A stretch of DNA of 64,000 nt, taken from assembly GCA_021464415.1 (NCBI GenBank), contig CM038469.1, forward strand, positions 33,637,883-33,701,882. Reading direction: 5' to 3'. The position numbers and the translations under genes were made by a program. Every line of letters begins with the position of its first letter. Position 1 is the stretch's first letter. Below, one piece after another: positions 1-64,000 of the stretch. This DNA is from Lonicera japonica (taxonomy: Eukaryota > Streptophyta > Magnoliopsida > Dipsacales > Caprifoliaceae). The notes under the pieces are model-generated. The model was not told the origin of the DNA and ran no database searches. It worked only from the letters and a program-made list of their open reading frames with translations.

Positions 1-471
1 TTGTAACAATTAATTAATTTTTCGCTCACGGTTGTACATGGGGTTGATGGATGAAAAACGAAAACAGATCAAAGAGATCAAACAAATTTTATTTTGTTGG
101 CTAGCTTATAATATTACATGTGGGAGAGCGCGAGTGCATGGCTTGTATTTCATTGATAATTGGTAAGACTCGAAACCTACTATCTGCGAGTTCGAGCGAA
201 AATCTTTTACTATTCAGACAAAACAACCCATTCAATAAACCAATTTTTTTAATAGATAAGTTGAAAAGATAAAACCGAATGAATAGAATACGCATATTAT
301 CTCAAACTAGTTTGATGAAGAAAGAGAAGAAAACCAAACAATTAATCAAATCATATTTACAATCATATAAACACTTAATTTCCAAAAAGAAAAAAACAGA
401 AAAAAAAATGAAGGATAAAAGTTCAAGTAAAGTTAAAGTTTCAAAATAAAACAATATCCTTGAGTTCTCAC
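1..471. other. 3' flank of the thaumatin-like gene, no gene seen
   Basis: AT-rich DNA downstream of the minus-strand thaumatin-like gene. Short open frames here have no recognisable domain. It should contain the 3' UTR of that gene, but I could not fix a polyadenylation site. Confidence 0.5.
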
Positions 472-2543
472 TTAAAATAACAACCACAAATTAATGGGAA
501 ATGTCAATGCCAGCATTATTGCCCACCAATTTCCCATCAATGATTTTAAGCCCCTTGATCCACTGCAAGCCAATTTGTTGTTGTGATATGTACATACCGT
601 TTGGTTCCTGAAATTATTTTCAATAACCAAACGCACAAAATTTATTTAACTGTTATAATGTTATATAAATTAATATCACACAATACATACATTTATTTAA
701 CTGAATCACATACCTGGATGCGCAAAATGTAATAATATAGTCTGTCCCTGAGCATGTAAAAATACTCGACGGATCATCATATGCATAACTATATGCAGTT
801 GGGCATGCCTCCTTAAATTTTTTCGAATAAAATGTAGGTTGACATGTTGCTGCGTTTCCATGAATACCCCTACAACAATACTCATCAGTATTGAACACGT
901 CACACGCGCTCCTACATGCCACCACCTTGCCGCTATTTCTTACTGCAAGTTCCTTAGGGCAATTCACCCTCAGATCTCCATCGCATCCGGCAGTACCACA
1001 AGTACCATTGCCATTAATGGGCTTAACGGATATTGGCAAGTTGAAACCATCGACAAGGCTAACGTCGTAAAAGTCGAGGGCTGCAAGGGTAAATTCGGCA
1101 AGTGAGGCCGGGGTTTCACCCGAACCTGAACACTTGAGAGATGTGCCACATCTCCCAGTTTGGCACATGCCATTGCCGTTACTATCGAAGTTGCAGCCAG
1201 TCCGACCCCATATGCGGCCGGACCAGCCTACCCGAGCCTTGAAGACGATAGACTGACCGGGGTTTAGTTTGAAACCGCCTCCGTTGAAGTCATCTCCTGG
1301 CGTAGCAGCAGGCCAAATTGTTTCTTTGCAATCATTAATTATGGTGAAAACTCTTGAAGATTCTGACAGTTTCGCCCCTGCGCTTCCCATATAAATATGA
1401 AAAAAAAAATTAAAAAATTAAGTATACGAAAAAGATTCTAATTTACTTTTGAAGTTTTCCGTATAATTTTTCGGCTCTTTTGCTATAGAAAATATAGCTA
1501 TTGCCGATACGATATAATATCATATTGTACCATTGTGAAATTATATAGTACACATACCTTTTCGAAGATATATTTTGATATAATTGTAATTGCTTTGATA
1601 ATAAGTATAGCTTGGGTGAGTGGATTACTTTAGTGATAGAAGTATCCACCGAGTCTCATCCGGAATAAGAAGGGTTCTTTGTTAATTATTTGTAGTAAAA
1701 ATTGAAAGACTTAGACTTTTTTTTAAAAAAGAAAAAAAAACGGAAAAATACTGCCTTCGTATTCTTTTTCTAAGTATTAATTACCCTTTTTATTGTTTTT
1801 TTGCTTTGATTATTAAAAAATATATTTCCCCTATTTTTGGTAAATATGTAATTCATAAAAAATAATGACTAAATGCAAAAATTTCAAGGTTAGTGACCTC
1901 GTGTTGTTTCAAAAGTAGATGTGGCTTATGCTAGAGTACGTCATACAAAATATCTAATACAAAGTGTAAAACATTTAATGCACTTGATTAATTTGACAAA
2001 AGCCAGTTTAGTTTTGGACCTTTGGTATAAAAACACTTTTCAAAAAGTACTCAAATCAAAATTGAACTATTAATATGAAACAAAGATCATCACAAGTACC
2101 AGAAATGAAATACTCCTTTATCTCATCAAACATATTTATTTTATAACAAGAAATACAAAAACACAAAAGATGTATATTATATTAAAAAATATCTTATTCA
2201 CACTACAATGCCTTGTTTATAATTGTGTGCATTTGTTATAAATAATTAAAAGGGTGATGTTATATAAAGCACGTACCCCTAAAATATAGTTTTACCTTCA
2301 CATACGTATATGCATTTGTGATGGTCGTATATCATGTTTAAATGATAATAAATTAATGTGTTGGTGAAACTGGATTTAAGTGGGACTTTTATCGTCATCC
2401 GTATTTGAAAGATTGAAAATGAAACGGTGACAAATATTGAAGATAGTTTATATATAAAATATTAAGAGAAAATAGCTAGTACCTGATGAGATGAGAACTA
2501 AAACCAATAAAACTGGTACAAGGAAGCTTTGAAGTGCTGCCAT
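472..2543 (-). CDS. Thaumatin-like protein (PR-5 family), three exons, probable GPI-anchored form
   Basis: Secreted thaumatin-like/PR-5 protein; relatives act in the apoplast or at the plasma membrane and some are antifungal. Exons by splice and phase logic: exon 1 2483-2543, intron 1 with GT at 2482 and CAG ending at 1378, exon 2 714-1377, intron 2 with GTATGT at 713, exon 3 472-607. This gives 286 residues. Residues 1-21 form a leucine/valine-rich signal peptide (MAALQSFLVPVLLVLVLISS). The body has family landmarks: WSGRIWGRTGC, PASLAEFTL, DFYDVSLVDGFNLP, CRSACDVFNTDEYCC, YSYAYDDPSSIFTC and DYIITFCAS, with the dense cysteines of the 16-Cys fold. The usual acidic residue of the TGDCG signature is Arg here (TGRCG). 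Exon 3 adds about 44 residues ending in a hydrophobic run (MGNWWAIMLALTFPINLWLL), as in GPI-anchored relatives. Without splicing, the exon 2 frame would run to 653. The family is sure; exon 3 is inferred. Confidence 0.88.
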
Positions 2544-2544
2544 T

Positions 2545-2566
2545 TCTCTCTCTCTCTCTCTCTCTC
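2545..2566. repeat. (CT)n microsatellite in the thaumatin-like 5' UTR
   Basis: Eleven CT units directly before the ATG, read as GA repeats in the mRNA. GA/CT tracts in plant 5' leaders are common. Confidence 0.8.
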
Positions 2567-2596
2567 GATAAGAACTAACACTGGAGAAGTTATATG

Positions 2597-2606
2597 TATA
2601 TATATG
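2597..2606 (-). promoter_or_regulatory. Candidate TATA box of the thaumatin-like gene
   Basis: A TATATATA run on the minus strand about 55 bp before the start codon. Spacing fits a core promoter, but the area is rich in TA and GT dinucleotides, so the call is weak. Confidence 0.3.
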
Positions 2607-3773
2607 TGTGTGTGTTCATTTGTATAATGTTTTTATGTTATGTATAAATTGTGCACGAGTTCACATGTAGGGACATGGGTTAAAAGGGAGGAATAGGAAT
2701 ACGTGTGGAGAGGGGAAATGCAAAATGCCCCAACAAAGCACTTTAAATTAGAAAGTTCTCTTTGTATATAGATGATGATTCTTTCCCTAATCCTGTCCCT
2801 CAAGATTAGAAGATTCTATCCTTCTTCACTAGGAAGTACTCTAACTTAACTTTCTTTTAATATATTAATGGACCCTAGCCTCCACTAGTTAAGTAATGCT
2901 ACCCATACAAAGTGCAGAACAATTAAAGTTTTAATCACAAAGGATCGAACATGCTAAACACTTTTATATTGGTCATAAGTAATTTTGTAGGATTTATGAT
3001 TGGAAAATGGTATTATTATGGGCTTTATTTATAAATAACGTTAAATGAAGCCGATAAATATACCATCTTTATCATTTGCATGTGGGTCCTAGTATCCAAT
3101 CAATCACATCCTTTACATTATTTTCTTCGTAAATCTTTATCATTAATTAAAATTATATTTTTTGTCACAACATGGTAACTAAAACTTCATCAATTGAAGT
3201 TTCCGGTGACAAAAAATGATTTTTGTCACACGGGTTTTGGTCCCTAAGTGCTCATTTGGTTCATTCCTGAATTTTATATCAGCAAATTCGCAATTTTTTT
3301 GTAGTTCAATTTAAGAGATTGAATTATAATTCAAAATAGTAATTCAAAACGATAATAAATTTTCGTTACTAAATAAAATACATTATATGACAAAAATGTG
3401 TTTTATTAAAAATATTTCGTCTCTAAAAGTGTACAATTTATAATGGAAACATGTTTTTATCATAAATATTTTGTCATTAATAAAACAATTTATTGTATTG
3501 AATGGTTTATGTCTTTTGCGTGTTTTATCTACAACTTACATATGCGGTAGCAAAGAACAAAGGAAATTTCCCCCGGAGTCCCTCCTTTCCGTGTAGACCT
3601 ATATATATGCATATACTCCACAGCCAGTACTGAAAGCTTCAAGTTGGTGATATTTAAAAGGCATTGCAAATATATATATATATATATATATATTTTCAAA
3701 GCTTAATGTTATTCATTAATAATACTAAAACAAGGAAAAAATAAGCAACGAGAGTGCTAAGAGAGAAACGTCT
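2607..3773. other. Intergenic, AT-rich, with a small inverted repeat
   Basis: No gene recognised. A 12-bp perfect inverted repeat (ATTTTTTGTCAC) has arms at 3157-3168 and 3206-3217, with a second small inversion (AACTTC/GAAGTT) inside. Repeated GACAAAA-type words follow to about 3480, suggesting a decayed non-autonomous element. An (AT)n microsatellite lies at about 3670-3694. Confidence 0.4.
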
Positions 3774-4706
3774 GATGAAGAGCTCGATCAACTTATTCAT
3801 ACTAAGAAGAAGATTAAGCCCTCTGAGATCTCAAACATGGAAGGTGTAGTAACTGAGGGGGTTTCTCAACTGGCAGCAAGGGAGTAGGAAGGTAGATCTT
3901 CTTCCCCATAGGGCACCGGAAATACCGCTGACATGGTTAAATGGTATAAATCGGCGGAACAGAAGCACCAGTTTTCTAAAAATATTTTGTCTGATTTCGA
4001 TAAAATCTCAATTTCACGTCCATGGGAGAACCACCCTTATCCTTCTATTTTAATTCAACCGGAGTTCCATGCTGATCTTGAATTCAAATGGAGGTAAGCT
4101 ATTACTACCAAAGTTTTGGGTCTTAGTCAGAGGCAGAGCCAGGATTCTTCTGAGGGATGGACTAATAATAATAGATAAAAAAGTTAAAAAAAAAATAAAA
4201 AATATAACCATATAGTAAGTTATATAAATTAGTGGACTTATAATATTTGAGTTGGGCTAAGGGATGACTAAAATTTAACAAAGGGTGGACTTATATTAAT
4301 TTTTTTTATTTTTTTTAGTAGTGCTAGTAGGTTTTTCAAAATTTTACGTTGTGCGGTAACCCGCTCTATCCCCCCGGTTCCGCCCCCAGTCGTAGTATAT
4401 ATTACTTTTAATTATCTGGAAAATTGGCTCATTCAAATGTGGAAACCTTGTAGTTATTAGTCGTTCTTGGACTTGGGGAATGACATTTTCCTTTTTAAAT
4501 GTGATGATGATACTATATGTGGACAGAGCTCTAACTGGGGGACCATGGGTGATTGCTGGAAACTATATCGCCTTGGAAGCCCATTTTTTATGCTGATACA
4601 GCCACCATTAGTTCGACCTCGGTGTGGGTTCACATTCCAACTCTCCCATTAGAACTTTAAATGAAGATGTCATGTTCTTTATAGCTAAATGTATAAGTCA
4701 TCCTCT
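3774..4706 (+). pseudogene. Decayed LINE ORF1 / DUF4283-type gag fragment
   Basis: Translations in shifting frames resemble the DUF4283 domain common in ORF1 of plant LINE-1 elements. Visible pieces are FHADLEFKWR before 4100, LENWLIQMWKP and LDLGNDIFLFKCDD near 4410-4505, GPWVIAGNYIALEAHF near 4540-4595 in another frame, then NEDVMFFIAKCISHPL near 4655-4710. Family members read GPW.I.G.YL..W.P.F and VWVRIP.LP in this order. Stops and frameshifts make it non-coding, and a 262-bp element splits it at 4128-4389. No reverse transcriptase follows. Confidence 0.55.
4128..4389. mobile_element. Small TIR element inserted in the LINE remnant
   Basis: Starts CAGAGGCAGAGCC and ends GGTTCCGCCCCCAG, an imperfect inverted terminal repeat of the widespread CAGnGGCGGAnCC type. 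It is flanked by TCTTAGT (4121-4127) and TCGTAGT (4390-4396), a 7-bp target duplication with one mismatch. No coding capacity. Superfamily uncertain, hAT-like at best. Confidence 0.5.
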
Positions 4707-4709
4707 TAA

Positions 4710-5073
4710 GTAGGCCTGGCAACGGATCAAGGTGAATTCAAATCTATAATTGAAAAAGTTTTTGGATCAGATCATGTAACGAATCACCAAAATATTGGTC
4801 CATATCCAAATTTATTTGGATCAGATTCGGATTGGATTATATCCGATCCATTTAAAATTTTAATTATATAATAATTAGTTTGTAAATGTATAAAAAATAA
4901 TGAAATTAATATAAAAGTTAAACTTAATAACAGTCAAATTTATTCTATTCTTACAAAAAGAAACTTATTTAATACCATTGGAGTTATATTTATTTTTTAT
5001 GAGTGCATTAATAATAATGTGATAAATATAAATATAATAAATTTAAGCATAAATGTGTATCTTGGATATTGAT
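4710..5073. other. AT-rich intergenic stretch
   Basis: No gene. Repeated words such as GGATCAGAT and ATCCGATCC near 4760-4850 suggest a degenerate repeat. Otherwise low-complexity AT. Confidence 0.4.
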
Positions 5074-5985
5074 GGTGCGGATTAATGGTGCATTCTACCC
5101 CGCCAACCTCAAGCTGACACGTGGCCGTCCACGTGTCAACCGCCGAGCTCATTGCTGGGCAAGGAGCTCGGAGAAGACATATCGTGACCTCGTGAGGAAA
5201 ATGGATCTCTTTTAAGGTCCGAATGTTTACTTAAGGATCGATTTTGAACTATGCATTACAAAACGTGAGCTCCGGAGCCCTTTCAACGAGCTCCAAAATT
5301 GCCACTCTCCTTCATCGCCCAACCACTCTGCCAGAGTGGTTGGCGAGGGTATGGGCGACTGTCACCTACTTTGCAGAATGCACAGAGCTTCCCTTACTTT
5401 CATTAAATGCGCACCCGCTGCATTAAATGCACCAGAATTCATGAAGAAGCAAGGTCAGAGTTGGTACTAATACAAGCATGGCTCCAGACTCTCTATGGGG
5501 GCCCTGGCGACACGTTTCTTCTAATGATATATATACAAGGGGCATTTACTCCCCTCAACAACCAAGAAAAAAAAGAAGACAGAGTTCTCAATTAAGAACA
5601 AAAAAGAAGAATATACTTCATCGACGAGGGTGGAGAGGTATATAGGCAGGGCTAGGCAGTTTGTAACCAAGCTCCTCTTTACGAGAGACTAAACTAATGA
5701 TAGCTCATCTTCTCCAACCTACTGTAATAGTAATAAAATAGAGCGACAAGAGAGACCTTTGAGAGTTTGTATACTTGTAAATTTATCATCAATACAAGGC
5801 AAACCGAGCTCCGAGCTCCATTCCATAGGAGAGGAGTAACCCGTATCTCCTTATGAGGTCAACCTCCTCTATAAATCATTTATTCTCTCAAATTCAGCAT
5901 TTTCCCCTTTATCACTCTTATCATTTATCATAATCAAATTGACTGCGTGGCGCTGAAAACGACCTCCTAGTTTTTAGCACCAACA
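5074..5985 (+). mobile_element. 5' LTR of the Tat-type gypsy element (left border approximate)
   Basis: The right edge is set by ...CACCAACA just before a TGGCGCC primer-binding site. Inside are a TATA-like TATATATACAAGG near 5527 and a downstream AATAAAA-type signal near 5735, fitting an LTR promoter/poly(A) layout. The left edge is a guess at the first plausible TG. No matching 3' LTR was found, so the length cannot be verified. Confidence 0.5.
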
Positions 5986-5988
5986 GTT

Positions 5989-6008
5989 TGGCGCCGTCTG
6001 TGGGAAAG
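5989..6008 (+). other. Primer-binding site of the gypsy element
   Basis: TGGCGCCGTCTGTGGGAA follows the LTR end after a few bases, a common primer-binding motif of Tat-lineage plant gypsy elements. Confidence 0.65.
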
Positions 6009-6071
6009 ACAGTTTTTCTACCAAAGTAACGTACCTTTCCTGAAGCTGTATAACCACCCGAGAATTTTACT

Positions 6072-7646
6072 ATGTCTTCAAGACAAACTCAACCAGACCC
6101 TGTATTAGCTTTATACAAGAACGGCAAACTGCCCTTCAAATCTGAATCGACAGACTCCTGGCCTAAAGGTAAAGTCCCCAAGTTAGCACGAGGAGCAGGT
6201 CGTCCTCAGCCTCTGTGTTTACTGCCGTTCGCCCGATCCCTCCACGAGTCCCGGTCAGAGAAAGACTAGGGGGCCGCGGTAGAGGATTTGAAGGGAATCG
6301 CGGCAAACCTGGTGAGCTCGAGTCTCTTCACTCCAGCTCCAAAAGGGGGATCTCGTATGAAGAAATTCCGGCCTCACTCCCTCCCCTACCAGCAAGGGAC
6401 CCGCAGATCAATGTGATTTGTGAAAGACGCCCGAACGAGTTTTCGCGACATCAGAACCCGAGTATAGGACTATTTCCTCTCCCGTCGGGTAAAATGCCGG
6501 GGCGTGAGGCGGAAGCCAGACCTAGGGGGTCCGTTTTTGATAGAATCTTTTATAGAGAATCGATCGAAGAGGTCGAAAAAAGATTGATGACCAAAATGGA
6601 GGCCCAAATGGCGGAAATGATAAAGACTGTGGGTCATATGGCGGGGAGCTCGGCAGCAGCTCTAGAAAAGGACGCCAGGTCTCCATTCACGAACCATATT
6701 TAGAATTGCTCCATCCCAAAGAAGTTTAGACTCCCGGCACTAGAATCATATGATGGAAACACTGACCCTGTGGACTACTAGCAGCAATACAGAAACATGA
6801 TAGGGCTCCAGAATATCCCGGACGGTGTGGTGTGTAGAGCTTTCGCCACCACTTTGAAGGGAGCAGCCAGAACGTGGTGCAACATACAGTCTACTACCAA
6901 GGTCGATCTCGAGCTCATAGGAGCTCGGCACCAAGTTTATCTCACACTTCATGGGAATCAAGCAACAATCCAAAACCTCCACTCATCTGTTCACCATAAA
7001 ACAGAGGCTTATTGAAAGCCTGAAAGAATACGCCCGCCGTTTTAACCAAGAGAGCCTCACAGTCATCGGCTTAAACGAAGGGGTGGTGGTGGCAGCCTTC
7101 ATGGATGGGGTAACCTCCCCATACTGCCTTATAACGTTGGCAAGAATTGCACCAAAGACAATGTCTGAACTCCTAGATAAGGTTAATAAGCAGGTCGAGG
7201 TAGAAGAAACTTTGTAAGGAAGGAACCTAGCTGGTCTGTCAGGCCTCTTATTTTCTTCCAAACGCCAAAAGGGGCATAGCCCTCCCCACAGCCAGGAGAA
7301 AGAGGGTAAGAGAAATAAGAAAGAAGCAGACATAACTGAGCAAAAGTACAGCAGGGCACGCTAACATTTCACTCTTCTGACAGCTCCTCTAGGGGAAGTC
7401 TACGCCCAGTTAGACCCAAGGCTAATCCTAAAAGCTCGAAAAATGAGAACACCTGAGGAAAAACGAAACACTACCAAGCACTGCCGATACCATAAGGACC
7501 ACGACCACGAGATCGATATCTGTTGGAAGTTGAAGGGAGAAATTGAGAAACTCATTCAGAGAGGGCAGCTCAGGCAATACGTGGACAAAAAAAGGGGGCT
7601 CCTCCCGATGCCAAAGGAAAGGCCCCAAAAAACGAGATCTTTATGA
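6072..7646 (+). pseudogene. Gypsy (Tat-type) gag, degraded
   Basis: Encodes the particle protein. An open segment at 6215-6703 has a charged SVFDRIFYRESIEEVEKR stretch. After a stop at 6703 the capsid core continues (FRLPALESYDGNTDPVDY, then CRAFATTLKGAARTW at 6835-6890). A frameshift near 6930 moves the rest into another frame (IKQRLIESLKEYARRFNQESLTV, 6995-7075). A zinc-binding CRYHKDHDHEIDICWKLKGE lies at 7480-7545. At least two stops and one frameshift break it. Confidence 0.75.
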
Positions 7647-7740
7647 TTGAGGGAGGTTCTTTTTACTCCGGGAATAGCAATCGATCTAGAAAAGCCTACA
7701 TTAGGCAGGCCAGAACCTCGAGCTCGGAGGCAGAATGCTT

Positions 7741-8140
7741 CAGCTTCTGACTTACCAAAATGGTGAAATACGATGTCAAAAAGCTCGTGTTCAGCGATGA
7801 AGACATGATCGGAGTAAATTTTTCTCACGACGACCCTCTGTTGGTGACAGCAATGGTGGGCGCTCACAATGTCCACAGAATCCTCATTGACACGGGGCCA
7901 CTTCCAACCTCATGTACTACAGCACCTTTAAGGCCATGGGCCTCACCACAGAGCACCTGACTCCCTTATCAGTCACCTTGGTTGGTTTCTCATGAGATAA
8001 GACTAAATCTCTAGGAACGATCAAGCTCGCTGTAACCCTGGGGACAGTCCCCAAATAGATCACCACAATTGCCGAATTCTTGATACTGGATAAAGCTTCT
8101 CATTATAACGCCATTCTCGGTAGAGGAACACTCAATGAAA
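7741..8140 (+). pseudogene. Gypsy aspartic protease, frameshifted
   Basis: Reads VFSDEDMIGVNFSHDDPLLVTAMV then HRILIDTG, the D-T-G active-site triad, near 7885-7895. Right after the triad the frame shifts, and the continuing strand (SNLMYYSTFKAMGL-like) is in another frame. Further in-frame stops follow, so the protease would not be made. Confidence 0.65.
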
Positions 8141-8349
8141 TCAGGGTTGCCATCTCAACCTGCAGCTTGACTTTGAGATTCCTGACCCCTCAGGGAGTCG
8201 GCGAGTGAAAGAAAAATCAAGTCGAAGCTTGTAGTTGCCAATTCGAAACACTGAAGGATGTCAAAACCTCTGACATAATGGTGGCCGAGGTAAAAACCCC
8301 CTGCAGAAAAATAGGAGATAGACACCCTAGATCCCAAAGATGAAGAGAA

Positions 8350-9419
8350 AGAGCTCCGAGGCGAGTCGGTGGAAGAGATAGAGAATTTTATTATGAATCC
8401 CTCCCGGCCCAACCTGATAGGGTCTTGAAAATCAGCGATCAACTCTACACAAAAATCCGAGAAGAGTTCTGTCAATGCCTACGAGCTAACGCAGATGTCT
8501 TCGCGTGGTCTCACGATGACATAAAGGGGGTTAACCCAGAGGTTATGGTACATAGGTTAAACGGCGACCCCTGTTTCACACCCATAAGACAGAAGAAGAG
8601 AAGTTTCGCGGCAGAAAGGAACTTGGCCGCAAAAGAAGAAGTTCAAAAACTCCTCTGAGCTGGCTTTATTCGAGAGGTACACTATCTAAAATGGCTCTCC
8701 AATGTAGTGCTCGTAAAAAAGTACAGCGACAAATGGAGGATGTGCGCGGACTTCAAAGACCTCAACAAAGCATGCCTAAAGGATAGTTTCCCACTGCCCA
8801 AGATCGACCAGCTTGTGGACACTACTATGGGCCAAAGATGTTAAGTTTCATGGATGCATACTTCGGATACAATCAGGTCAAGATGGCTCTAGAAGATGAG
8901 GAGAAAACTTCATTCGTCACAAACGAAGGCACGTACTGCTACAAGGCCATGCCTTTTGGTTTAAGAAACACGGGTGCTACCTACCAAAGGGTGATGAATG
9001 CGCTATTTAAAAATCAGATAGGTCGAAACATGGAGGTTTATGTTGACGATATGTTAGTCAAAAGCCTTAAAGCCAGGAGCCATGTGTCCGACTTCAACGA
9101 AGATTTCGCCATACTCAGACAGAACGGCATGTCTCTTAACCCGGCCAAGTGTGCTTTTGGAGTTAAAGGGGGACAATTATTAGGCTTCATGGTCACCCAA
9201 AGAGGGATTGAAGCTAACCCGAAGAAAATACGAGCCCTCATTGACATGAAGTCCCCGTCCAAGCCAAAAGAGGTCCAAAGTCTAGCAGAAAAAGTGGCCG
9301 CTCTCAACAGATTCATCTCTAGAGCAACTGACAAGTGCCACCCTTTTTTCAAAATATTGCGGAAGGCCTTCGAACGGACTGAAGAATGCGAGTTAGCTTT
9401 CCAGCAGCTCAAACAATAA
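8350..9419 (+). pseudogene. Gypsy reverse transcriptase, stop-broken
   Basis: Copies element RNA into DNA in the family. The N-terminal part (FAWSHDDIKGVNPEVMVHRL) lies at 8425-8658 and ends in a stop. WMCADFKDLNKA-type sequence follows at 8735-8770, a frameshift near 8835, then a long open stretch 8838-9419 with SFMDAYFGYNQVKM, MPFGLRNTGATYQR and the catalytic YVDDM at about 9040. The fingers and palm order is normal for Ty3/gypsy. Broken by at least one stop and one frameshift. Confidence 0.82.
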
Positions 9420-10578
9420 CTTGGAGCTCCCCCTCCTAAGCTCCCCAAGAAATGAGGAAATCCTGAGCTTATATCTGGCGATATCGCGAACGGCGGTCAG
9501 CTCAGAACTGATGAGAAATGAAGAGGGAACTCAATTGCTAGTGTACTATACGAGCAGAGCTCTGCAAGCTACCGAATTGAACTACCCCAGATTAGAGAAA
9601 TTGGCCTATGCTCTACTCATCACATCTCAAAAACTAAGACCCTACTTTCAGGTCCACACTATAGACGTGCTCACTGACTAGCCACTGCGAACAGTCCTCG
9701 ACGGGCCAGAACAATTAGGCCGACTGGCTATATGGGCAGTCAAACTCGGGCAATTTGTGATTAATTATAATCCTCGAACCTCAATTAAGGGCCAGGCTAT
9801 TACCGATTTCATAGTCGAACTCACTTACGCTGAAGACCAAATTGAAGAGTCGCCAGAACTATTACCACTTGCGGACCCAAACACCTAAACTCTGGCCAAT
9901 TTAATGAATTTACTACCAGGAGTACCTATATGGGTCTTGCATGCTGATGGTGCTTCTAACCTACAAGGATCCGGAGCTGGTGTGGTACTAATTACTCCTG
10001 AGGCTAACACTATAGAGATAGCGCTGAAATTCCTATTCAAGGCTTCTAATAATGAGGATGAGTAAGACACCGTAATCTCAAGCTTGAGGATAGCCAGTGA
10101 CCTAGGGGCAAGGCAAACAGTGGTCTAGAATGACTCTGCGGTGGTGGTTGGCCAATTACTTGGTCGGAATATGGCAAAAAAAGAACGCATGGCCACAAAC
10201 TTAGCAAAGGCCAAAGTGGCGGCTCAGAAGTACTCTAACATAATCTTCATTAAAGTCCCGCGAGCTCAAAACAACAAAGCAGATCGCCTGGCCAAGTTGG
10301 CCACGACTTCAGACTTACCGAGTGGGGTGCACGTCGAATATCTAGAAAGAAAAGCTATAGATGAGCCCATAGAGCTGGACGTAGCCCCAGTGCAAATCTG
10401 CAAATGTTGGATTGACCTGATTTTGAATTACCTTATCGACGGGGCTCTCCCTAAGGACAGAAAGATGGCCAAGAGAATAAGATACGTGTCCAACAGATAC
10501 GTGGTCATCGAAACAACACTGTATAAAAGGGGATACGTCCTCTCTTTCCTGCTATGTCTGCACCCACACCAAGCCTAA
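9420..10578 (+). pseudogene. Gypsy RNase H followed by a second (archaeal-type) RNase H
   Basis: The first RNase H piece reads YYTSRALQATELNYPRLEKLAYAL (9541-9615). After a stop at 9679 a linker leads to a second RNase H start, VLHADGASNLQGSGAGVVL near 9940-9990. It continues through AVVVGQLLGRNM and KVPRAQNNKADRLAKLA (10255-10310). Dual RNase H domains are a hallmark of the Tat lineage. At least four in-frame stops are present. Confidence 0.72.
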
Positions 10579-11609
10579 GTAGGCCTATTGGAAATTCATG
10601 AAGGCCTATGCGGGGGGCATCCGAGAGCTCGTTCACTAACACTCAAAGTCGGCAGGCAAGGCTACTTCTGGCCCACCATCCTACAAGATGCGAATGAGCT
10701 GGTAAGAAAATGTGACAAGTACCAGCGATTCGCCAACATCCAGCAGCTCCCTTCAGAGCTCATGACTCCCGTCAGTAGTCCTTGGCCTTTCTCTCAATGA
10801 GGCATGGACATAGTTGGACCTTTTCTACTAGGCAAAGGACAGACCAAATTTGTAGTAGTAGCCATTGATTACTTCACTAAGTGGGCTGAGGCTAAAGCGC
10901 TAACAACCATCACCACCTTGAAGGTCCAGAATTTCGTATGAAGGAACATCATCTATCGTTTTGGGCTCCCAAAAGTACTGATCATTGATAACGGGAAGTA
11001 GTTCGACTGCGATCTCTTCAGGGACTTTTGTGAAGGACATGGAATTGAAAACCACTACAGTTCACCTGTCCATCCTCAGGCCAATGACCAAGCGAAGGTC
11101 ACCAACCGAACGTTGCTGAGCTCATTAAAAAAGAGGCTTGATGATGCAAAGGAAAACTGGTCTAAAGAGCTCCCCTCGGTACTATGGGCTTACAGAACCA
11201 CGATCAGGGGCCCAACAGGTGAAACCCCTTTTTCCTTGACCTACGAAACTGAGGCAGTTATCCCGATGGAAATGGGGGTCCCACCTTACAGAATCAACCA
11301 TCACGACTCAGCTTGTAATGACGAAAACCTATTGGCCAATCTAGACCTCTCAAAGAAAAGAAAGAACAAGCTCGAATCAAAGAAGAAGCATATAAAAAAA
11401 GCATGATCAAAGGCTACAACAAAAAGGTCAAGCACCGAAGTTTGAGTGTTGCCGGCTTGGCGCTCCGGAAAGTCACCTTGGCGACAAAAGTCTCTGAACA
11501 CAGCAAACTCGCTGCCAAGTGGGAAGGCCCTTATGTGGTTACTAAAGTCTGCAGGCCAGGAACTTATTACCTAAGGACTTCATATGGTGTGGAGCTCATG
11601 AGGCCGTAG
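10579..11609 (+). pseudogene. Gypsy integrase with lost catalytic glutamate
   Basis: Zinc-finger half: HEGLCGGHPRARSL and CDKYQRF, where the second CxxC cysteine has become Tyr. Core: GMDIVGPF with the first Asp near 10805, and IIDNGK with the second Asp near 10988, interrupted by TAG. The third motif reads QAKVTNRTLL near 11090, so the family Glu is Lys. The C-terminal part continues LPSVLWAYRTT, TPFSLTYETEAVIP and the chromodomain-less tail KWEGPYVVTKV...GTYYL to 11609. Stops at 10798 and within the core add to the damage. Confidence 0.78.
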
Positions 11610-11723
11610 AACATAGAACACCTCAAAAAATACTACCCTTAAGTTCGGACATCTTGTACTTTTGCAAAGATTCAAAAGAATGTGAATAGAATGTTTTACT
11701 CAAATACTTCGTTATTTGTAACT

Positions 11724-12180
11724 TACACTCTGTTTATAAAAATCCTCACACAAAGAGGTTAGTTTAGTAAGTGTTCAGCTCGCCAGAAGCACACTTATAC
11801 TCTGTTTACAAAAAAAAAAAACCCTCTCACGAAGAGGTCAGTTTAGCAAATGTTCAGATCGACAGAAGCACACTTACACTCTGTTTATTAAAAACTTCTC
11901 ACAAAGAGGTCAGTTTAGTAAGTGTTCAGCTGGCCAGAAGCACACTCACACTTTGTTTATTAAAAACCTCTCACAAAGAGGTCAGTTTAGTAAATGTTCA
12001 GCTCGCCAGAAGCACACTTACACTTTGTTTACAAAAAAAAAAGCCCTCTCATGAAGAGGTCAGTTTAGTAAGTGTTCAGCTCGCCAGAAGCACACTTACA
12101 CTCTGTTAAAAAAAATACTCTCACGAAGAGGTCTGTTTAGTAAGTGTTCAGCTCGCTAGAAGCACACTTACACTCTGTCA
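11724..12180 (+). repeat. Tandem repeat block downstream of pol, about 75-bp units
   Basis: Six to seven head-to-tail copies of a unit containing AAGAGGTCAGTTTAGTAAGTGTTCAGC, CGCCAGAAGCACACTTACACTC and an A-rich spacer. Such blocks between pol and the 3' LTR are typical of Tat/Ogre elements. The unit reads open in one frame only because its length is near a multiple of three. Confidence 0.85.
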
Positions 12181-12432
12181 ATGTTTGTCTTACTAAATCT
12201 TGCTGATTTTGACTACGTGGTGGGGGCATTAATGTACCTACAGAGCTCATTCCATTATATCTCACACGTACAATGCAGACAAAAGCAGAAGCAAGAATAA
12301 AAGCAAGACAGGTAATGTTATTTTCAGCACCTAAAATGTCATTTCCATTCCGTGATAAAAAGATTACATGGTCCTAGATTCCTATACAATGGAGCTATCA
12401 AAATCACAAAAGATTACATGGGTCCTAGATTC
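12181..12432. other. Junction between tandem block and antisense gene
   Basis: Contains GTGGTGGGGGCATTAATG at 12212-12229, similar to sequence at the left border of the 5' LTR and perhaps a polypurine tract, but the following sequence does not match the 5' LTR. A 45-bp word (AGATTACATGG...GAGCTATC) occurs twice at about 12360-12450. Confidence 0.4.
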
Positions 12433-15319
12433 CTATACAAAGGAGCTATCACAACTACTCTCCATCGCCATCACTAGCTCCTGCTCCAGGCCTCGAGGGG
12501 GAGGGGGAGCCAGTCTCCCACTTGGTAAGCACATCAGGCTCCTCAGCCCGTATCAACTGTAGCACGGCAAGGGCGTTGGTCCTCTTCTCTGCGATCTTTG
12601 CCCCCAACTCAGGAGTCACCTTGATCTCTGAAGGAGGCTCTAACTCTTCGAGCTCTTCTAGTCACTGCAGTGCCCACTCCTTGCACTTGTAAAAATCAAT
12701 TACAAAAGAGTCGGAGATCCTTAGTAATAGGCCCTCGGAGTTGCGAAAATCCTCGACGGCTTGAGCTCTTACTACAGGGAGGGATTCCTTCAGCTTTCTC
12801 AACTCCTCCTCCAAATCAGAAAGTCGAACCTGGTTGCTTTTAAGGGCCACCTCAGCGTCTTCCCTCTTTTTGCGCTCTAACTCTGAAGACCATTGAGCCA
12901 TCTCAAGTGAAGACCCAGCGGCCTGGAGATCCCTTCTGGCACTGATCAGCTCCTTTTTGAATCTAAAGGCCTCTTGCTTCGATGCCTCACACTCTTGTCA
13001 TAACGCCTTATACTCGGACTCCGGGTGAGAGAACATGGCACTGAAGTCGCTCATTTTGCTCTTGAGGCCCTCTGTTTCTGACAAGGACCCACCCTTTTGT
13101 CATCTTCAATCCTCTCCAAGTCGCTCTTGGGAATATATAGCTCATTTTGCGTTCTGGTGAGCTCCTCTTAAAGGATAGAGTTGGCCATTGCACTAGAGCC
13201 CTCTTCAGCCAAGTGAAGGGTTAAAAAAAATAGATTCATGGCCTATGAAGAAACAAAAAAAATAGGTTATGCTTGAGAAACTTGAAAAAGTGAACTTAGA
13301 ATAAAGAAAATACGTACTTGACTCATGTGAAGGCTGAAGGAGCTGGCCAGCGACTTGTCCCTCGCTCCCTTGCCTGCTCCAGGACCTTCTGCGATAGGGG
13401 AGGTAGGTAGTAGCCATGTACGAAGAACGCATAACTACCCTGGATGCTGGGGTTAGGCATGCCCTCATCAGCTTGTCCCTTAGAGGTCGACGCTGGGGCA
13501 TCCTTAGCTCCCGTGATCACTACCTCCTCTTCCATGGTCCCTAGCTCCTCAACAACTTTGAAGTTTTTACGAGCAGGACTAGGGGATTTTCCTTCTGAAG
13601 CCCCCTCCTCTCTAAGGAAGTCCTCTCAGGGCTAAGAGGATGAAAGTCTTCTAAGGGGCATTGATGAGCTCAACCCAACCTTGTGCACTTTCTAGTGGAG
13701 GGCTAGCAGGTCTGACAGCGGCCATTGGGGGTGGTGCAGAAACCTAAGGTTGCTTCTAGGTGGCTTCCCTAGCTTTATCTAACCCCTTAAATCTCTTAGA
13801 GGGGGCAAACCCCTAGCCAATGCAGTCCTCCTTTTGGTTGCTTTCTCGGTGTTCACTTTGAAGACCAAGGTTGGAAAAGAAAATGGCAAGGTTAGAGAAA
13901 GCGAAAAGCAAGGGTTATGAGTATAAAAAGAGAGAGAATAGCAGATCGGAGACTTACTTCTCTTTGGTACCACGGGCACCTGTTGAAGAGGGGTTATGGT
14001 TAGCATTCTGTCTCCAGGGGAGACAGGCTGAGCTCCCCTTACGGGGCTCTCTTGTGGGGCTCTAGCTTCAAGAGCTCGGTCAATGTCCCTTTTCTAAACA
14101 GCTTTAGAAGAATGGAGCCCGAGGTCATTCGGCTCGGACAGCAGAAGTACATCCAAAAGAGGAAGATCCTCCACGGTAAGGATATGAGACTCTGTGTTGG
14201 AAGGCCTGGGGCCCAAGTCGTACATCCACAGCATCTTGGGAGCCACGATGTCTGTATAGTGTTTAAGGAAAAAGTCTTTGGCATCCTCCATCCATGAGGT
14301 CTTTACTTGAACCGATTTCTTTTCCTTTACTGAGAAACAAAAAACAAAGAAAAAGTTAGAAACCCTGGTGTTGAATACATAAACGAACTCATTTGGCACT
14401 GAAAAAGAAACTTACTGATGGAATCGGGCTCTGAGAGCCAACGTTTGAGGTCGTGGATACTGGGACACCTTGAATCGTGCTCCCAATCCTTCCCTGAGAC
14501 GAAGAAGAATTATTTTTTCCAGTTGGGGATGCTATCGATAAGACCATGGATGATCTTCGAGGCCCCTAGCCTTGTGGGGCAGTTGAAAATGCCCTCATTT
14601 TTCCCACCATTGTCCTTTGGCTGAAATAAGGAGATGAATTCCTCCATGGAGATGTTATGGCTCCCAGCAGAAACGGCCCTAAATATCAACACCAATCCTA
14701 TTAAGCAGGACCACATGTTTGGACTGACTTGGGCAAGGGCAAGGTCCATAGTCACCAATAATTCTCTTACATGGTCGTCCATGGGGAACCTCAACCAGTG
14801 CTCGAAGGCGGCCTCATAAAAATAGACCTCCCCAGGCCTGTAGTAATAAACTTTTTCTTCTGGGCTTGGAGCCCTAATCCTGACCAAGTCGGGGAGTAAG
14901 TATTTGTCCTTGAGTCTGGGGATATCAGGCGTAGAAAAGGTCGAAGATATACGGAAACTGGCCAGAGAACTGAGATACTCAGAGTACTGGTTGATGGCCT
15001 TTAAGTCGTCGGGCACACAAGGAGGGAGACAGATGCAAACCAACTCTCCCTCACTGTCCAAAATCTCAATGGACCTCACGTCAAAAAGAGGGCTGGTTAC
15101 GTTCACCTCGGAGGGGCACTACTCTACATTGGAAGGGTTTTCCTGACCCTGGGTCTGATCGGTGAAGTGTTCCATCAGAACCGCTAAAGTGTGAAGAGGA
15201 AAAAAAAGAGCGAAATGGGGAATCAACCTGATGAAGGTATCTAGAGAAATGCTCGAAAACTTCTTGAAGGAGTTCTCAGAAAAGGGTTTGTAAGCCAGGG
15301 TAAATGGATGATGTGGCAA
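12433..15319 (-). pseudogene. Antisense extra gene of the gypsy element (putative gypsy-type transposon / Transposase_28-like)
   Basis: A multi-exon-looking gene runs opposite to gag-pol. The 5' part (15319 down to 14510) has one in-frame TAG at 15119-15121 and then 198 open codons with DIPRLKDKYLLPDLVRI, YFYEAAFEHWLRFPMD and MWSCLIGLVLIFRAVS. This pattern matches the putative gypsy-type transposon domain. A probable exon near 14094-14300 reads WMEDAKDFFLKHYTD and LPLLDVLLL. The 3' part (12990-12433) is a coiled coil (SNQVRLSDLEEELRKLKESL) with a stop at 12662, then LEELEPPSEIKVTPELG to a final stop at 12433. Extra antisense ORFs are known in Tat elements. Start 15319 is the first in-frame Met; 15175 is the alternative. 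Exon borders were not resolved. Confidence 0.6.
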
Positions 15320-15413
15320 AAAGGATGTTTTGGGGGCTCTAAATCTCTAACGTGCCTAGGGTTTAAGAGAAGAAGAAATGAAAAGTAAGAAAATTTCTCT
15401 AAGGCAGGAGAGC

Positions 15414-15420
15414 CTTTATA
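15414..15420 (-). promoter_or_regulatory. Candidate TATA box of the antisense gene
   Basis: TATAAAG on the minus strand, about 95 bp before the first in-frame ATG (15319). A leader with CTCTTAAACCCTAGGC-type plant 5' UTR sequence lies between. Confidence 0.45.
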
Positions 15421-15506
15421 GGGTGTACTAGAGAAGCTAAGTGTCTTTTCAAAGGCCTTAACTGTGATGTCCTGCGAACGAGGAGTACTCTCTTGGGAGA
15501 AGGAAT

Positions 15507-15808
15507 TGTAGCTCAAAGAGGGGCATCCCACATCGAAAGATGGAGGATCCTTAGAGACCCATATAAGTAAGAAATAGTCGCTAATTAAGTATGAGGCCTT
15601 TTGGGAGTCTCACTGGCTTCGGATCCCATGAGAACTCTGAAGTTAAGCGTGCTTGGGCCAAAGCAATCCCAGGATGGGTGACTCCGTGGGAAGCTGGTCG
15701 TGAGCTCCCAAAAACAAAACCGTGAGGGCAGACGTTCCAGGGCTGAGGCCCGGCTGAACGCTACCCAAAGCGGACAATATCGTACTGAGGTGGGACCGGG
15801 TCGTTACA
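15507..15808 (+). mobile_element. Cassandra-type TRIM LTR containing a 5S rRNA-like promoter (solo)
   Basis: Begins TGTAG and ends GTTACA. Carries CATCCCACATCG near its start and a 5S-like core at about 15610-15708: GGATCCCATGAGAACTCTG, AGTTAAGCGTGCTTGGG (box A region) and CCAGGATGGGTGACTCC (box C region). Next come the AAAGCGGACAATATCGTACT and GGGACCGGGTCGTTACA ends seen in Cassandra LTRs. Those elements keep the RNA polymerase III control region of 5S DNA in their LTRs. No second LTR or primer-binding site follows, so this is a solo or truncated copy. Flanking bases do not give a clean target duplication. Confidence 0.75.
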
Positions 15809-15983
15809 AATTTAGTTTTTCACATTTTTCTCTCGCTACAAGTTTTCATTGGGGCTTCAATCACTGCTCTAATAGGGGTTGTCCTCGCTACCATATACTC
15901 TCCGGTGATTTCTCTGTGCAATCTCACAGTCGATCATCAGCAATTTCTCCCGGCACCACACCGTCTCTCTGCTACAACTCCAC

Positions 15984-17056
15984 TGTAAAACCCCGTATTT
16001 TAATTTTATACTAATTTTATATTTGCCAAGTTAATGAAACATATTTTATTTATTTGGTTAATATATTATCTACATTTTAGGTAAAATTTATCTTATTGCT
16101 TAATTTAAACTTTGAATTTTAAATTTGAAGTTATGGATTAGTTGTCAATCTCTATCCGTAATTATTTATTTTAGTAAAATTGTTTTCAAAGAAAATTAGG
16201 TGTTGTGAATATCATTATCACTATTAGTTCCCTTTTTCATTTTTGGTATATAGCTAAAGTCTTGGATGGAGAATTCTTCTCTAGCTTGGCATCTAGAATT
16301 TTCCTTAAACTAGTATTTATAGATGATACGTAATTGACGGAAGGAAAAAAAAAGAAAGAAGCCAAGAGTGGGAGCTAGAGAAAAATAAAAGAATATAATA
16401 GAAAGATGGAGAAAATAGAGTGCGAACTAATTGGCAAAGGGAGAAAGGAAAAAAAAACCAACAATGCGTGATCACCATTTGATTTTCAATTCGAGGTTAG
16501 GGAGAATACGTTATTGAGTGTCTACTTAATTTTATTTTTGTTCCAACTATATTGGTATGAATATTTGTTTGTAATTAATTTATGTGTGTTCGTTATCCTT
16601 GCGATTAAGTACGATATTATCACTTGTGTGTCGTTTGTAATACAATGATGTCAATATTATTTTCATGCTTGTTATGAATAAATTGAGTAGAGCTCGCGTA
16701 TTATTAAGGAATCTACTGAGTTTCGTAGCTCACCCCCCCCCCCCCCCCACTAGATTTATTTTGTAGGTTTGAAAGATGGAAATTGAAGATTAGAGAAGTT
16801 AACACGTAGTGATTAATTTGTTATCTGTTGAATCTTTTACATTAACTATTGTATAAATTATTTGGTTGTTCGATGGTCTGGGACGATTATATCTTTTGGC
16901 CAATGTATTTTCTAAAAATCTTATATTTTTCTCTTTTGTTTTTCATAAATAAAATATTATCATTATGGTTTGGAGTGCAGTAATTATTTTTTTTTCATAA
17001 ATTCCTTTATTTTTATAAAATTTTATCATTCATGACCCGGAATTTGGGTCTTGACA
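15984..17056. mobile_element. Probable solo LTR
   Basis: A 1073-bp segment starting TGTAAAACCCCGTATTTT and ending CCGGAATTTGGGTCTTGACA, flanked by CCAC on both sides (15980-15983, 17057-17060). Start and end words are typical of plant gypsy LTRs. No ORF. It holds a 16-base C run at 16733-16748. The second LTR and internal region are absent. The duplication is only 4 bp, so the call is moderate. Confidence 0.5.
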
Positions 17057-17060
17057 CCAC

Positions 17061-18204
17061 CATTAGTGTTGTCGTCTTTGTGAAGCACCACAATTATCGA
17101 TAACCTTCGCCGTTAGAGCTATACTTAGATTTGAAGAATTGTTTTTCACCATCCACTGAAAAAGGCTTTTGACTGTAGTTGATAATAATGATAATGGCAT
17201 AGACTAGAGTATGAACTTGTTTCCTGTTCTTGATTTGATTCATGTAGCTGATCATATATTTGTTATATATTGCAATTCTTTTGATATTTGGAGTATTTGT
17301 CATCATCGATTTACTGGGCACTTTGCTTTTGAATTATGGCTCGAAATTCAATTTTTTGTGCTAATCTTTTGGACATGCATGTATGTTGCTATTACATTTG
17401 ATTTTAATTCAATTTGATTTTTATTGCCCTTGTTTTTGTTAGTTTATAGAGGATGTAGGGTGTGGAAGGATTTTCAGATGGTTTGGAATATTCCAAGCCT
17501 CTATTGTCCAACACATTTCATTGTTGGTTCAAAGTGGGGAAACTAGCGGCTCATTCGATCTCTCTCTACTTTTCTCTTTCTATTCTTAAGATTTTGCTGA
17601 GTGAAATTAGAATGGTGGAGGAGGAAGGAGGGTTAAGATTTAGGGTTAGGACTATTTTTCATGGTTAAAAGGAGAATGAGTAATCATCGCTAAAGGGTCA
17701 CCATTGAAAGTAGTGCTTGAAGGTATGTTTATGGTGGTTTGGTGTGATTGGTGCAAGGAAGAACATGCATACCAAAAAAATAATACTTTTTCATATTTAA
17801 TTAATGAAGTAATTTTTCCACGTGTCAAGATGCAATTGATTATTTTTAAGAGGTTATTTTATCTTTTAACACTTTTCATTAACGTTGTCACACTAATTTT
17901 GTGGGTCAAAAGTACGAGGGGGTATAATGTCAGTTAAGAAAAGTTCAAGGGGCCGACCCGCAAACCCGACTAACCACAAGGGGGATTAATATAACATGCC
18001 CTTTAAAAAAGAAAACTAATTAAAATTAGTTTTACTTTAAAGAAAATTAATTGAAATGACAAAAATGCCCTTAATTCTGTCCAACTTGATAGAAAATTTG
18101 GACGGAAAGGCCTAAGTGAGATACACTAATAGTTTAAACGCTTAAGTGAAGCGTTTTTTAATTTAAGGGCCAAAGTAAAACTGGGCCATTAGTTTAGGAG
18201 CCAT
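17061..18204. other. Intergenic, no recognised gene
   Basis: Short plus-strand frames at 17211-17417, 17462-17668 and 17704-17937 have no domain and no codon-like character. A 10-bp inverted repeat (AAAACTAATT, two-base centre) lies near 18012-18035. Nothing else identified. Confidence 0.4.
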
Positions 18205-18207
18205 TAA

Positions 18208-18645
18208 CAATCTATTTGGATTGAGGGAATAGGAATTAAAGGAAAGGAAGAGAGGATGAGTAATTGCATTTCACTTATTTGGATAAATTTATAAGAGGGA
18301 GTGGAGAGAAAACGGAGAGATTGAGAGGGAATGTCAATCCCCTCTATTCTTTTATTTTGTTTCCTTACAATATTGGGAGGATCGGGAGGAAAGAAAAAGT
18401 TTTTAATGATTTTTTTACGTTATTCCAAATTTAACCCCAATTTGTTAATAATATATTAAATCACATTCATTTCATTTCTTTTCTTTTTTCTATCCAAATA
18501 AGGTTTATTTTCATTCCACTCTTTTCCATCCTTAACTATCCAAATAACAATAAAATTAAACTCGTTCATTTTCATTATATTCCATTCATTCCCCTCCTAA
18601 TTAACTATTTCCTTTACGTCCATCCCCTTCAATTCAAACAGATTT
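18208..18645. mobile_element. Tourist-like MITE
   Basis: Imperfect terminal inverted repeats of about 38 bp: CAATCTATTTGGATTGAGGG at the left, and at the right the reverse complement AAATCTGTTTGAATTGAAGG. TAA target duplications lie at 18205-18207 and 18646-18648. The 3-bp TAA duplication and absence of ORFs point to a PIF/Harbinger-derived MITE. Confidence 0.65.
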
Positions 18646-18648
18646 TAA

Positions 18649-20434
18649 GTAGTTTACTAAACTATAACACAATAAGTAAGAGTGGTAGGTAATTTCCACC
18701 TTTACCTTGAAGTTAAGGGTTCGATTAATTTATTTATAAAAAGAAAAGGAGCTATTAGCATTTAAACCAAAAATAATTTTAGCACTACTTACTTATCTTT
18801 ATTGTACTTTATTCACTCCAGCACTCCTTATCTTTAAGATACTTTTAAAAATGTTAAAGAGTATTGTGTCGAAGTGGAAATAGCCAAACGCAACAAGCAT
18901 TAGAGGGGACCAAAACATATAATTTCACCAAACAAATTAATTAAAATACCTATATATATCAATGATACTGAGGATGTTCCCTCATGTAACCATGTAGTTT
19001 CATCTATGGTGTTGACCGCAATTGAAGTGTGTACTTAAAGCCTCGCCTTCTTCTATCACTTGTAGATGCAAGACATCACTTGTATTAGGAACCAAAAAAA
19101 AGGTAAAATTGAGAGTTTTACTTGACTCAAAATTGGGACTAATGTAATTCTTTCTAGTATGCATATTAGTATGTGAGATTCACAATTTTATCAACACTCT
19201 GACCAATGCATTAATTAATTTCACATCATTTAAGTATGCCCGACTTCTGTTAGTTATGTAGGAGGATTCCTTATGCAGTATTTTGCCGCATACATGGGTT
19301 CGGTCCTCCAAGGCCTGTTGGCTCACTTGACGGAATTGTCAAACTAATATTAGTCTAGGTGAGCCCACCCATACGGGGCTTAGTTGATCAATGATTTGTG
19401 TTTTTGAGTCCCTCTAAAGTTATTATAAGTAAAAATATACAAATGCATGTTTAGGAATCTCATTCGACCAATGACATATAACTTTTATCGTAACACTATT
19501 CATCTTTTACAAAAGTGAGAAAGAGTCGAATTTTATTTGTGGCAATTTCAAAACTCAAGGTCAATTTATGAACACACTATAGTGACTAATGAAACTTTCC
19601 AATAAAAAAATATTTAATCTGTTTCGCATCCATGGCCAATCCGAAAGTGTGGTACATAAGGTGGTTGCCTTCAGAACCCACCTATATGGGCATGCAACCT
19701 AGGCAAATGCCTAGGGCCCCATTTGGTAAGAGGGCACAAAATAAAAAAAAAAATTGAAGGTATGTAATTGTAAGAAAGATCTCAAATGAGACTGTCATAG
19801 ACTTGCCTTGGATCCATAACTTCTTGTTTTGTGTATATATATATATATTATGTTATGTAAAACACTTATAAAAGCACATTTTTTACAAACAAAAAAATAA
19901 TAATTTAAGTGAAAAAAACCTAACTATATTAACCTTTTCAATGCTTGAAAAGAAGTTATTCAAATTTATTTTAAATATTTAATTAAAAAAATTACTTTTA
20001 CATTATAATATTAATAAAGCCCATTTTCAAAATTGGCTTCGGGCCTCCAAAACTTGAGTACCTGGCCATCTTGATTTCTTTATCTATTTTTCTTTTCACG
20101 TAGAAACCACGCCACCCGGAGAAAAACGACAGAGATGCTCCAAAATTTTGGAGTCAAAAAAGTAGAGGTGTACAGCAGCTACCCCTCCCAAATGGATAGA
20201 GTAGACAAACCATTCGAGCCGTAGATTATTCTCTGAATAAATCTCCACCGTCTATTGGCACCAACAATGGCCCCCACTCATTAAACCCCATCGTCAAGTA
20301 AAAGCTCTCTCCCCAATTCAATTCTCACAAACGCAACTCCACCATTGCGCAAAAACTTCTTCCAAAACAACAACGTTGTTAATGGCAACGATGATAAACA
20401 CCTAGAATCTTCTATTATTGCTGACTAATTTATA
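18649..20434. other. Intergenic between MITE and cold-shock gene, repeat remnants
   Basis: A tRNA-like box-B word (GGGTTCGATTA) near 18715 may mark a decayed SINE. At 19690-20070, AACCTAGGCAAATGCCTAGGGCCCC and CTTCGGGCCTCC resemble the ends of a common plant repeat. The last 150 bp (CTCTCTCCCCAATTC...) are the likely promoter and 5' UTR of the cold-shock gene. No clear TATA box. Confidence 0.4.
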
Positions 20435-21036
20435 ATGGCGGAGAATGGGAGATCCACCGGGACGGTGAAGTGGTTCAGCGGCCAAAAGGGGTTTGGATTC
20501 ATCGCCTCCGATGCTGGCGGAGAGGATTTGTTCGTCCACCAATCGGAGATCCGGTCGGAAGGTTTTCGGACCCTCCGGGAGGGTCAAAGGGTGGAGTTTG
20601 TGGTGGATTCCGGCGAAGATGGCCGGACAAAAGCCGTTGATGTGGTGGGTCTAGCAGGAAATAACCGTTCCGGCGGTGGTCGTGGAGGCGCAGCCGCGCG
20701 CGGCGGTGATGGTGGCGGCGGAAGGGGTGGTGGGAGGCGGGTGTTTGGTGGGCGGGGTGGGTACGGGAGGGGCGGTGGTGGGAGAGGTGGGAGGTGGTCC
20801 AGTGGCAGCAATAGTGGTGGTCGTGGCAGTGGCGGAGTTGAGTGTTATAATTGTGGGGGCATTGGTCACTTAGCTAGGGATTGTGTTGGCGGTGGTGGTG
20901 GGAACAGGGGTTATAATGGTGATGGTGGTGGAGGGAGAGGATTTCGCGGCAGCCGTGGTGGTGGAGGTGAAGGGCATGTTACAATTGTGGTGAGGAAGGG
21001 CATTTTGCAAGAGATTGCCCAATTGACCAAAATTGA
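20435..21036 (+). CDS. Cold-shock-domain / glycine-rich RNA-binding protein with CCHC zinc knuckles (frameshifted near the 3' end)
   Basis: Plant cold-shock proteins of the GRP2/CSP type bind RNA and act as RNA chaperones in cytoplasm and nucleus. Residues 8-75 form the cold-shock domain, with RNP1 KGFGFI (18-23) and RNP2 DLFVHQ (31-36). A Gly/Arg-rich RGG region follows, then a CCHC knuckle [14 protein letters not shown] at 137-150, and more glycine-rich sequence. A second knuckle ([14 protein letters not shown], 20977-21018) plus a short tail to TGA at 21034-21036 is plainly encoded, but it is one base out of frame. The break is at a GGG run at 20972-20974. Read literally, the frame runs on to 21253 with a meaningless hydrophobic tail (272 aa). 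With the expected frame the protein is about 200 residues, the usual length for two-knuckle members. Single exon. Confidence 0.9.
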
Positions 21037-22268
21037 TCACTTATTTTTACCTATATATTTGTATACATTGGGACGAGCATTTATGTTTTTGCTTGGATTT
21101 TTTTTCAGCCATATTTCAATATGCTTTTCTCACAAATTCATTCTTACCAGTGTTGTTTATTTTGATGTAAATTTTGTTTTTGCGAAATTTGGTGATATGG
21201 GAACTTGTTTCCACATGTATGTTTTCTTTTTTATTGATCATTGTTTTTCATAACAATATTTACACATACAAGCTGGAAATAAAATGAATGATTCAGTGAA
21301 GAAGTGCTACATTATTTTGTTATTCTTTCATGAAATCCAATTTTTTGGGGGACAGTAAAAAAATAAAGAAATCATGGATGGTATCTTGTCAAATTATTCA
21401 GATCTTTTTTCCAGGTTTTCATAATAATCACTCATCCTCGCTCAAATTAATATATAGTTTAATTTAATTTTAGTACATTTTAAGAAAAAAATAATTAAGA
21501 TAATATATGGCCAAGCGTAAAATTTATTATTTACCATTAGATTTAGTAAATTGATTATTTATATGTCGCATAAGGAATCATACTATCAATTTGAGATAGA
21601 AAAAGTAATTATTTTTAATTTTTTTATAATTTTATAATTAGACGGGTAATTATAGCATATTCGTTGATTAAAATATTCTAGTAATAATTTGCTTAGTTTC
21701 TTTCATTGAAGAAGATTTTTTTTTTATTTTTTTGGTATAAAATGTGAATTGCAAAGATGGATAAGACTGGCCAAAGGATATGTTTGATTTCTTTTTTGAC
21801 TTTTTTTATGTGCCTACAAAAAAATGTTGATGGTCCTCTTTAAGCATGCTAAAGAGATATTGAGCTGTTTTTTTGATGTCTATGTTTGTCGTTTTTAATG
21901 TGAGGATACAAATTTTTTTGTCATATGCAATTTTTTATCTGGATGGAATGCCCAAATATTGTGGGTATCCATTTTCTTTATCTCTTGCCTTGAATTTATT
22001 CTCTCCTAGAATACTTTTCCGTCCCAAATTTAATGTTGATTATCTTTTTGAATGTTCTAAAAGAAGAATTCAAATTTTATTTTTCGGAATATAATAAATA
22101 TATTCAATAATATAACAATAACAAAAAATTGTTCTTAATCATTGATATATTTATATCTTAATGAATTTTACATAAAATTTGATAATCAAACATGAATTCA
22201 CAATTCAGAACAAAGGAAGGAGTGGTTAAGAATTACAATTAATTTTTTTTGCAACATTTGTGTCCTTG
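21037..22268. other. 3' UTR of the cold-shock gene and AT-rich intergenic DNA
   Basis: The first 200-250 bp are probably 3' UTR. The rest is AT-rich with no recognisable gene; the open frame at 21873-22094 has no known features. Confidence 0.4.
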
Positions 22269-22323
22269 AAATTATGATTTTATGAGCATCTTTTTGAGTT
22301 TAGTGCTCATAAAATCATAATTT
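22269..22323. repeat. Perfect 20-bp inverted repeat (hairpin)
   Basis: Arms 22269-22288 and 22304-22323 are exact reverse complements (AAATTATGATTTTATGAGCA), separated by 15 bases. It lies in otherwise featureless AT-rich DNA. Confidence 0.85.
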
Positions 22324-22701
22324 AACAGTGGGTATATGATTAGAGGTAGCTAGGAGAATCAATCATTGTATATGTTTTTAGTGCTGGAAATAAAGTATAA
22401 TTCTGCTACTAGATTGAACGAAACTGAATTTTTGACAAAGTTTTGATTTCAACTTCGATATACAGTTTGACAATTACAATAAATATTTTAAAGAAAATTT
22501 AAATATCCATAATTAAGTATTAACATATATACCAATTTCTTGGGTTTCACAAAATAAAAATAAAAATATAGCAATTTCTTTTTGTAAATCTATACTACAA
22601 CATCGTTGGTAAACTAGTAGATAATGTACATAGACTTAACAAATCTTGAAAGAATAAACTAAGAATTTGTGTGAATAGATCCAAAATCACTCATAATTGA
22701 A

Positions 22702-22732
<31 letters not shown>

Positions 22733-23158
22733 ATACTAAAAAATATTAAAATATTAAAAAACAATAACTTAAATGGGTAATACAATTAAAAATAATGACT
22801 AGCAACAACGTGTATCCAACGTATACTCAAAGTAATCTATCTATTATTATATAAAACCAGAAGGTACTTGGTAGTTATGAAGCCGTAACAGGTTTTCAAT
22901 CAGTTGTCCTATTTTGCCCTTGTGGCCTTTTATTTCATTAAAAGGAATTTTATTTATCGTAAGGAGTAGGATTCGAACCCTGCTAGCTCTCAACCGCTAT
23001 AATACATATTAGTTTTTTAACAAAATTTCTTTAAATTAATTATACATGAATCGCACACGTACATATATATTACATGTGTGCAAAAAGCTCTAGTGTATAT
23101 ATATATATATATGTTTTGTGTCATGTGCAACCAATTTGAGAATAACTTGGTGCACCTG
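22324..23158. other. AT-rich intergenic with TA microsatellites
   Basis: (TA)n runs at about 22704-22729 and 23097-23113. On the minus strand near 22965-23010, GCAGGGTTCGAATCCTACTCC resembles the T-arm/box B of a tRNA, possibly a decayed SINE. No A box or full cloverleaf seen. Confidence 0.4.
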
Positions 23159-23166
23159 AATCAAAG

Positions 23167-23582
23167 TAGGGATGGCAAAATGGCCTGACCCCGTGTGTTT
23201 TTAACCCGCTCTGATTCGAATAGGGTGGGTTTGTATCGGGTTTTTCCAACCGGGTTGGGTTTGGATATGATTTGCCAAACTGAAACCCACATTGGGACGG
23301 GTCCAGTTCAAGTTTAAATAAAATAAACCCATTTGACTTGACATGCGCGCCTTGAATATAATGTATTTTTACCTTTACTACCCTTGTAATACTCTATAAT
23401 TACACTGGGTCAAGACAGATCAATGTAGGTCAGGGTGAGTGTAAGTCCAAATATACTAACAGGCTGGTTAGGTTCAGGTTCCAATATAAAATTTGCACTA
23501 GGTTAGGATCGGGTTTGGATCAGGGTAATACTAAGGAGGGTCTGGTTTGGGTTTGGTCAAACCCGATCTGTTGCCATTCCTA
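23167..23582. mobile_element. hAT-like non-autonomous TIR element
   Basis: Ends TAGGGATGGCAAAATGG and, reverse-complemented, TAGGAATGGCAACAGATC. Flanked by AATCAAAG (23159-23166) and AATCAAAT (23583-23590), an 8-bp target duplication with one mismatch. The interior is rich in GGGTTTGGGT-type words. No ORF. Confidence 0.6.
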
Positions 23583-23590
23583 AATCAAAT

Positions 23591-24225
23591 GTTAGTGTTC
23601 TTTCATACATAGCAATTGGTGCATGGATCTTTGCAAAGGGTTTCTATTGCTTTTTGTGATTTATTTATCTCCTTTTTTACGTATAATGGATTTACTTGGA
23701 CAAATACTTGATTTTCTTTTACTCTTTCTGGGATTAGGTTTTATTCTAGATAATTATTTAAAAGGTACTTGAGGCGAGACACCAGTGAAATGCTCGAAGG
23801 CTATCGAAAATACAAAAAAAAATTGAGGCTTACGCCTTCAAGTTTTGAAGCGCACACTCCGAGACGTTACGCTTTGAGAGGTGTGAGGCGTATGACTCAC
23901 AAAGTTAGGTCATTTTGGTTAATTTTAAATAATAATAATAAGAAGAAAGATATAAAAGTAAAGGAGCCCAAACCCTAACGACGTGTTTGTCATGCCGAAA
24001 TAGCAAAGGAGGATATGATTATGTCTTTCTATCCGGTATTTGGCACCAGACATGATTGGATAAGTAGAGGGATTCTTAATCTAGTTGGGACTTCTTATCC
24101 TACAACTTATGAAGATTATGCAATCCCTCCTTGAGGGGTGGTATTGCGTCATATGGTTCTTACGGGATAACGAAATAAATATAAAATTATCCTTTGCCCT
24201 TGTACTTACGTCTCATACCCTAACT

Positions 24226-24259
<34 letters not shown>

Positions 24260-24829
24260 GAGGGAGATAAAGAGAGAGATAAGACGCAGAGAAGAGAAGA
24301 CGAGATAGAGGAAACCACATCATGTTAGTCTAATGAGTTTCTTCTTCTTTGTATAATGTCTTCTTTGTTATTATATATTTGCTTGTATGTATATATAGGT
24401 GTGTGTATGTGCTGGCAAGAAAAAGAAAAAATTCATCATATATATATATATTGATGATCATGGTCACGTTTAATAACAATGCTTTTATTTTCAATTTAGA
24501 TATACATGTATACATAATGTACATGAATGTATATATTAATGTATATAATGATGTACTAGACAATTTTAACCAATTGATTAATTAAAATTTTAACCAATTA
24601 GGAAACAAATTACTGATGTACTAGACAATTCACATGCAACATTAAATCAATCAAATATGTTTATGGGGAAAAACATTGAATTAAAATCACCATTGATAAA
24701 ACATGAACAATCTGATATATAAAAAAATATAGCAGGCCATGTTCTTTTAGTTAGAAACAATAGAATTTTATTATTATTTAAGTTGCTTTTGGGAACTCAA
24801 TTTACATATGAAAAAAAAAATGGAAAATA
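23591..24829. other. Intergenic with a GA microsatellite
   Basis: No gene. A degenerate GCGAGGCG/TGAGGCTTACGCC-rich repeat lies at 23770-23900. A (GA)n microsatellite lies at 24229-24256. A tandem duplication of GATGTACTAGACAATT is at about 24549 and 24613. Confidence 0.4.
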
Positions 24830-25845
24830 ATTATAAAGGACATATGTAGACTTATCCTTAAAATAAAGGACTATCTTTTTAGAGACTTAATTTAAAGGAT
24901 AACTTTTGTAATAAAGGATAATCTTTTTTAATCAAGGACAAAATATTTATTATTTTGTTATTTCAATTAATTAAGTTGAATTCCAATACCACTCTTCTTT
25001 AAAATAAATATATGGTTAAATTTGAAATTTAATCAATAAAAACAAATCCAAATACATATTACAAGAAATTCAAAGAAGATAACATAAGAATTATTCAAAA
25101 AAATTCAAAGAATGTAAATGTCTCAAACTAACCAGACATAATATGAGACTGGAGTTGCAACTATGTCCAAGCCACTATTCTCTCATAATTGCAATCAGAT
25201 ATATTATGTTACATTTTTCTAATTAATTTTTTGGCAGACATATTAAGCAAGTACTTACGTTCTTCTAATTAATTTTTTGGTAGACATGTTAAATTATATT
25301 TTTTCAATTTTGTAAGACATATTTGTTTAATATAATAATAGCAATCAAACATAATGTTTTTTTTTATTTAATATAATAATAGCAATCAGACATAATGTCT
25401 ATATACTATTTTTTAACACATGTTCCTATGAACGTATATTTTTTGGTAAATTGTTTTATGATCGAGGCATTTCAGTTTCTCTAAATATAATACATTAGTA
25501 ACATGTGTCTACTGCTCATACTAGTAAATAACCAAGTCAGTGTGAGTTATATCCAAAAATTTTCGTTGACCTACTTTCGAGATTGACCTTTTTATATGTT
25601 TTAGATCATTGCGTCCATTTTTTGTGGTATGTGTCTTACCATTTGACTAATATAGTTATTATGGGCCCTTTCCATCATATTAAGGCTAACAATTAAATTT
25701 TAATGGGCCTACTTGTTTGAAGCCCAAGTAATACACCGTGTCATCTCCATTACTCCTTAAGTAAAACTATTTTAAAAATTTCCAAATCGAAAACATTATT
25801 GGTAGTTCAACATGCATCATCTCCTTCCAAACAACAATTGTAGCC

Positions 25846-25883
<38 letters not shown>

Positions 25884-26868
25884 TTCATCCGTGTTTTATT
25901 TGCTCATCATGAGTTGGTAATGGTGTCATAATTTTTTCATTTTTTGGGTAATTGAGCTTCAAGTGATTGACATCTTCCTAACATCTAATAATAATTTTCA
26001 ACATATGAAGTTTAGATCTCATTACACCGGGATTCCTTGGTCAAGTTTAGATGGATTTATCGGTTGCAGTACAACTTGCGTTCATAATACGAATGGATTT
26101 GGATTACGTATCCCGTTCATCTCAGTTGTATTAGGGTAAACGCTTTGGTTTTGGCAGAGCAATTTTCATAATAATTGCATGGTATTTTATTCAATAAATC
26201 AGTCATTGTGTTATACTTAGTGAGAATATATCGCTCTTAATATTTAAAACATTTTTTGTACCAAGAACCGAGTCTTCGATCAAATGTAAAAGTTGGTCGT
26301 TTTAGTAATATATCTACACCCAAAAATCAATGTTTATTGTATTGGTTTCTCTTAGTGAAATTATGTTTCATGTTAATCAAATTCGGTTTTTTATTTGTTA
26401 TCATTTCTAACACTTTGTCTTTCTTGTTCAGCATCACAGGTGTATTTGTTAATTTTTATTTGTTTCATGGTGCGATGTAATATGTCTAGATAAGATCTTG
26501 GGATGGAGATAAGATATATTGAACATCTCCTTGGCATTCTTTTTCTGCGGAGTGGATGAAATCATTTAGGTTGGTAATTTTAAGCATACTTGTTTATGCA
26601 ATTTGACTTTTTTTCTTGGAATATGATCAATTCACTTTTTAAAATTTTTAAATTTGAAATTTGAAATTCTTTTTGATTAGAATTCATTTAATTATTGGTA
26701 TTAATATTTTAATTTGGTTAGGTCATATATATATCTTTAATAAGGGTAGTTTTGGTATACATTTAATTTTTCATAAATATTATATAAAATAACATTTTGT
26801 CCTTTAATTAGACAAAACTTGTCCTTAATAATTCCATAAAAAGAACATTTGTCCTTTACAAAAAAAGA
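24830..26868. repeat. Region bounded by long imperfect inverted repeats, possible Mutator-like element
   Basis: Left side 24830-24965 repeats TATAAAGGACA, AATAAAGGATAA and AATCAAGGACAAAAT. The right side (26770-26868) read in reverse has TGTAAAGGACAAATG, TTAAGGACAAG and AATTAAAGGACAAAAT. This resembles subterminal AAGGACA words in the three Mutator-like elements at 37-51 kb. I could not find a target duplication; the right end merges with a poly(C) tract. No transposase seen inside. Confidence 0.35.
25847..25883 (+). repeat. Poly(C) tract, 37 bases
   Basis: Uninterrupted run of 37 C in AT-rich DNA. Could be a real mononucleotide repeat or an assembly artefact. Confidence 0.7.
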
Positions 26869-27005
<137 letters not shown>

Positions 27006-28329
27006 AATTTTTTTTTTCTAACTTTAGAATTAGAAGTAGAGTTAAAATTAGCCTGCACAGTTAGCCTAGTTTTTGCTCTTATTCTAAAACTCGTAATTAG
27101 GTTTCCAAACACTTTTTCTACATGTGTATTGATAGTTACTATTGTCTATACGTGTAGATATATGAATACATATACATATATATATATATATATATATAAA
27201 TGTTTTCTACCATCAAGGATAATATAATGAAGACATGTGTTAGGGCCCCCTAATTTGTTTCCTTTCCTTGAGCACCAATTTTGTTAGGCGGAAAAGTACA
27301 ATTATGGAAATTTTCAAATCACCGATCAAAAATATTGATGTAAAAACTGAAAAATTAAATGTTACCTTTATGAATTAGTTAAAAAAATATTATCATAATC
27401 CATTATAAGTAATGAATAATTAACACATTGATATGTCACTATATCACATGTACACACGATGCGTGTGTTAGCTACTCAGATATATTTAGTACAAACTAAA
27501 ATATAAAATAAAAATATTAAATAGTTTAGTGGTTAAGTAATAAATTATTTTGTCAAACGTCTAGAGTGTTATTTTTTACATCTTTTTTCTTTCAACTTAG
27601 ACATGGACATATACGTGTGTGGGTACGCTTATTTTTATGTAGAGAAAGTATAGATTTAAGGAGGAAGAATAATCGTTATAGCTGAATGGTGGCTCTTACT
27701 TTTAACCTCAAGTTTGTAGGTTTGAGCCTAATTAATATCTAATTACCTTTTTGAATATAATAATGAAAAGGATAATATAATAATTCATTAATTTTGAACT
27801 CTGTTTAACACACTGGATAAAAATACCATATATGATATAAAACACTGAATTAAATAATTTCGCCGGTATTTAATGGGATAAGTTATCAAGTTATGATAAT
27901 TTATTTGGTTATTTAATATTCTATCCGAAGTTGCAATTATATAGTACAAAATAATTTAATCCCAAACTTATAATGCAATTGTTAAAATTAATACCTATGA
28001 AATTGTTTAAATTAATCCATGAAACAAGCAAGAACATTGAGATGCATTTTGCTGAGATAACAATGAAATTATTTTTTCCCACTCAAATAAAAAAGTACTT
28101 TTCATTTTTATTTTGATATGTCTCAAATTAAGTTAATTGGATGTTTATAAAAGTGATTTGATTTTGTAATTATTTAAATTTGATTAGTTTGATGATTTGA
28201 GATTCTAATTGAACCACCCTGAAATATTGGTGTAGGTATTACAAGTTGTATTACTTTTTATAGTTTCACTTTCTTATAAATGAGCTGGTGACATCAAGAT
28301 TCTATTCTAAGTTGTATTAATTTTTAGAG
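27006..28329. other. AT-rich intergenic
   Basis: TA microsatellite near 27176-27198. A possible SINE remnant at 27675-27740 (GGTGGCTCTTACTTTTAACC then TAGGTTTGAGCC) resembles the one near 18680. No gene. Confidence 0.4.
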
Positions 28330-28493
28330 TAATTCTACATGGACATAAAACTCTGACATAAAAAATTGACATATCAATGTGTCAATCACTCATTGGTTAA
28401 AATAGAAAATGATATTGTTCTTTTAACCAATATATGGTGACCACATTGGATATGTCAGTTTGTATGTCAAATTTTTATGTCCATCTAGAATTA
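28330..28493. mobile_element. Short MITE with about 75-bp terminal inverted repeats
   Basis: The left half (TAATTCTACATGGACATAAA, GACATATCAATGTG, TTGGTTAAAA) is matched by the reverse complement of the right half (TAATTCTAGATGGACATAAA, GACATATCCAATGTG, TTGGTTAAAA). The whole 164 bp can fold as one hairpin. Target duplication unclear. Confidence 0.6.
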
Positions 28494-29001
28494 TTGTTAA
28501 TTTTTATAGTTTCTTTCTAGTGAATTGTTGATATCATATCAAGAAATACGCTAAGTACATACGTATGTATGTAAAATTCTTTTCAATTATTAGACATATT
28601 GCAATTTTAAAATAATATTGAAAAAAGCATGTTAATGCGCCTATTGCCATTAGCATTGAGTATAATGTGCAATAGCCATAAAATTATATATTAAAATTCT
28701 TAAAAGAAGAAAAAATATACTACAAATAAAACCATTCAATTCTTTAACACCCAAAAGAGAGAAAGACACACCAATGTTTAGCCTTCCAGAAATCCAACAT
28801 CTAAGGTGCACCATTCACACATACAAATATGGCATGCTTAGGTTTGAAAAGTACAAAATCAGATGATGTTTTTTGATCAGAGTAATTGGGATTGACTCAT
28901 TTAGTTCTCGAAATAAATGTCATTAAAAAAATTAAAAGAATGAAGTGATAAAGATTAGCTAAATTTCGAAATAAATTATGAAAGGTTATCATCAACTCTC
29001 C

Positions 29002-30560
29002 TGTTGGTCGGATAATGACCCTAGAGGGGGGTGAATATGGTTTTAAAAACTTTAATGCGGAATTCAAACGTTTTTAAAATATTTAAGTAAAGCAACTTAG
29101 CTAAGCAACAATATCAAGGAAATAATCAATATCAAGTAATCAATCCCAAGACAAGCAAATAAATAATCTCAAAATACAAGCAATAATATAGAAATAAAAA
29201 GAGAGCTTGAGTTTAGAAAGATTGAACCAGTTTGAAGTCCAAGGCTTTTTGTCCACACGGTTTTGGTTTACCAAACCATAGTCCACGCTCGATTAGTTCC
29301 CCGAGAATTTTTACTATTCAATCTTCTTCAGGTGAAGATCAAACCTTAATACAAATGCTGCTATGGACACAACACTCACAATGTATATATACCCACTACA
29401 CTTCTCACAAGATATGCTCTCTTGCTCTACAAAGAGACAAACTCTCTTTTGAAATGATTAATGAATTGTTTGTTGTGATACACACCAATACAATAACTCT
29501 AAAGTGAATTTGAAGATTACAAATGAAGCTAACACTAGAGTTATCAAGATTGATCAAAGTATATAGCTCAAAAATGAAGAATATGATCAATGAAATGAAT
29601 TGAATACTTGAATAACTTTGTATATATGTAAAATGAGTTTGTAGAATGATTCAAGTGTGTTAAAACATGTCTAGGACCTCATATATATAGCTTGAAAACT
29701 CATATGGCCATTGGGGGTGATTAAGAAAGGTTTTGGGTCAAAGTTATACATTTTCAAACTTTCCAACAGCTAGTTTTGACAAAATAATTTAAATTTGTTT
29801 TAATAATTTCTCCCAATTAGACTATTGGATCATGCTCAAATTTTAGTCAAAAATGACAAGAGATGTTGTCTAACTACTGCAAAAATTTCAAAATGATCGG
29901 AATTCGGGAAGGCCTCCAACTTACTGTTAGATCAAAACTGGGCGAAAATTGAGTGAATTTTAAATGTAAAATAAAAATATTTTTGCAATTTAACAATTTA
30001 GTTCCAAATAAAATTCTAATGATTTGTTAACCTCAAAGATATGTTTCTAAGAAACCTATTTTTATTAGAGCTTAAAATATGATCATTTAAAATTAATATG
30101 AATTTATTTTGAAACTCGGTCTTTGTAAAATGATGTTTTTCAAAAAAAATTCAATTTCAAGCTTGTTTGAATCAATCTTTTAAAAGATGCATGAATATGT
30201 TTGAGTTATAAGGATTTGATCAATAATGTAACTTTACATAAATCTTAAGCACTCACTCAATTACTAAATTAACGAGTTTTCGAATGCCTTGATTTGTTTA
30301 TTCGAATTGACATTCATTTGAAACTTTTTCTTTAAAGCCTTTCATATAATCTTTTGATCCTTTGTGCTTCATGATTTGGATTGAGATATTTGATCTTCCT
30401 TGTCTTATCCAATGATCGAATAGTGAAAGATTGATCCTTGTCATGTTTTTCTTGAATTTTTTAAGTAAATGAACTGTATACTTATATCAAGAAACATGTT
30501 AAATTACACATGATTAATTTATTGTTATTATCAAAATAAGATTAAGACCTTAGGTCAACA
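29002..30560 (-). repeat. 3' LTR of the SIRE-like element
   Basis: Direct repeat of 34285-35843 with scattered substitutions and small indels. TG...CA ends. It is the 3' LTR because the element reads leftward. Confidence 0.92.
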
Positions 30561-30574
30561 ATCTCTCCCTTTTT
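30561..30574 (-). other. Polypurine tract of the SIRE-like element
   Basis: AAAAGGGAGAGAT on the minus strand lies directly against the 3' LTR; this is the plus-strand priming site position. Confidence 0.7.
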
Positions 30575-31117
30575 GATGATGACAATAAATTAATGTGTGT
30601 TTGCAATAACAAGCATAAATAGCATATGAATGTAAATAAATAATATGCTCCCCCTCAATTTATGCAAAGATGACGATTAAAAAATATTACAAATATTTGA
30701 GATAGTTTTAAAAATATTATTATTATTATTTTATTTTTAAATAAAGCTTTCAAAAGTATGAATGTATAAAATCATTTAAAGTCAGTTTAAAAAATTTTAC
30801 CATAAAATTTAAAGTAGGTATAAAAAAATCTTACCGCAGAAAAAAATCTTACCGTAGAAAAAAATCTTACCGCACACATTTTCTCCTCCTATGTCAACAT
30901 CAAAAAGGGATCTAGACTGTGCGAGGCCGGTGGATTCTAGATGCACGCGGGGGGCGCTGTATTTTTGACTTTTTAGGATGACAGCTTTTCGTTTTCGAGA
31001 TTCTTTCAGTGCTAGATGCCTCTTATCCCCTTTTTCTTGTTATCTCTCTTGAGATCCATTTTCTTCTTATAACTTTTATAGGGGGTACCCATGAAAAACG
31101 GAAAATAAATCACAAGT
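30575..31117. other. Non-coding part of the SIRE-like element upstream of the LOB copy
   Basis: Contains a threefold repeat of AAAAAATCTTACCG (30815-30875) and a GC-rich patch (GCACGCGGGGGGCGCTG near 30945). It may be element leader sequence or 5' flank carried in with the LOB gene. Confidence 0.4.
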
Positions 31118-31882
31118 ATGCCGAACACCTTCCTTTGTACAGGTTCTTCTTGTGCTGCTTGCACTTATAGACGCAAGAGATGTCAGCCATAGTGTGAATA
31201 TGCACAAATTTTTCTGGATGTGATTAGTTGTCAAGATTATCGTACAATCTTCACTGTTTTTGGGATAAAGAGTGTTGCAGATATTTTACAAAATATTCCT
31301 GAACATCAATATTTTGAGACTCTCAATTCATTTCTTTTTGAAGCTAAGGCAAGAGTCGAGAATCCTAGTAAAGGCTGTACTGCGCTCATTGTTTCTCTTG
31401 AACAGAAGGTACAAGAGTTACAATCACGGGTGACAGCGTTGGAGGCTTTGCAATCACGAGTGACAACATTAGAGGCTCGATTAGGAGAGTTTTCTAGCGC
31501 TAACCAATGCTTTTCTTTTGCTCCTCTTATAAGTTCTACAGGGCTCCTATCGTTAGCAGAAAATGTTGCGCCTGAAATTTTTTCGACTACCGGGAATCTT
31601 TCAGACCATAGTGCTTTTCTAACTAATGTGGGTTTGCCGGCATATTTGACTCTGTCAGATTACCAAGTTGCTTTGGAAAGTTATTCATTGCAATTTTTTC
31701 AAAGTGATACTGTTGCGGAGGTTGCCGAGCCAATGAGTTCTGATTGGACAGCTCTATTAGATGTGGAGCATAATTTTGTTGATTATTCTTCTTCTAGTCT
31801 CGATGCTGTTTTGAATTTTGATGTTGATGATCTTCAGATTCTTTTCCCTTCTTTTCTTCGAATAATAGATAATGATTTTTAG
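31118..31882 (+). pseudogene. LOB-domain (LBD/AS2) transcription factor copy captured in a retrotransposon, stop in the C-block
   Basis: LBD proteins are plant-specific DNA-binding regulators. From ATG 31118 the frame reads SSCAACTYRRKRCQP, TAG (codon 25, 31190-31192), then CEYAQIFL. This keeps the CX2CX6CX3C spacing of the LOB zinc-binding block; the stop replaces the residue that is usually Gly. The frame then stays open for about 230 codons. FTVFGIKSVADILQNIP matches the GAS block, and FEAKARVENPSKGCTALI the block before the coiled coil. LEQKVQELQSRVTALEAL gives the leucine-zipper-like coil, with a short internal duplication (LQSRVT). The C-terminal half is Ser/Phe/Asp-rich, ending SFLRIIDNDF. 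No intron is present. It runs opposite to the host element, in place of the element's integrase and RT. Restart at 31220 would lack the zinc block. Confidence 0.75.
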
Positions 31883-31916
31883 ACTGCAAAATTATTGTTA
31901 GTTTATAATAACATGC

Positions 31917-32481
31917 AAAATGAAGACTTGTATTGTTTACTAAGTTGACAAGCATCATAAATTTTATTTTTAACAAATTTAGTTTTGGGCAATCCTTTAA
32001 CTAATTCCTTTTTAGATAAATTGTGAATTAATTCCATATTAGCATGACCTAATTTTCTATGCCATAACCAATAAACATCATTCAACACGGATTAATATTT
32101 AATATCTTGTTAAGACAAATCATCAAGTTTAAGAGTATATACGTTATTAGATCTATAAGCAACAAATAAGATATAATTATCACTAATATTTTTAACAATG
32201 CAACATTCAGATTTAAAAATAACTTCATAACCTTTATCACACAATTGACTAATACTAAGCAAATTATGTTTTAAACAGTCAACAAGTAAAATATTATCAA
32301 CATAAGAAGATTTATTACCAACTTTACCTATACCAATGATTTTGCCTTTGGCGTTGTCTCCAAATGTGACGTTGCCTCCTTGTTTAGGAGTGAGACTCAA
32401 GAAATTTCTCTTTTCTCCAGTCATGTATTTCGAGCATCCACTATCCAAGAACCACTTTGTTTTGCTAGCTTTTGCTCTCAT
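31917..32481 (-). pseudogene. SIRE-like protease and GAG-pre-integrase, truncated
   Basis: The protease part (32110-32481) has WFLDSGCSKYMTG with the D-S-G triad, then VTFGDNAKGKIIGIGKVG and NLLSISQLCDKGYEVIF. After a stop at 32110, LWHRKLGHANMELIHNLSKKELVKGLPK continues (GAG-pre-integrase, 31960-32070) into DACQLSKQYKSSF. The sequence leaves the family at KSSF, near 31917. The integrase core is missing. Confidence 0.8.
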
Positions 32482-34228
32482 GCAAACCTACACCAAAATC
32501 ATAAGTAACTTTTCTTTTAGTACCCAAAATAAGTTGGGTCCTTTAGGGTTAGTGTACATAGTGGTTCCTTTAGGAATTCAAGTAAGTTTGGTTTTAGTAA
32601 AATTCTTTTCTTTGTAATAACAAGAATGTGCACTATGAGTGTTTTTTCCACAAAATGAACAAAGATTAGTGGGATTATGAGGTGTGTATGTTTTGAAGAA
32701 ATTTTTGTAATCCTTTTGGTTATAGATTTGATTGTAACCCAAACCGGCTTTATCAAAGACACACCTTTGTACTCCCAATAGTTTATCCAAGTTATCTTTT
32801 TCATTTGTGAACTTGGTTAGACTATTAGTTAAATCCTTTACTTTTTCTTTCAAATTCTCATTTTCTAGTGCAAGTAGGTTTGAAGTCTCCTTTTCTTTTC
32901 CCTTTTTCAAATAATTGATTTCCTTTTTAAAATCAATGTTTTCATTTTCTAAAGTTTCACATTCGGTAGAAGTAATGTAATTTTCTTTCTTGAGACTTGC
33001 ATATCTTTTTTAGAGAATTTCAAATTTAATATGTAATTCTTCAAACATGGTATATAGTTCATCATATTCATTATGCACACTTTCATTATCATTAAAATTA
33101 TCACTAAATGAGCTATAGTTAGAGTTTACCTCATCTTCATTTTCCATGAGACAAATGTTGGCCTTTTCTTCATCGCTAGAATTGTCATCCGATTCTCCTT
33201 CTTCGGAATCGCTTCATATTCCTTTTAGTGCATGCTTCACTTGTTTGAAACTTTATCTCATTTATCCCTTTTCTCATTCTTTCTAACTGGACAATTTGGC
33301 TTGATATGACCGGGTTCATGACAATGATAGGACTTTTTGATTTCTTTATTTTTTTCTCTTTGTTGATTTGATCGATCATTGTTTCTTTTAGAGGATGATG
33401 GATATTTGTTGTCATTTCCTTGATAATTTTTCTTCTTAGCTAGAAATTTGATAAATTTTTTAGATAGAAGCGCCATGTCTTCATCACCATCCATTGATAC
33501 ATCATTATCTTCATGTTGAATAGTTTTGAAAGCTAAAGTTTTCTTTGATTTTGTATCCTCTTCTTCTTCTCTTTGAAATTCCTTCTCATGAGTTTTTAGA
33601 GATCCCAAAAACTCGTCCATGCTCAGTGTTTTGAGATTCTTTGCTTCTTGATTCGCCGTCACTTTTGAACGCCACTTCTTTGGAAGAATCCTAAGAATTT
33701 TTCTTATCTTATCTTCATTAGAATAAACTTTTCCAAGAAAATCCAAATCATTAGTAATAATAGAAAATATACTATACATGGAAGCAAGAGATTCATTAGG
33801 CTCCATTTTAAATAATTCATAATCATGAACAAGCATATTTATGTTATCGTCTTTAACTTGAGTGGTTCCTTCGTAGGTAACCTCAAGTTTATCCCAAATT
33901 TCTTTAGCCATTTTGCAACTAGAAATTTTGTTATATTCATCCATGCTTAATGCACAATTTAAAGCATTTAAAGCTTTAGATTATATTGAATTTTCTTAAT
34001 ATCATTTTTATCATACTCGGACATTTTCTTAGTAACAATTTTTCCACTATCATTTCTTTTGGTAATTTCATAGGGTCCTTCAAGTACAATTTTCCATTGT
34101 TCAAAATTACTAAATTGTAAAAATATATTCATTCTACTTTTTCAATAGCTATAATTTTTACCATCAAATAGAGGTGGTCTATGGGTGGAGAGACCTTCGA
34201 AAAAATCAGTTCCTTGATATATAGACAT
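32482..34228 (-). pseudogene. SIRE-like copia gag, frameshifted
   Basis: Starts MSIYQGTDFFEGLSTHRPPLFDGKNY at 34228, with a TGA at an expected Trp near 34138 and a one-base loss near 33970. The UBN2-type capsid is then open from 33944 to 33258 (ISSCKMAKEIWDKLEVTYEG, SMDEFLGSLKTHEKEF). Zinc knuckle CHEPGHIKPNCP is near 33300, missing the first Cys-x2 spacing of a classic CCHC. After further stops a coiled coil (LALENENLKEKVKDLTNSL) and a second Cys/His motif CSFCGKNTHSAHSC (32640-32685) follow, as in SIRE/Maximus gag. Confidence 0.8.
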
Positions 34229-34270
34229 GATCGTAAACTCTAAGATTGTTAAATCAAAGTAAGAGTACAA

Positions 34271-34282
34271 CCTCCGATACCA
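34271..34282 (-). other. Primer-binding site of the SIRE-like element
   Basis: TGGTATCGGAGG two bases inside the 5' LTR end; resembles the initiator tRNA-Met complement TGGTATCAGAGC used by copia elements. Confidence 0.75.
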
Positions 34283-34284
34283 AT

Positions 34285-35843
34285 TGTTGGTCGGATAATG
34301 ACCCTAAAAGGGGGGTGAATATGGTTTTAAAAACTTTAATGCGGAATTCAAACGTTTTTAAAATATTTAAGCAAAGCAACTTAGCTAAGCAACAATATCA
34401 AGGAAATAATCAATATCAAGTAATCAATCCCAAGACAAGCAAATAAACAATCTCAAAATACAAGCAATAATATAGCAATAAAAAAAGAGCTTGAGTTTAG
34501 AAAGATTGAACCAGTTTGAAGTCCAAGATTTTTTGTCCACATGGTTTTGGTTTACCAAACCAAAGTTCGCGTTCGGTTAGTTTCCCGAGAATTTTTACTA
34601 TTCAATCTTCTTCAGGTGAAGATCAAACCTTAATACAAATGCTGCTATGCACACAACACTCACAATGTAGCTATACCCACTACATTTCTCACAAGATATG
34701 CTCTCTTGCTCTACAAAGAGACAAACTCTCTTTTGAAATGATTAATAAATTGTTTGTGGTGATACACACCAATACAATAACTTTCAAATGTATTTGAAGA
34801 TTACAAATGAAGCTCAAACTAGAGTTATCAAGATTGATCAAAGTATATAGCTCAAAAATGAAGAATATGATTAATGAAATGAATTGAATACTTGAATAAC
34901 TTTATATATATATAAAATGAGTTTGTAGAATGATTCAAGTGTGTTAAAACATGTATAGGACCTCATATATATAGCTTGAAAACTCATATGGCCGTTGGGG
35001 GTGATTAAGAAAGGTTTTGGGTCAAAGTTATACATTTTCAAACTTTCCAACAGCTAGTTTTGACAAAATAATTTAAATTTGTTTTGATAATTTCTCCCAA
35101 TTAGACCGTTGGATCATGCTCAAATTTTATTCAAAAGTGCCAAGAGATGTTGTCTAACTACTGTAAAAATTTCAAAATAATTGGTGTTCGGAAAGACCTC
35201 CATCTTACCGTTAGATCAAAACTGGGCGAAAATTGAGCGAATTTTAAATGTAAAATAAAAATAATTTTACAATTTAACAATTTAGTTCCAAATAAAATTC
35301 TAATGATTTGTGAACCTCAAAGATATGTTTCTAAGTTAGCTATTTTTATTAGAGCTTAAAATATGATCATTTAAAATTAATATGAATTTATTTTGAAACT
35401 TAGTCTTTGTAAAATGATGTTTTTCAAATAAATTCAATTTCAAGCTTGTTTGAATCAATCTTTTAAAAGATGCATGAATATGTTTGAGCTATAAGGATTT
35501 GATCAATAATGTAACTTTACATAAATCTTAAGCACTCACTCAATTACTAAATTAACGAGTCTTCGAATGCCTTGATTTGTTTATTCGAATTGACCTTCAT
35601 TTGAAACTTTTTCTTTGAAGCCTTTCATATAATCTTTTGATCCTTTGTACTTCATGATTTGCATTGAGATATTTGATCTTCCTTGTCTTGTCCAATGATC
35701 AAATAGTGAAAGATTGATCTTTGTCATGTTTTGCTTGAATTTTCCAAGTAAATGAACTGTATACTTATATCAAGAAACATGTTAAATTACACATGATTAA
35801 TTTATTGTTATTATCAAAATAAGATGAAGACCTTAGGTCAACA
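34285..35843 (-). repeat. 5' LTR of the SIRE-like element
   Basis: Same 1559-bp length as the partner LTR, same TGTTGACC start and CCGACCAACA end on the minus strand. Confidence 0.92.
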
Positions 35844-35976
35844 TCTCCATTTCTCGCACACGTAAAAATGATTCTTACGTTAATTTATTTACAAAGGAAA
35901 ATACTTATCTCACGGTCCGTGAGATAGGTTGAATTTGAGGGACATCTTATGGCTGCATACTCTTGTAGGTTTGAAC

Positions 35977-36485
35977 TAGGAGTGTTTTCAGATTGGTTTG
36001 GGGTAAGAATTAGGTAGACCAAAGCCCAAACCAACATGAAAATTTGGTTCATTTTCGGTGTCTAAATCTTTGAAACCCAGACTCAAACCAAACTTTTCGG
36101 TTCGGTTTAATTTATTTTATTTTGATGTATATTTTTTTCAAAAAATTAAATGTAATAGCGTTATACAACTAAAAACCAGTTTAAATCAAAATAGTGTACA
36201 AAACAATGTTAAAAACTATTTAAAAAACATTATTCATAACACATACAAGCAGGTTAGGCCTTTAGCAGTTTAGGATTTGGGGAAAAAAACATATACAAAA
36301 CGATGTCATTTTGTGTTTAGTGGTTGTTTTCGGTTTAGTTCGGTTCTGAACTAGCCAAACCCAGACCTGAACCGAACCTCTTTAGTTTCGGTTTGATTTT
36401 TTTTATTTCGGTTTGATTATTTTCGGCTCGGTTCGGATTGGTTTGGTACCGGCATTTGATTTTCGAGTTGATCACAACACTCTTA
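35977..36485. mobile_element. hAT-like non-autonomous element
   Basis: TAGGAGTGTTTTCAG at the left and, reverse-complemented, TAAGAGTGTTGTGATC at the right. Flanks GTTTGAAC (35969-35976) and GTTTGAAT (36486-36493) give an 8-bp duplication with one mismatch. The interior repeats GGTTCGGTTT-like words. No ORF of note. Confidence 0.6.
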
Positions 36486-36493
36486 GTTTGAAT

Positions 36494-37231
36494 AGGAAAT
36501 TCATCATAGTTGTAGTAATTACTTATTTTTTCCTAATCTTTAGATTCTTATATCTTAACCCCTTAATAATTTAAAATTGTAGTAATTGCTCTTACTTTTT
36601 TATAAGGTTATTAAACATGTTTTACAAATTGCTTACCCTTAGTCTTTGTATCTTTCTAACCAATTAAATAATAGTAATTGCGCACTTAAATTCCTTATAA
36701 CCTATCCCGAGAGAAGGGGGTGTTACAACAACAGACTACAGGGTCATTGACTACTTTTGAACATATATGTACGTAAAAAATATTTTTATACTTTTTTTTA
36801 TTAATCAAAATTACTTTTATCAGTGAATCTATTGGATATAATGTATTTATGAGAAAAATAAGAAATGTTTTTAAAAATAAAATAAAATCGACATGGTATC
36901 ATATGATAACCTTATTATTTCAATTTCATCTAGTTTTTCTATAGCACCCGAAGAATCGACACTTTAACTAATTCTCCAGAATATTTGCGGTCCAAATTTT
37001 TGGGTTAGAATTAATTGTCCATATCTTATTGGACTAATCTTTGCTAAATAAGCTTTATTGTTACTTTGAGTCACTGACATTTATCGTTAACTACTTGGAG
37101 GCTTTGTCAAAGAAGTTCGATATTATACCGTTCCTTAGAGTCGTTGAAGAGATTTTAGTTTGAGACAGAAGAAATAGCATCGATATTTTTAATAATGGAA
37201 GAATAATACTTCTCGGAGAAGTTAATATCAA
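36494..37231. other. Intergenic, nothing recognised
   Basis: AT-rich, no domain-bearing frame, no clear repeat structure. Confidence 0.4.
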
Positions 37232-37240
37232 TTATAATAT

Positions 37241-38780
37241 GAGGCAATTAGGTATAAGGGCTCATTATACTAATAATATAATTATAAAGGACATTTAAAA
37301 ATTAGCTGTGTAAATTAAGGACACTATACAAAAAAGACACTAATACCCCTTCCTTAAAATATCGTCTCATTATAACACCAACAGCAACCAGAAGGTGCTA
37401 AATGCATTTAGCACCCTCTGCACAGCAACCAGAGGGTGCTAAATGCATTTAGCACTACAACCAAAAGGTACCAGAAGGTGCTAAATGCATTTAGCACCCT
37501 CTGGACAGCAACCAGAAGGTGCTAAATGCGTTTAGCACACACTGGACAGCAACCAGAGGGTGCTAAATGCGTTTAGCACCACAACCAGAAGGCGCTAAAT
37601 ACATTTAGCACCCGCTGGACAGCAATTAGAAGGTGCCAAATGCATTTAGCACCCCCTGGACAGCAACCAGAGGGTGCTAAATGCATTTAGCACCACAACC
37701 AGAAGGTGCTAAATGCATTTAGCACCCGCTAGACAGCAACGATAAGGTGCTAAATGCATTTAGCGCCACAACCAAAAGGTACTAAATGCATTTAGCACAC
37801 CCTAGAGAGCAACCAGAAGGTGCTAAATGCATTTAGCACCCTCTGGACAGCAACCAGAAGGTGCTAAATACATTAAGCACCACAACCAGAAGGTGCTAAA
37901 TGTATTTAGCACCCTCTGGACAGTAACCAAAGGGTGCTACATGCATTTAGCACCATCTAGACAATAACCAGAAGGTGCTAAATGCATTTAGCACCTTCTG
38001 AACAACAACCATAAGATAACACCACTTGAACAACAAATCAGAAGGTGCTAAAATAATTTTAGCACCATTACAAAATAGAGAACAACAAAATTGATGAGAT
38101 CAACATCCACTCAATTTATTTATATGTATATAGATATGGATCGACGTAGGGTTCGTAAAAAAATAAAAAAAAAAGAGAGTTACAATCATATTTTTTTTTC
38201 AAATCTCGCTGGGCTGTCAAAATTGATCGATTTCGATAGCAAAACGACTTCTGATCGTCTTAATTTTTCGCGCAATTGTAGTAACTTTATCTTCCGAACA
38301 ACATATCCAAAAATCAGCCAAATCCAACGGTTCGATCAAAAGTTATATATGTTTTACGATTGCAGATCTAGAAAAAAAAAAGAAAAAGAAGAAGAAGAAG
38401 AAGATGATAATGATGATGATGAGAACGATGATGATGAGAACGATGATCCTCTCGGAGATATGATCGGAGAGTAAGGTGGTGGTGGTGGTGGTGGTGGTGG
38501 TGAGACAACTTCTCTTTTCTCTTATTTTTTGTTTTCTCTCTCTAAACTATGTTTATGTAAGAGAGAATAATATGTCTTTTGTATAATTAGAATAAATGAT
38601 ATAGTAGGGTAGTTTTGTCCATCAACATTTATCATTTTCCTTAAAATAAATTAATATTATGAAAAGTGTCCTTATTGTAAAACCAAATTATGAAATTAGT
38701 ACTACTTCCCTTTATTAAACATGAATCCGTCCTTAGAGTTATAACACATTACGGAGCGAGACCTTATAACCCATTATCTC
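37241..38780. mobile_element. Mutator-like element 1, non-autonomous, with palindrome array
   Basis: Perfect 9-bp duplication TTATAATAT at 37232-37240 and 38781-38789. The left end GAGGCAATTAGGTATAAGGG is matched by the reverse-complemented right end GAGATAATGGGTTATAAGG. Subterminal TACTAAT, ATAATT and AAGGACAC words recur in both arms over 100 bp or more. The interior holds the palindrome array (37394-38066) and a 127-codon plus-strand frame ending in an Asp/Glu run (38091-38474) that I do not recognise. A (GGT)n run follows near 38475-38502. No transposase. The 9-bp duplication and long TIRs identify Mutator. Confidence 0.8.
37394..38066. repeat. Palindromic minisatellite, about 17 units
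   Basis: Each unit is a 22-bp palindrome: GGTGCTAAATG followed by its reverse complement. Two alternating spacers separate them, CTCTGGACAGCAACCAGAA-like (about 19 bp) and ACAACCAGAA-like (about 10 bp), giving a higher-order dimer pattern. Units differ by point changes, several on one side only, so the palindromes are decaying. The last unit (38045-38066) is the most diverged. Confidence 0.93.
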
Positions 38781-38789
38781 TTATAATAT

Positions 38790-39536
38790 TATATATAGTG
38801 GTCGGTCTAATTACTTTGATGAATTAGATGTTTAATAGTTTCGGGACTCTTTTATAAATATAATTAATTGTTTTGTTTGGCTTTATATTAATAGTAAAAA
38901 TCATGTTACAATATTATTACAAACAAAAAAAATAATAATTAAGAAACAGTAGTAGGTGTCTCTTTGAATTAGTCGTTAAAATTAAATCTCAATCTCCACC
39001 TATAATATATTTGTGTCCTTAAGTCAACGATGACTTAGGCAATGTGAGGTTAGCGAAACTTATTTACAAATTTTTCTATTTGGTATCGATGATATTTATC
39101 TAGTTACGTTAATTGGCATATCAGCATAATTTTTATATATTTGTTTAGTTGTCTTTCAATTTATAAATTAGATTATTTAAAATTAATTAATTTTACGTGA
39201 ATTATCTAATTTTAATGTTTGGGTATAAAAATGAACTAGCATAAAATTACTTAATTTTATGCCAAAAAATTCACATCAAATAATTTTTTGTTAAAATGAA
39301 AATTACGATTTAACAATTTATTATGAAGTGATTAATTATAAGTTTGTCAACGAACTATAAAGCCGTTGACGGAAGTTCCGTGTTTTGATTTTTGAGTTAT
39401 TGACATTTTCTCGAACAAAGTAATTGTCCAACATCGACTTCAACATAACATGTGGAATATAGATATGCATCGTCGATGACTCCGAATTTTGTTCATAATT
39501 TGTCGTCAGAGAAGTTGCTCTATTTCTAAAGTTGAA
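38790..39536. other. AT-rich intergenic, nothing recognised
   Basis: No gene or clear element. A minus-strand frame at 39336-39563 has no known domain. Confidence 0.4.
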
Positions 39537-39600
39537 GATCATATCTATGATACTACGTTGCAATGACCGTCTATCAGTAGTTTTAATTCTTAATGCGTTA

Positions 39601-39992
39601 GAGCATCTTCAATCGCTTTGTATAAATTTTGTGTAAATTCTAGGTGTCAAAGTGGGATTACACAAAAATAATAAAGAATTTGTTTTGTACTACAACAATC
39701 TGTTTTAGATTTTTATGTAAATATTAAACTACTAATTAGATACACACAACTGTCACTTATCCTATATTTATTCCCTTACTTTTCAAATCCATTTATTTTT
39801 AGAAACGGGATGAGAAAAAATAGATGCGAGATTATCTGACGTGGTTGTGTAAATTTGATTTGTATTTTATACAACCTTTTTACACAAATTCTAGGTGTCA
39901 AAAGTTTCTTAAAAGACTGCTGGATACTTTTTTTTTACAAAACGTGTAAATTTTACCCAAATCAAAATTATACACAACAGTTGGAGATGTTC
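39601..39992. mobile_element. Tourist-like MITE (GAGCATCTTCAA family)
   Basis: Left GAGCATCTTCAATCGCTTTG; right end reverse-complemented GAACATCTCCAACTGTTGTG. TTA at 39598-39600 and 39993-39995. The insertion interrupts dispersed repeat copy 1, which supports the borders. Confidence 0.7.
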
Positions 39993-41169
39993 TTAGGAAT
40001 CATTTTTTCCAAAAATTTAAGTTGTTAGAAAAAATAATCATAATAAATATCATACTTAACATCCTTCTTCACGTGAAGGGCAAATAGGAACATGATCATG
40101 CAAAACAAACAGATTCTGAAATAACAAATGGGGATTGAAGACGCCAAAACTTGAACCATAGACCTCCTAAACGACTAGGTTCTGATACCATGTTAGGAAG
40201 TAGGAACAATCTCTCCCAAACAATTCAGCTGCTAGGAGAAGGAAAACGCAAAGAATATTATGCTTAACATAATGGTACAAAAAGTTGGAGATCCTCTACA
40301 ATTATTTGAAATAGGACTGTGAAAAAAGTTTAAAAATCTAAAATAAAAATGGAGAGAAATAAATTTTTTTTTAATTAAGGGTCTATCTTTAATCAAATTT
40401 AAAAAGGCTGGAGTTTTGCAACATTAACTTTATATTATATTTTCGGATTGCATTTTTTTTATGGTATCGTATAATATTAAGTTTGTAATATATGTTTTTT
40501 AGCAGATTACTATGTTTAAGTGTTTAATTGATAGATTTTCAGAGTTATTTCAACAAGTTACAAATTTAAAGTTATCTATTGATAGAAACGCGCATGATAA
40601 TTTTTATGGGTTATGCAAATTGAAGTTGGTCCTTATTTTTTTAATACAACAAGTGTGATACATAAAAATATATTTGCTAAAAAATAAAAACACATCATGC
40701 GAAAAAAAATAAAAATTTGGGATTGCAACAAAATTTATAAATTTGCACAAAGTACAATTTTGATCAAACATCCTATTTTAAAACACAATTGATAAACATG
40801 TATTCTATGCTAACAAGAATTAAAAAAATAGCCTTATTTCAAGAAAATATTATTCTTTGGATTTTTTTTGAAAAAACATTCACGTGGAGTGAGTTTTTAT
40901 CCATTGCTTAGTTAAATTTTTTGAAAAGTAGATAAATTTGAGATAAAAGTTTAAACAATATATGTGAAAATAAACTTGAAAATAAAACAATACATAGACT
41001 TTTTACATAGGAATTGAAGACTAGATGCGGGCATACACATAACGTGTATGTATGTCATATTTTCATGCAAGTGTAAAATTAGTATAAAATTATTATTGAA
41101 TTGGTGGTTAAAAATAATGTTTTTTTATCTCTAGCTAGTTTGAGTTCAGCTAACTACACGTTTTATTTA

Positions 41170-41717
41170 GGGTGCGTTTGATTGCAAGCATGAAATTTAC
41201 ATGGAAAGAAAATAAGTTCCAGGTAATTGAATTGCCTAGAATTGAGTTGCATGGAAAATGTAATTAAATGTGTTTGATTGCCTTAATTTTCTACCCGAAA
41301 AATATTGGTTATATTGTGGCATTTTTAATGTAAAAAAAATTATGGGTATTTTTTTTTTTACATAATTTTATAGTCATGATGGATCTTGTTTAATTGATCT
41401 TGATGAGTAGATTTTAAATATAAAATTTTTATTAAATTTTGAATTTTGCAGTTTAAGTTATAGCATTTTTAGTGTAGAAAATGGGTAAAATGTTGTCTCG
41501 AAAACCGTGCAATTGCATGGAAAATAAAAACTAGCCCCCCCCCCCCCCCCCCCCCCAAAAGAAAATATTTTCCTTGTTTAGAAGGAAAATGTAAGTGTGT
41601 GAGTAAAAGTTGAAAAATATTTTCCCTAAAAAAAAAAGCCAATCAAACACCTTAAGTTATCAAATCAAGTGGAAAATGGGTATTTTTCATGAAAAATACT
41701 CCCAATCAAACACACCA
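41170..41717. mobile_element. Tourist-like MITE containing a poly(C) tract
   Basis: Left GGGTGCGTTTGATTG; right end reverse-complemented TGGTGTGTTTGATTGGGAG. TTA at 41167-41169 and 41718-41720. A run of 22 C lies at 41535-41556. Confidence 0.65.
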
Positions 41718-41869
41718 TTAAAGTAATAAGAGTAAAATAAAAAAAATTACAAAATTTAGTCTTTTCGCCTACTCTTATTTTATAAAAGTATAGATGTTTT
41801 AATTATTTGACTAGCCAATAAAAGGTGGTGACTTCGAAATCTACATAATATACAAGGCTAAAAATTTGA

Positions 41870-41968
41870 AACATTAGGATTAATCTAGTGGCTAGAATTC
41901 GCTATTGATTAGCCGAAAGTCCTGAGTTTGATTCTTGCTTTGAAAATTAAAAAAATTTTGGTGGTGCA
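41870..41968 (+). mobile_element. SINE-like (tRNA-derived) insertion
   Basis: Extra 95-100 bp relative to dispersed repeat copies 2 and 3. It contains TAGTGGCTAGAATTCGC (A-box-like) and GAGTTTGATTCTTG (B-box-like) at tRNA-like spacing. Ends are not precise. Confidence 0.4.
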
Positions 41969-42780
41969 TGTGCCCCACCTTTACCTATCTAAATTCTTCA
42001 CTGGGCCCACTCCAATACCCAGGTCAAGCAACAATTTTTCTTTTTCTCTTTTTTTTTCTGTGCAAAAAAATAAAATAAAATGTGGACCACAAAACATGGC
42101 CATAATGCGAAAAGATACATCCATATAAGGGGAGCACAGAACATATAATGGCTAATCTTTATAATGGGTTTGTAGATGTCCAATTTTATTTTTTTAATGG
42201 GTTTATTTTTACTCATTATTTTTTTATAAAAATATATTTAGTAATAATAATTTAGATTTACCCACCTTAATTTAGGAGAAAAATGACTCTTTATCCACTT
42301 TATTCTATGTTATCATGAATTTATAGGAAGTACAGTGCTAATTTCACTTTATTTTATTAGTTTAGCACTACAAAATTATGTATGATAATACTTTATAAGA
42401 ATACTTTTTACACGATTTATGAAATACTAAACTATCAAAAGAAAATGTAATTAATTATGCATCAAAATTATTTTTCGTCCACCTTATGACTCCATTGAAA
42501 ACATAGTCTCAAAAGAATAGTTTTACAAAATAAATACTTTTATCTAATCTTATACGCAAAATACAATTCTAAAATATAAAATTTATCATCGTGCTTCGAA
42601 CTAAAAAATATACTGAAAGTTGAGAAATCTACATGTATGTACACAAAGGGCAAAAAACACCACGATTTCAAAAGGAGCACAAGAAGGAAGAAAAAAAATA
42701 TAGAAAGAAGAAAACACTCTAAAGATTTAAAAGCATATTATACATCTCATTATATCGAAATACCTAATACAATATATATA

Positions 42781-44095
42781 TTATTCATATCTACGATACT
42801 ACACATAGTTTAGGGCCGGCAATATTTGACACGACACGCTAACCCGATACGAACTTGACACGGAGTTAACGGGTTTGGGTCAAGCATAAACGGGTTCGAG
42901 TCAATTTCGGGTCAGACACGCTTAATCCGTAAATTAAACGGGCCGTGTTCGGGTTAACCCGCTAACTCGAAATTGACCCGCAATTAACACGATTATTATT
43001 TTTATTTTCTTTTACAGCTATATATATATAAATTTTATTTTGCCATATTTCTTGAACAATTATATTCTTATTTGGAGTATTGGTAGTAGATGATAGTTAT
43101 TATGTTTTTAATGATAGATAAAATACTAATTTTTTTAGGTTTATGCTTCGGTGATGGAATGTTATATATTTTGACTCTAGATTATTAATATTGAATTTTG
43201 GTATTGGTTGATACTTATTATTACTTATTAAAAATTTAAAACTATTATAAAACAAGTTAATTTTTTTCACATGAGACTTAATTGTCATTATAATCTTAAA
43301 AGGTTAATCGTGTCGTGTCGAGTTGTAGATTTAACATGACCTATTTATTAAACGGGTTAGTCGGGTCGTGTCGTGTAACTTGTAAAATAAACAGGTCGTG
43401 TTCGAGTTAATATAAATGACACGATTAGTTAAACGGGTTGTGTTCGGGTTGACACTAATACTGTAATATTTGTGTATTGACACGACCCGAACAAGACACG
43501 CGAACCCGAATTGCCAGCCCTACATAGTTCCCATATATGTAATTCTCGATGCAATGACCATCTTTTCAGTAATTTTAATTCTAAATGAAATGGTACAAGA
43601 AGTTGGACAGCAGCTCTACAATTATCTGAAATATGAAGGTGAAAAAAGTTTAAAAATCTATTGTAAAAATGTTGGAGAGAGTAAACTTTTAAGGAAAATT
43701 TCGAACAACGTACAATTTGGGAAAAGTAGATAAATTTGATATAAAAGGTTAAATAATATATGCGAAAATAAATCTGAAAACAAAAAGATACATACAAACT
43801 TTTTATATAAGAAGATGTTTCAATTATTTGATTAGTCAATACAAGGTGGGTCACTTCTAAACCTACGTCATAATAATATAAAAGGCTAAAAATTAATGTT
43901 TTCAATGCCCCACGTTAGCTATCTAAATTTGCCAAATCCCTTTTACGGGAGATCATCTACTAAGTATAGATAAATAAATTATCTTTACATTTTCAAAATG
44001 AATGATTTATTAAATTAGCCGGTTTTTGTTATTTTTTGGGTATCTATGTACAATAAATCTAGTTGTTTGTAAGATTGTAACTTGTATTTATACTA
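42781..44095. repeat. Dispersed repeat copy 2, interrupted by a hAT-like element
   Basis: Matches copy 3 (49617-50190) from TTATTCATATCT through ACACATAGTTCCC, AATTCTCGATGCAATGACC and AAGATGTTTCAATTATTTGA to AAGATTGTAACTTGTATTTAT. The only large difference is the 712-bp insertion at 42811-43522. Function unknown; no coding capacity in common. Confidence 0.75.
42811..43522. mobile_element. hAT-like non-autonomous element with verified empty site
   Basis: TAGGGCCGGCAAT at the left and ATTGCCAGCCCTA at the right. CATAGTT is duplicated (42804-42810 and 43523-43529); if the element ends at 43521 the duplication is the 8-bp ACATAGTT. The paralogous repeat at 49640-49655 reads CACATAGTTCCC with no insert and a single copy of the target. 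Interior rich in CGTGTCG/CGGGTT words; no transposase. Confidence 0.82.
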
Positions 44096-44813
44096 GATAT
44101 GTCTGCGTCGGAATCCGTAAAATATCTCTTTGATTGAAAGCGTATTAGTCATATAATATATTGTTCCACCAGAATCCACTGGGTCGCAAATAGTGATTAC
44201 GTTGATGATGAAGAAAGAGAATATATTTTACTTGTATTTAGTCTTTCCAGATTTCAAATCATATAGGAATTTTTTAGAATTGGATTTGTTGAATTGGTTC
44301 ATCAATAGTCTTCGGTCAGAATCCGTCAATGACGGGTAAGGCGGTCAAGCTTCCTGTGCCTATCTGGTCCGAGCGGTAAGTTAGTGCTGCTATAAGGATG
44401 TGGTAGTTGTTCCAATACACAAACAAGGTAAGTTGGGGTTTAGTGAAAGGGCCTTCTCTTGTTGTTGTCGAGTGCCTATAGCTTTACTTCGTATTGAGTT
44501 TCTAAAAACTCATCCGAAATTCGATTCATTAAGAAGATATCGTAGATTGTAGAATATTTATACCAAATTTCATTATAAGCACCATGTTAAAAATAACTCA
44601 GCTCTCCACCTGTTTGTTTTCAATATGCATAGCTTGAATTTGATGCTCGAAGTTGACCCATTTAGCGGCGTTGTAATTATAAGATCTATAAGCCATATAA
44701 TATCTGTTTAGGACCTATTTTTAACCACTCGTGAAGATTTCACCCATACTTAGAAAATTCTTACCAATTATGTGTAGTGTTATCGGGGTGCACAACAAAT
44801 TGTCAGGCCTACT
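44096..44813. other. Intergenic with weak repeat
   Basis: GTAGAATATTTATACCAAATTTC near 44552 and the flanking GATTCATTAAGAAGATATCG recur in diverged form near 47705-47800. No gene. Confidence 0.4.
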
Positions 44814-45900
44814 ATAAAGGTAGGGAAAATAGGTTGAGAGACCTTCTTTCATAATTTTATACAACCAAAGGACATCATATATTAGCTTAATGAATGAAGG
44901 ATTTTTTAACATTATTGTTTTATTGTAAGGACAATTTTAGCTTTTAAGTTAGTTGTAAGTATTTTGTCTTTTATAAATTAGATAATTTAAGAATTTTAAA
45001 ATGACTAAACTACCCTTCCATCTTCTAACTCATAATCCCGCGCACATACCAGTGAGGAGCGAGAGAGGCGACGACTGGTAGAGTGGGGAAATTACACTAC
45101 GATTCAAGAGAGGAATGCTATCATCTTAGATTGACGGAAAGCATCTTAGATCGACAGGATTAACAAAGGAAAGGAGAAGAAATTTCTTAGTTCCATGGAT
45201 GTTGAAACACTATCTAGGTATAGCTTTTTTTTCATGTTTTTACCTGTGATTTTGCTTCGTTTTGGTTTGTTGTAGCTTATATTTAGAGGATTTGATGAAA
45301 TAGTGTTCAATCAATCTATGTATATTTAGATTATGGAGGATTTGATGAATGCTCTGTTTTTCTTTTCTTTTCTTCCCAACTACAAAAAAACTGCAAAACT
45401 GATTTTGCAGTTCTTTTAGTTTTGATGATATATTTAGATTATAGAGAGAGCTATCACATTTTTTGCTTATATTTGTGCAAAAGTTGTAGAAATATTACTT
45501 CATTTTGGATGTTTTAGATTATATTTGAAAGATTTGATTCAATAATGAATGATTGTTCATGTTTTTAAAGATAGTTTTAGCATCCTTGTGATCTATCTAT
45601 GTATATGCTCTGTTTTTTGTTTTTCTCCTTTGTGCAGAAAAAACTGCAAAACTGATTTTGCAGTTTTTTAGTTTTTAATCTAAGTTTTTTTAAGTGCATT
45701 ATTTCTGCATTTGATTCTTATATTGTAGGTTTTGGTTAGTTTAAATGCGTGATTTCATATGTGAATGAATTATACATGTTTGTTATGTAATGCATTGCTT
45801 CTAAGTTTTTATGTTTCATTTTTTAGGGATCTTGATAGAGGAATTATAGGCGTGGTTTATTACAATGATTGTTCTTTTAGAAGTTAATTGTTTCTTGGTA

Positions 45901-46679
45901 TGAATGTTGAAGAACTAAAACGTTTGGTGTGTGAGAGGTGGTCCGATATTAATCCCTTGTGTGTAGACCTATTTGTTACTCGTGATGACAAGGAGTTTGT
46001 TACTTAATCATTGGGTTAATGCGTTTTTTTTGGGAAGAAGATATGGTGTTATGTGTTCTAATATGGCCGAAAGTTATAACTCGTGGGTTGCAAATGAACG
46101 AAATCTTCCTATAACAACAATGTTAGATCAAATTCGTGTGAACATAATGAAACAAATGTCGGATAGACGTGAATTGTCGAGGAATTGAAAAACTCTCTTT
46201 TGTCCGGAGGTTGAAAAATGCTTGAAGGAGAAGGTTAATGAGAGTTCGACATGGAGGGTTGTCAAATCATCTGATTCCGTCTTTGAGGTTATAGAGCAAA
46301 AGTCTTATCGCGTAGATCTTTCGACATAGGAATGTGGTTGTAATTCATAGCGGATTGATGGCTTCTCATGTTCGCATGCCGTTTTGTGTATTTTGGCTGA
46401 TAGGAGGTTGTTTATGATTATTGCGATCCTTGTTTCTTTACGTGTAACTTTCAGAGTTCTTATGCACATGCAATTTACCCGGTGCCAACTTCTGAACGTC
46501 CTACTAATGTCTCTGCTGTATCGAAAATTTTATCTCTCGATTGTAAAACTCAACCCGATCGTCCTAAAAAGAATCGAATTGAGAGCGCCGACTCAAGCAC
46601 AAAGAAGAAACAAAAGTGTGGAAGGTGTAATCGTTATGGATATCACAATAAGAAGACGTGTACTGCATCGATTGTTTAG
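45901..46679 (+). pseudogene. MuDR-type transposase remnant lacking the catalytic core
   Basis: N-terminal MNVEELKRLVCERW at 45901 runs for about 30 codons, then the sequence jumps in a new frame to a C-terminal part: [60 protein letters not shown]-type zinc motif is split by a stop (ECGCNS, stop, RIDGFSCSHAV), followed in another frame by a knuckle CGRCNRYGYHNKKTC (46615-46660). The DDE core between these parts is missing. At least three frameshifts or stops. Mutator transposases normally cut and join the element ends; this one cannot. Confidence 0.75.
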
Positions 46680-46904
46680 ATTTTACTATGGCATAGTATA
46701 ATTACATTTAACGAGTATTTAGAATTTTGAAATTCTTGGTATGATTGAGAATTTTTTTTGGATTCCTTTAGTTTTGATTTTAAAAGAATGTAATTTTGAT
46801 TTTGATATATGAATGGTGATATTTTTCTATTTTTGTGGAATAAACAATATCAAGATTTTTGCTATTCTTTTCAAGTTGTTTATTTGAATGCGAAAGACTT
46901 TGAT

Positions 46905-47215
46905 TATCTATGTTAAATTGCACTCAAATTTAGTGCAAAAGGATTTTTGGAGTCAAATATTTTTGGTAAATTGCATGCCCATTTAGTGCAAAATCGTTTT
47001 TGCAGTGAAATGTTACTAAAGATTGCATGCGCATTTAGTGCAAAATCGTTTTTGCAGTGAAATATTTTTAAAGATTACACGCGCATTTAGTGCAAAATCG
47101 TTTTTGCACTGAAATATATCAGTGCAAAAACGATTTTGCACTAAATGCGAGTGCAATCTTTTGAAATATTTCACTGCAAAATTGATTTTGCACTAAATTG
47201 GGTATGGCTAGGAAT
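46905..47215. repeat. Palindrome array of Mutator-like element 2
   Basis: Four direct units of about 60 bp with core GTGCAAAATCG...TTTTTGCA, then two units in inverted orientation. At the turn, 47082-47112 and 47119-47149 are perfect 31-bp reverse complements with a 6-base loop. Confidence 0.9.
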
Positions 47216-47504
47216 GCAATTCATAGCCAGCATTCAGTAATTAGATTGGAGATCTTTGTTGATGAAGGAGATTGAGTTACGAAAATTACGTGAGTAGAAC
47301 TGAATTGCAAATCGTGTGAGAGGAGTAGGAGATTGATGGCACAACTCGTAATTAACCAAAAAAGAAAGGGAGTTTTTTTAACTTTAGTAAGACACTTGTC
47401 ATTTTTATATTAATTGTCCTTAATTTATAATAGTAATGTAAGGTGTCCTTTTATTGATTTTAATTTTGTAGGATGCCCTTTAAACCCATTGCCCCATAAA
47501 GGTA

Positions 47505-49616
47505 TTTAAAGAAAATTAATTGTTATATGTAGGCTGGATCAGATCAAACAAGTTAAATTTATGTGAATTTGGATCCGACCTAAGCTCGTGTTGGATATTT
47601 GTTGTAGAACTCATACTTACCCCATGTTTCAAAAAATCTATTTCAACCACATTTATTAGGGAGATTTTCCAAAATCCAGTCCCAAATCTGATTCGATAGA
47701 TAGATATATTAGGTCGTCGAATATTTATACCAAATTTTAATATAAGCATCGGTTAGAAGAACTCGACCCAATCTGATTCGTTAGGGAGATATCGTAACGT
47801 ACCCAATAAATTATCTAGATTCTATAAACTCACCCCACTTTTATTCCTTATGCTAAACGGGGAACTATAAAACCAAAGCTTTCATCCTTCCACAAAATCA
47901 CTATAACTCGAGCATAAAATTTCTAAATTAAGCCAGCAAAATATACTATGTCCAACTATTGTTGCCGATTCAATCCACCAAAATCCTTGTTGTGATGAAA
48001 TGGGTTTTTATTTTAAGGATTTGTACATAGCTAGATTTTCTATCACTACTAAAGGAGTCTTTATTCCAAGGTTGCAATTTGATCTGAAAAAGAGACCGAT
48101 TGTAACAAAAATGTCGAAGGGTATTAACTAAGGGGTATACCAAAGTTAGATTTAATGGTCAAATTTGGAGCACAAAATGGAAAAGAATATGGGTGGCTGC
48201 TTGGTTCACTGGCAAAGATGATGAAAGTTGAGTAAATGTTGTTGTCGAGTTGAAGATTTAAAAAGGTTTACTTGAGCGTATTTCGAGGGCATGTTAAATG
48301 CAGTGACGAAAAGGGCCTGATTGTCTCACGGGATCAGCTATTTCTACTCGGCTTCTCTCTAGAAGTATTTTGAAATTCAAAATATTAAACATGAAAATAA
48401 AATTGTATATATACATTATGTATTATATATAGACAGATTATTTCTGAAACGCACCGGTGCGTACGCACTAGTGAAAAATACGTAGGTCCCAGCTAAAAAG
48501 TAAACGGAGTGAAAGCGGCAGAGAAAGAAATTAGACGGAGGGAATTAAAACAAGGACTGACCCTTTCTCTTCTCTCTCCACTAACTGGAAATTTTGCTTT
48601 CATCGGCGTTCATTTTCTCTCTACGGAAACCTTCTCTCTCTACCGTGCTCTCTCTCTACTGCTCTACCGATTATTTTCCTCCTCTTTCTCCACCGCCCGA
48701 CTGACCTCCTCTCTCTATCTACCGCTCTACCGACTAACCTCTCTCTCTAAAGCATTTCCGAAGAGACGAGCTTCCAAACATTGAAGGAAAGCATTAACAG
48801 ATGTATGAACTGATTTGGGTTTGTTGAAGTTTATTTTGAGTTTCGTTTTGCCAATTAATTAGATTGTCGAGTTGCTCTGCTGGGATTGTCCACTGAATTT
48901 TGGGTTTAATGAAGGTGTGAAATTTTGGTTTGGGTTTAATGAAGGGAATTTTGGGATTGTCCACTGAAATTTGGGTTTAATGGAGTTGTGAAATTACATC
49001 TTGTCCACTGATATACATTCTTCTTTGGGTGCATTTCGAATGAAGAGATTACGATTGTTCACTGAAATTTGGGTTTGATACTTGTTTGTTTTAGGTGAGA
49101 TTTGGGTTTGATACTCCTCTGAAATTTGGATGTCATACTTGTTAGATTTTGGGATTGTTATGTTGTAATCAGTTTATTGTATACTTGTCTTTGTTGTAAT
49201 TAGATTTGGGGATTGTTATGTTAGATATGTATGTATGCATATATTTGTTTAATGTTTCTTTTTTGCTCCAGCAATAAACGAATCAATATTTTGATGGTGG
49301 AATAATATAAAATGGACATGAGATGAAAAAGATTAGAGGCAAATCAATTAGCGCAGAGTGAATAGTTGAAAACATATTAAGACCTTGTTTGTTTAAACAT
49401 TTTTAATATTTTCTATTAAATTTAAATCATTAAGTGAAATAAGAGCGTATTAAGGTGTGTATATATTAAATTATCCTTTATTTATTATGTACGGTTCATT
49501 GATATAAAGTAACCGATGAAGTTCACAATTACCACTCATCATTTTTGCGTTCATCATTTTCTTAAGTGCGTGTTGTTCTTTTCTCTCCCAACCATCTTCC
49601 ACAATCCAGAATCATT
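47505..49616. other. Intergenic; CT-rich leader-like stretch
   Basis: No gene recognised. 48565-48750 is strongly CT-rich (CTCTCTCTACCG repeats) and lies in a 91-codon frame (48509-48784) without a domain. It may be the 5' leader of a lost gene or an element part. GTTTGGGTTTAATGAAGG and TTGTCCACTGAA words repeat at 48890-49010. Confidence 0.4.
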
Positions 49617-50190
49617 TATTCATATCTGTAATACTACACATAGTTCCCATGTAATTCTCGATGCAATGACCGTCTTTTCAGTAATTTTAATTCTAAATGA
49701 AATGCTACAAAATGTTGGACATCAGCTCTACAATTATCTGAAATATTAAGGTGAAAAAAGTTTAAAAATCTAAAGTAAAAATGTTAGAGATAGAAAACTT
49801 TTGAGGAAAATATCGGACAACATTTTTTGGAATATAGACTTTTTTTTTTTACCACAAAAGTAGACTTTCTTTGTTTTTTAGCAATCATGTGGACTTTTTA
49901 TATAAGAAGATGTTTCAATTATTTGATTAGTCAACAGAAGGTGGGTCACTTTTAAATCTACGCCATAATAATAAAAAAGGCTAAAAATTAAAGTTTCAAT
50001 GCCCCACCTTATGTATCTAAATTTGCCACTCCACCTACGGGGGAGATGATTTATTAAATACCGAGTTTATTTTTATAAAATTTTATTAAAATAAAATCAT
50101 CTGTTTACTTCTTTAAATTTGTTGCTTTTTATTTTTTTCATATCTATGTATGTTAAATCCTATTATTTATAAGATTATAACTTGTATTTA
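49617..50190. repeat. Dispersed repeat copy 3 (uninterrupted)
   Basis: Continuous match to copy 2 without the hAT-like insert; see copy 2 for shared words. Confidence 0.75.
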
Positions 50191-50294
50191 TATTTTTTTT
50201 TCTTTTTGTTATAAATTTTATTCAAAAAAAATAAAAACTAAAGGAGCGAGTATATATATAGCATAATTATACATATTATTCATAATTTAAAAAA

Positions 50295-50990
50295 GGGGCA
50301 ATTAAAAAAGAGGGCTTATTAGAGAAAGATTTTCACACTAAGGCCAAGGAATAAAAATTTTTTAAATAAAGGGCCTATTTTTTATTTTATTGATAATATG
50401 ACATGTGTCTTTTTTTTTTCATTATAAAATGACATCCCAACCCTTAAAATAAACTAAAAAAATATCAATATGCATTAAAATATGGACTGCAATATGAACT
50501 TTGCAGTCTATATTTCACTGCAATATGAACTTTGCAGTCCATATTTCATTGCAATGTGAACTTTGCAGTCGATATTTTTAGTGCAAAGTTCATATTGCAG
50601 TTCATATTTTACTGCAATGTGAACTTTGCAGTCCATATTTTTAGTGCAAAGTTCATATTGCAGTACATATTTCACTGCAATATGAACTTTGCAGTTCATA
50701 TTTTATTGCATATGAACTTTGCAGTCCATATTTTTTTGTGAAAATTTCATAAAAAGGGGTAATTTAGGTAATACATAACATGTTTTTATTAATTAAATGA
50801 TATTTAAATTTATTCAAATACATTCATTTAAAATATAAAACAAAATAGGCCTCTTACACTAATTACCAATTAAAAATAGGCCCTTCATTCAAATTACCAA
50901 TTAAAAATAGGCCCTTCATTCAAAAAAATATTATTCATTGGATTTTTGGTAAAAATCAATGTATAATAAGCCCTTCTACCTAATTTCTAG
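50295..50990. mobile_element. Mutator-like element 3, non-autonomous, at the P450 promoter
   Basis: Perfect 9-bp duplication TTTAAAAAA at 50286-50294 and 50991-50999. The left GGGGCAATTAAAAAAGAGGGC pairs with the reverse-complemented right CTAGAAATTAGGTAGAAGGGC. Both continue TTATTA...AAAGGGCCTATTTTT, giving about 90-bp imperfect TIRs. The right TIR shares AATTAGGTAnAAGGGCTnATTATAC with element 1. No ORF; the interior is a palindrome array. It ends about 100 bp before the P450 ATG. Confidence 0.85.
50485..50730. repeat. Palindrome array of Mutator-like element 3
   Basis: About eight units of roughly 30-36 bp. The core ACTGCAATATGAACTTTGCAGT has inverted ends (ACTGCAA/TTTGCAGT), with CCATATTT spacers. 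Two units are inverted relative to the rest (AGTGCAAAGTTCATATTGCAG). Confidence 0.9.
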
Positions 50991-51021
50991 TTTAAAAAAT
51001 AAAGTAGGGCCGGGCCATCCT

Positions 51022-51028
51022 TATAAAT
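51022..51028 (+). promoter_or_regulatory. Candidate TATA box of the P450 gene
   Basis: TATAAAT in CCTTATAAATCAG, 64 bp before the ATG and 31 bp after the right end of the Mutator-like element. Spacing fits a core promoter. Confidence 0.55.
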
Positions 51029-51091
51029 CAGGGATGGTGCGGAAACCTTAGAAAATAAAAAAGTAGTGAGGAAATTAGTTAGTAACCATAC

Positions 51092-52244
51092 ATGGAATGG
51101 ATTTGGAACTTTCCTCTCTTGTCCATTATTATTATTATTTTCACACTGATGGTGGTCCGGCTACACCGAAGGCGGGAGGCCCCGACAAAACGGCGACCAC
51201 CGGGGCCGAGGGGATGGCCAGTTGTTGGTCACTTGTTCGGTCTTGGAACCATGCCACACAGGACGATAGAGGGGCTCAAACAAAAATATGGCCCCGTTAT
51301 TTGGCTAAAGCTAGGTTCCATAGACACAATGGTGATTTGCACGGCCGAGGCGGCTGCCAACTTCTTCAAAAACCACGACGCTTCCTTCTCAGACCGCCCT
51401 GTTTTCGAGGCGTTCCGGTCACATGACTTTCACAAGAGTAGCATGTCCATCCGTCCACACGACGCGTACCAGCGCTTCATGAAGCGCATGTGCAAGGTGG
51501 AAATGTTCTCCAACGAAAGAATAAACATAGCTGCGTCCGTGTCTGTCAGACAAAAGTGCGTGAACGATCTATTGGCTTGGGTACGGAAAGAGGAGGGCCG
51601 CGAGGTCCACGTGTCCCGCCTAGTGTTTCTGGCGTCCTTTAATGTGATCGGGAACATGGTGTTATCGCGTGATCTGGTGGACCCACAGTCGACTGTGGGA
51701 TCAGTGTTCTTCGCGACGATGATGAGACTATTTGAGTGTCTCGGACTGACAAATATATCCGACGTGTTCCCATGGCTAAGATGGTTCGACTTGCAAGGTA
51801 TAAGGAAGAAGATGGACTGCGAAATGGGAAAAGTTTTGGAAATCACTTCTGGGTTTGTGAAGCAGCGTATAATAGAGCGAGAGAAAGAGAAAGGCAGAAA
51901 GAGTGGAAGGAAAGATGTTTTGGATATATTGTTGGATTTTGAAAGCAGCGAAAACGACAAACCAGCTAATTTATCAGAAAAACAGATCTCCATATTCGTA
52001 TTGATATTTCCCTAATCTTTTACCACTTACACATATATATTTTTTTTGGTTCGGGGGCATTGCCCCACGGGGGTGTCCGGGCCAGCTTTCGCGCACCTCG
52101 ACTATTCTCCCGCTCACGCGTAGTACCATTTGCGCTGGCCACAAACTGATTTGCTGCTGCCGGGAATCGACCTGGGGAGCTCCCAGTCGACCCCAGAGCT
52201 CGAACCTGGGGTGGTTAGCCACCAGGCCACAGCTTGTGGTTACT

Positions 52245-52277
<33 letters not shown>

Positions 52278-53879
52278 CTTCAAGCTGATATTTTGTAAAT
52301 GTCAGATCATCCATTTTGAAGAGGTACTAAAGCCAATCAAAATTCACGTAGGGTGTGTTGGCAACCCAATTCCCAAGCTCGGACTTGGGCCATCAAGCAC
52401 GCCAATAATATATCGAGAACAAAGTTTTCATATGTACTTTCACATGTTCCATTGAACAACCAATTAATTAAGAGACACAATAACCGTTAGGGTACCATCT
52501 TGCCAAAACCATTATACCTTTGCCAGGGTATATATAGTACTTCTTTGAGATGTTATATTGTATATTTCTAATGTTGTACATTGATTCGACAATTATTATA
52601 ATTTCTTTAGGAATAGTGCCACGTGTAAGTAATACTTAATTTACATCCTTTTCCTAAAGACAATAAATATCGAGACATTTTGTCAACAGGGGTAGAGGTG
52701 TGAAGACCTGACCTATTTTACTAAAATAATTAAGGATCGCCTATTTTGATGGATAAATGAATGAATTTTTCATGCAATTTGATGGAGATGATCCATAAAA
52801 TTTCCACAATACTTCATCATGAAAATCAAATTAGAAATGGGTGTATTAAAAATGCGATATATATGTTTATTTTCATCCATTAAATTTTTATATGATCGTA
52901 TTACAACTTCAAAATTGAGTTTTTTGATGGAAATTGGCAGAGATGATCTACTCGTTATAGAGATCACATCCACCAAGTTTTATGAAAAAATTAATTCATT
53001 TATGGCTCGAAATGAACAGTCCTTATTTTAGTAAAATATGGAGTGGTACTTATAGCTAGGAACCCCCTAGTTGCAAAAATTTTAAGAGGTCCACATGCAT
53101 AAAAATTAAGAATGCGATCCCATACGAATACTGCCAGACAGAGTGTCTACATATGTTAATTTGTCAGAAAAAATTAAAAAACAAGTCTAAATTTTTGCAA
53201 CAGGAAGCGTCTTTGAAAGTATCTAACCCCATGTATATATAACTAACGACTACAGGAGATGTTTATCGGTGGGACAGAATCGACTAGCAGCACAATTGAA
53301 TGGGCACTGACTGAACTCCTACGTAATCCCAAAATAATGATTAAGGTTAAAGCTGAGCTTACTAAGATCATAGGCCCTTACAAGAAACTTGAAGAGAATG
53401 ATGTTGCTAACTTGCACTATCTACAAGCTGTGATCAAGGAAACCATGCGTTTACATCCTCCTGCTCCTTTCCTAGTGCCACGAAAGGCAATTGAAGATGT
53501 TAACTTCATGGGGTATCATATACCCAAGAACACACAAGTTTTTGTAAACGTTTGGGGAATTGGACGAGATCAGGAATGCTGGGATGAGCCTTTGTCTTTC
53601 AACCCTGAGAGATTTTTAGACTCAAAAATTGATTTTAAGGGTCAACATTACGAGTTCATACCTTTTGGTGCTGGTCGGAGGATGTGCCCAGGGATTCCGG
53701 TGCCTCAGCATACAATGCCCCTTTTTCTTGGTTCATTACTCCATGAATTCGATTGGGAGGTTGGAAGCCAGGTTAGTCACGATAAAATTGACATGAGAGA
53801 GAAACTATCAATGGCATTGAGCAAATTGGAACCCTTGAAAGCAATACCAAGAAAGGTGCAAGTTTCATTCACAAACTAA
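51092..53879 (+). CDS. Cytochrome P450, CYP76-like, two exons, expected donor site mutated
   Basis: ER-anchored haem monooxygenase; CYP76 members mostly oxidise terpenoids and related small molecules. Exon 1 51092-51997 (302 codons): membrane anchor 7-23, RRPPGPRGWP hinge at 34-43. Exon 2 53256-53879 after an ACAG acceptor: I-helix GGTEST, K-helix ETMR (364-367), PERF (419-422), haem loop FGAGRRMCPG with Cys446. The product is about 509 residues, normal for A-type P450s, and GTMPH, FMGYHIPKNTQV and GSLLHEFDWE recall CYP76A. The usual exon border (after IFVL, 52003) is followed by AT, not GT; GT at 51998 would splice in frame and drop two residues. The C-helix reads YQRFMKR where WRxxxR is usual. 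The intron carries a SINE and a MITE; a Mutator-like element abuts the promoter. Probably a gene, perhaps impaired. Confidence 0.87.
52041..52245 (-). mobile_element. tRNA-derived SINE (Au-like) in the P450 intron
   Basis: On the minus strand it starts GAGTAACCACAAGCTGTGGCC. It has box-A-like TGGCCTGGTGGCTAACC and box-B-like GGTTCGAGCTC, then GGGTGTCCGGGCC-type body sequence (read on the plus strand), and ends in an A run. Exact 12-bp duplication ACACATATATAT at 52029-52040 and 52246-52257. Its GC content stands out from the intron. Confidence 0.75.
52714..53038. mobile_element. MITE with long TIRs in the P450 intron
   Basis: Left TATTTTACTAAAATAATTAAGG and right, reverse-complemented, TATTTTACTAAAATAAGGACTG. 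Similarity continues (ATAAATGAATnAATTTTT, TTnGnTGGAnnTGATC) for about 90 bp. No ORF; duplication not clear. Confidence 0.6.
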
Positions 53880-54098
53880 ATAAAGAAATTCTACGTTTGT
53901 TTGTTAAGAAATATCCTTGTTTGGATCATGTCCACAACTCTTTGTTGATTAGGGAATGCTTGTTTCAATAGGCGTTACATTTATGATCTTTTTGTTTAGT
54001 TCGTATTGTAATCTTAAAGTTTGTGAAAACTATGTCGTACCAGAAATTGGTCTAGGAAACACATAAAAAGAGTAGAAGTATTATATGATTGTAATTAA
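53880..54098. other. 3' flank of the P450 gene
   Basis: Probable 3' UTR up to the copia insertion. The 5-bp ATTAA at 54094-54098 is the target duplication of the following element. Confidence 0.5.
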
Positions 54099-54774
54099 TG
54101 TTGTGAACGTGGGAACAATAACCAATTCCCAAATCCACCAATAAACTCGAGAAATCCCTTTCGGGAATTTCCACAAACACTTGGCGGGCGGAAACCGTCA
54201 AGCAATAGGATCGTTGATCAAACCAAGAATCACCAACACAAACTCAAGCAAATATAGATGGAAGATAAATAGCAATGACAATCAAGAGCAAAATAAAGCA
54301 AGAAAGAACACACCGTGTTTTGTGGAATCCTTTGGGTCTTCCACCAAGATGGAGCAACTTTTATTGATAACCAAGAACTTACAAGAATTCTCTCACAATA
54401 ATCCTTACTCTAGATCAATGGAACAAACCTCCAAAGATCACCTCTCACCTTAGCTAAACCCTAGCTAAGCACAAGTCTTTCTCTCTTCCACTCTCACAAA
54501 GCAACTCTTTTCAAGTCTATCCAAAATAGAAATAAGCCTTCCTATTTATACCAAGTGAAAAAACAAGACAAAAAGTTTTTACCCGCCCAGGTGCAAAACA
54601 CATTTTGCACCCATTCTCGAGTACACTGACTTGGTGCAAAACATGTTTTGCACCTCCGCCGAGTACACTGTTTTGGTGCAAAAGACCTTTTGCACCCAAT
54701 CCGCATGCACTGTTTTGGTGCAAAAACTGTTTTGCACCATACCTGCTTGCATTGATTACAAGCCAAACACAACA
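54099..54774 (-). repeat. 3' LTR of the young copia element
   Basis: Pairs with 59057-59732. Contains the four-unit palindrome array at about 54590-54740. Confidence 0.95.
54590..54740. repeat. Palindrome array inside the copia 3' LTR
   Basis: Four 22-bp units GGTGCAAAA-nnnn-TTTTGCACC separated by 20-21 bp spacers containing GAGTACACTG or GCATGCACTG. Centre bases vary (CACA, CATG, GACC, ACTG) while arms are constant. The same array is in the 5' LTR at about 59548-59698. Confidence 0.92.
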
Positions 54775-54787
54775 ATCTCCACCTTGG
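54775..54787 (-). other. Polypurine tract of the young copia element
   Basis: CCAAGGTGGAGAT on the minus strand, adjoining the 3' LTR. Confidence 0.75.
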
Positions 54788-54887
54788 CGAGTAATCCCAA
54801 GCCAACCTCGATTGCTTCACCTCGGGATAAGAACCGTGCATCCCCTTAGAGATTATCCCGATACCTCCAAGGTCACACCCTCCTCCT

Positions 54888-57800
54888 TCAACATGAAGTG
54901 AGATTAAGAAGCTTTAGGCAATGCCTAAACTTCTCCGCGGTTACCGGTTTTGTGAGCATATCGGCCGCATTCTCATCCGTATTCACCTTTTCTAGGACGA
55001 CTTCCCCGGAATTAACCCAATCCCGAACTCGGTGATACCGCACATCTATGTGCTTCGTGCGAGCATGATACACTTGATTCTTTGCCAAGTAAAGCGCACT
55101 TTGACTATCACACCGTAGCAAAATACTCTCATGCTTCAAACACAACTCGCTCACTAAGCCTTTCAACCATACCGCCTCCTTCGACGCCTCCGTGAGTGCC
55201 ATATACTCTGCCTCTGTGGTAGACAAAGCGCTTGTTGCTTGTAACATAGATCTCCACGAAACCGGCCCACTTGCCAAAGTGAACACATAACCCGTGGTTG
55301 ACCTTCTTTTATCAAGGTCCCCCGCATAATCGGAGTCTACGAATCACGCAACACTATCAGCCCCATCTTTTCGCTCAAACACTATACCCAAGGACTTGGT
55401 ACCCTGTAGATATCGAAGAACCCATTTAACCGCATTCCAATGCTCTTTACCCGGATTCGACATATACCTACTAACCATTCCAACCGCGTGAGCTAGATCC
55501 GGCCTTGTACACACCATGGCATACATTAGACAACCAACCGCGCAAGCATACGGTGTTGTCGACATCTCGGCACACTCATCAAGAGAGGAAGGACATTGCT
55601 TTGCGGACAAAGCAAAATGAGGAGCTAACGGAGTAGAAACCGGTTTCGCACTCGACATATTGAATTTCTCAATGACATGAAAAATATATTTCTTTTGCGA
55701 AAGCCACAACTTGCCAACCTTTCTATCTCTCCGAATCTCCATACCAAGGATCTTTTGTGCAGCCCCAAGATCCTTCATGTCAAATTCCCGGCCCAATTGC
55801 ACCTTGAGCTCCTTCACCTTTGACATATCTCGACACGCTATAAGCATATCATCCACATAAAGCATCAACAAGATAAATGAGCCATCATCAAAGTTCCGAA
55901 CATAGGCACAATGATCACCATCACACCGACGATAACCAATCCGCAACATAAATGAATCAAACCGTAGGTACCATTGCTTTGGCGACTGCTTTAGTCCATA
56001 CAATGACTTCTTGAGCCGACAAACAAATTTTTCCTTACCTACTTCCTTGAACCCTTCCGGTTGCGCCATGTAAATCGTCTCCTTCAAATCACCATGAAGA
56101 AAAGCCGTTTTTACATCCATTTGCTCAAGCTCCAAATCAAATTGAGCTACCATAGCAAGCAAAACCCGTATCGAAGTGTGTCTCACAACCGGGGAAAAAA
56201 TCTCATCATAATCAACCCCTTCCTTTTGAGCAAACCCCTTCGCTACTAACCGTGCCTTGAATTTCGGTGCTTCATCTTTGTTGATTGCTTCTTTCTTCCT
56301 AAATACCCATTTAGAACCGATAATGCTCCGGTCCTTGGGCCTAGGAACCAAATCCCAAACAGAATTCATTCGTAAAGCCTCCATCTCCTCTACCATAGCA
56401 CCCATCCAACTATCCTTGTCTTCGACACTGATGGCTTCCTTATAACTAGTTGGATCACCCTCACTTGTAATAAGGGCATAGTTGACCTCGTCTTCCCAAC
56501 CAAACCTTGAGGGTGATTTGATTGCCCGTCGTGGTCTATCTCGTGCTATCGATGGTTCCGGCTCCACCTCACCCGGTCTTTCCTCGGATTCCTCTTCCTT
56601 TAGCTCCACCTCAATCGCGTCGTCATTCGGTTGAATTTCATGAGAATCATCTCTACTACCGATTGAAGATGCTCCACCACTTCCGGTAACCGACGGACTT
56701 GGAACTAGAATTGGAATCTTGACCGTATTAACCCCACCGTTATCATTGATCTCTTGGTATTCCCGTTCCTTAAGCATAGCCCCCTCATCAAATGTCACAT
56801 CCCGGCTAAACAAAAGCTTTCTCGCTACCGGATCCCAAAGCTTGAACCCTTTCACCTCTCCCCCAAAACCGAGAAAGATACACCGGTGAGCCTTCGGGTC
56901 ATTCTTTGATCTCTCGTCGCTAGGAATATGAGCATATACCGGGCACCCGAATACTCTTAACTTAGAGTAGTCCACTTCTCGCCCCGACCATACTTCTTCC
57001 GGAAATTTCAAACCAAGATTCACATTCGGTGACCTATTGACCAAGTATACGGCATGATCAACACAAGCCGCCCAAAATGTTTTCGGCAAACCCGCATGAA
57101 TCCTCATACTTCTTGCCCTATCCATAATGGTACGGTTCATTCTCTCCGCAACTCCATTTTGTTGTGGAGTTTTCTTCACGGTAAAGTGCCTTTTGATGCC
57201 GGCATTCTTGCAAAACTTCACGAATTCTCCATCCTTATACTCCCCTCCGTTGTCACTTCTCAAATACTTTACTTTTCGACCCGTTTGATTTTCCACCATA
57301 GCCTTCCACTCCTTGAATTTTCCGAAAACCTCGGATTTTTCCCTCAAGTAGTAGACCCAAACTCGACGTGAAAAATCATCAACAAAAGTCATAAAATATT
57401 TGAAACCGCCCAAAGAAACTACCTCTAAAGGGCCACACACATTGGAGTGAATATAATCAAGCATACCTCGGCTTTTGTGTTCCGCGGTATCAAATCGAAC
57501 TCTAGTTTGCTTGCCCATCACACAATACTTGCAGAAATCGAGCTTGCACCCATGGACCCCCTTCAACAATTTTCGTCGATGAAGCTCCTCCATGCCTCGT
57601 TGGCTCATGTGGCCAAGCCTCATATGCCATAACAAAAGCTCATCACCTTCCGCTTCCGTGGAAACCGCCGCTCCACCAACCACCGTGGTTCCTTTCAACC
57701 TATAAAGGTTGTTCGATGACTTTGTGCCGCGCAAAATCACCATTGATCCCTTCTTCACCTTCATAGCCCCGTCTTCGGCTTGAATCACACACCCTTTTGA

Positions 57801-58967
57801 GTCGAGCGTGCCTAAGGAGATCAAATTCTTCTTGAGAGCGGGTACGTGTCTAACATCACTTAGTGTACGGGTCACGCCATCCCACATCTTTATTTTCACC
57901 GTGCCTATACCGACAACTTTGCATGTAGCATCATTGCCCATGAAGATTTCTCCTCCATTACATTCCGTGTAATCAACGAACCAATTACGATTCGGGCACA
58001 AGTGATAGGAGTATCCGGAATCAAGAATCCACCCACTACTTTGATCCACTAAAAAACAAGTAAGAACATCGGTGTTAACCTCTTGGTCCACCTCTTGGGT
58101 CGCAACTCCCGCAACCTCCCTTGGCGCGTCCGCCTTCTTACCTTTTAGCTTCGGGCAATTCTTCTTGATGTGGCCTACCTTGTGACATTTAAAGCACTCC
58201 CAATTACTTCGATCTCATGATTGAGACCGACCCGTGCCTCTATTCTTGGCACCCCGTGACCTTGACCGCCCACTTCGTTCACCACCACCACTCTTGGCAA
58301 CCAAGCCTTCACTTGATGAAGAGTTTGCCCCGTTACCTCCCTTTTTCATGGTCACGTGCGATTGGAGGTCCTTGACAACCTCATTAAACTTGAGCGTTGT
58401 CTTGCCAAATATCAATGTGGTAACAAAGTGATCATAGGAGTCCGGCAATGAAGCAAGCAACAATAAGGCGCGGTCCTCCTCATCAAATACAACATCAATT
58501 CTCTCAAGGTCATGCACTATTGCCTTGAAGACATTGATGTGCTTGTTCAAATCTTGCCCCTCCTTCATTTCCAACTTAAAAAGTTGCTTCTTGAGGTTCA
58601 ACTTGTTGGACATAGACTTCCCTATGTACATTTCCTCCATCCTAGTCCACATATCCTTTGCATTCTTCTCCGACATCAAGTTTCTCAACACTTCGTCGGT
58701 CACATGCATCTCTATAGCGGACATAGCTTTCTTATCAATCTTATTCCATTGGTCTTCGGACATCTCTTGCGGCTTTTTCTCAAGTCCAAGCAATGCAACT
58801 TGCAAATTCGATTGGACGAGTACCCCCCGCATCCGCCTTTGCCAAATACCGAAATTGATAACCTCGTCATAAGGCTTTATCTTAACCTCCATAGTGCTCC
58901 CAACACCTACAATGGTAGAAGAACTAACTTGTGTTGCAACAACTCCGGTTTGAGTCCCTTCGGCCAT
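54888..58967 (-). pseudogene. Copia gag-pol, one frame with two TGA stops
   Basis: Gag starts at 58967 (UBN2-like IWQRRMRGVL, LNLKKQLFKLEMKEGQ). TGA at 58215-58217 precedes a CCHC knuckle CFKCHKVGHIKKNC. Protease WILDSGYSYHLC (D-S-G). Integrase: HMRLGHM...CKYC zinc part, then IHSNVCGP where the first catalytic Asp is Asn; SDNGGEY and NGVAERMNRT keep the second Asp and the Glu. RT: KARLVAKGFAQKEGVDYDE, DVKTAFLHGDL, YVDDMLIA. A second TGA (55344-55346) lies just before the RNase H part ([36 protein letters not shown]). Both TGA codons fall where CGA would keep the family Arg. No frameshift, so it decayed only by point changes. Confidence 0.9.
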
Positions 58968-59042
58968 TTATCGAACACTTGGCGCACAAACCTTGCACCC
59001 AATAGCCAAACCTTGATACCAAACACTAGGCACCAACCAAAT

Positions 59043-59054
59043 CCTCTGATACCA
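59043..59054 (-). other. Primer-binding site of the young copia element
   Basis: TGGTATCAGAGG, two bases after the 5' LTR; complementary to the initiator tRNA-Met 3' end as in most copia elements. Confidence 0.85.
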
Positions 59055-59056
59055 CT

Positions 59057-59732
59057 TGTTGTGAACGTGGGAACAATAACCAATTCCCAAATCCACCAAT
59101 AAACTCGAGAAATCCCTTTCGGGAATTTCCACAAACACTTGGCGGGCGGAAACCGTCAAGCAATAGGATCGTTGATCAAACCAAGAATCACCAACACAAA
59201 CTCAAGCAAATATAGATGGAAGATAAATAGCAATGACAATCAAGAGCAAAATAAAGCAAGAAAGAACACACCGTGTTTTGTGGAATCCTTTGGGTCTTCC
59301 ACCAAGATGGAGCAACTTTTATTGATAACCAAGAACTTACAAGAATTCTCTCACAATAATCCTTACTCTAGATCAATGGAACAAACCTCCAAAGATCACC
59401 TATCACCTTAGCTAAACCCTAGCTAAGCACAAGTCTTTCTCTCTTCCACTATCACAAAGCAACTCTTTTCAGGTCTATCCAAAATAGAAATAAGCCTTCC
59501 TATTTATACCAAGTGAAAAAACAAGACAAAAAGTTTTTACCCGCCCAGGTGCAAAACACATTTTGCACCCATTCTCGAGTACACTGACTTGGTGCAAAAC
59601 ATGTTTTGCACCTCCGCCGAGTACACTGTTTTGGTGCAAAAGACCTTTTGCACCCAATCCGCATGCACTGTTTTGGTGCAAAAACTGTTTTGCACCATAC
59701 CTGCTTGGATTGATTACAAGCCAAACACAACA
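59057..59732 (-). repeat. 5' LTR of the young copia element
   Basis: Partner of 54099-54774. Differences noted near 59402, 59452, 59472 and 59707. Confidence 0.95.
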
Positions 59733-59737
59733 ATTAA

Positions 59738-60452
59738 TTATTCGAAGTGTTCTAAAATATTAAGCCACCGTTTTTGCCGGTGGAGTATGGCTGGGGCTGG
59801 CCTATCTGTTAAGGCAATTATAACATGGAAATATAAGCTCCATCGATAATCTTGAAAAAAAACTCATCTTTTGGACCGAGAATAATTTAAATATATTTTA
59901 ATGACAAAAAAAAAATCGGAAGGTGTTTGATGGATGACATTGAAATAATTAGAAATAGCGACTATATATATTACTTTGTGCATTGCACTTGTACACAAAC
60001 TAGCACAACTAAGAAAAACAATTTTTTGCAGTTGATTTCGATCGCCAAGTATGCATGGAATGAAAAACAAAGCAGAGAGAGATTATGTCTTGGAAAGTAT
60101 TTCAAGATCTTTTACGTTGAGATTAGTGAGCAATACAAACTTTAAGGTAAAAAATAGAGCGTCCAAATCATTTTTCAGACATATTAACATGTTAGTTTAA
60201 AATAGTGGTATCAAAATTAATACCTTTAAAAATAGTCATGTGTTGTGCACATAACCATTTTCGTTCAACTATAACAGCCATAGTGATGCTAAAACTCGGT
60301 CAATAGTTTGAGGGGTTAAACGACGTGTTCTAAAGTTGAAGGACCAATGAGAAACTAGCTAACATCATAGTTTATTGGCAATTTGTATGGTTTACTCAAA
60401 ATACTTTGTCGATAATTTATTATTCTTTACATCGTCAGTTTTACATTATCAC
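59738..60452. other. Intergenic between two copia elements
   Basis: AT-rich; frames at 59927-60145 lack known domains. Nothing else recognised. Confidence 0.4.
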
Positions 60453-60655
60453 TGTTAAAGTTATTAGTTATTTATTATTTATTTAGTTTGTTTATTTATT
60501 TATTTCGTGTTTGTTTCCTTATTGGATTAGTTTTCCTTTTCCTTGTTAGACTAGGTTTTTCTTTTGTCTTGTTTAGCTCTATAAATAAAGCCCCTTTCTT
60601 ATGTAATCATTCATTCAATAATATAATATAGTTTCTCTTTTCTCTAAACTTAACA
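60453..60655 (+). repeat. 5' LTR (203 bp) of the second copia element
   Basis: TGTTA...TAACA ends, TATA-like CTCTATAAATAAAG at about 60577-60590 and a poly(A)-signal-like AATAATATAA near 60617. The 3' LTR lies outside the window. Confidence 0.75.
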
Positions 60656-60667
60656 TGGTATCAGAGG
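60656..60667 (+). other. Primer-binding site of the second copia element
   Basis: TGGTATCAGAGG directly at the LTR end. Confidence 0.85.
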
Positions 60668-61430
60668 AAAGTTGAATCACCACCACCAGCCACCAGCCGC
60701 AACCATCACCAATCAGATCCGCACCGTCTTATTCACCAATCAGATCCGCACCGTTTTATCGATAAATATATCAAACCTCGATAAATACAATACCAAAACC
60801 TTCGTCTTCCAGAGACGATTCCGAAGCCGCAAGAATCACCTCGAAAAATCAAGCCATGCGCCCTCACGCGCCGCGAGTGTGAAACCCGTTGCGTCTCGCC
60901 GAAACCACGCGCCACCGCCGTAACCGTCAGTTAGGTTGCTGTTAACTTTAACGGCGTTAGTACTTTTTCCGTTAAAGTTAACGGCGTCAGGAGTTCACCG
61001 TTAAAGTTAACGTCCGTTAATGCCGTTAGCCTTTCCGTTAACGCCGTTAGCCTTTCCGTTAACGCCGTCAGTCAGACAACTCAGACCGGTTCAGACGATA
61101 GTTTTTTGCCCGGTTTTGTTATTTTTTGATCGGTTTTCAGCCAACTCAGACCGATTCCCTAGGTTTTTAACCGTTCCAGACGCAACTGTGGTCTCTGTTT
61201 CTCCAGATTCAGTCTTCAAGTTACAAAACCAGATCTAGTGCACTCCTTTTAACACAGTTTGATTATTTTTCTGACCGGTTATCTGACAACCAAGACTGGT
61301 TCCCAAGGTTTTCAAGCATTCTGAACACAACCGCAGTCCCCGTTTATCCAAATTCAATCTCTAAAATATAAAATCAGGTCAAGTGCTCTATTTTTTTACA
61401 CTGTTTGCTTAATTCTTGTTCAGTTTTATG
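60668..61430 (+). other. Long leader with nested short repeats
   Basis: About 760 bp between primer site and gag. 60940-61070 has repeated CCGTTAACGCCGTTAG and GTTAAAGTTAACG words in both orientations. 61085-61230 and 61265-61385 are two diverged copies of one block (ACCGGTT, GACTGGTTCCCAAGGTTTT-like, TTCAAnTnnnAAAATCAGnT). No coding function seen. Confidence 0.55.
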
Positions 61431-61432
61431 TT

Positions 61433-62365
61433 ATGAAAACATCAGAAATTCCTATCACCATTAAATTGGATGGAAACAATTATAATCACTGGTCTATTTT
61501 GTTCTGAAATTTCTTGAAAGGAAAGGGACTCTGGAATTATGTTAATGGCAAAGCACTTGTCCTGCTGAAACCGATGAAAAGTATACTAAATGGGATATTA
61601 ATAACAACAAAATTTTAACCTGGATTGCCAACATTGTCATTCCATCAATCAGTCTTCAGCTTGGAAAGTGTGATACCGCAAAGAAAGCTTGGGATTTCTT
61701 AGCACACAGATATGTTCAAACTAATTTTGCCAAGAAATATAAACTTGAACAAGATATACGAGGGCTACTACAACAACCAGGTCAATCCGTGTTTGATTTT
61801 CACTCTAGCATGTGCGTTATCTGGGATCAATTGGAACTCATGGAACCTCCATGGACAACAGACTTTGGTTTATGGGAAACCTTTCGTGAAGAAACGCGAC
61901 TTGTACAATTTCTCATGATACTACGAGATGAATTTGAACCGATCAGGGCATTTATTCTTCATCGCAAGCCCCTCCCCTCTGTTGAATCAGCATTAACAGA
62001 ATTAATTACTGAAGGAACTCGAAAGGGTATCACTCCGAATATTTCATCAGTTTTTGTTGCACGACCAGCCTCGAATACCTCGTATGCTGCATCTCCTCGC
62101 CCGCAGAATTAGAATTACCGACCACCTCACAATACCTTTTCACCACGCCCTCATCAGACATCATATCGCCCTCCTCACAATACCCAAACGGCACCACCCC
62201 GAGATTATTCCCAGGTTCAATGTAACTACTGCAAGGGTTTTGGGCATGTCGTCAAGAATTGTCCCTCTCCTACATCTCGGTACATACGGGGACTACAAAA
62301 TTCAACTGGATCGTCTACTGCCGTACTTGCTCCACCATCTCCCAAACCGGTAATAATCATACCAT
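61433..62365 (+). pseudogene. Second copia element, gag
   Basis: MKTSEIPITIKLDGNNYNHWSILF begins at 61433, then TGA where Trp or Arg is usual and several frame changes. The UBN2-like body LVQFLMILRDEFEPIRAFIL lies near 61890-61960. A zinc knuckle CNYCKGFGHVVKNC can be read near 62223-62265 in a third frame. Non-functional. Confidence 0.7.
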
Positions 62366-63655
62366 TGCCTCTGCTTTTTCAGTCTCATCAGGTACATCTT
62401 CTTCTCCTTGGTTCCTTGATTCCGGAGCATCAAATCACATGACTTTTGACCCTACACACTTCGACTCATCCAGTCTCATGCATCATCTCCCAAAATTCAC
62501 ACAGCTGATGGTTCTGTTATCACTGCTAGTCACATTGGTTCCATTAAAAACACTCCTAACTTGCCTATTCCTGATGTCTTCTTTGTCCCTCAACTTTCAA
62601 TGCAACTGTTATGTGTCAGGCAATTATGTGGTCTTGGACTAATCATTATATTTCATTAATTGGGTTTTATTGTGTAGGACCGCTCGACGGGCAAGCAAGT
62701 TGGGACAGGCCATAGAGTTGGCCACTTATATGTTACAGACACACTTCACATTCCCCCCACAACCAATACATCCTTAACAGCATCTACCTCACACCCACAC
62801 CTATCATCTTTTTGGCACTCTAGATTAGGACATGTTTTTTTTTCTCATCTTAAATATATGATTAATTAAGGGTTGTTAGGACCAGTTACATTAGATAAAG
62901 ATTTTTCTTGTGTTGCTTGTAAACTGGCCAAACAACCAGCTCTACCTTTTAATAATAGTACTACAGTTTCATCTTCTCCTTTTGATCTTGTGCATTCTGA
63001 TGTGTGGGGTAAAGCTCCTATTGCTTCTATGGGGGGTGCCTTATATTATGTGATTTTTGTTGATGGTTACTCTCGCTATAGTTGGACTTATTTGCTTCAC
63101 TCTCGTTCTGATTTTCTTAAAATTTATATTGAATTTGCCACCATGATTAAAACTCAGTTTTCTAAAACTATCAAACTTTTTCGTTCTGATTCCGGAGGCG
63201 AATATCTGTCCAAACCCTTCCTTGACTTTCTCAAATCTCAAGGGACTCTTCCTCAATTATCCTGTCCTGACACTCCATAACAAAATGGCATTGCAGAACG
63301 TAAACACCGTCATCTTGTCGAAACTGCCCATACTCTCCTTGTGTCGTCCTCTGTCCCTTCTACTTTTTGGGGAGAAGCCATCCATACTTCTATATTCATT
63401 ATAAAACGCATTCCCTCTCTTTTTACAAATGGTGTTTCTCCCTTTGAGCGTCTTTATGAAACTCGTCCTAATTATTCCGAACTTCGTGTCTTTGGATCTA
63501 CCTGTTTTGTATTACTTCCTAAAAGAGAGCGTACCAAACTCACACCAAAAACCTCTATGTGTGTTTTCTTAGGATATGGAATTCAACAAAAGGGTTATCG
63601 CTGCTATGATCCCATTGCCAAAAGACTTCACATTTCCCGACATGTTACCTTTTGA
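62366..63655 (+). pseudogene. Second copia element, protease and integrase
   Basis: Protease SPWFLDSGASNHMTF near 62404-62450, then frame loss. The GAG-pre-integrase is split (SFWHSRLGH near 62808, then CVACKLAKQ). Integrase core 62900-63655: VHSDVWGKAP (first Asp), RSDSGGEYL (second Asp), a TAA at 63278, then QNGIAERKHRHLVE (Glu). It continues SELRVFGSTCFVLLP and KTSMCVFLGYG to a TGA at 63653. All three catalytic acids survive despite the stops. Confidence 0.8.
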
Positions 63656-64000
63656 GAAAATACTCCATATTACACTCTGGCCCAAAATACCACCTTATCC
63701 ACTGAACCTGTGCTGCATGTTGATCCATTCCCCGAGTCCTCGCCAATAGAAGCCTCTCATCTTTCACCCACTCCAGTATTTGTCCCTGATCCAGTACCGG
63801 CTAACCCCATTCCCTTAGTGTCTGATAGCTCCACTATTGACAACTCTATATCTTGCCCTGACTCTGCATGTCCCGACAGCGATCCTCCACTTCGACCAAC
63901 TCGAGATCGTCGGCCACCAGCTAAGTTATCAGATTATCACTGTTTTCTTTCCGCCCTGCTGTCCCTACATGAGTCATCCTCTTATCGTGAAGCATCCACC
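63656..64000 (+). other. Linker between integrase and RT of the second copia element
   Basis: Proline/serine-rich open sequence (PIEASHLSPTPVFVPDPVP, RPTRDRRPPAKLSDYHCF) typical of the copia segment before reverse transcriptase. Cut by the window end. Confidence 0.65.

Follow-up and report, generated by a model that had tools for sequence, protein, structure and literature searches.

Palindromic arrays with a common half-site in Mutator-like elements and a Ty1-copia retrotransposon of Lonicera japonica

The CACTA transposon En/Spm carries subterminal repeats in both orientations, which are bound by a single protein, TNPA, and are linked to activation, and the LTR of the copia retrotransposon ONSEN contains heat-response elements, which consist of inverted half-sites for a host factor. 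Sirevirus copia elements possess repeated-motif (RM) boxes in their LTRs, which are palindromic and have variable middle bases and a core common to divergent elements; 12 of 13 boxes contain a CGG-CCG core and constitute CpG islands (PMC2829016). In Arabidopsis, VANDAL elements encode VANC, whose targets are short motifs arranged in tandem arrays, which are located in non-coding parts of these Mutator-like elements and vary between relatives (PMC5735166, PMC10398659); the motif YAGTATTAY is a single 9-mer (PMC5735166). In maize, the CACCGGACNNNGTCCGGTG palindrome is abundant in both Copia and Helitron elements and has been interpreted via secondary structure and small RNAs (PMC10760457).

The window analysed here, a 64-kb stretch of the L. 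japonica genome, contains three Mutator-like elements and a Ty1-copia retrotransposon (Table 1). All four arrays are composed of 22-bp palindromes, in which the half-site RSTGCWAAA, or its variant RSTGCWAWR in element 3, occurs twice, inverted, around a 4-bp spacer. A first-pass annotation had described three Mutator-like elements with perfect 9-bp duplications, related inverted termini, subterminal AAGGACA words and an internal palindrome array each. The exact flanks were confirmed, and an array was found in each element, accompanied in element 2 by two isolated exact units at 45390 and 45643. All three elements have inverted termini, but with mismatches: of the outermost 30 bases, 18 agree in element 1 and 19 each in elements 2 and 3. 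AAGGACA words lie within 200 bp of the ends of elements 1 and 2, but not in element 3. It had further been proposed that the units are unrelated and that the arrays have only their architecture in common, so that array structure rather than sequence would be generated or selected. This does not hold for the three elements, since their units are variants of one half-site and agree in spacer length. Array units that truly differ do occur elsewhere in the genome (L042, L043, L035/L044 and L029:160-800). The trait is also not limited to Mutator-like elements, as units of the same type are found in copia LTRs and in a further LTR-like family; the copia array of the window had escaped the first-pass annotation.

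Table 1. Positions of the elements, their target duplications and their arrays in the 64-kb window
Feature	Position	Strand	Details
Element 1, non-autonomous Mutator-like element, 1540 bp	37241..38780	+	Basis: ends, target duplication, copies
Element 1 target duplication	37232-37240 and 38781-38789		TTATAATAT, exact 9 bp
Element 1 array	37394..37995		16 units, consensus GGTGCTAAA-TGCA-TTTAGCACC; start-to-start 41-42 or 32 bp
Element 2, Mutator-like element, 2673 bp	44823..47495	+	Basis: ends, target duplication, copies
Element 2 target duplication	44814-44822 and 47496-47504		ATAAAGGTA, exact 9 bp
Element 2 array	46932..47194		6 units; spacing 52-53 and 32 bp
Element 3, short Mutator-like element, 696 bp	50295..50990	+	Basis: ends, target duplication, copies
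Element 3 target duplication	50286-50294 and 50991-50999		TTTAAAAAA, exact 9 bp
Element 3 array	50486..50695		7 units, e.g. ACTGCAATA-TGAA-CTTTGCAGT; spacing 31-32 bp
Ty1-copia LTR retrotransposon	54099..59732	-	LTRs, target duplication ATTAA, gag and pol on the - strand
Copia LTRs	54099-54774 and 59057-59732		4 differences in 676
Copia array, downstream (3') LTR	54590..54738		4 units GGTGCAAAA-N4-TTTTGCACC; spacing 42-43 bp
Copia array, 5' LTR (transcript direction)	59548..59696		Just upstream of TATA box
TATA box of copia 5' LTR	59500..59508	-	TATAAATAG; 39 bp from array edge

The arrays resemble the En/Spm repeats in providing many short sites, putatively for one protein; however, the latter are subterminal, and their unit as well as the ends and target duplication of En/Spm are unlike those found here. 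ONSEN has a different motif and is a single family, whereas the units described here occur in two element classes. As in Sireviruses, the units are palindromic with variable middle bases, divergent elements have a core in common, and within the LTR the copia cluster shortly precedes the TATA box; however, the half-site is RSTGCWAAA instead of the CGG-CCG core, and the site is also present in Mutator-like DNA transposons. Like VANC targets, the arrays consist of short motifs in tandem, lie outside the coding parts of Mutator-like elements and vary between relatives, but the unit is a 22-bp palindrome rather than a single 9-mer. The VANC21 motif YAGTATTAY has three matches in the 64 kb (chance mean 2.64) and none within the four elements; this comparison covers VANC21, while other VANCs have other motifs. 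The maize CACCGGACNNNGTCCGGTG case likewise involves one palindrome that is abundant in two transposon superfamilies, but motif and classes differ. Neither the RSTGCWAAA site nor its sharing by Mutator-like and copia elements was found in the titles and abstract beginnings searched.

Scoring of the window yielded 46 segments with a score of at least 15/18, whereas six sequences simulated by a first-order Markov model had 6.0 on average; the four elements contain 39 of the 46, and the other seven lie elsewhere in the 64 kb. Genome-wide (886 Mb), the pattern RSTGCWAAA-N4-TTTWGCASY has 16,503 exact sites, which are copies spread by transposition rather than independent sites and do not include the inexactly fitting units of element 3, whereas the reversed control has none and about 1.3 sites are expected by chance at an assumed GC content of 0.35. 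Among the matches listed, 57 of 65 distinct places are of the TGCTAAA or mixed type, mostly element-1-like, and eight are of the TGCAAAA type. Spacers of 5-16 bp together account for 4,205 sites (379 in the control), with a spacer of 5 bp in 47 of the 50 distinct places among the matches listed. Thus, the 4-bp spacer is preferred among the counted spacers of 4-16 bp, but the rule is not absolute. An exact-arm rule, by which element 3 and its copy L031 go undetected, found eight arrays in 20 random 10-kb loci and four in the window, the latter including both LTRs of one copia element, and none in each of eight third-order Markov simulations. One of the eight (L048) is a long inverted repeat and not an array, and L043 and L029 each contain two.

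For element 1, the best 40 of 5213 candidates are 89-100% identical. An exact 9-bp duplication was found at the expected place in 17 of 28 copies (window copy counted) and shifted by 1-3 bp in two; none was detected in the remaining nine, for seven of which the alignment is incomplete. All 28 copies read have retained 15-17 units, which argues against most members of this family lacking arrays. No coding capacity was seen in element 1. The HD-ZIP L1-box (TAAATGCA) was considered as a target in element 1 and set aside, because the spacer that holds part of it is about as variable as the inter-unit sequence and because the other arrays are devoid of it. In element 2, five of the six clustered units match RSTGCAAAA-N4-TTTTGCASY exactly, and 30 of the 40 candidates scored out of 720 (window copy counted) match over nearly the full length with 86-100% identity. 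Judged by eye, element 2 contains broken reading frames resembling transposase and locus L067 a fragment resembling a MuDR/MULE-type transposase; a Pfam search of these broken pieces gave no match. For element 3, the best 40 of 2164 candidates are full-length copies of 98-100% identity, and one further listed place has 92%. The retrotransposon belongs to Ty1-copia according to its LTRs, 5-bp duplication and copia-type gag and pol, and it is young. Since it spans 5.6 kb and has no separate frame of at least 250 amino acids besides gag and pol, it is probably not a Sirevirus. The spacers of its 3' LTR array all differ from one another, and a fifth array unit is present in the copia elements of L051-L053.

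Half-sites vary less than their surroundings in two element families. In 14 copia LTRs, variant bases amount to 4 of 1008 in half-sites, 11 of 224 in spacers, 22 of 854 between units and 179 of 7380 in the rest of the LTR (Fisher p values, optimistic because the copies are related: 1.6e-6 for half-sites vs. rest, 4e-6 vs. spacers). The 28 copies of element 1 have 83 variant bases of 8037 in half-sites, 69 of 1788 in spacers, 285 of 6966 between units and 565 of 25826 in the rest (2.6e-12 and 7e-15, with the same caveat), and the lower half-site variation holds for each of the four bases. Palindromic pairing is less consistently kept: it is found at unit position 2 in two of six units of element 2 and at unit position 8 in none of the seven units of element 3, and the half-site class is retained in both cases.

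The units are also frequently in helical phase. Spacings of 31-32, 41-43 or 52-53 bp, which correspond to approximately 3, 4 or 5 helical turns, characterise the four window arrays, and those of the LTR-like family are 30, 33, 43, 44 and 51 bp. For 54 spacings, which stem mainly from element 1, 10.5 bp gave the strongest mean phase vector (0.70) among 13 periods tested; the value was 0.58 for periods of 10.0 and 11.0 bp, and a period of 12.5 bp gave 0.56. Off-phase distances of 38, 76, 77 and 97 bp were found as well, together with 48 bp in L066, 92 bp in L063, 60 and 134 bp in L067, 184 and 187 bp in L069 and 142 bp in L029.

Based on these sequence comparisons, we consider it somewhat probable that each array is a cluster of cis-acting sites to which a single dimeric DNA-binding protein, or one of a few related proteins, binds. 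The putative protein would recognise two inverted copies of RSTGCWAAA separated by a spacer of 4 and sometimes 5 bp. As neighbouring sites are mostly spaced by 3, 4 or 5 helical turns, the dimers on them would lie on one face of the helix. The copia LTR carries its array where an upstream activating sequence would be expected, 39 bp ahead of the TATA box. Mutator-like elements have the array internally, and since even element 1, in which no coding capacity was seen, has retained it, the array would serve in cis the very element that carries it. The same protein may activate or de-silence elements of both classes, and a host-encoded factor is slightly favoured over a transposon-encoded one because the site is common to two element classes.

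It is nevertheless conceivable, though rather unlikely, that the arrays bind a transposon-encoded protein, either a VANC-like anti-silencing factor or a transposase or TNPA-like protein of this Mutator-like lineage, which would serve non-autonomous elements in trans and which copia would exploit, unless copia has converged on the same site. VANC targets are short tandemly repeated motifs, which lie outside the coding regions of Mutator-like elements and differ from family to family (PMC5735166), and the half-sites are constrained in element 1, where no coding frame is apparent; however, the VANC21 motif is at chance level in the window, and a Mutator-encoded protein would not directly explain the site in copia and LTR-like families. 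Selection or generation of the palindromic structure itself, whether as hairpin RNA that feeds small RNAs, as cruciform DNA or as a by-product when hairpins are repaired, seems improbable. The copia array folds far more strongly than shuffled sequences (-70 kcal/mol vs. -44.7 on average; z -6.35), Sirevirus LTR palindromes are described as small-RNA hotspots (PMC5311732), and arrays of different palindromes occur in this genome. However, the half-site sequence recurs across element classes beyond what pairing demands, and helical phasing is not called for by hairpins. A selected hairpin, one of the roles considered in the first-pass annotation, fits poorly because pairing is lost at positions that keep the half-site class, even though the copia fold is strong.

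Common descent of the arrays would require that one array was inherited or passed on by capture or recombination, followed by minisatellite expansion of its units; the similarity would then be due to ancestry and not to function. Mutator-like elements commonly capture foreign sequence, which supports such a scenario, and units do expand, as illustrated by the fifth copia unit. Moreover, the arrays of elements 2 and 3 may share descent, because a short ATATTTC flank precedes ACTGCAA in both. As an account of all four arrays, however, descent appears quite improbable: outside the unit, the arrays of element 1 and copia share, by eye, nothing with the others, the array periods differ and half-sites are spared, unlike in a neutral repeat. 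Neutral minisatellites without function would account for tandem copies and changing copy number, but neither a common spacer length nor the scarcity of variant half-site bases in copia and element 1, which are unrelated families, would be expected of them; this reading is disfavoured and very improbable.

The reading as sites for one dimeric protein can be extended, tentatively and with more doubt, to a cross-class transposon regulon, in which one putative dimeric factor would act on phased RSTGCWAAA-N4-TTTWGCASY arrays in several Mutator-like and LTR-retrotransposon families and thereby activate them jointly or shield them from silencing. If so, elements that transpose by unrelated chemistry would be mobilised together in a single response. 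If one protein controls both DNA transposons and retrotransposons, a factor that wakes many families would become directly testable, with the 22-bp unit as bait. Regulatory arrays would then converge on one site across element classes, beyond single lineages such as the Sireviruses and VANDALs.

The palindrome arrays of three Mutator-like elements (elements 1 to 3) and of a Ty1-copia LTR retrotransposon share one layout, in which a 9-bp half-site is followed by a 4-bp spacer and the inverted half-site, giving a unit of 22 bp. The first-pass annotation had described the units of elements 1 to 3 as unrelated; instead, the arrays follow a common code of half-site and spacer. Among the 66 half-sites of 33 clustered units, base 3 is T in 64, base 4 is G in 64, base 5 is C in all 66 and base 7 is A in 65. 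Sites scoring at least 15 of 18 occur 46 times in the window, as opposed to 6.0 times in Markov simulations, and 39 of the 46 fall inside the four elements. Elements 2 and 3 additionally have a short flank in common, ATATTTC ahead of ACTGCAA, and their arrays may therefore be one by descent, a possibility that slightly weakens the case for a protein site.

Palindrome arrays and other features of the window and of further stretches (L-numbers) of the same genome
Feature	Location	Half-sites or units	Spacing or remark
Element 1	window 37241-38780	mostly GGTGCTAAA	start-to-start 41-42 and 32 bp
Element 2	window 44823-47495	AGTGCAAAA, ACTGCAAAA	start-to-start 52-53 and 32 bp
Element 3	window 50295-50990	ACTGCAATA, ACTGCAATG, ACTGCAAAG, AGTGCAAAG	start-to-start 31-32 bp
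Copia element (- strand)	window 54099-59732	GGTGCAAAA, four different spacers, both LTRs	start-to-start 42-43 bp
CpG-rich arrays, related sequences	L044:1-192; L035:1383-1743	TGTCGCGCGACA palindromes	20-22, 31, 33, 80-81 bp
Arrays	L043:5615-5834; L043:8873-9028	ATGATCGATCAT palindromes	mostly 20-21 and 41-43 bp apart, one 61
Array	L042:7718-8318	TTAGGCGAC/GTCGCCTAA; TTAGGCGACG and CGTCGCCTAA words as long palindromes	TTAGGCGAC/GTCGCCTAA 40-45 bp, words mostly 38-46 bp apart; off helical phase
Array	L029:160-800	GGATTACTG/CAGTAATCC; GGATTACTGG...CAGTAATCC palindromes	
Minisatellite	window 11721-12178	72-bp unit with hairpin-like CCTCTCACGAAGAGG	
C-runs	window 26869-27003; 25847-25883	~135 C (97% match); 37 C	real or assembly artefact
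Related pair	window 41300-41720; L048:500-1480		L048 part a long inverted repeat with palindromic centre and C-runs

The positions of the three Mutator-like elements and their exact 9-bp flanking duplications stand as first annotated; their terminal inverted repeats are imperfect (18, 19 and 19 of 30 bases agree in elements 1, 2 and 3), and the reported subterminal AAGGACA words are present in elements 1 and 2, but not within 200 bp of the ends of element 3. A search of 886 Mb in 967 contigs returned 5213 first-look candidates for element 1, with 89-100% identity among the 40 scored. Arrays of 15-17 units are kept in all 28 copies examined, including that of the window, which for element 1 agrees with the array being a family trait; target duplications in these copies were exact 9-bp repeats at zero shift in 17, slightly shifted in two and not found in nine. 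Element 2 yielded 720 candidates, with near-full-length matches (86-100% identity) in 30 of 40 scored. The best 40 of 2164 candidates for element 3 are full length and 98-100% identical, which points to recent amplification. The copia element has a 5-bp target duplication (ATTAA), an LTR pair with 4 differences in 676 bases and Pfam matches to copia gag and pol, and 39 bp separate its array from TATAAATAG, read in the direction of transcription. Array growth occurs within this family, since three of its LTRs (L051-L053) carry a fifth unit, one extra 42-bp repeat.

The pattern RSTGCWAAA-N4-TTTWGCASY, which leaves out element-3 units with their variants at bases 8 and 9, has 16,503 exact genome matches, which are copies spread by transposons rather than independent events, compared to 0 for the pattern read backwards and a chance expectation of ~1.3 (GC assumed 0.35). 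The matches listed, all from a single contig and its initial 4.1 Mb, fall into 65 distinct places, eight of the TGCAAAA type and the rest TGCTAAA or mixed and mostly element-1-like. Half-site pairs with spacers of 5-16 bp number 4,205 versus 379 in the control, and the spacer is 5 bp in 47 of 50 distinct places among the matches listed. Eight additional site-bearing stretches (L063-L070) were examined, four of which (L064, L065, L068 and L070) have flanks and a TATATATA stretch close to the array in common and look like one LTR-like family; by eye, the start of L064 is similar to that of the copia LTR. L063 is similar to element 2, and L067 and L069 contain GGTGCTAAA-type arrays with both 4-bp and 5-bp spacers. 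Among 20 random 10-kb loci, two have site clusters, namely a copy of element 3 (L031) and L029:5954-6386, which on its 3' side looks, by eye, similar to element 3, and three more have a single weaker site each.

Half-site variation is reduced in both of two unrelated element classes. In 14 copia LTRs (both window LTRs and 12 of 40 listed, taken from those of greater divergence or length and in some cases in pairs from one element), bases off the column majority amount to 4/1008 in half-sites, 11/224 in spacers, 22/854 between units and 179/7380 in the rest (Fisher p for half-sites 1.6e-6 against the rest and 4e-6 against spacers, values which are optimistic because the copies are related by descent). 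In the 28 copies of element 1, variant bases number 83/8037, 69/1788, 285/6966 and 565/25826, respectively, and the half-site deficit recurs when each of the four bases is considered on its own.

The spacing of the units suggests helical phasing. Distances in the four window arrays and the LTR-like family (30, 33, 43, 44 and 51 bp) lie near 3, 4 or 5 turns of 10.5 bp, and the phase vector of 54 listed neighbour distances of up to 120 bp, which element 1 dominates, has its maximum over 8-14 bp at 10.5 bp (0.70; 0.58 at 10 and 11 bp, 0.56 at 12.5 bp). Off-phase distances are 38, 76, 77 and 97 bp among these 54, 48, 60, 92, 134, 184 and 187 bp in L063, L066, L067 and L069, and 142 bp in L029. The copia palindrome array also folds strongly (z -6.35), so that structure alone cannot separate a hairpin from a protein site. 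However, pairing is lost with the half-site class kept in element 2 (position 2 paired in 2/6 units) and element 3 (position 8 in 0/7, position 9 in 2/7), and the half-site sequence recurs across element classes while the spacers vary, which speaks for a dimeric protein rather than for selection of a hairpin.

In the small sample of 20 random loci, palindrome arrays are frequent, and the broader idea of the annotation, that array structure recurs with differing sequence, survives in the form of arrays with other palindromes. The TGTCGCGCGACA array of L044 lies directly upstream of a TATA-like sequence; the first L043 array follows a frame resembling, by eye, a retrotransposon polyprotein end. 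Sirevirus LTRs are described with palindromic boxes upstream of TATA, with a CGG-CCG core in 12/13 (PMC2829016), and a palindrome common to maize Copia and Helitron elements has been reported (PMC10760457). VANC proteins bind motifs, often tandem repeats, in VANDAL elements, and remove silencing (PMC5735166), but the VANC21 motif occurs in the window about as often as chance predicts. Neither this 22-bp site nor its sharing between Mutator-like and copia elements nor the phasing came up among the papers that the literature searches listed.

One dimer would bind each unit, and several dimers would lie on the same face of the DNA and act together. The array in the copia LTR would then work as an activating array close to the promoter. 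No gene for the array to serve was seen in element 1; since the array is conserved in cis, the element itself would profit, most simply through open or unmethylated chromatin or through direct help to transposition.
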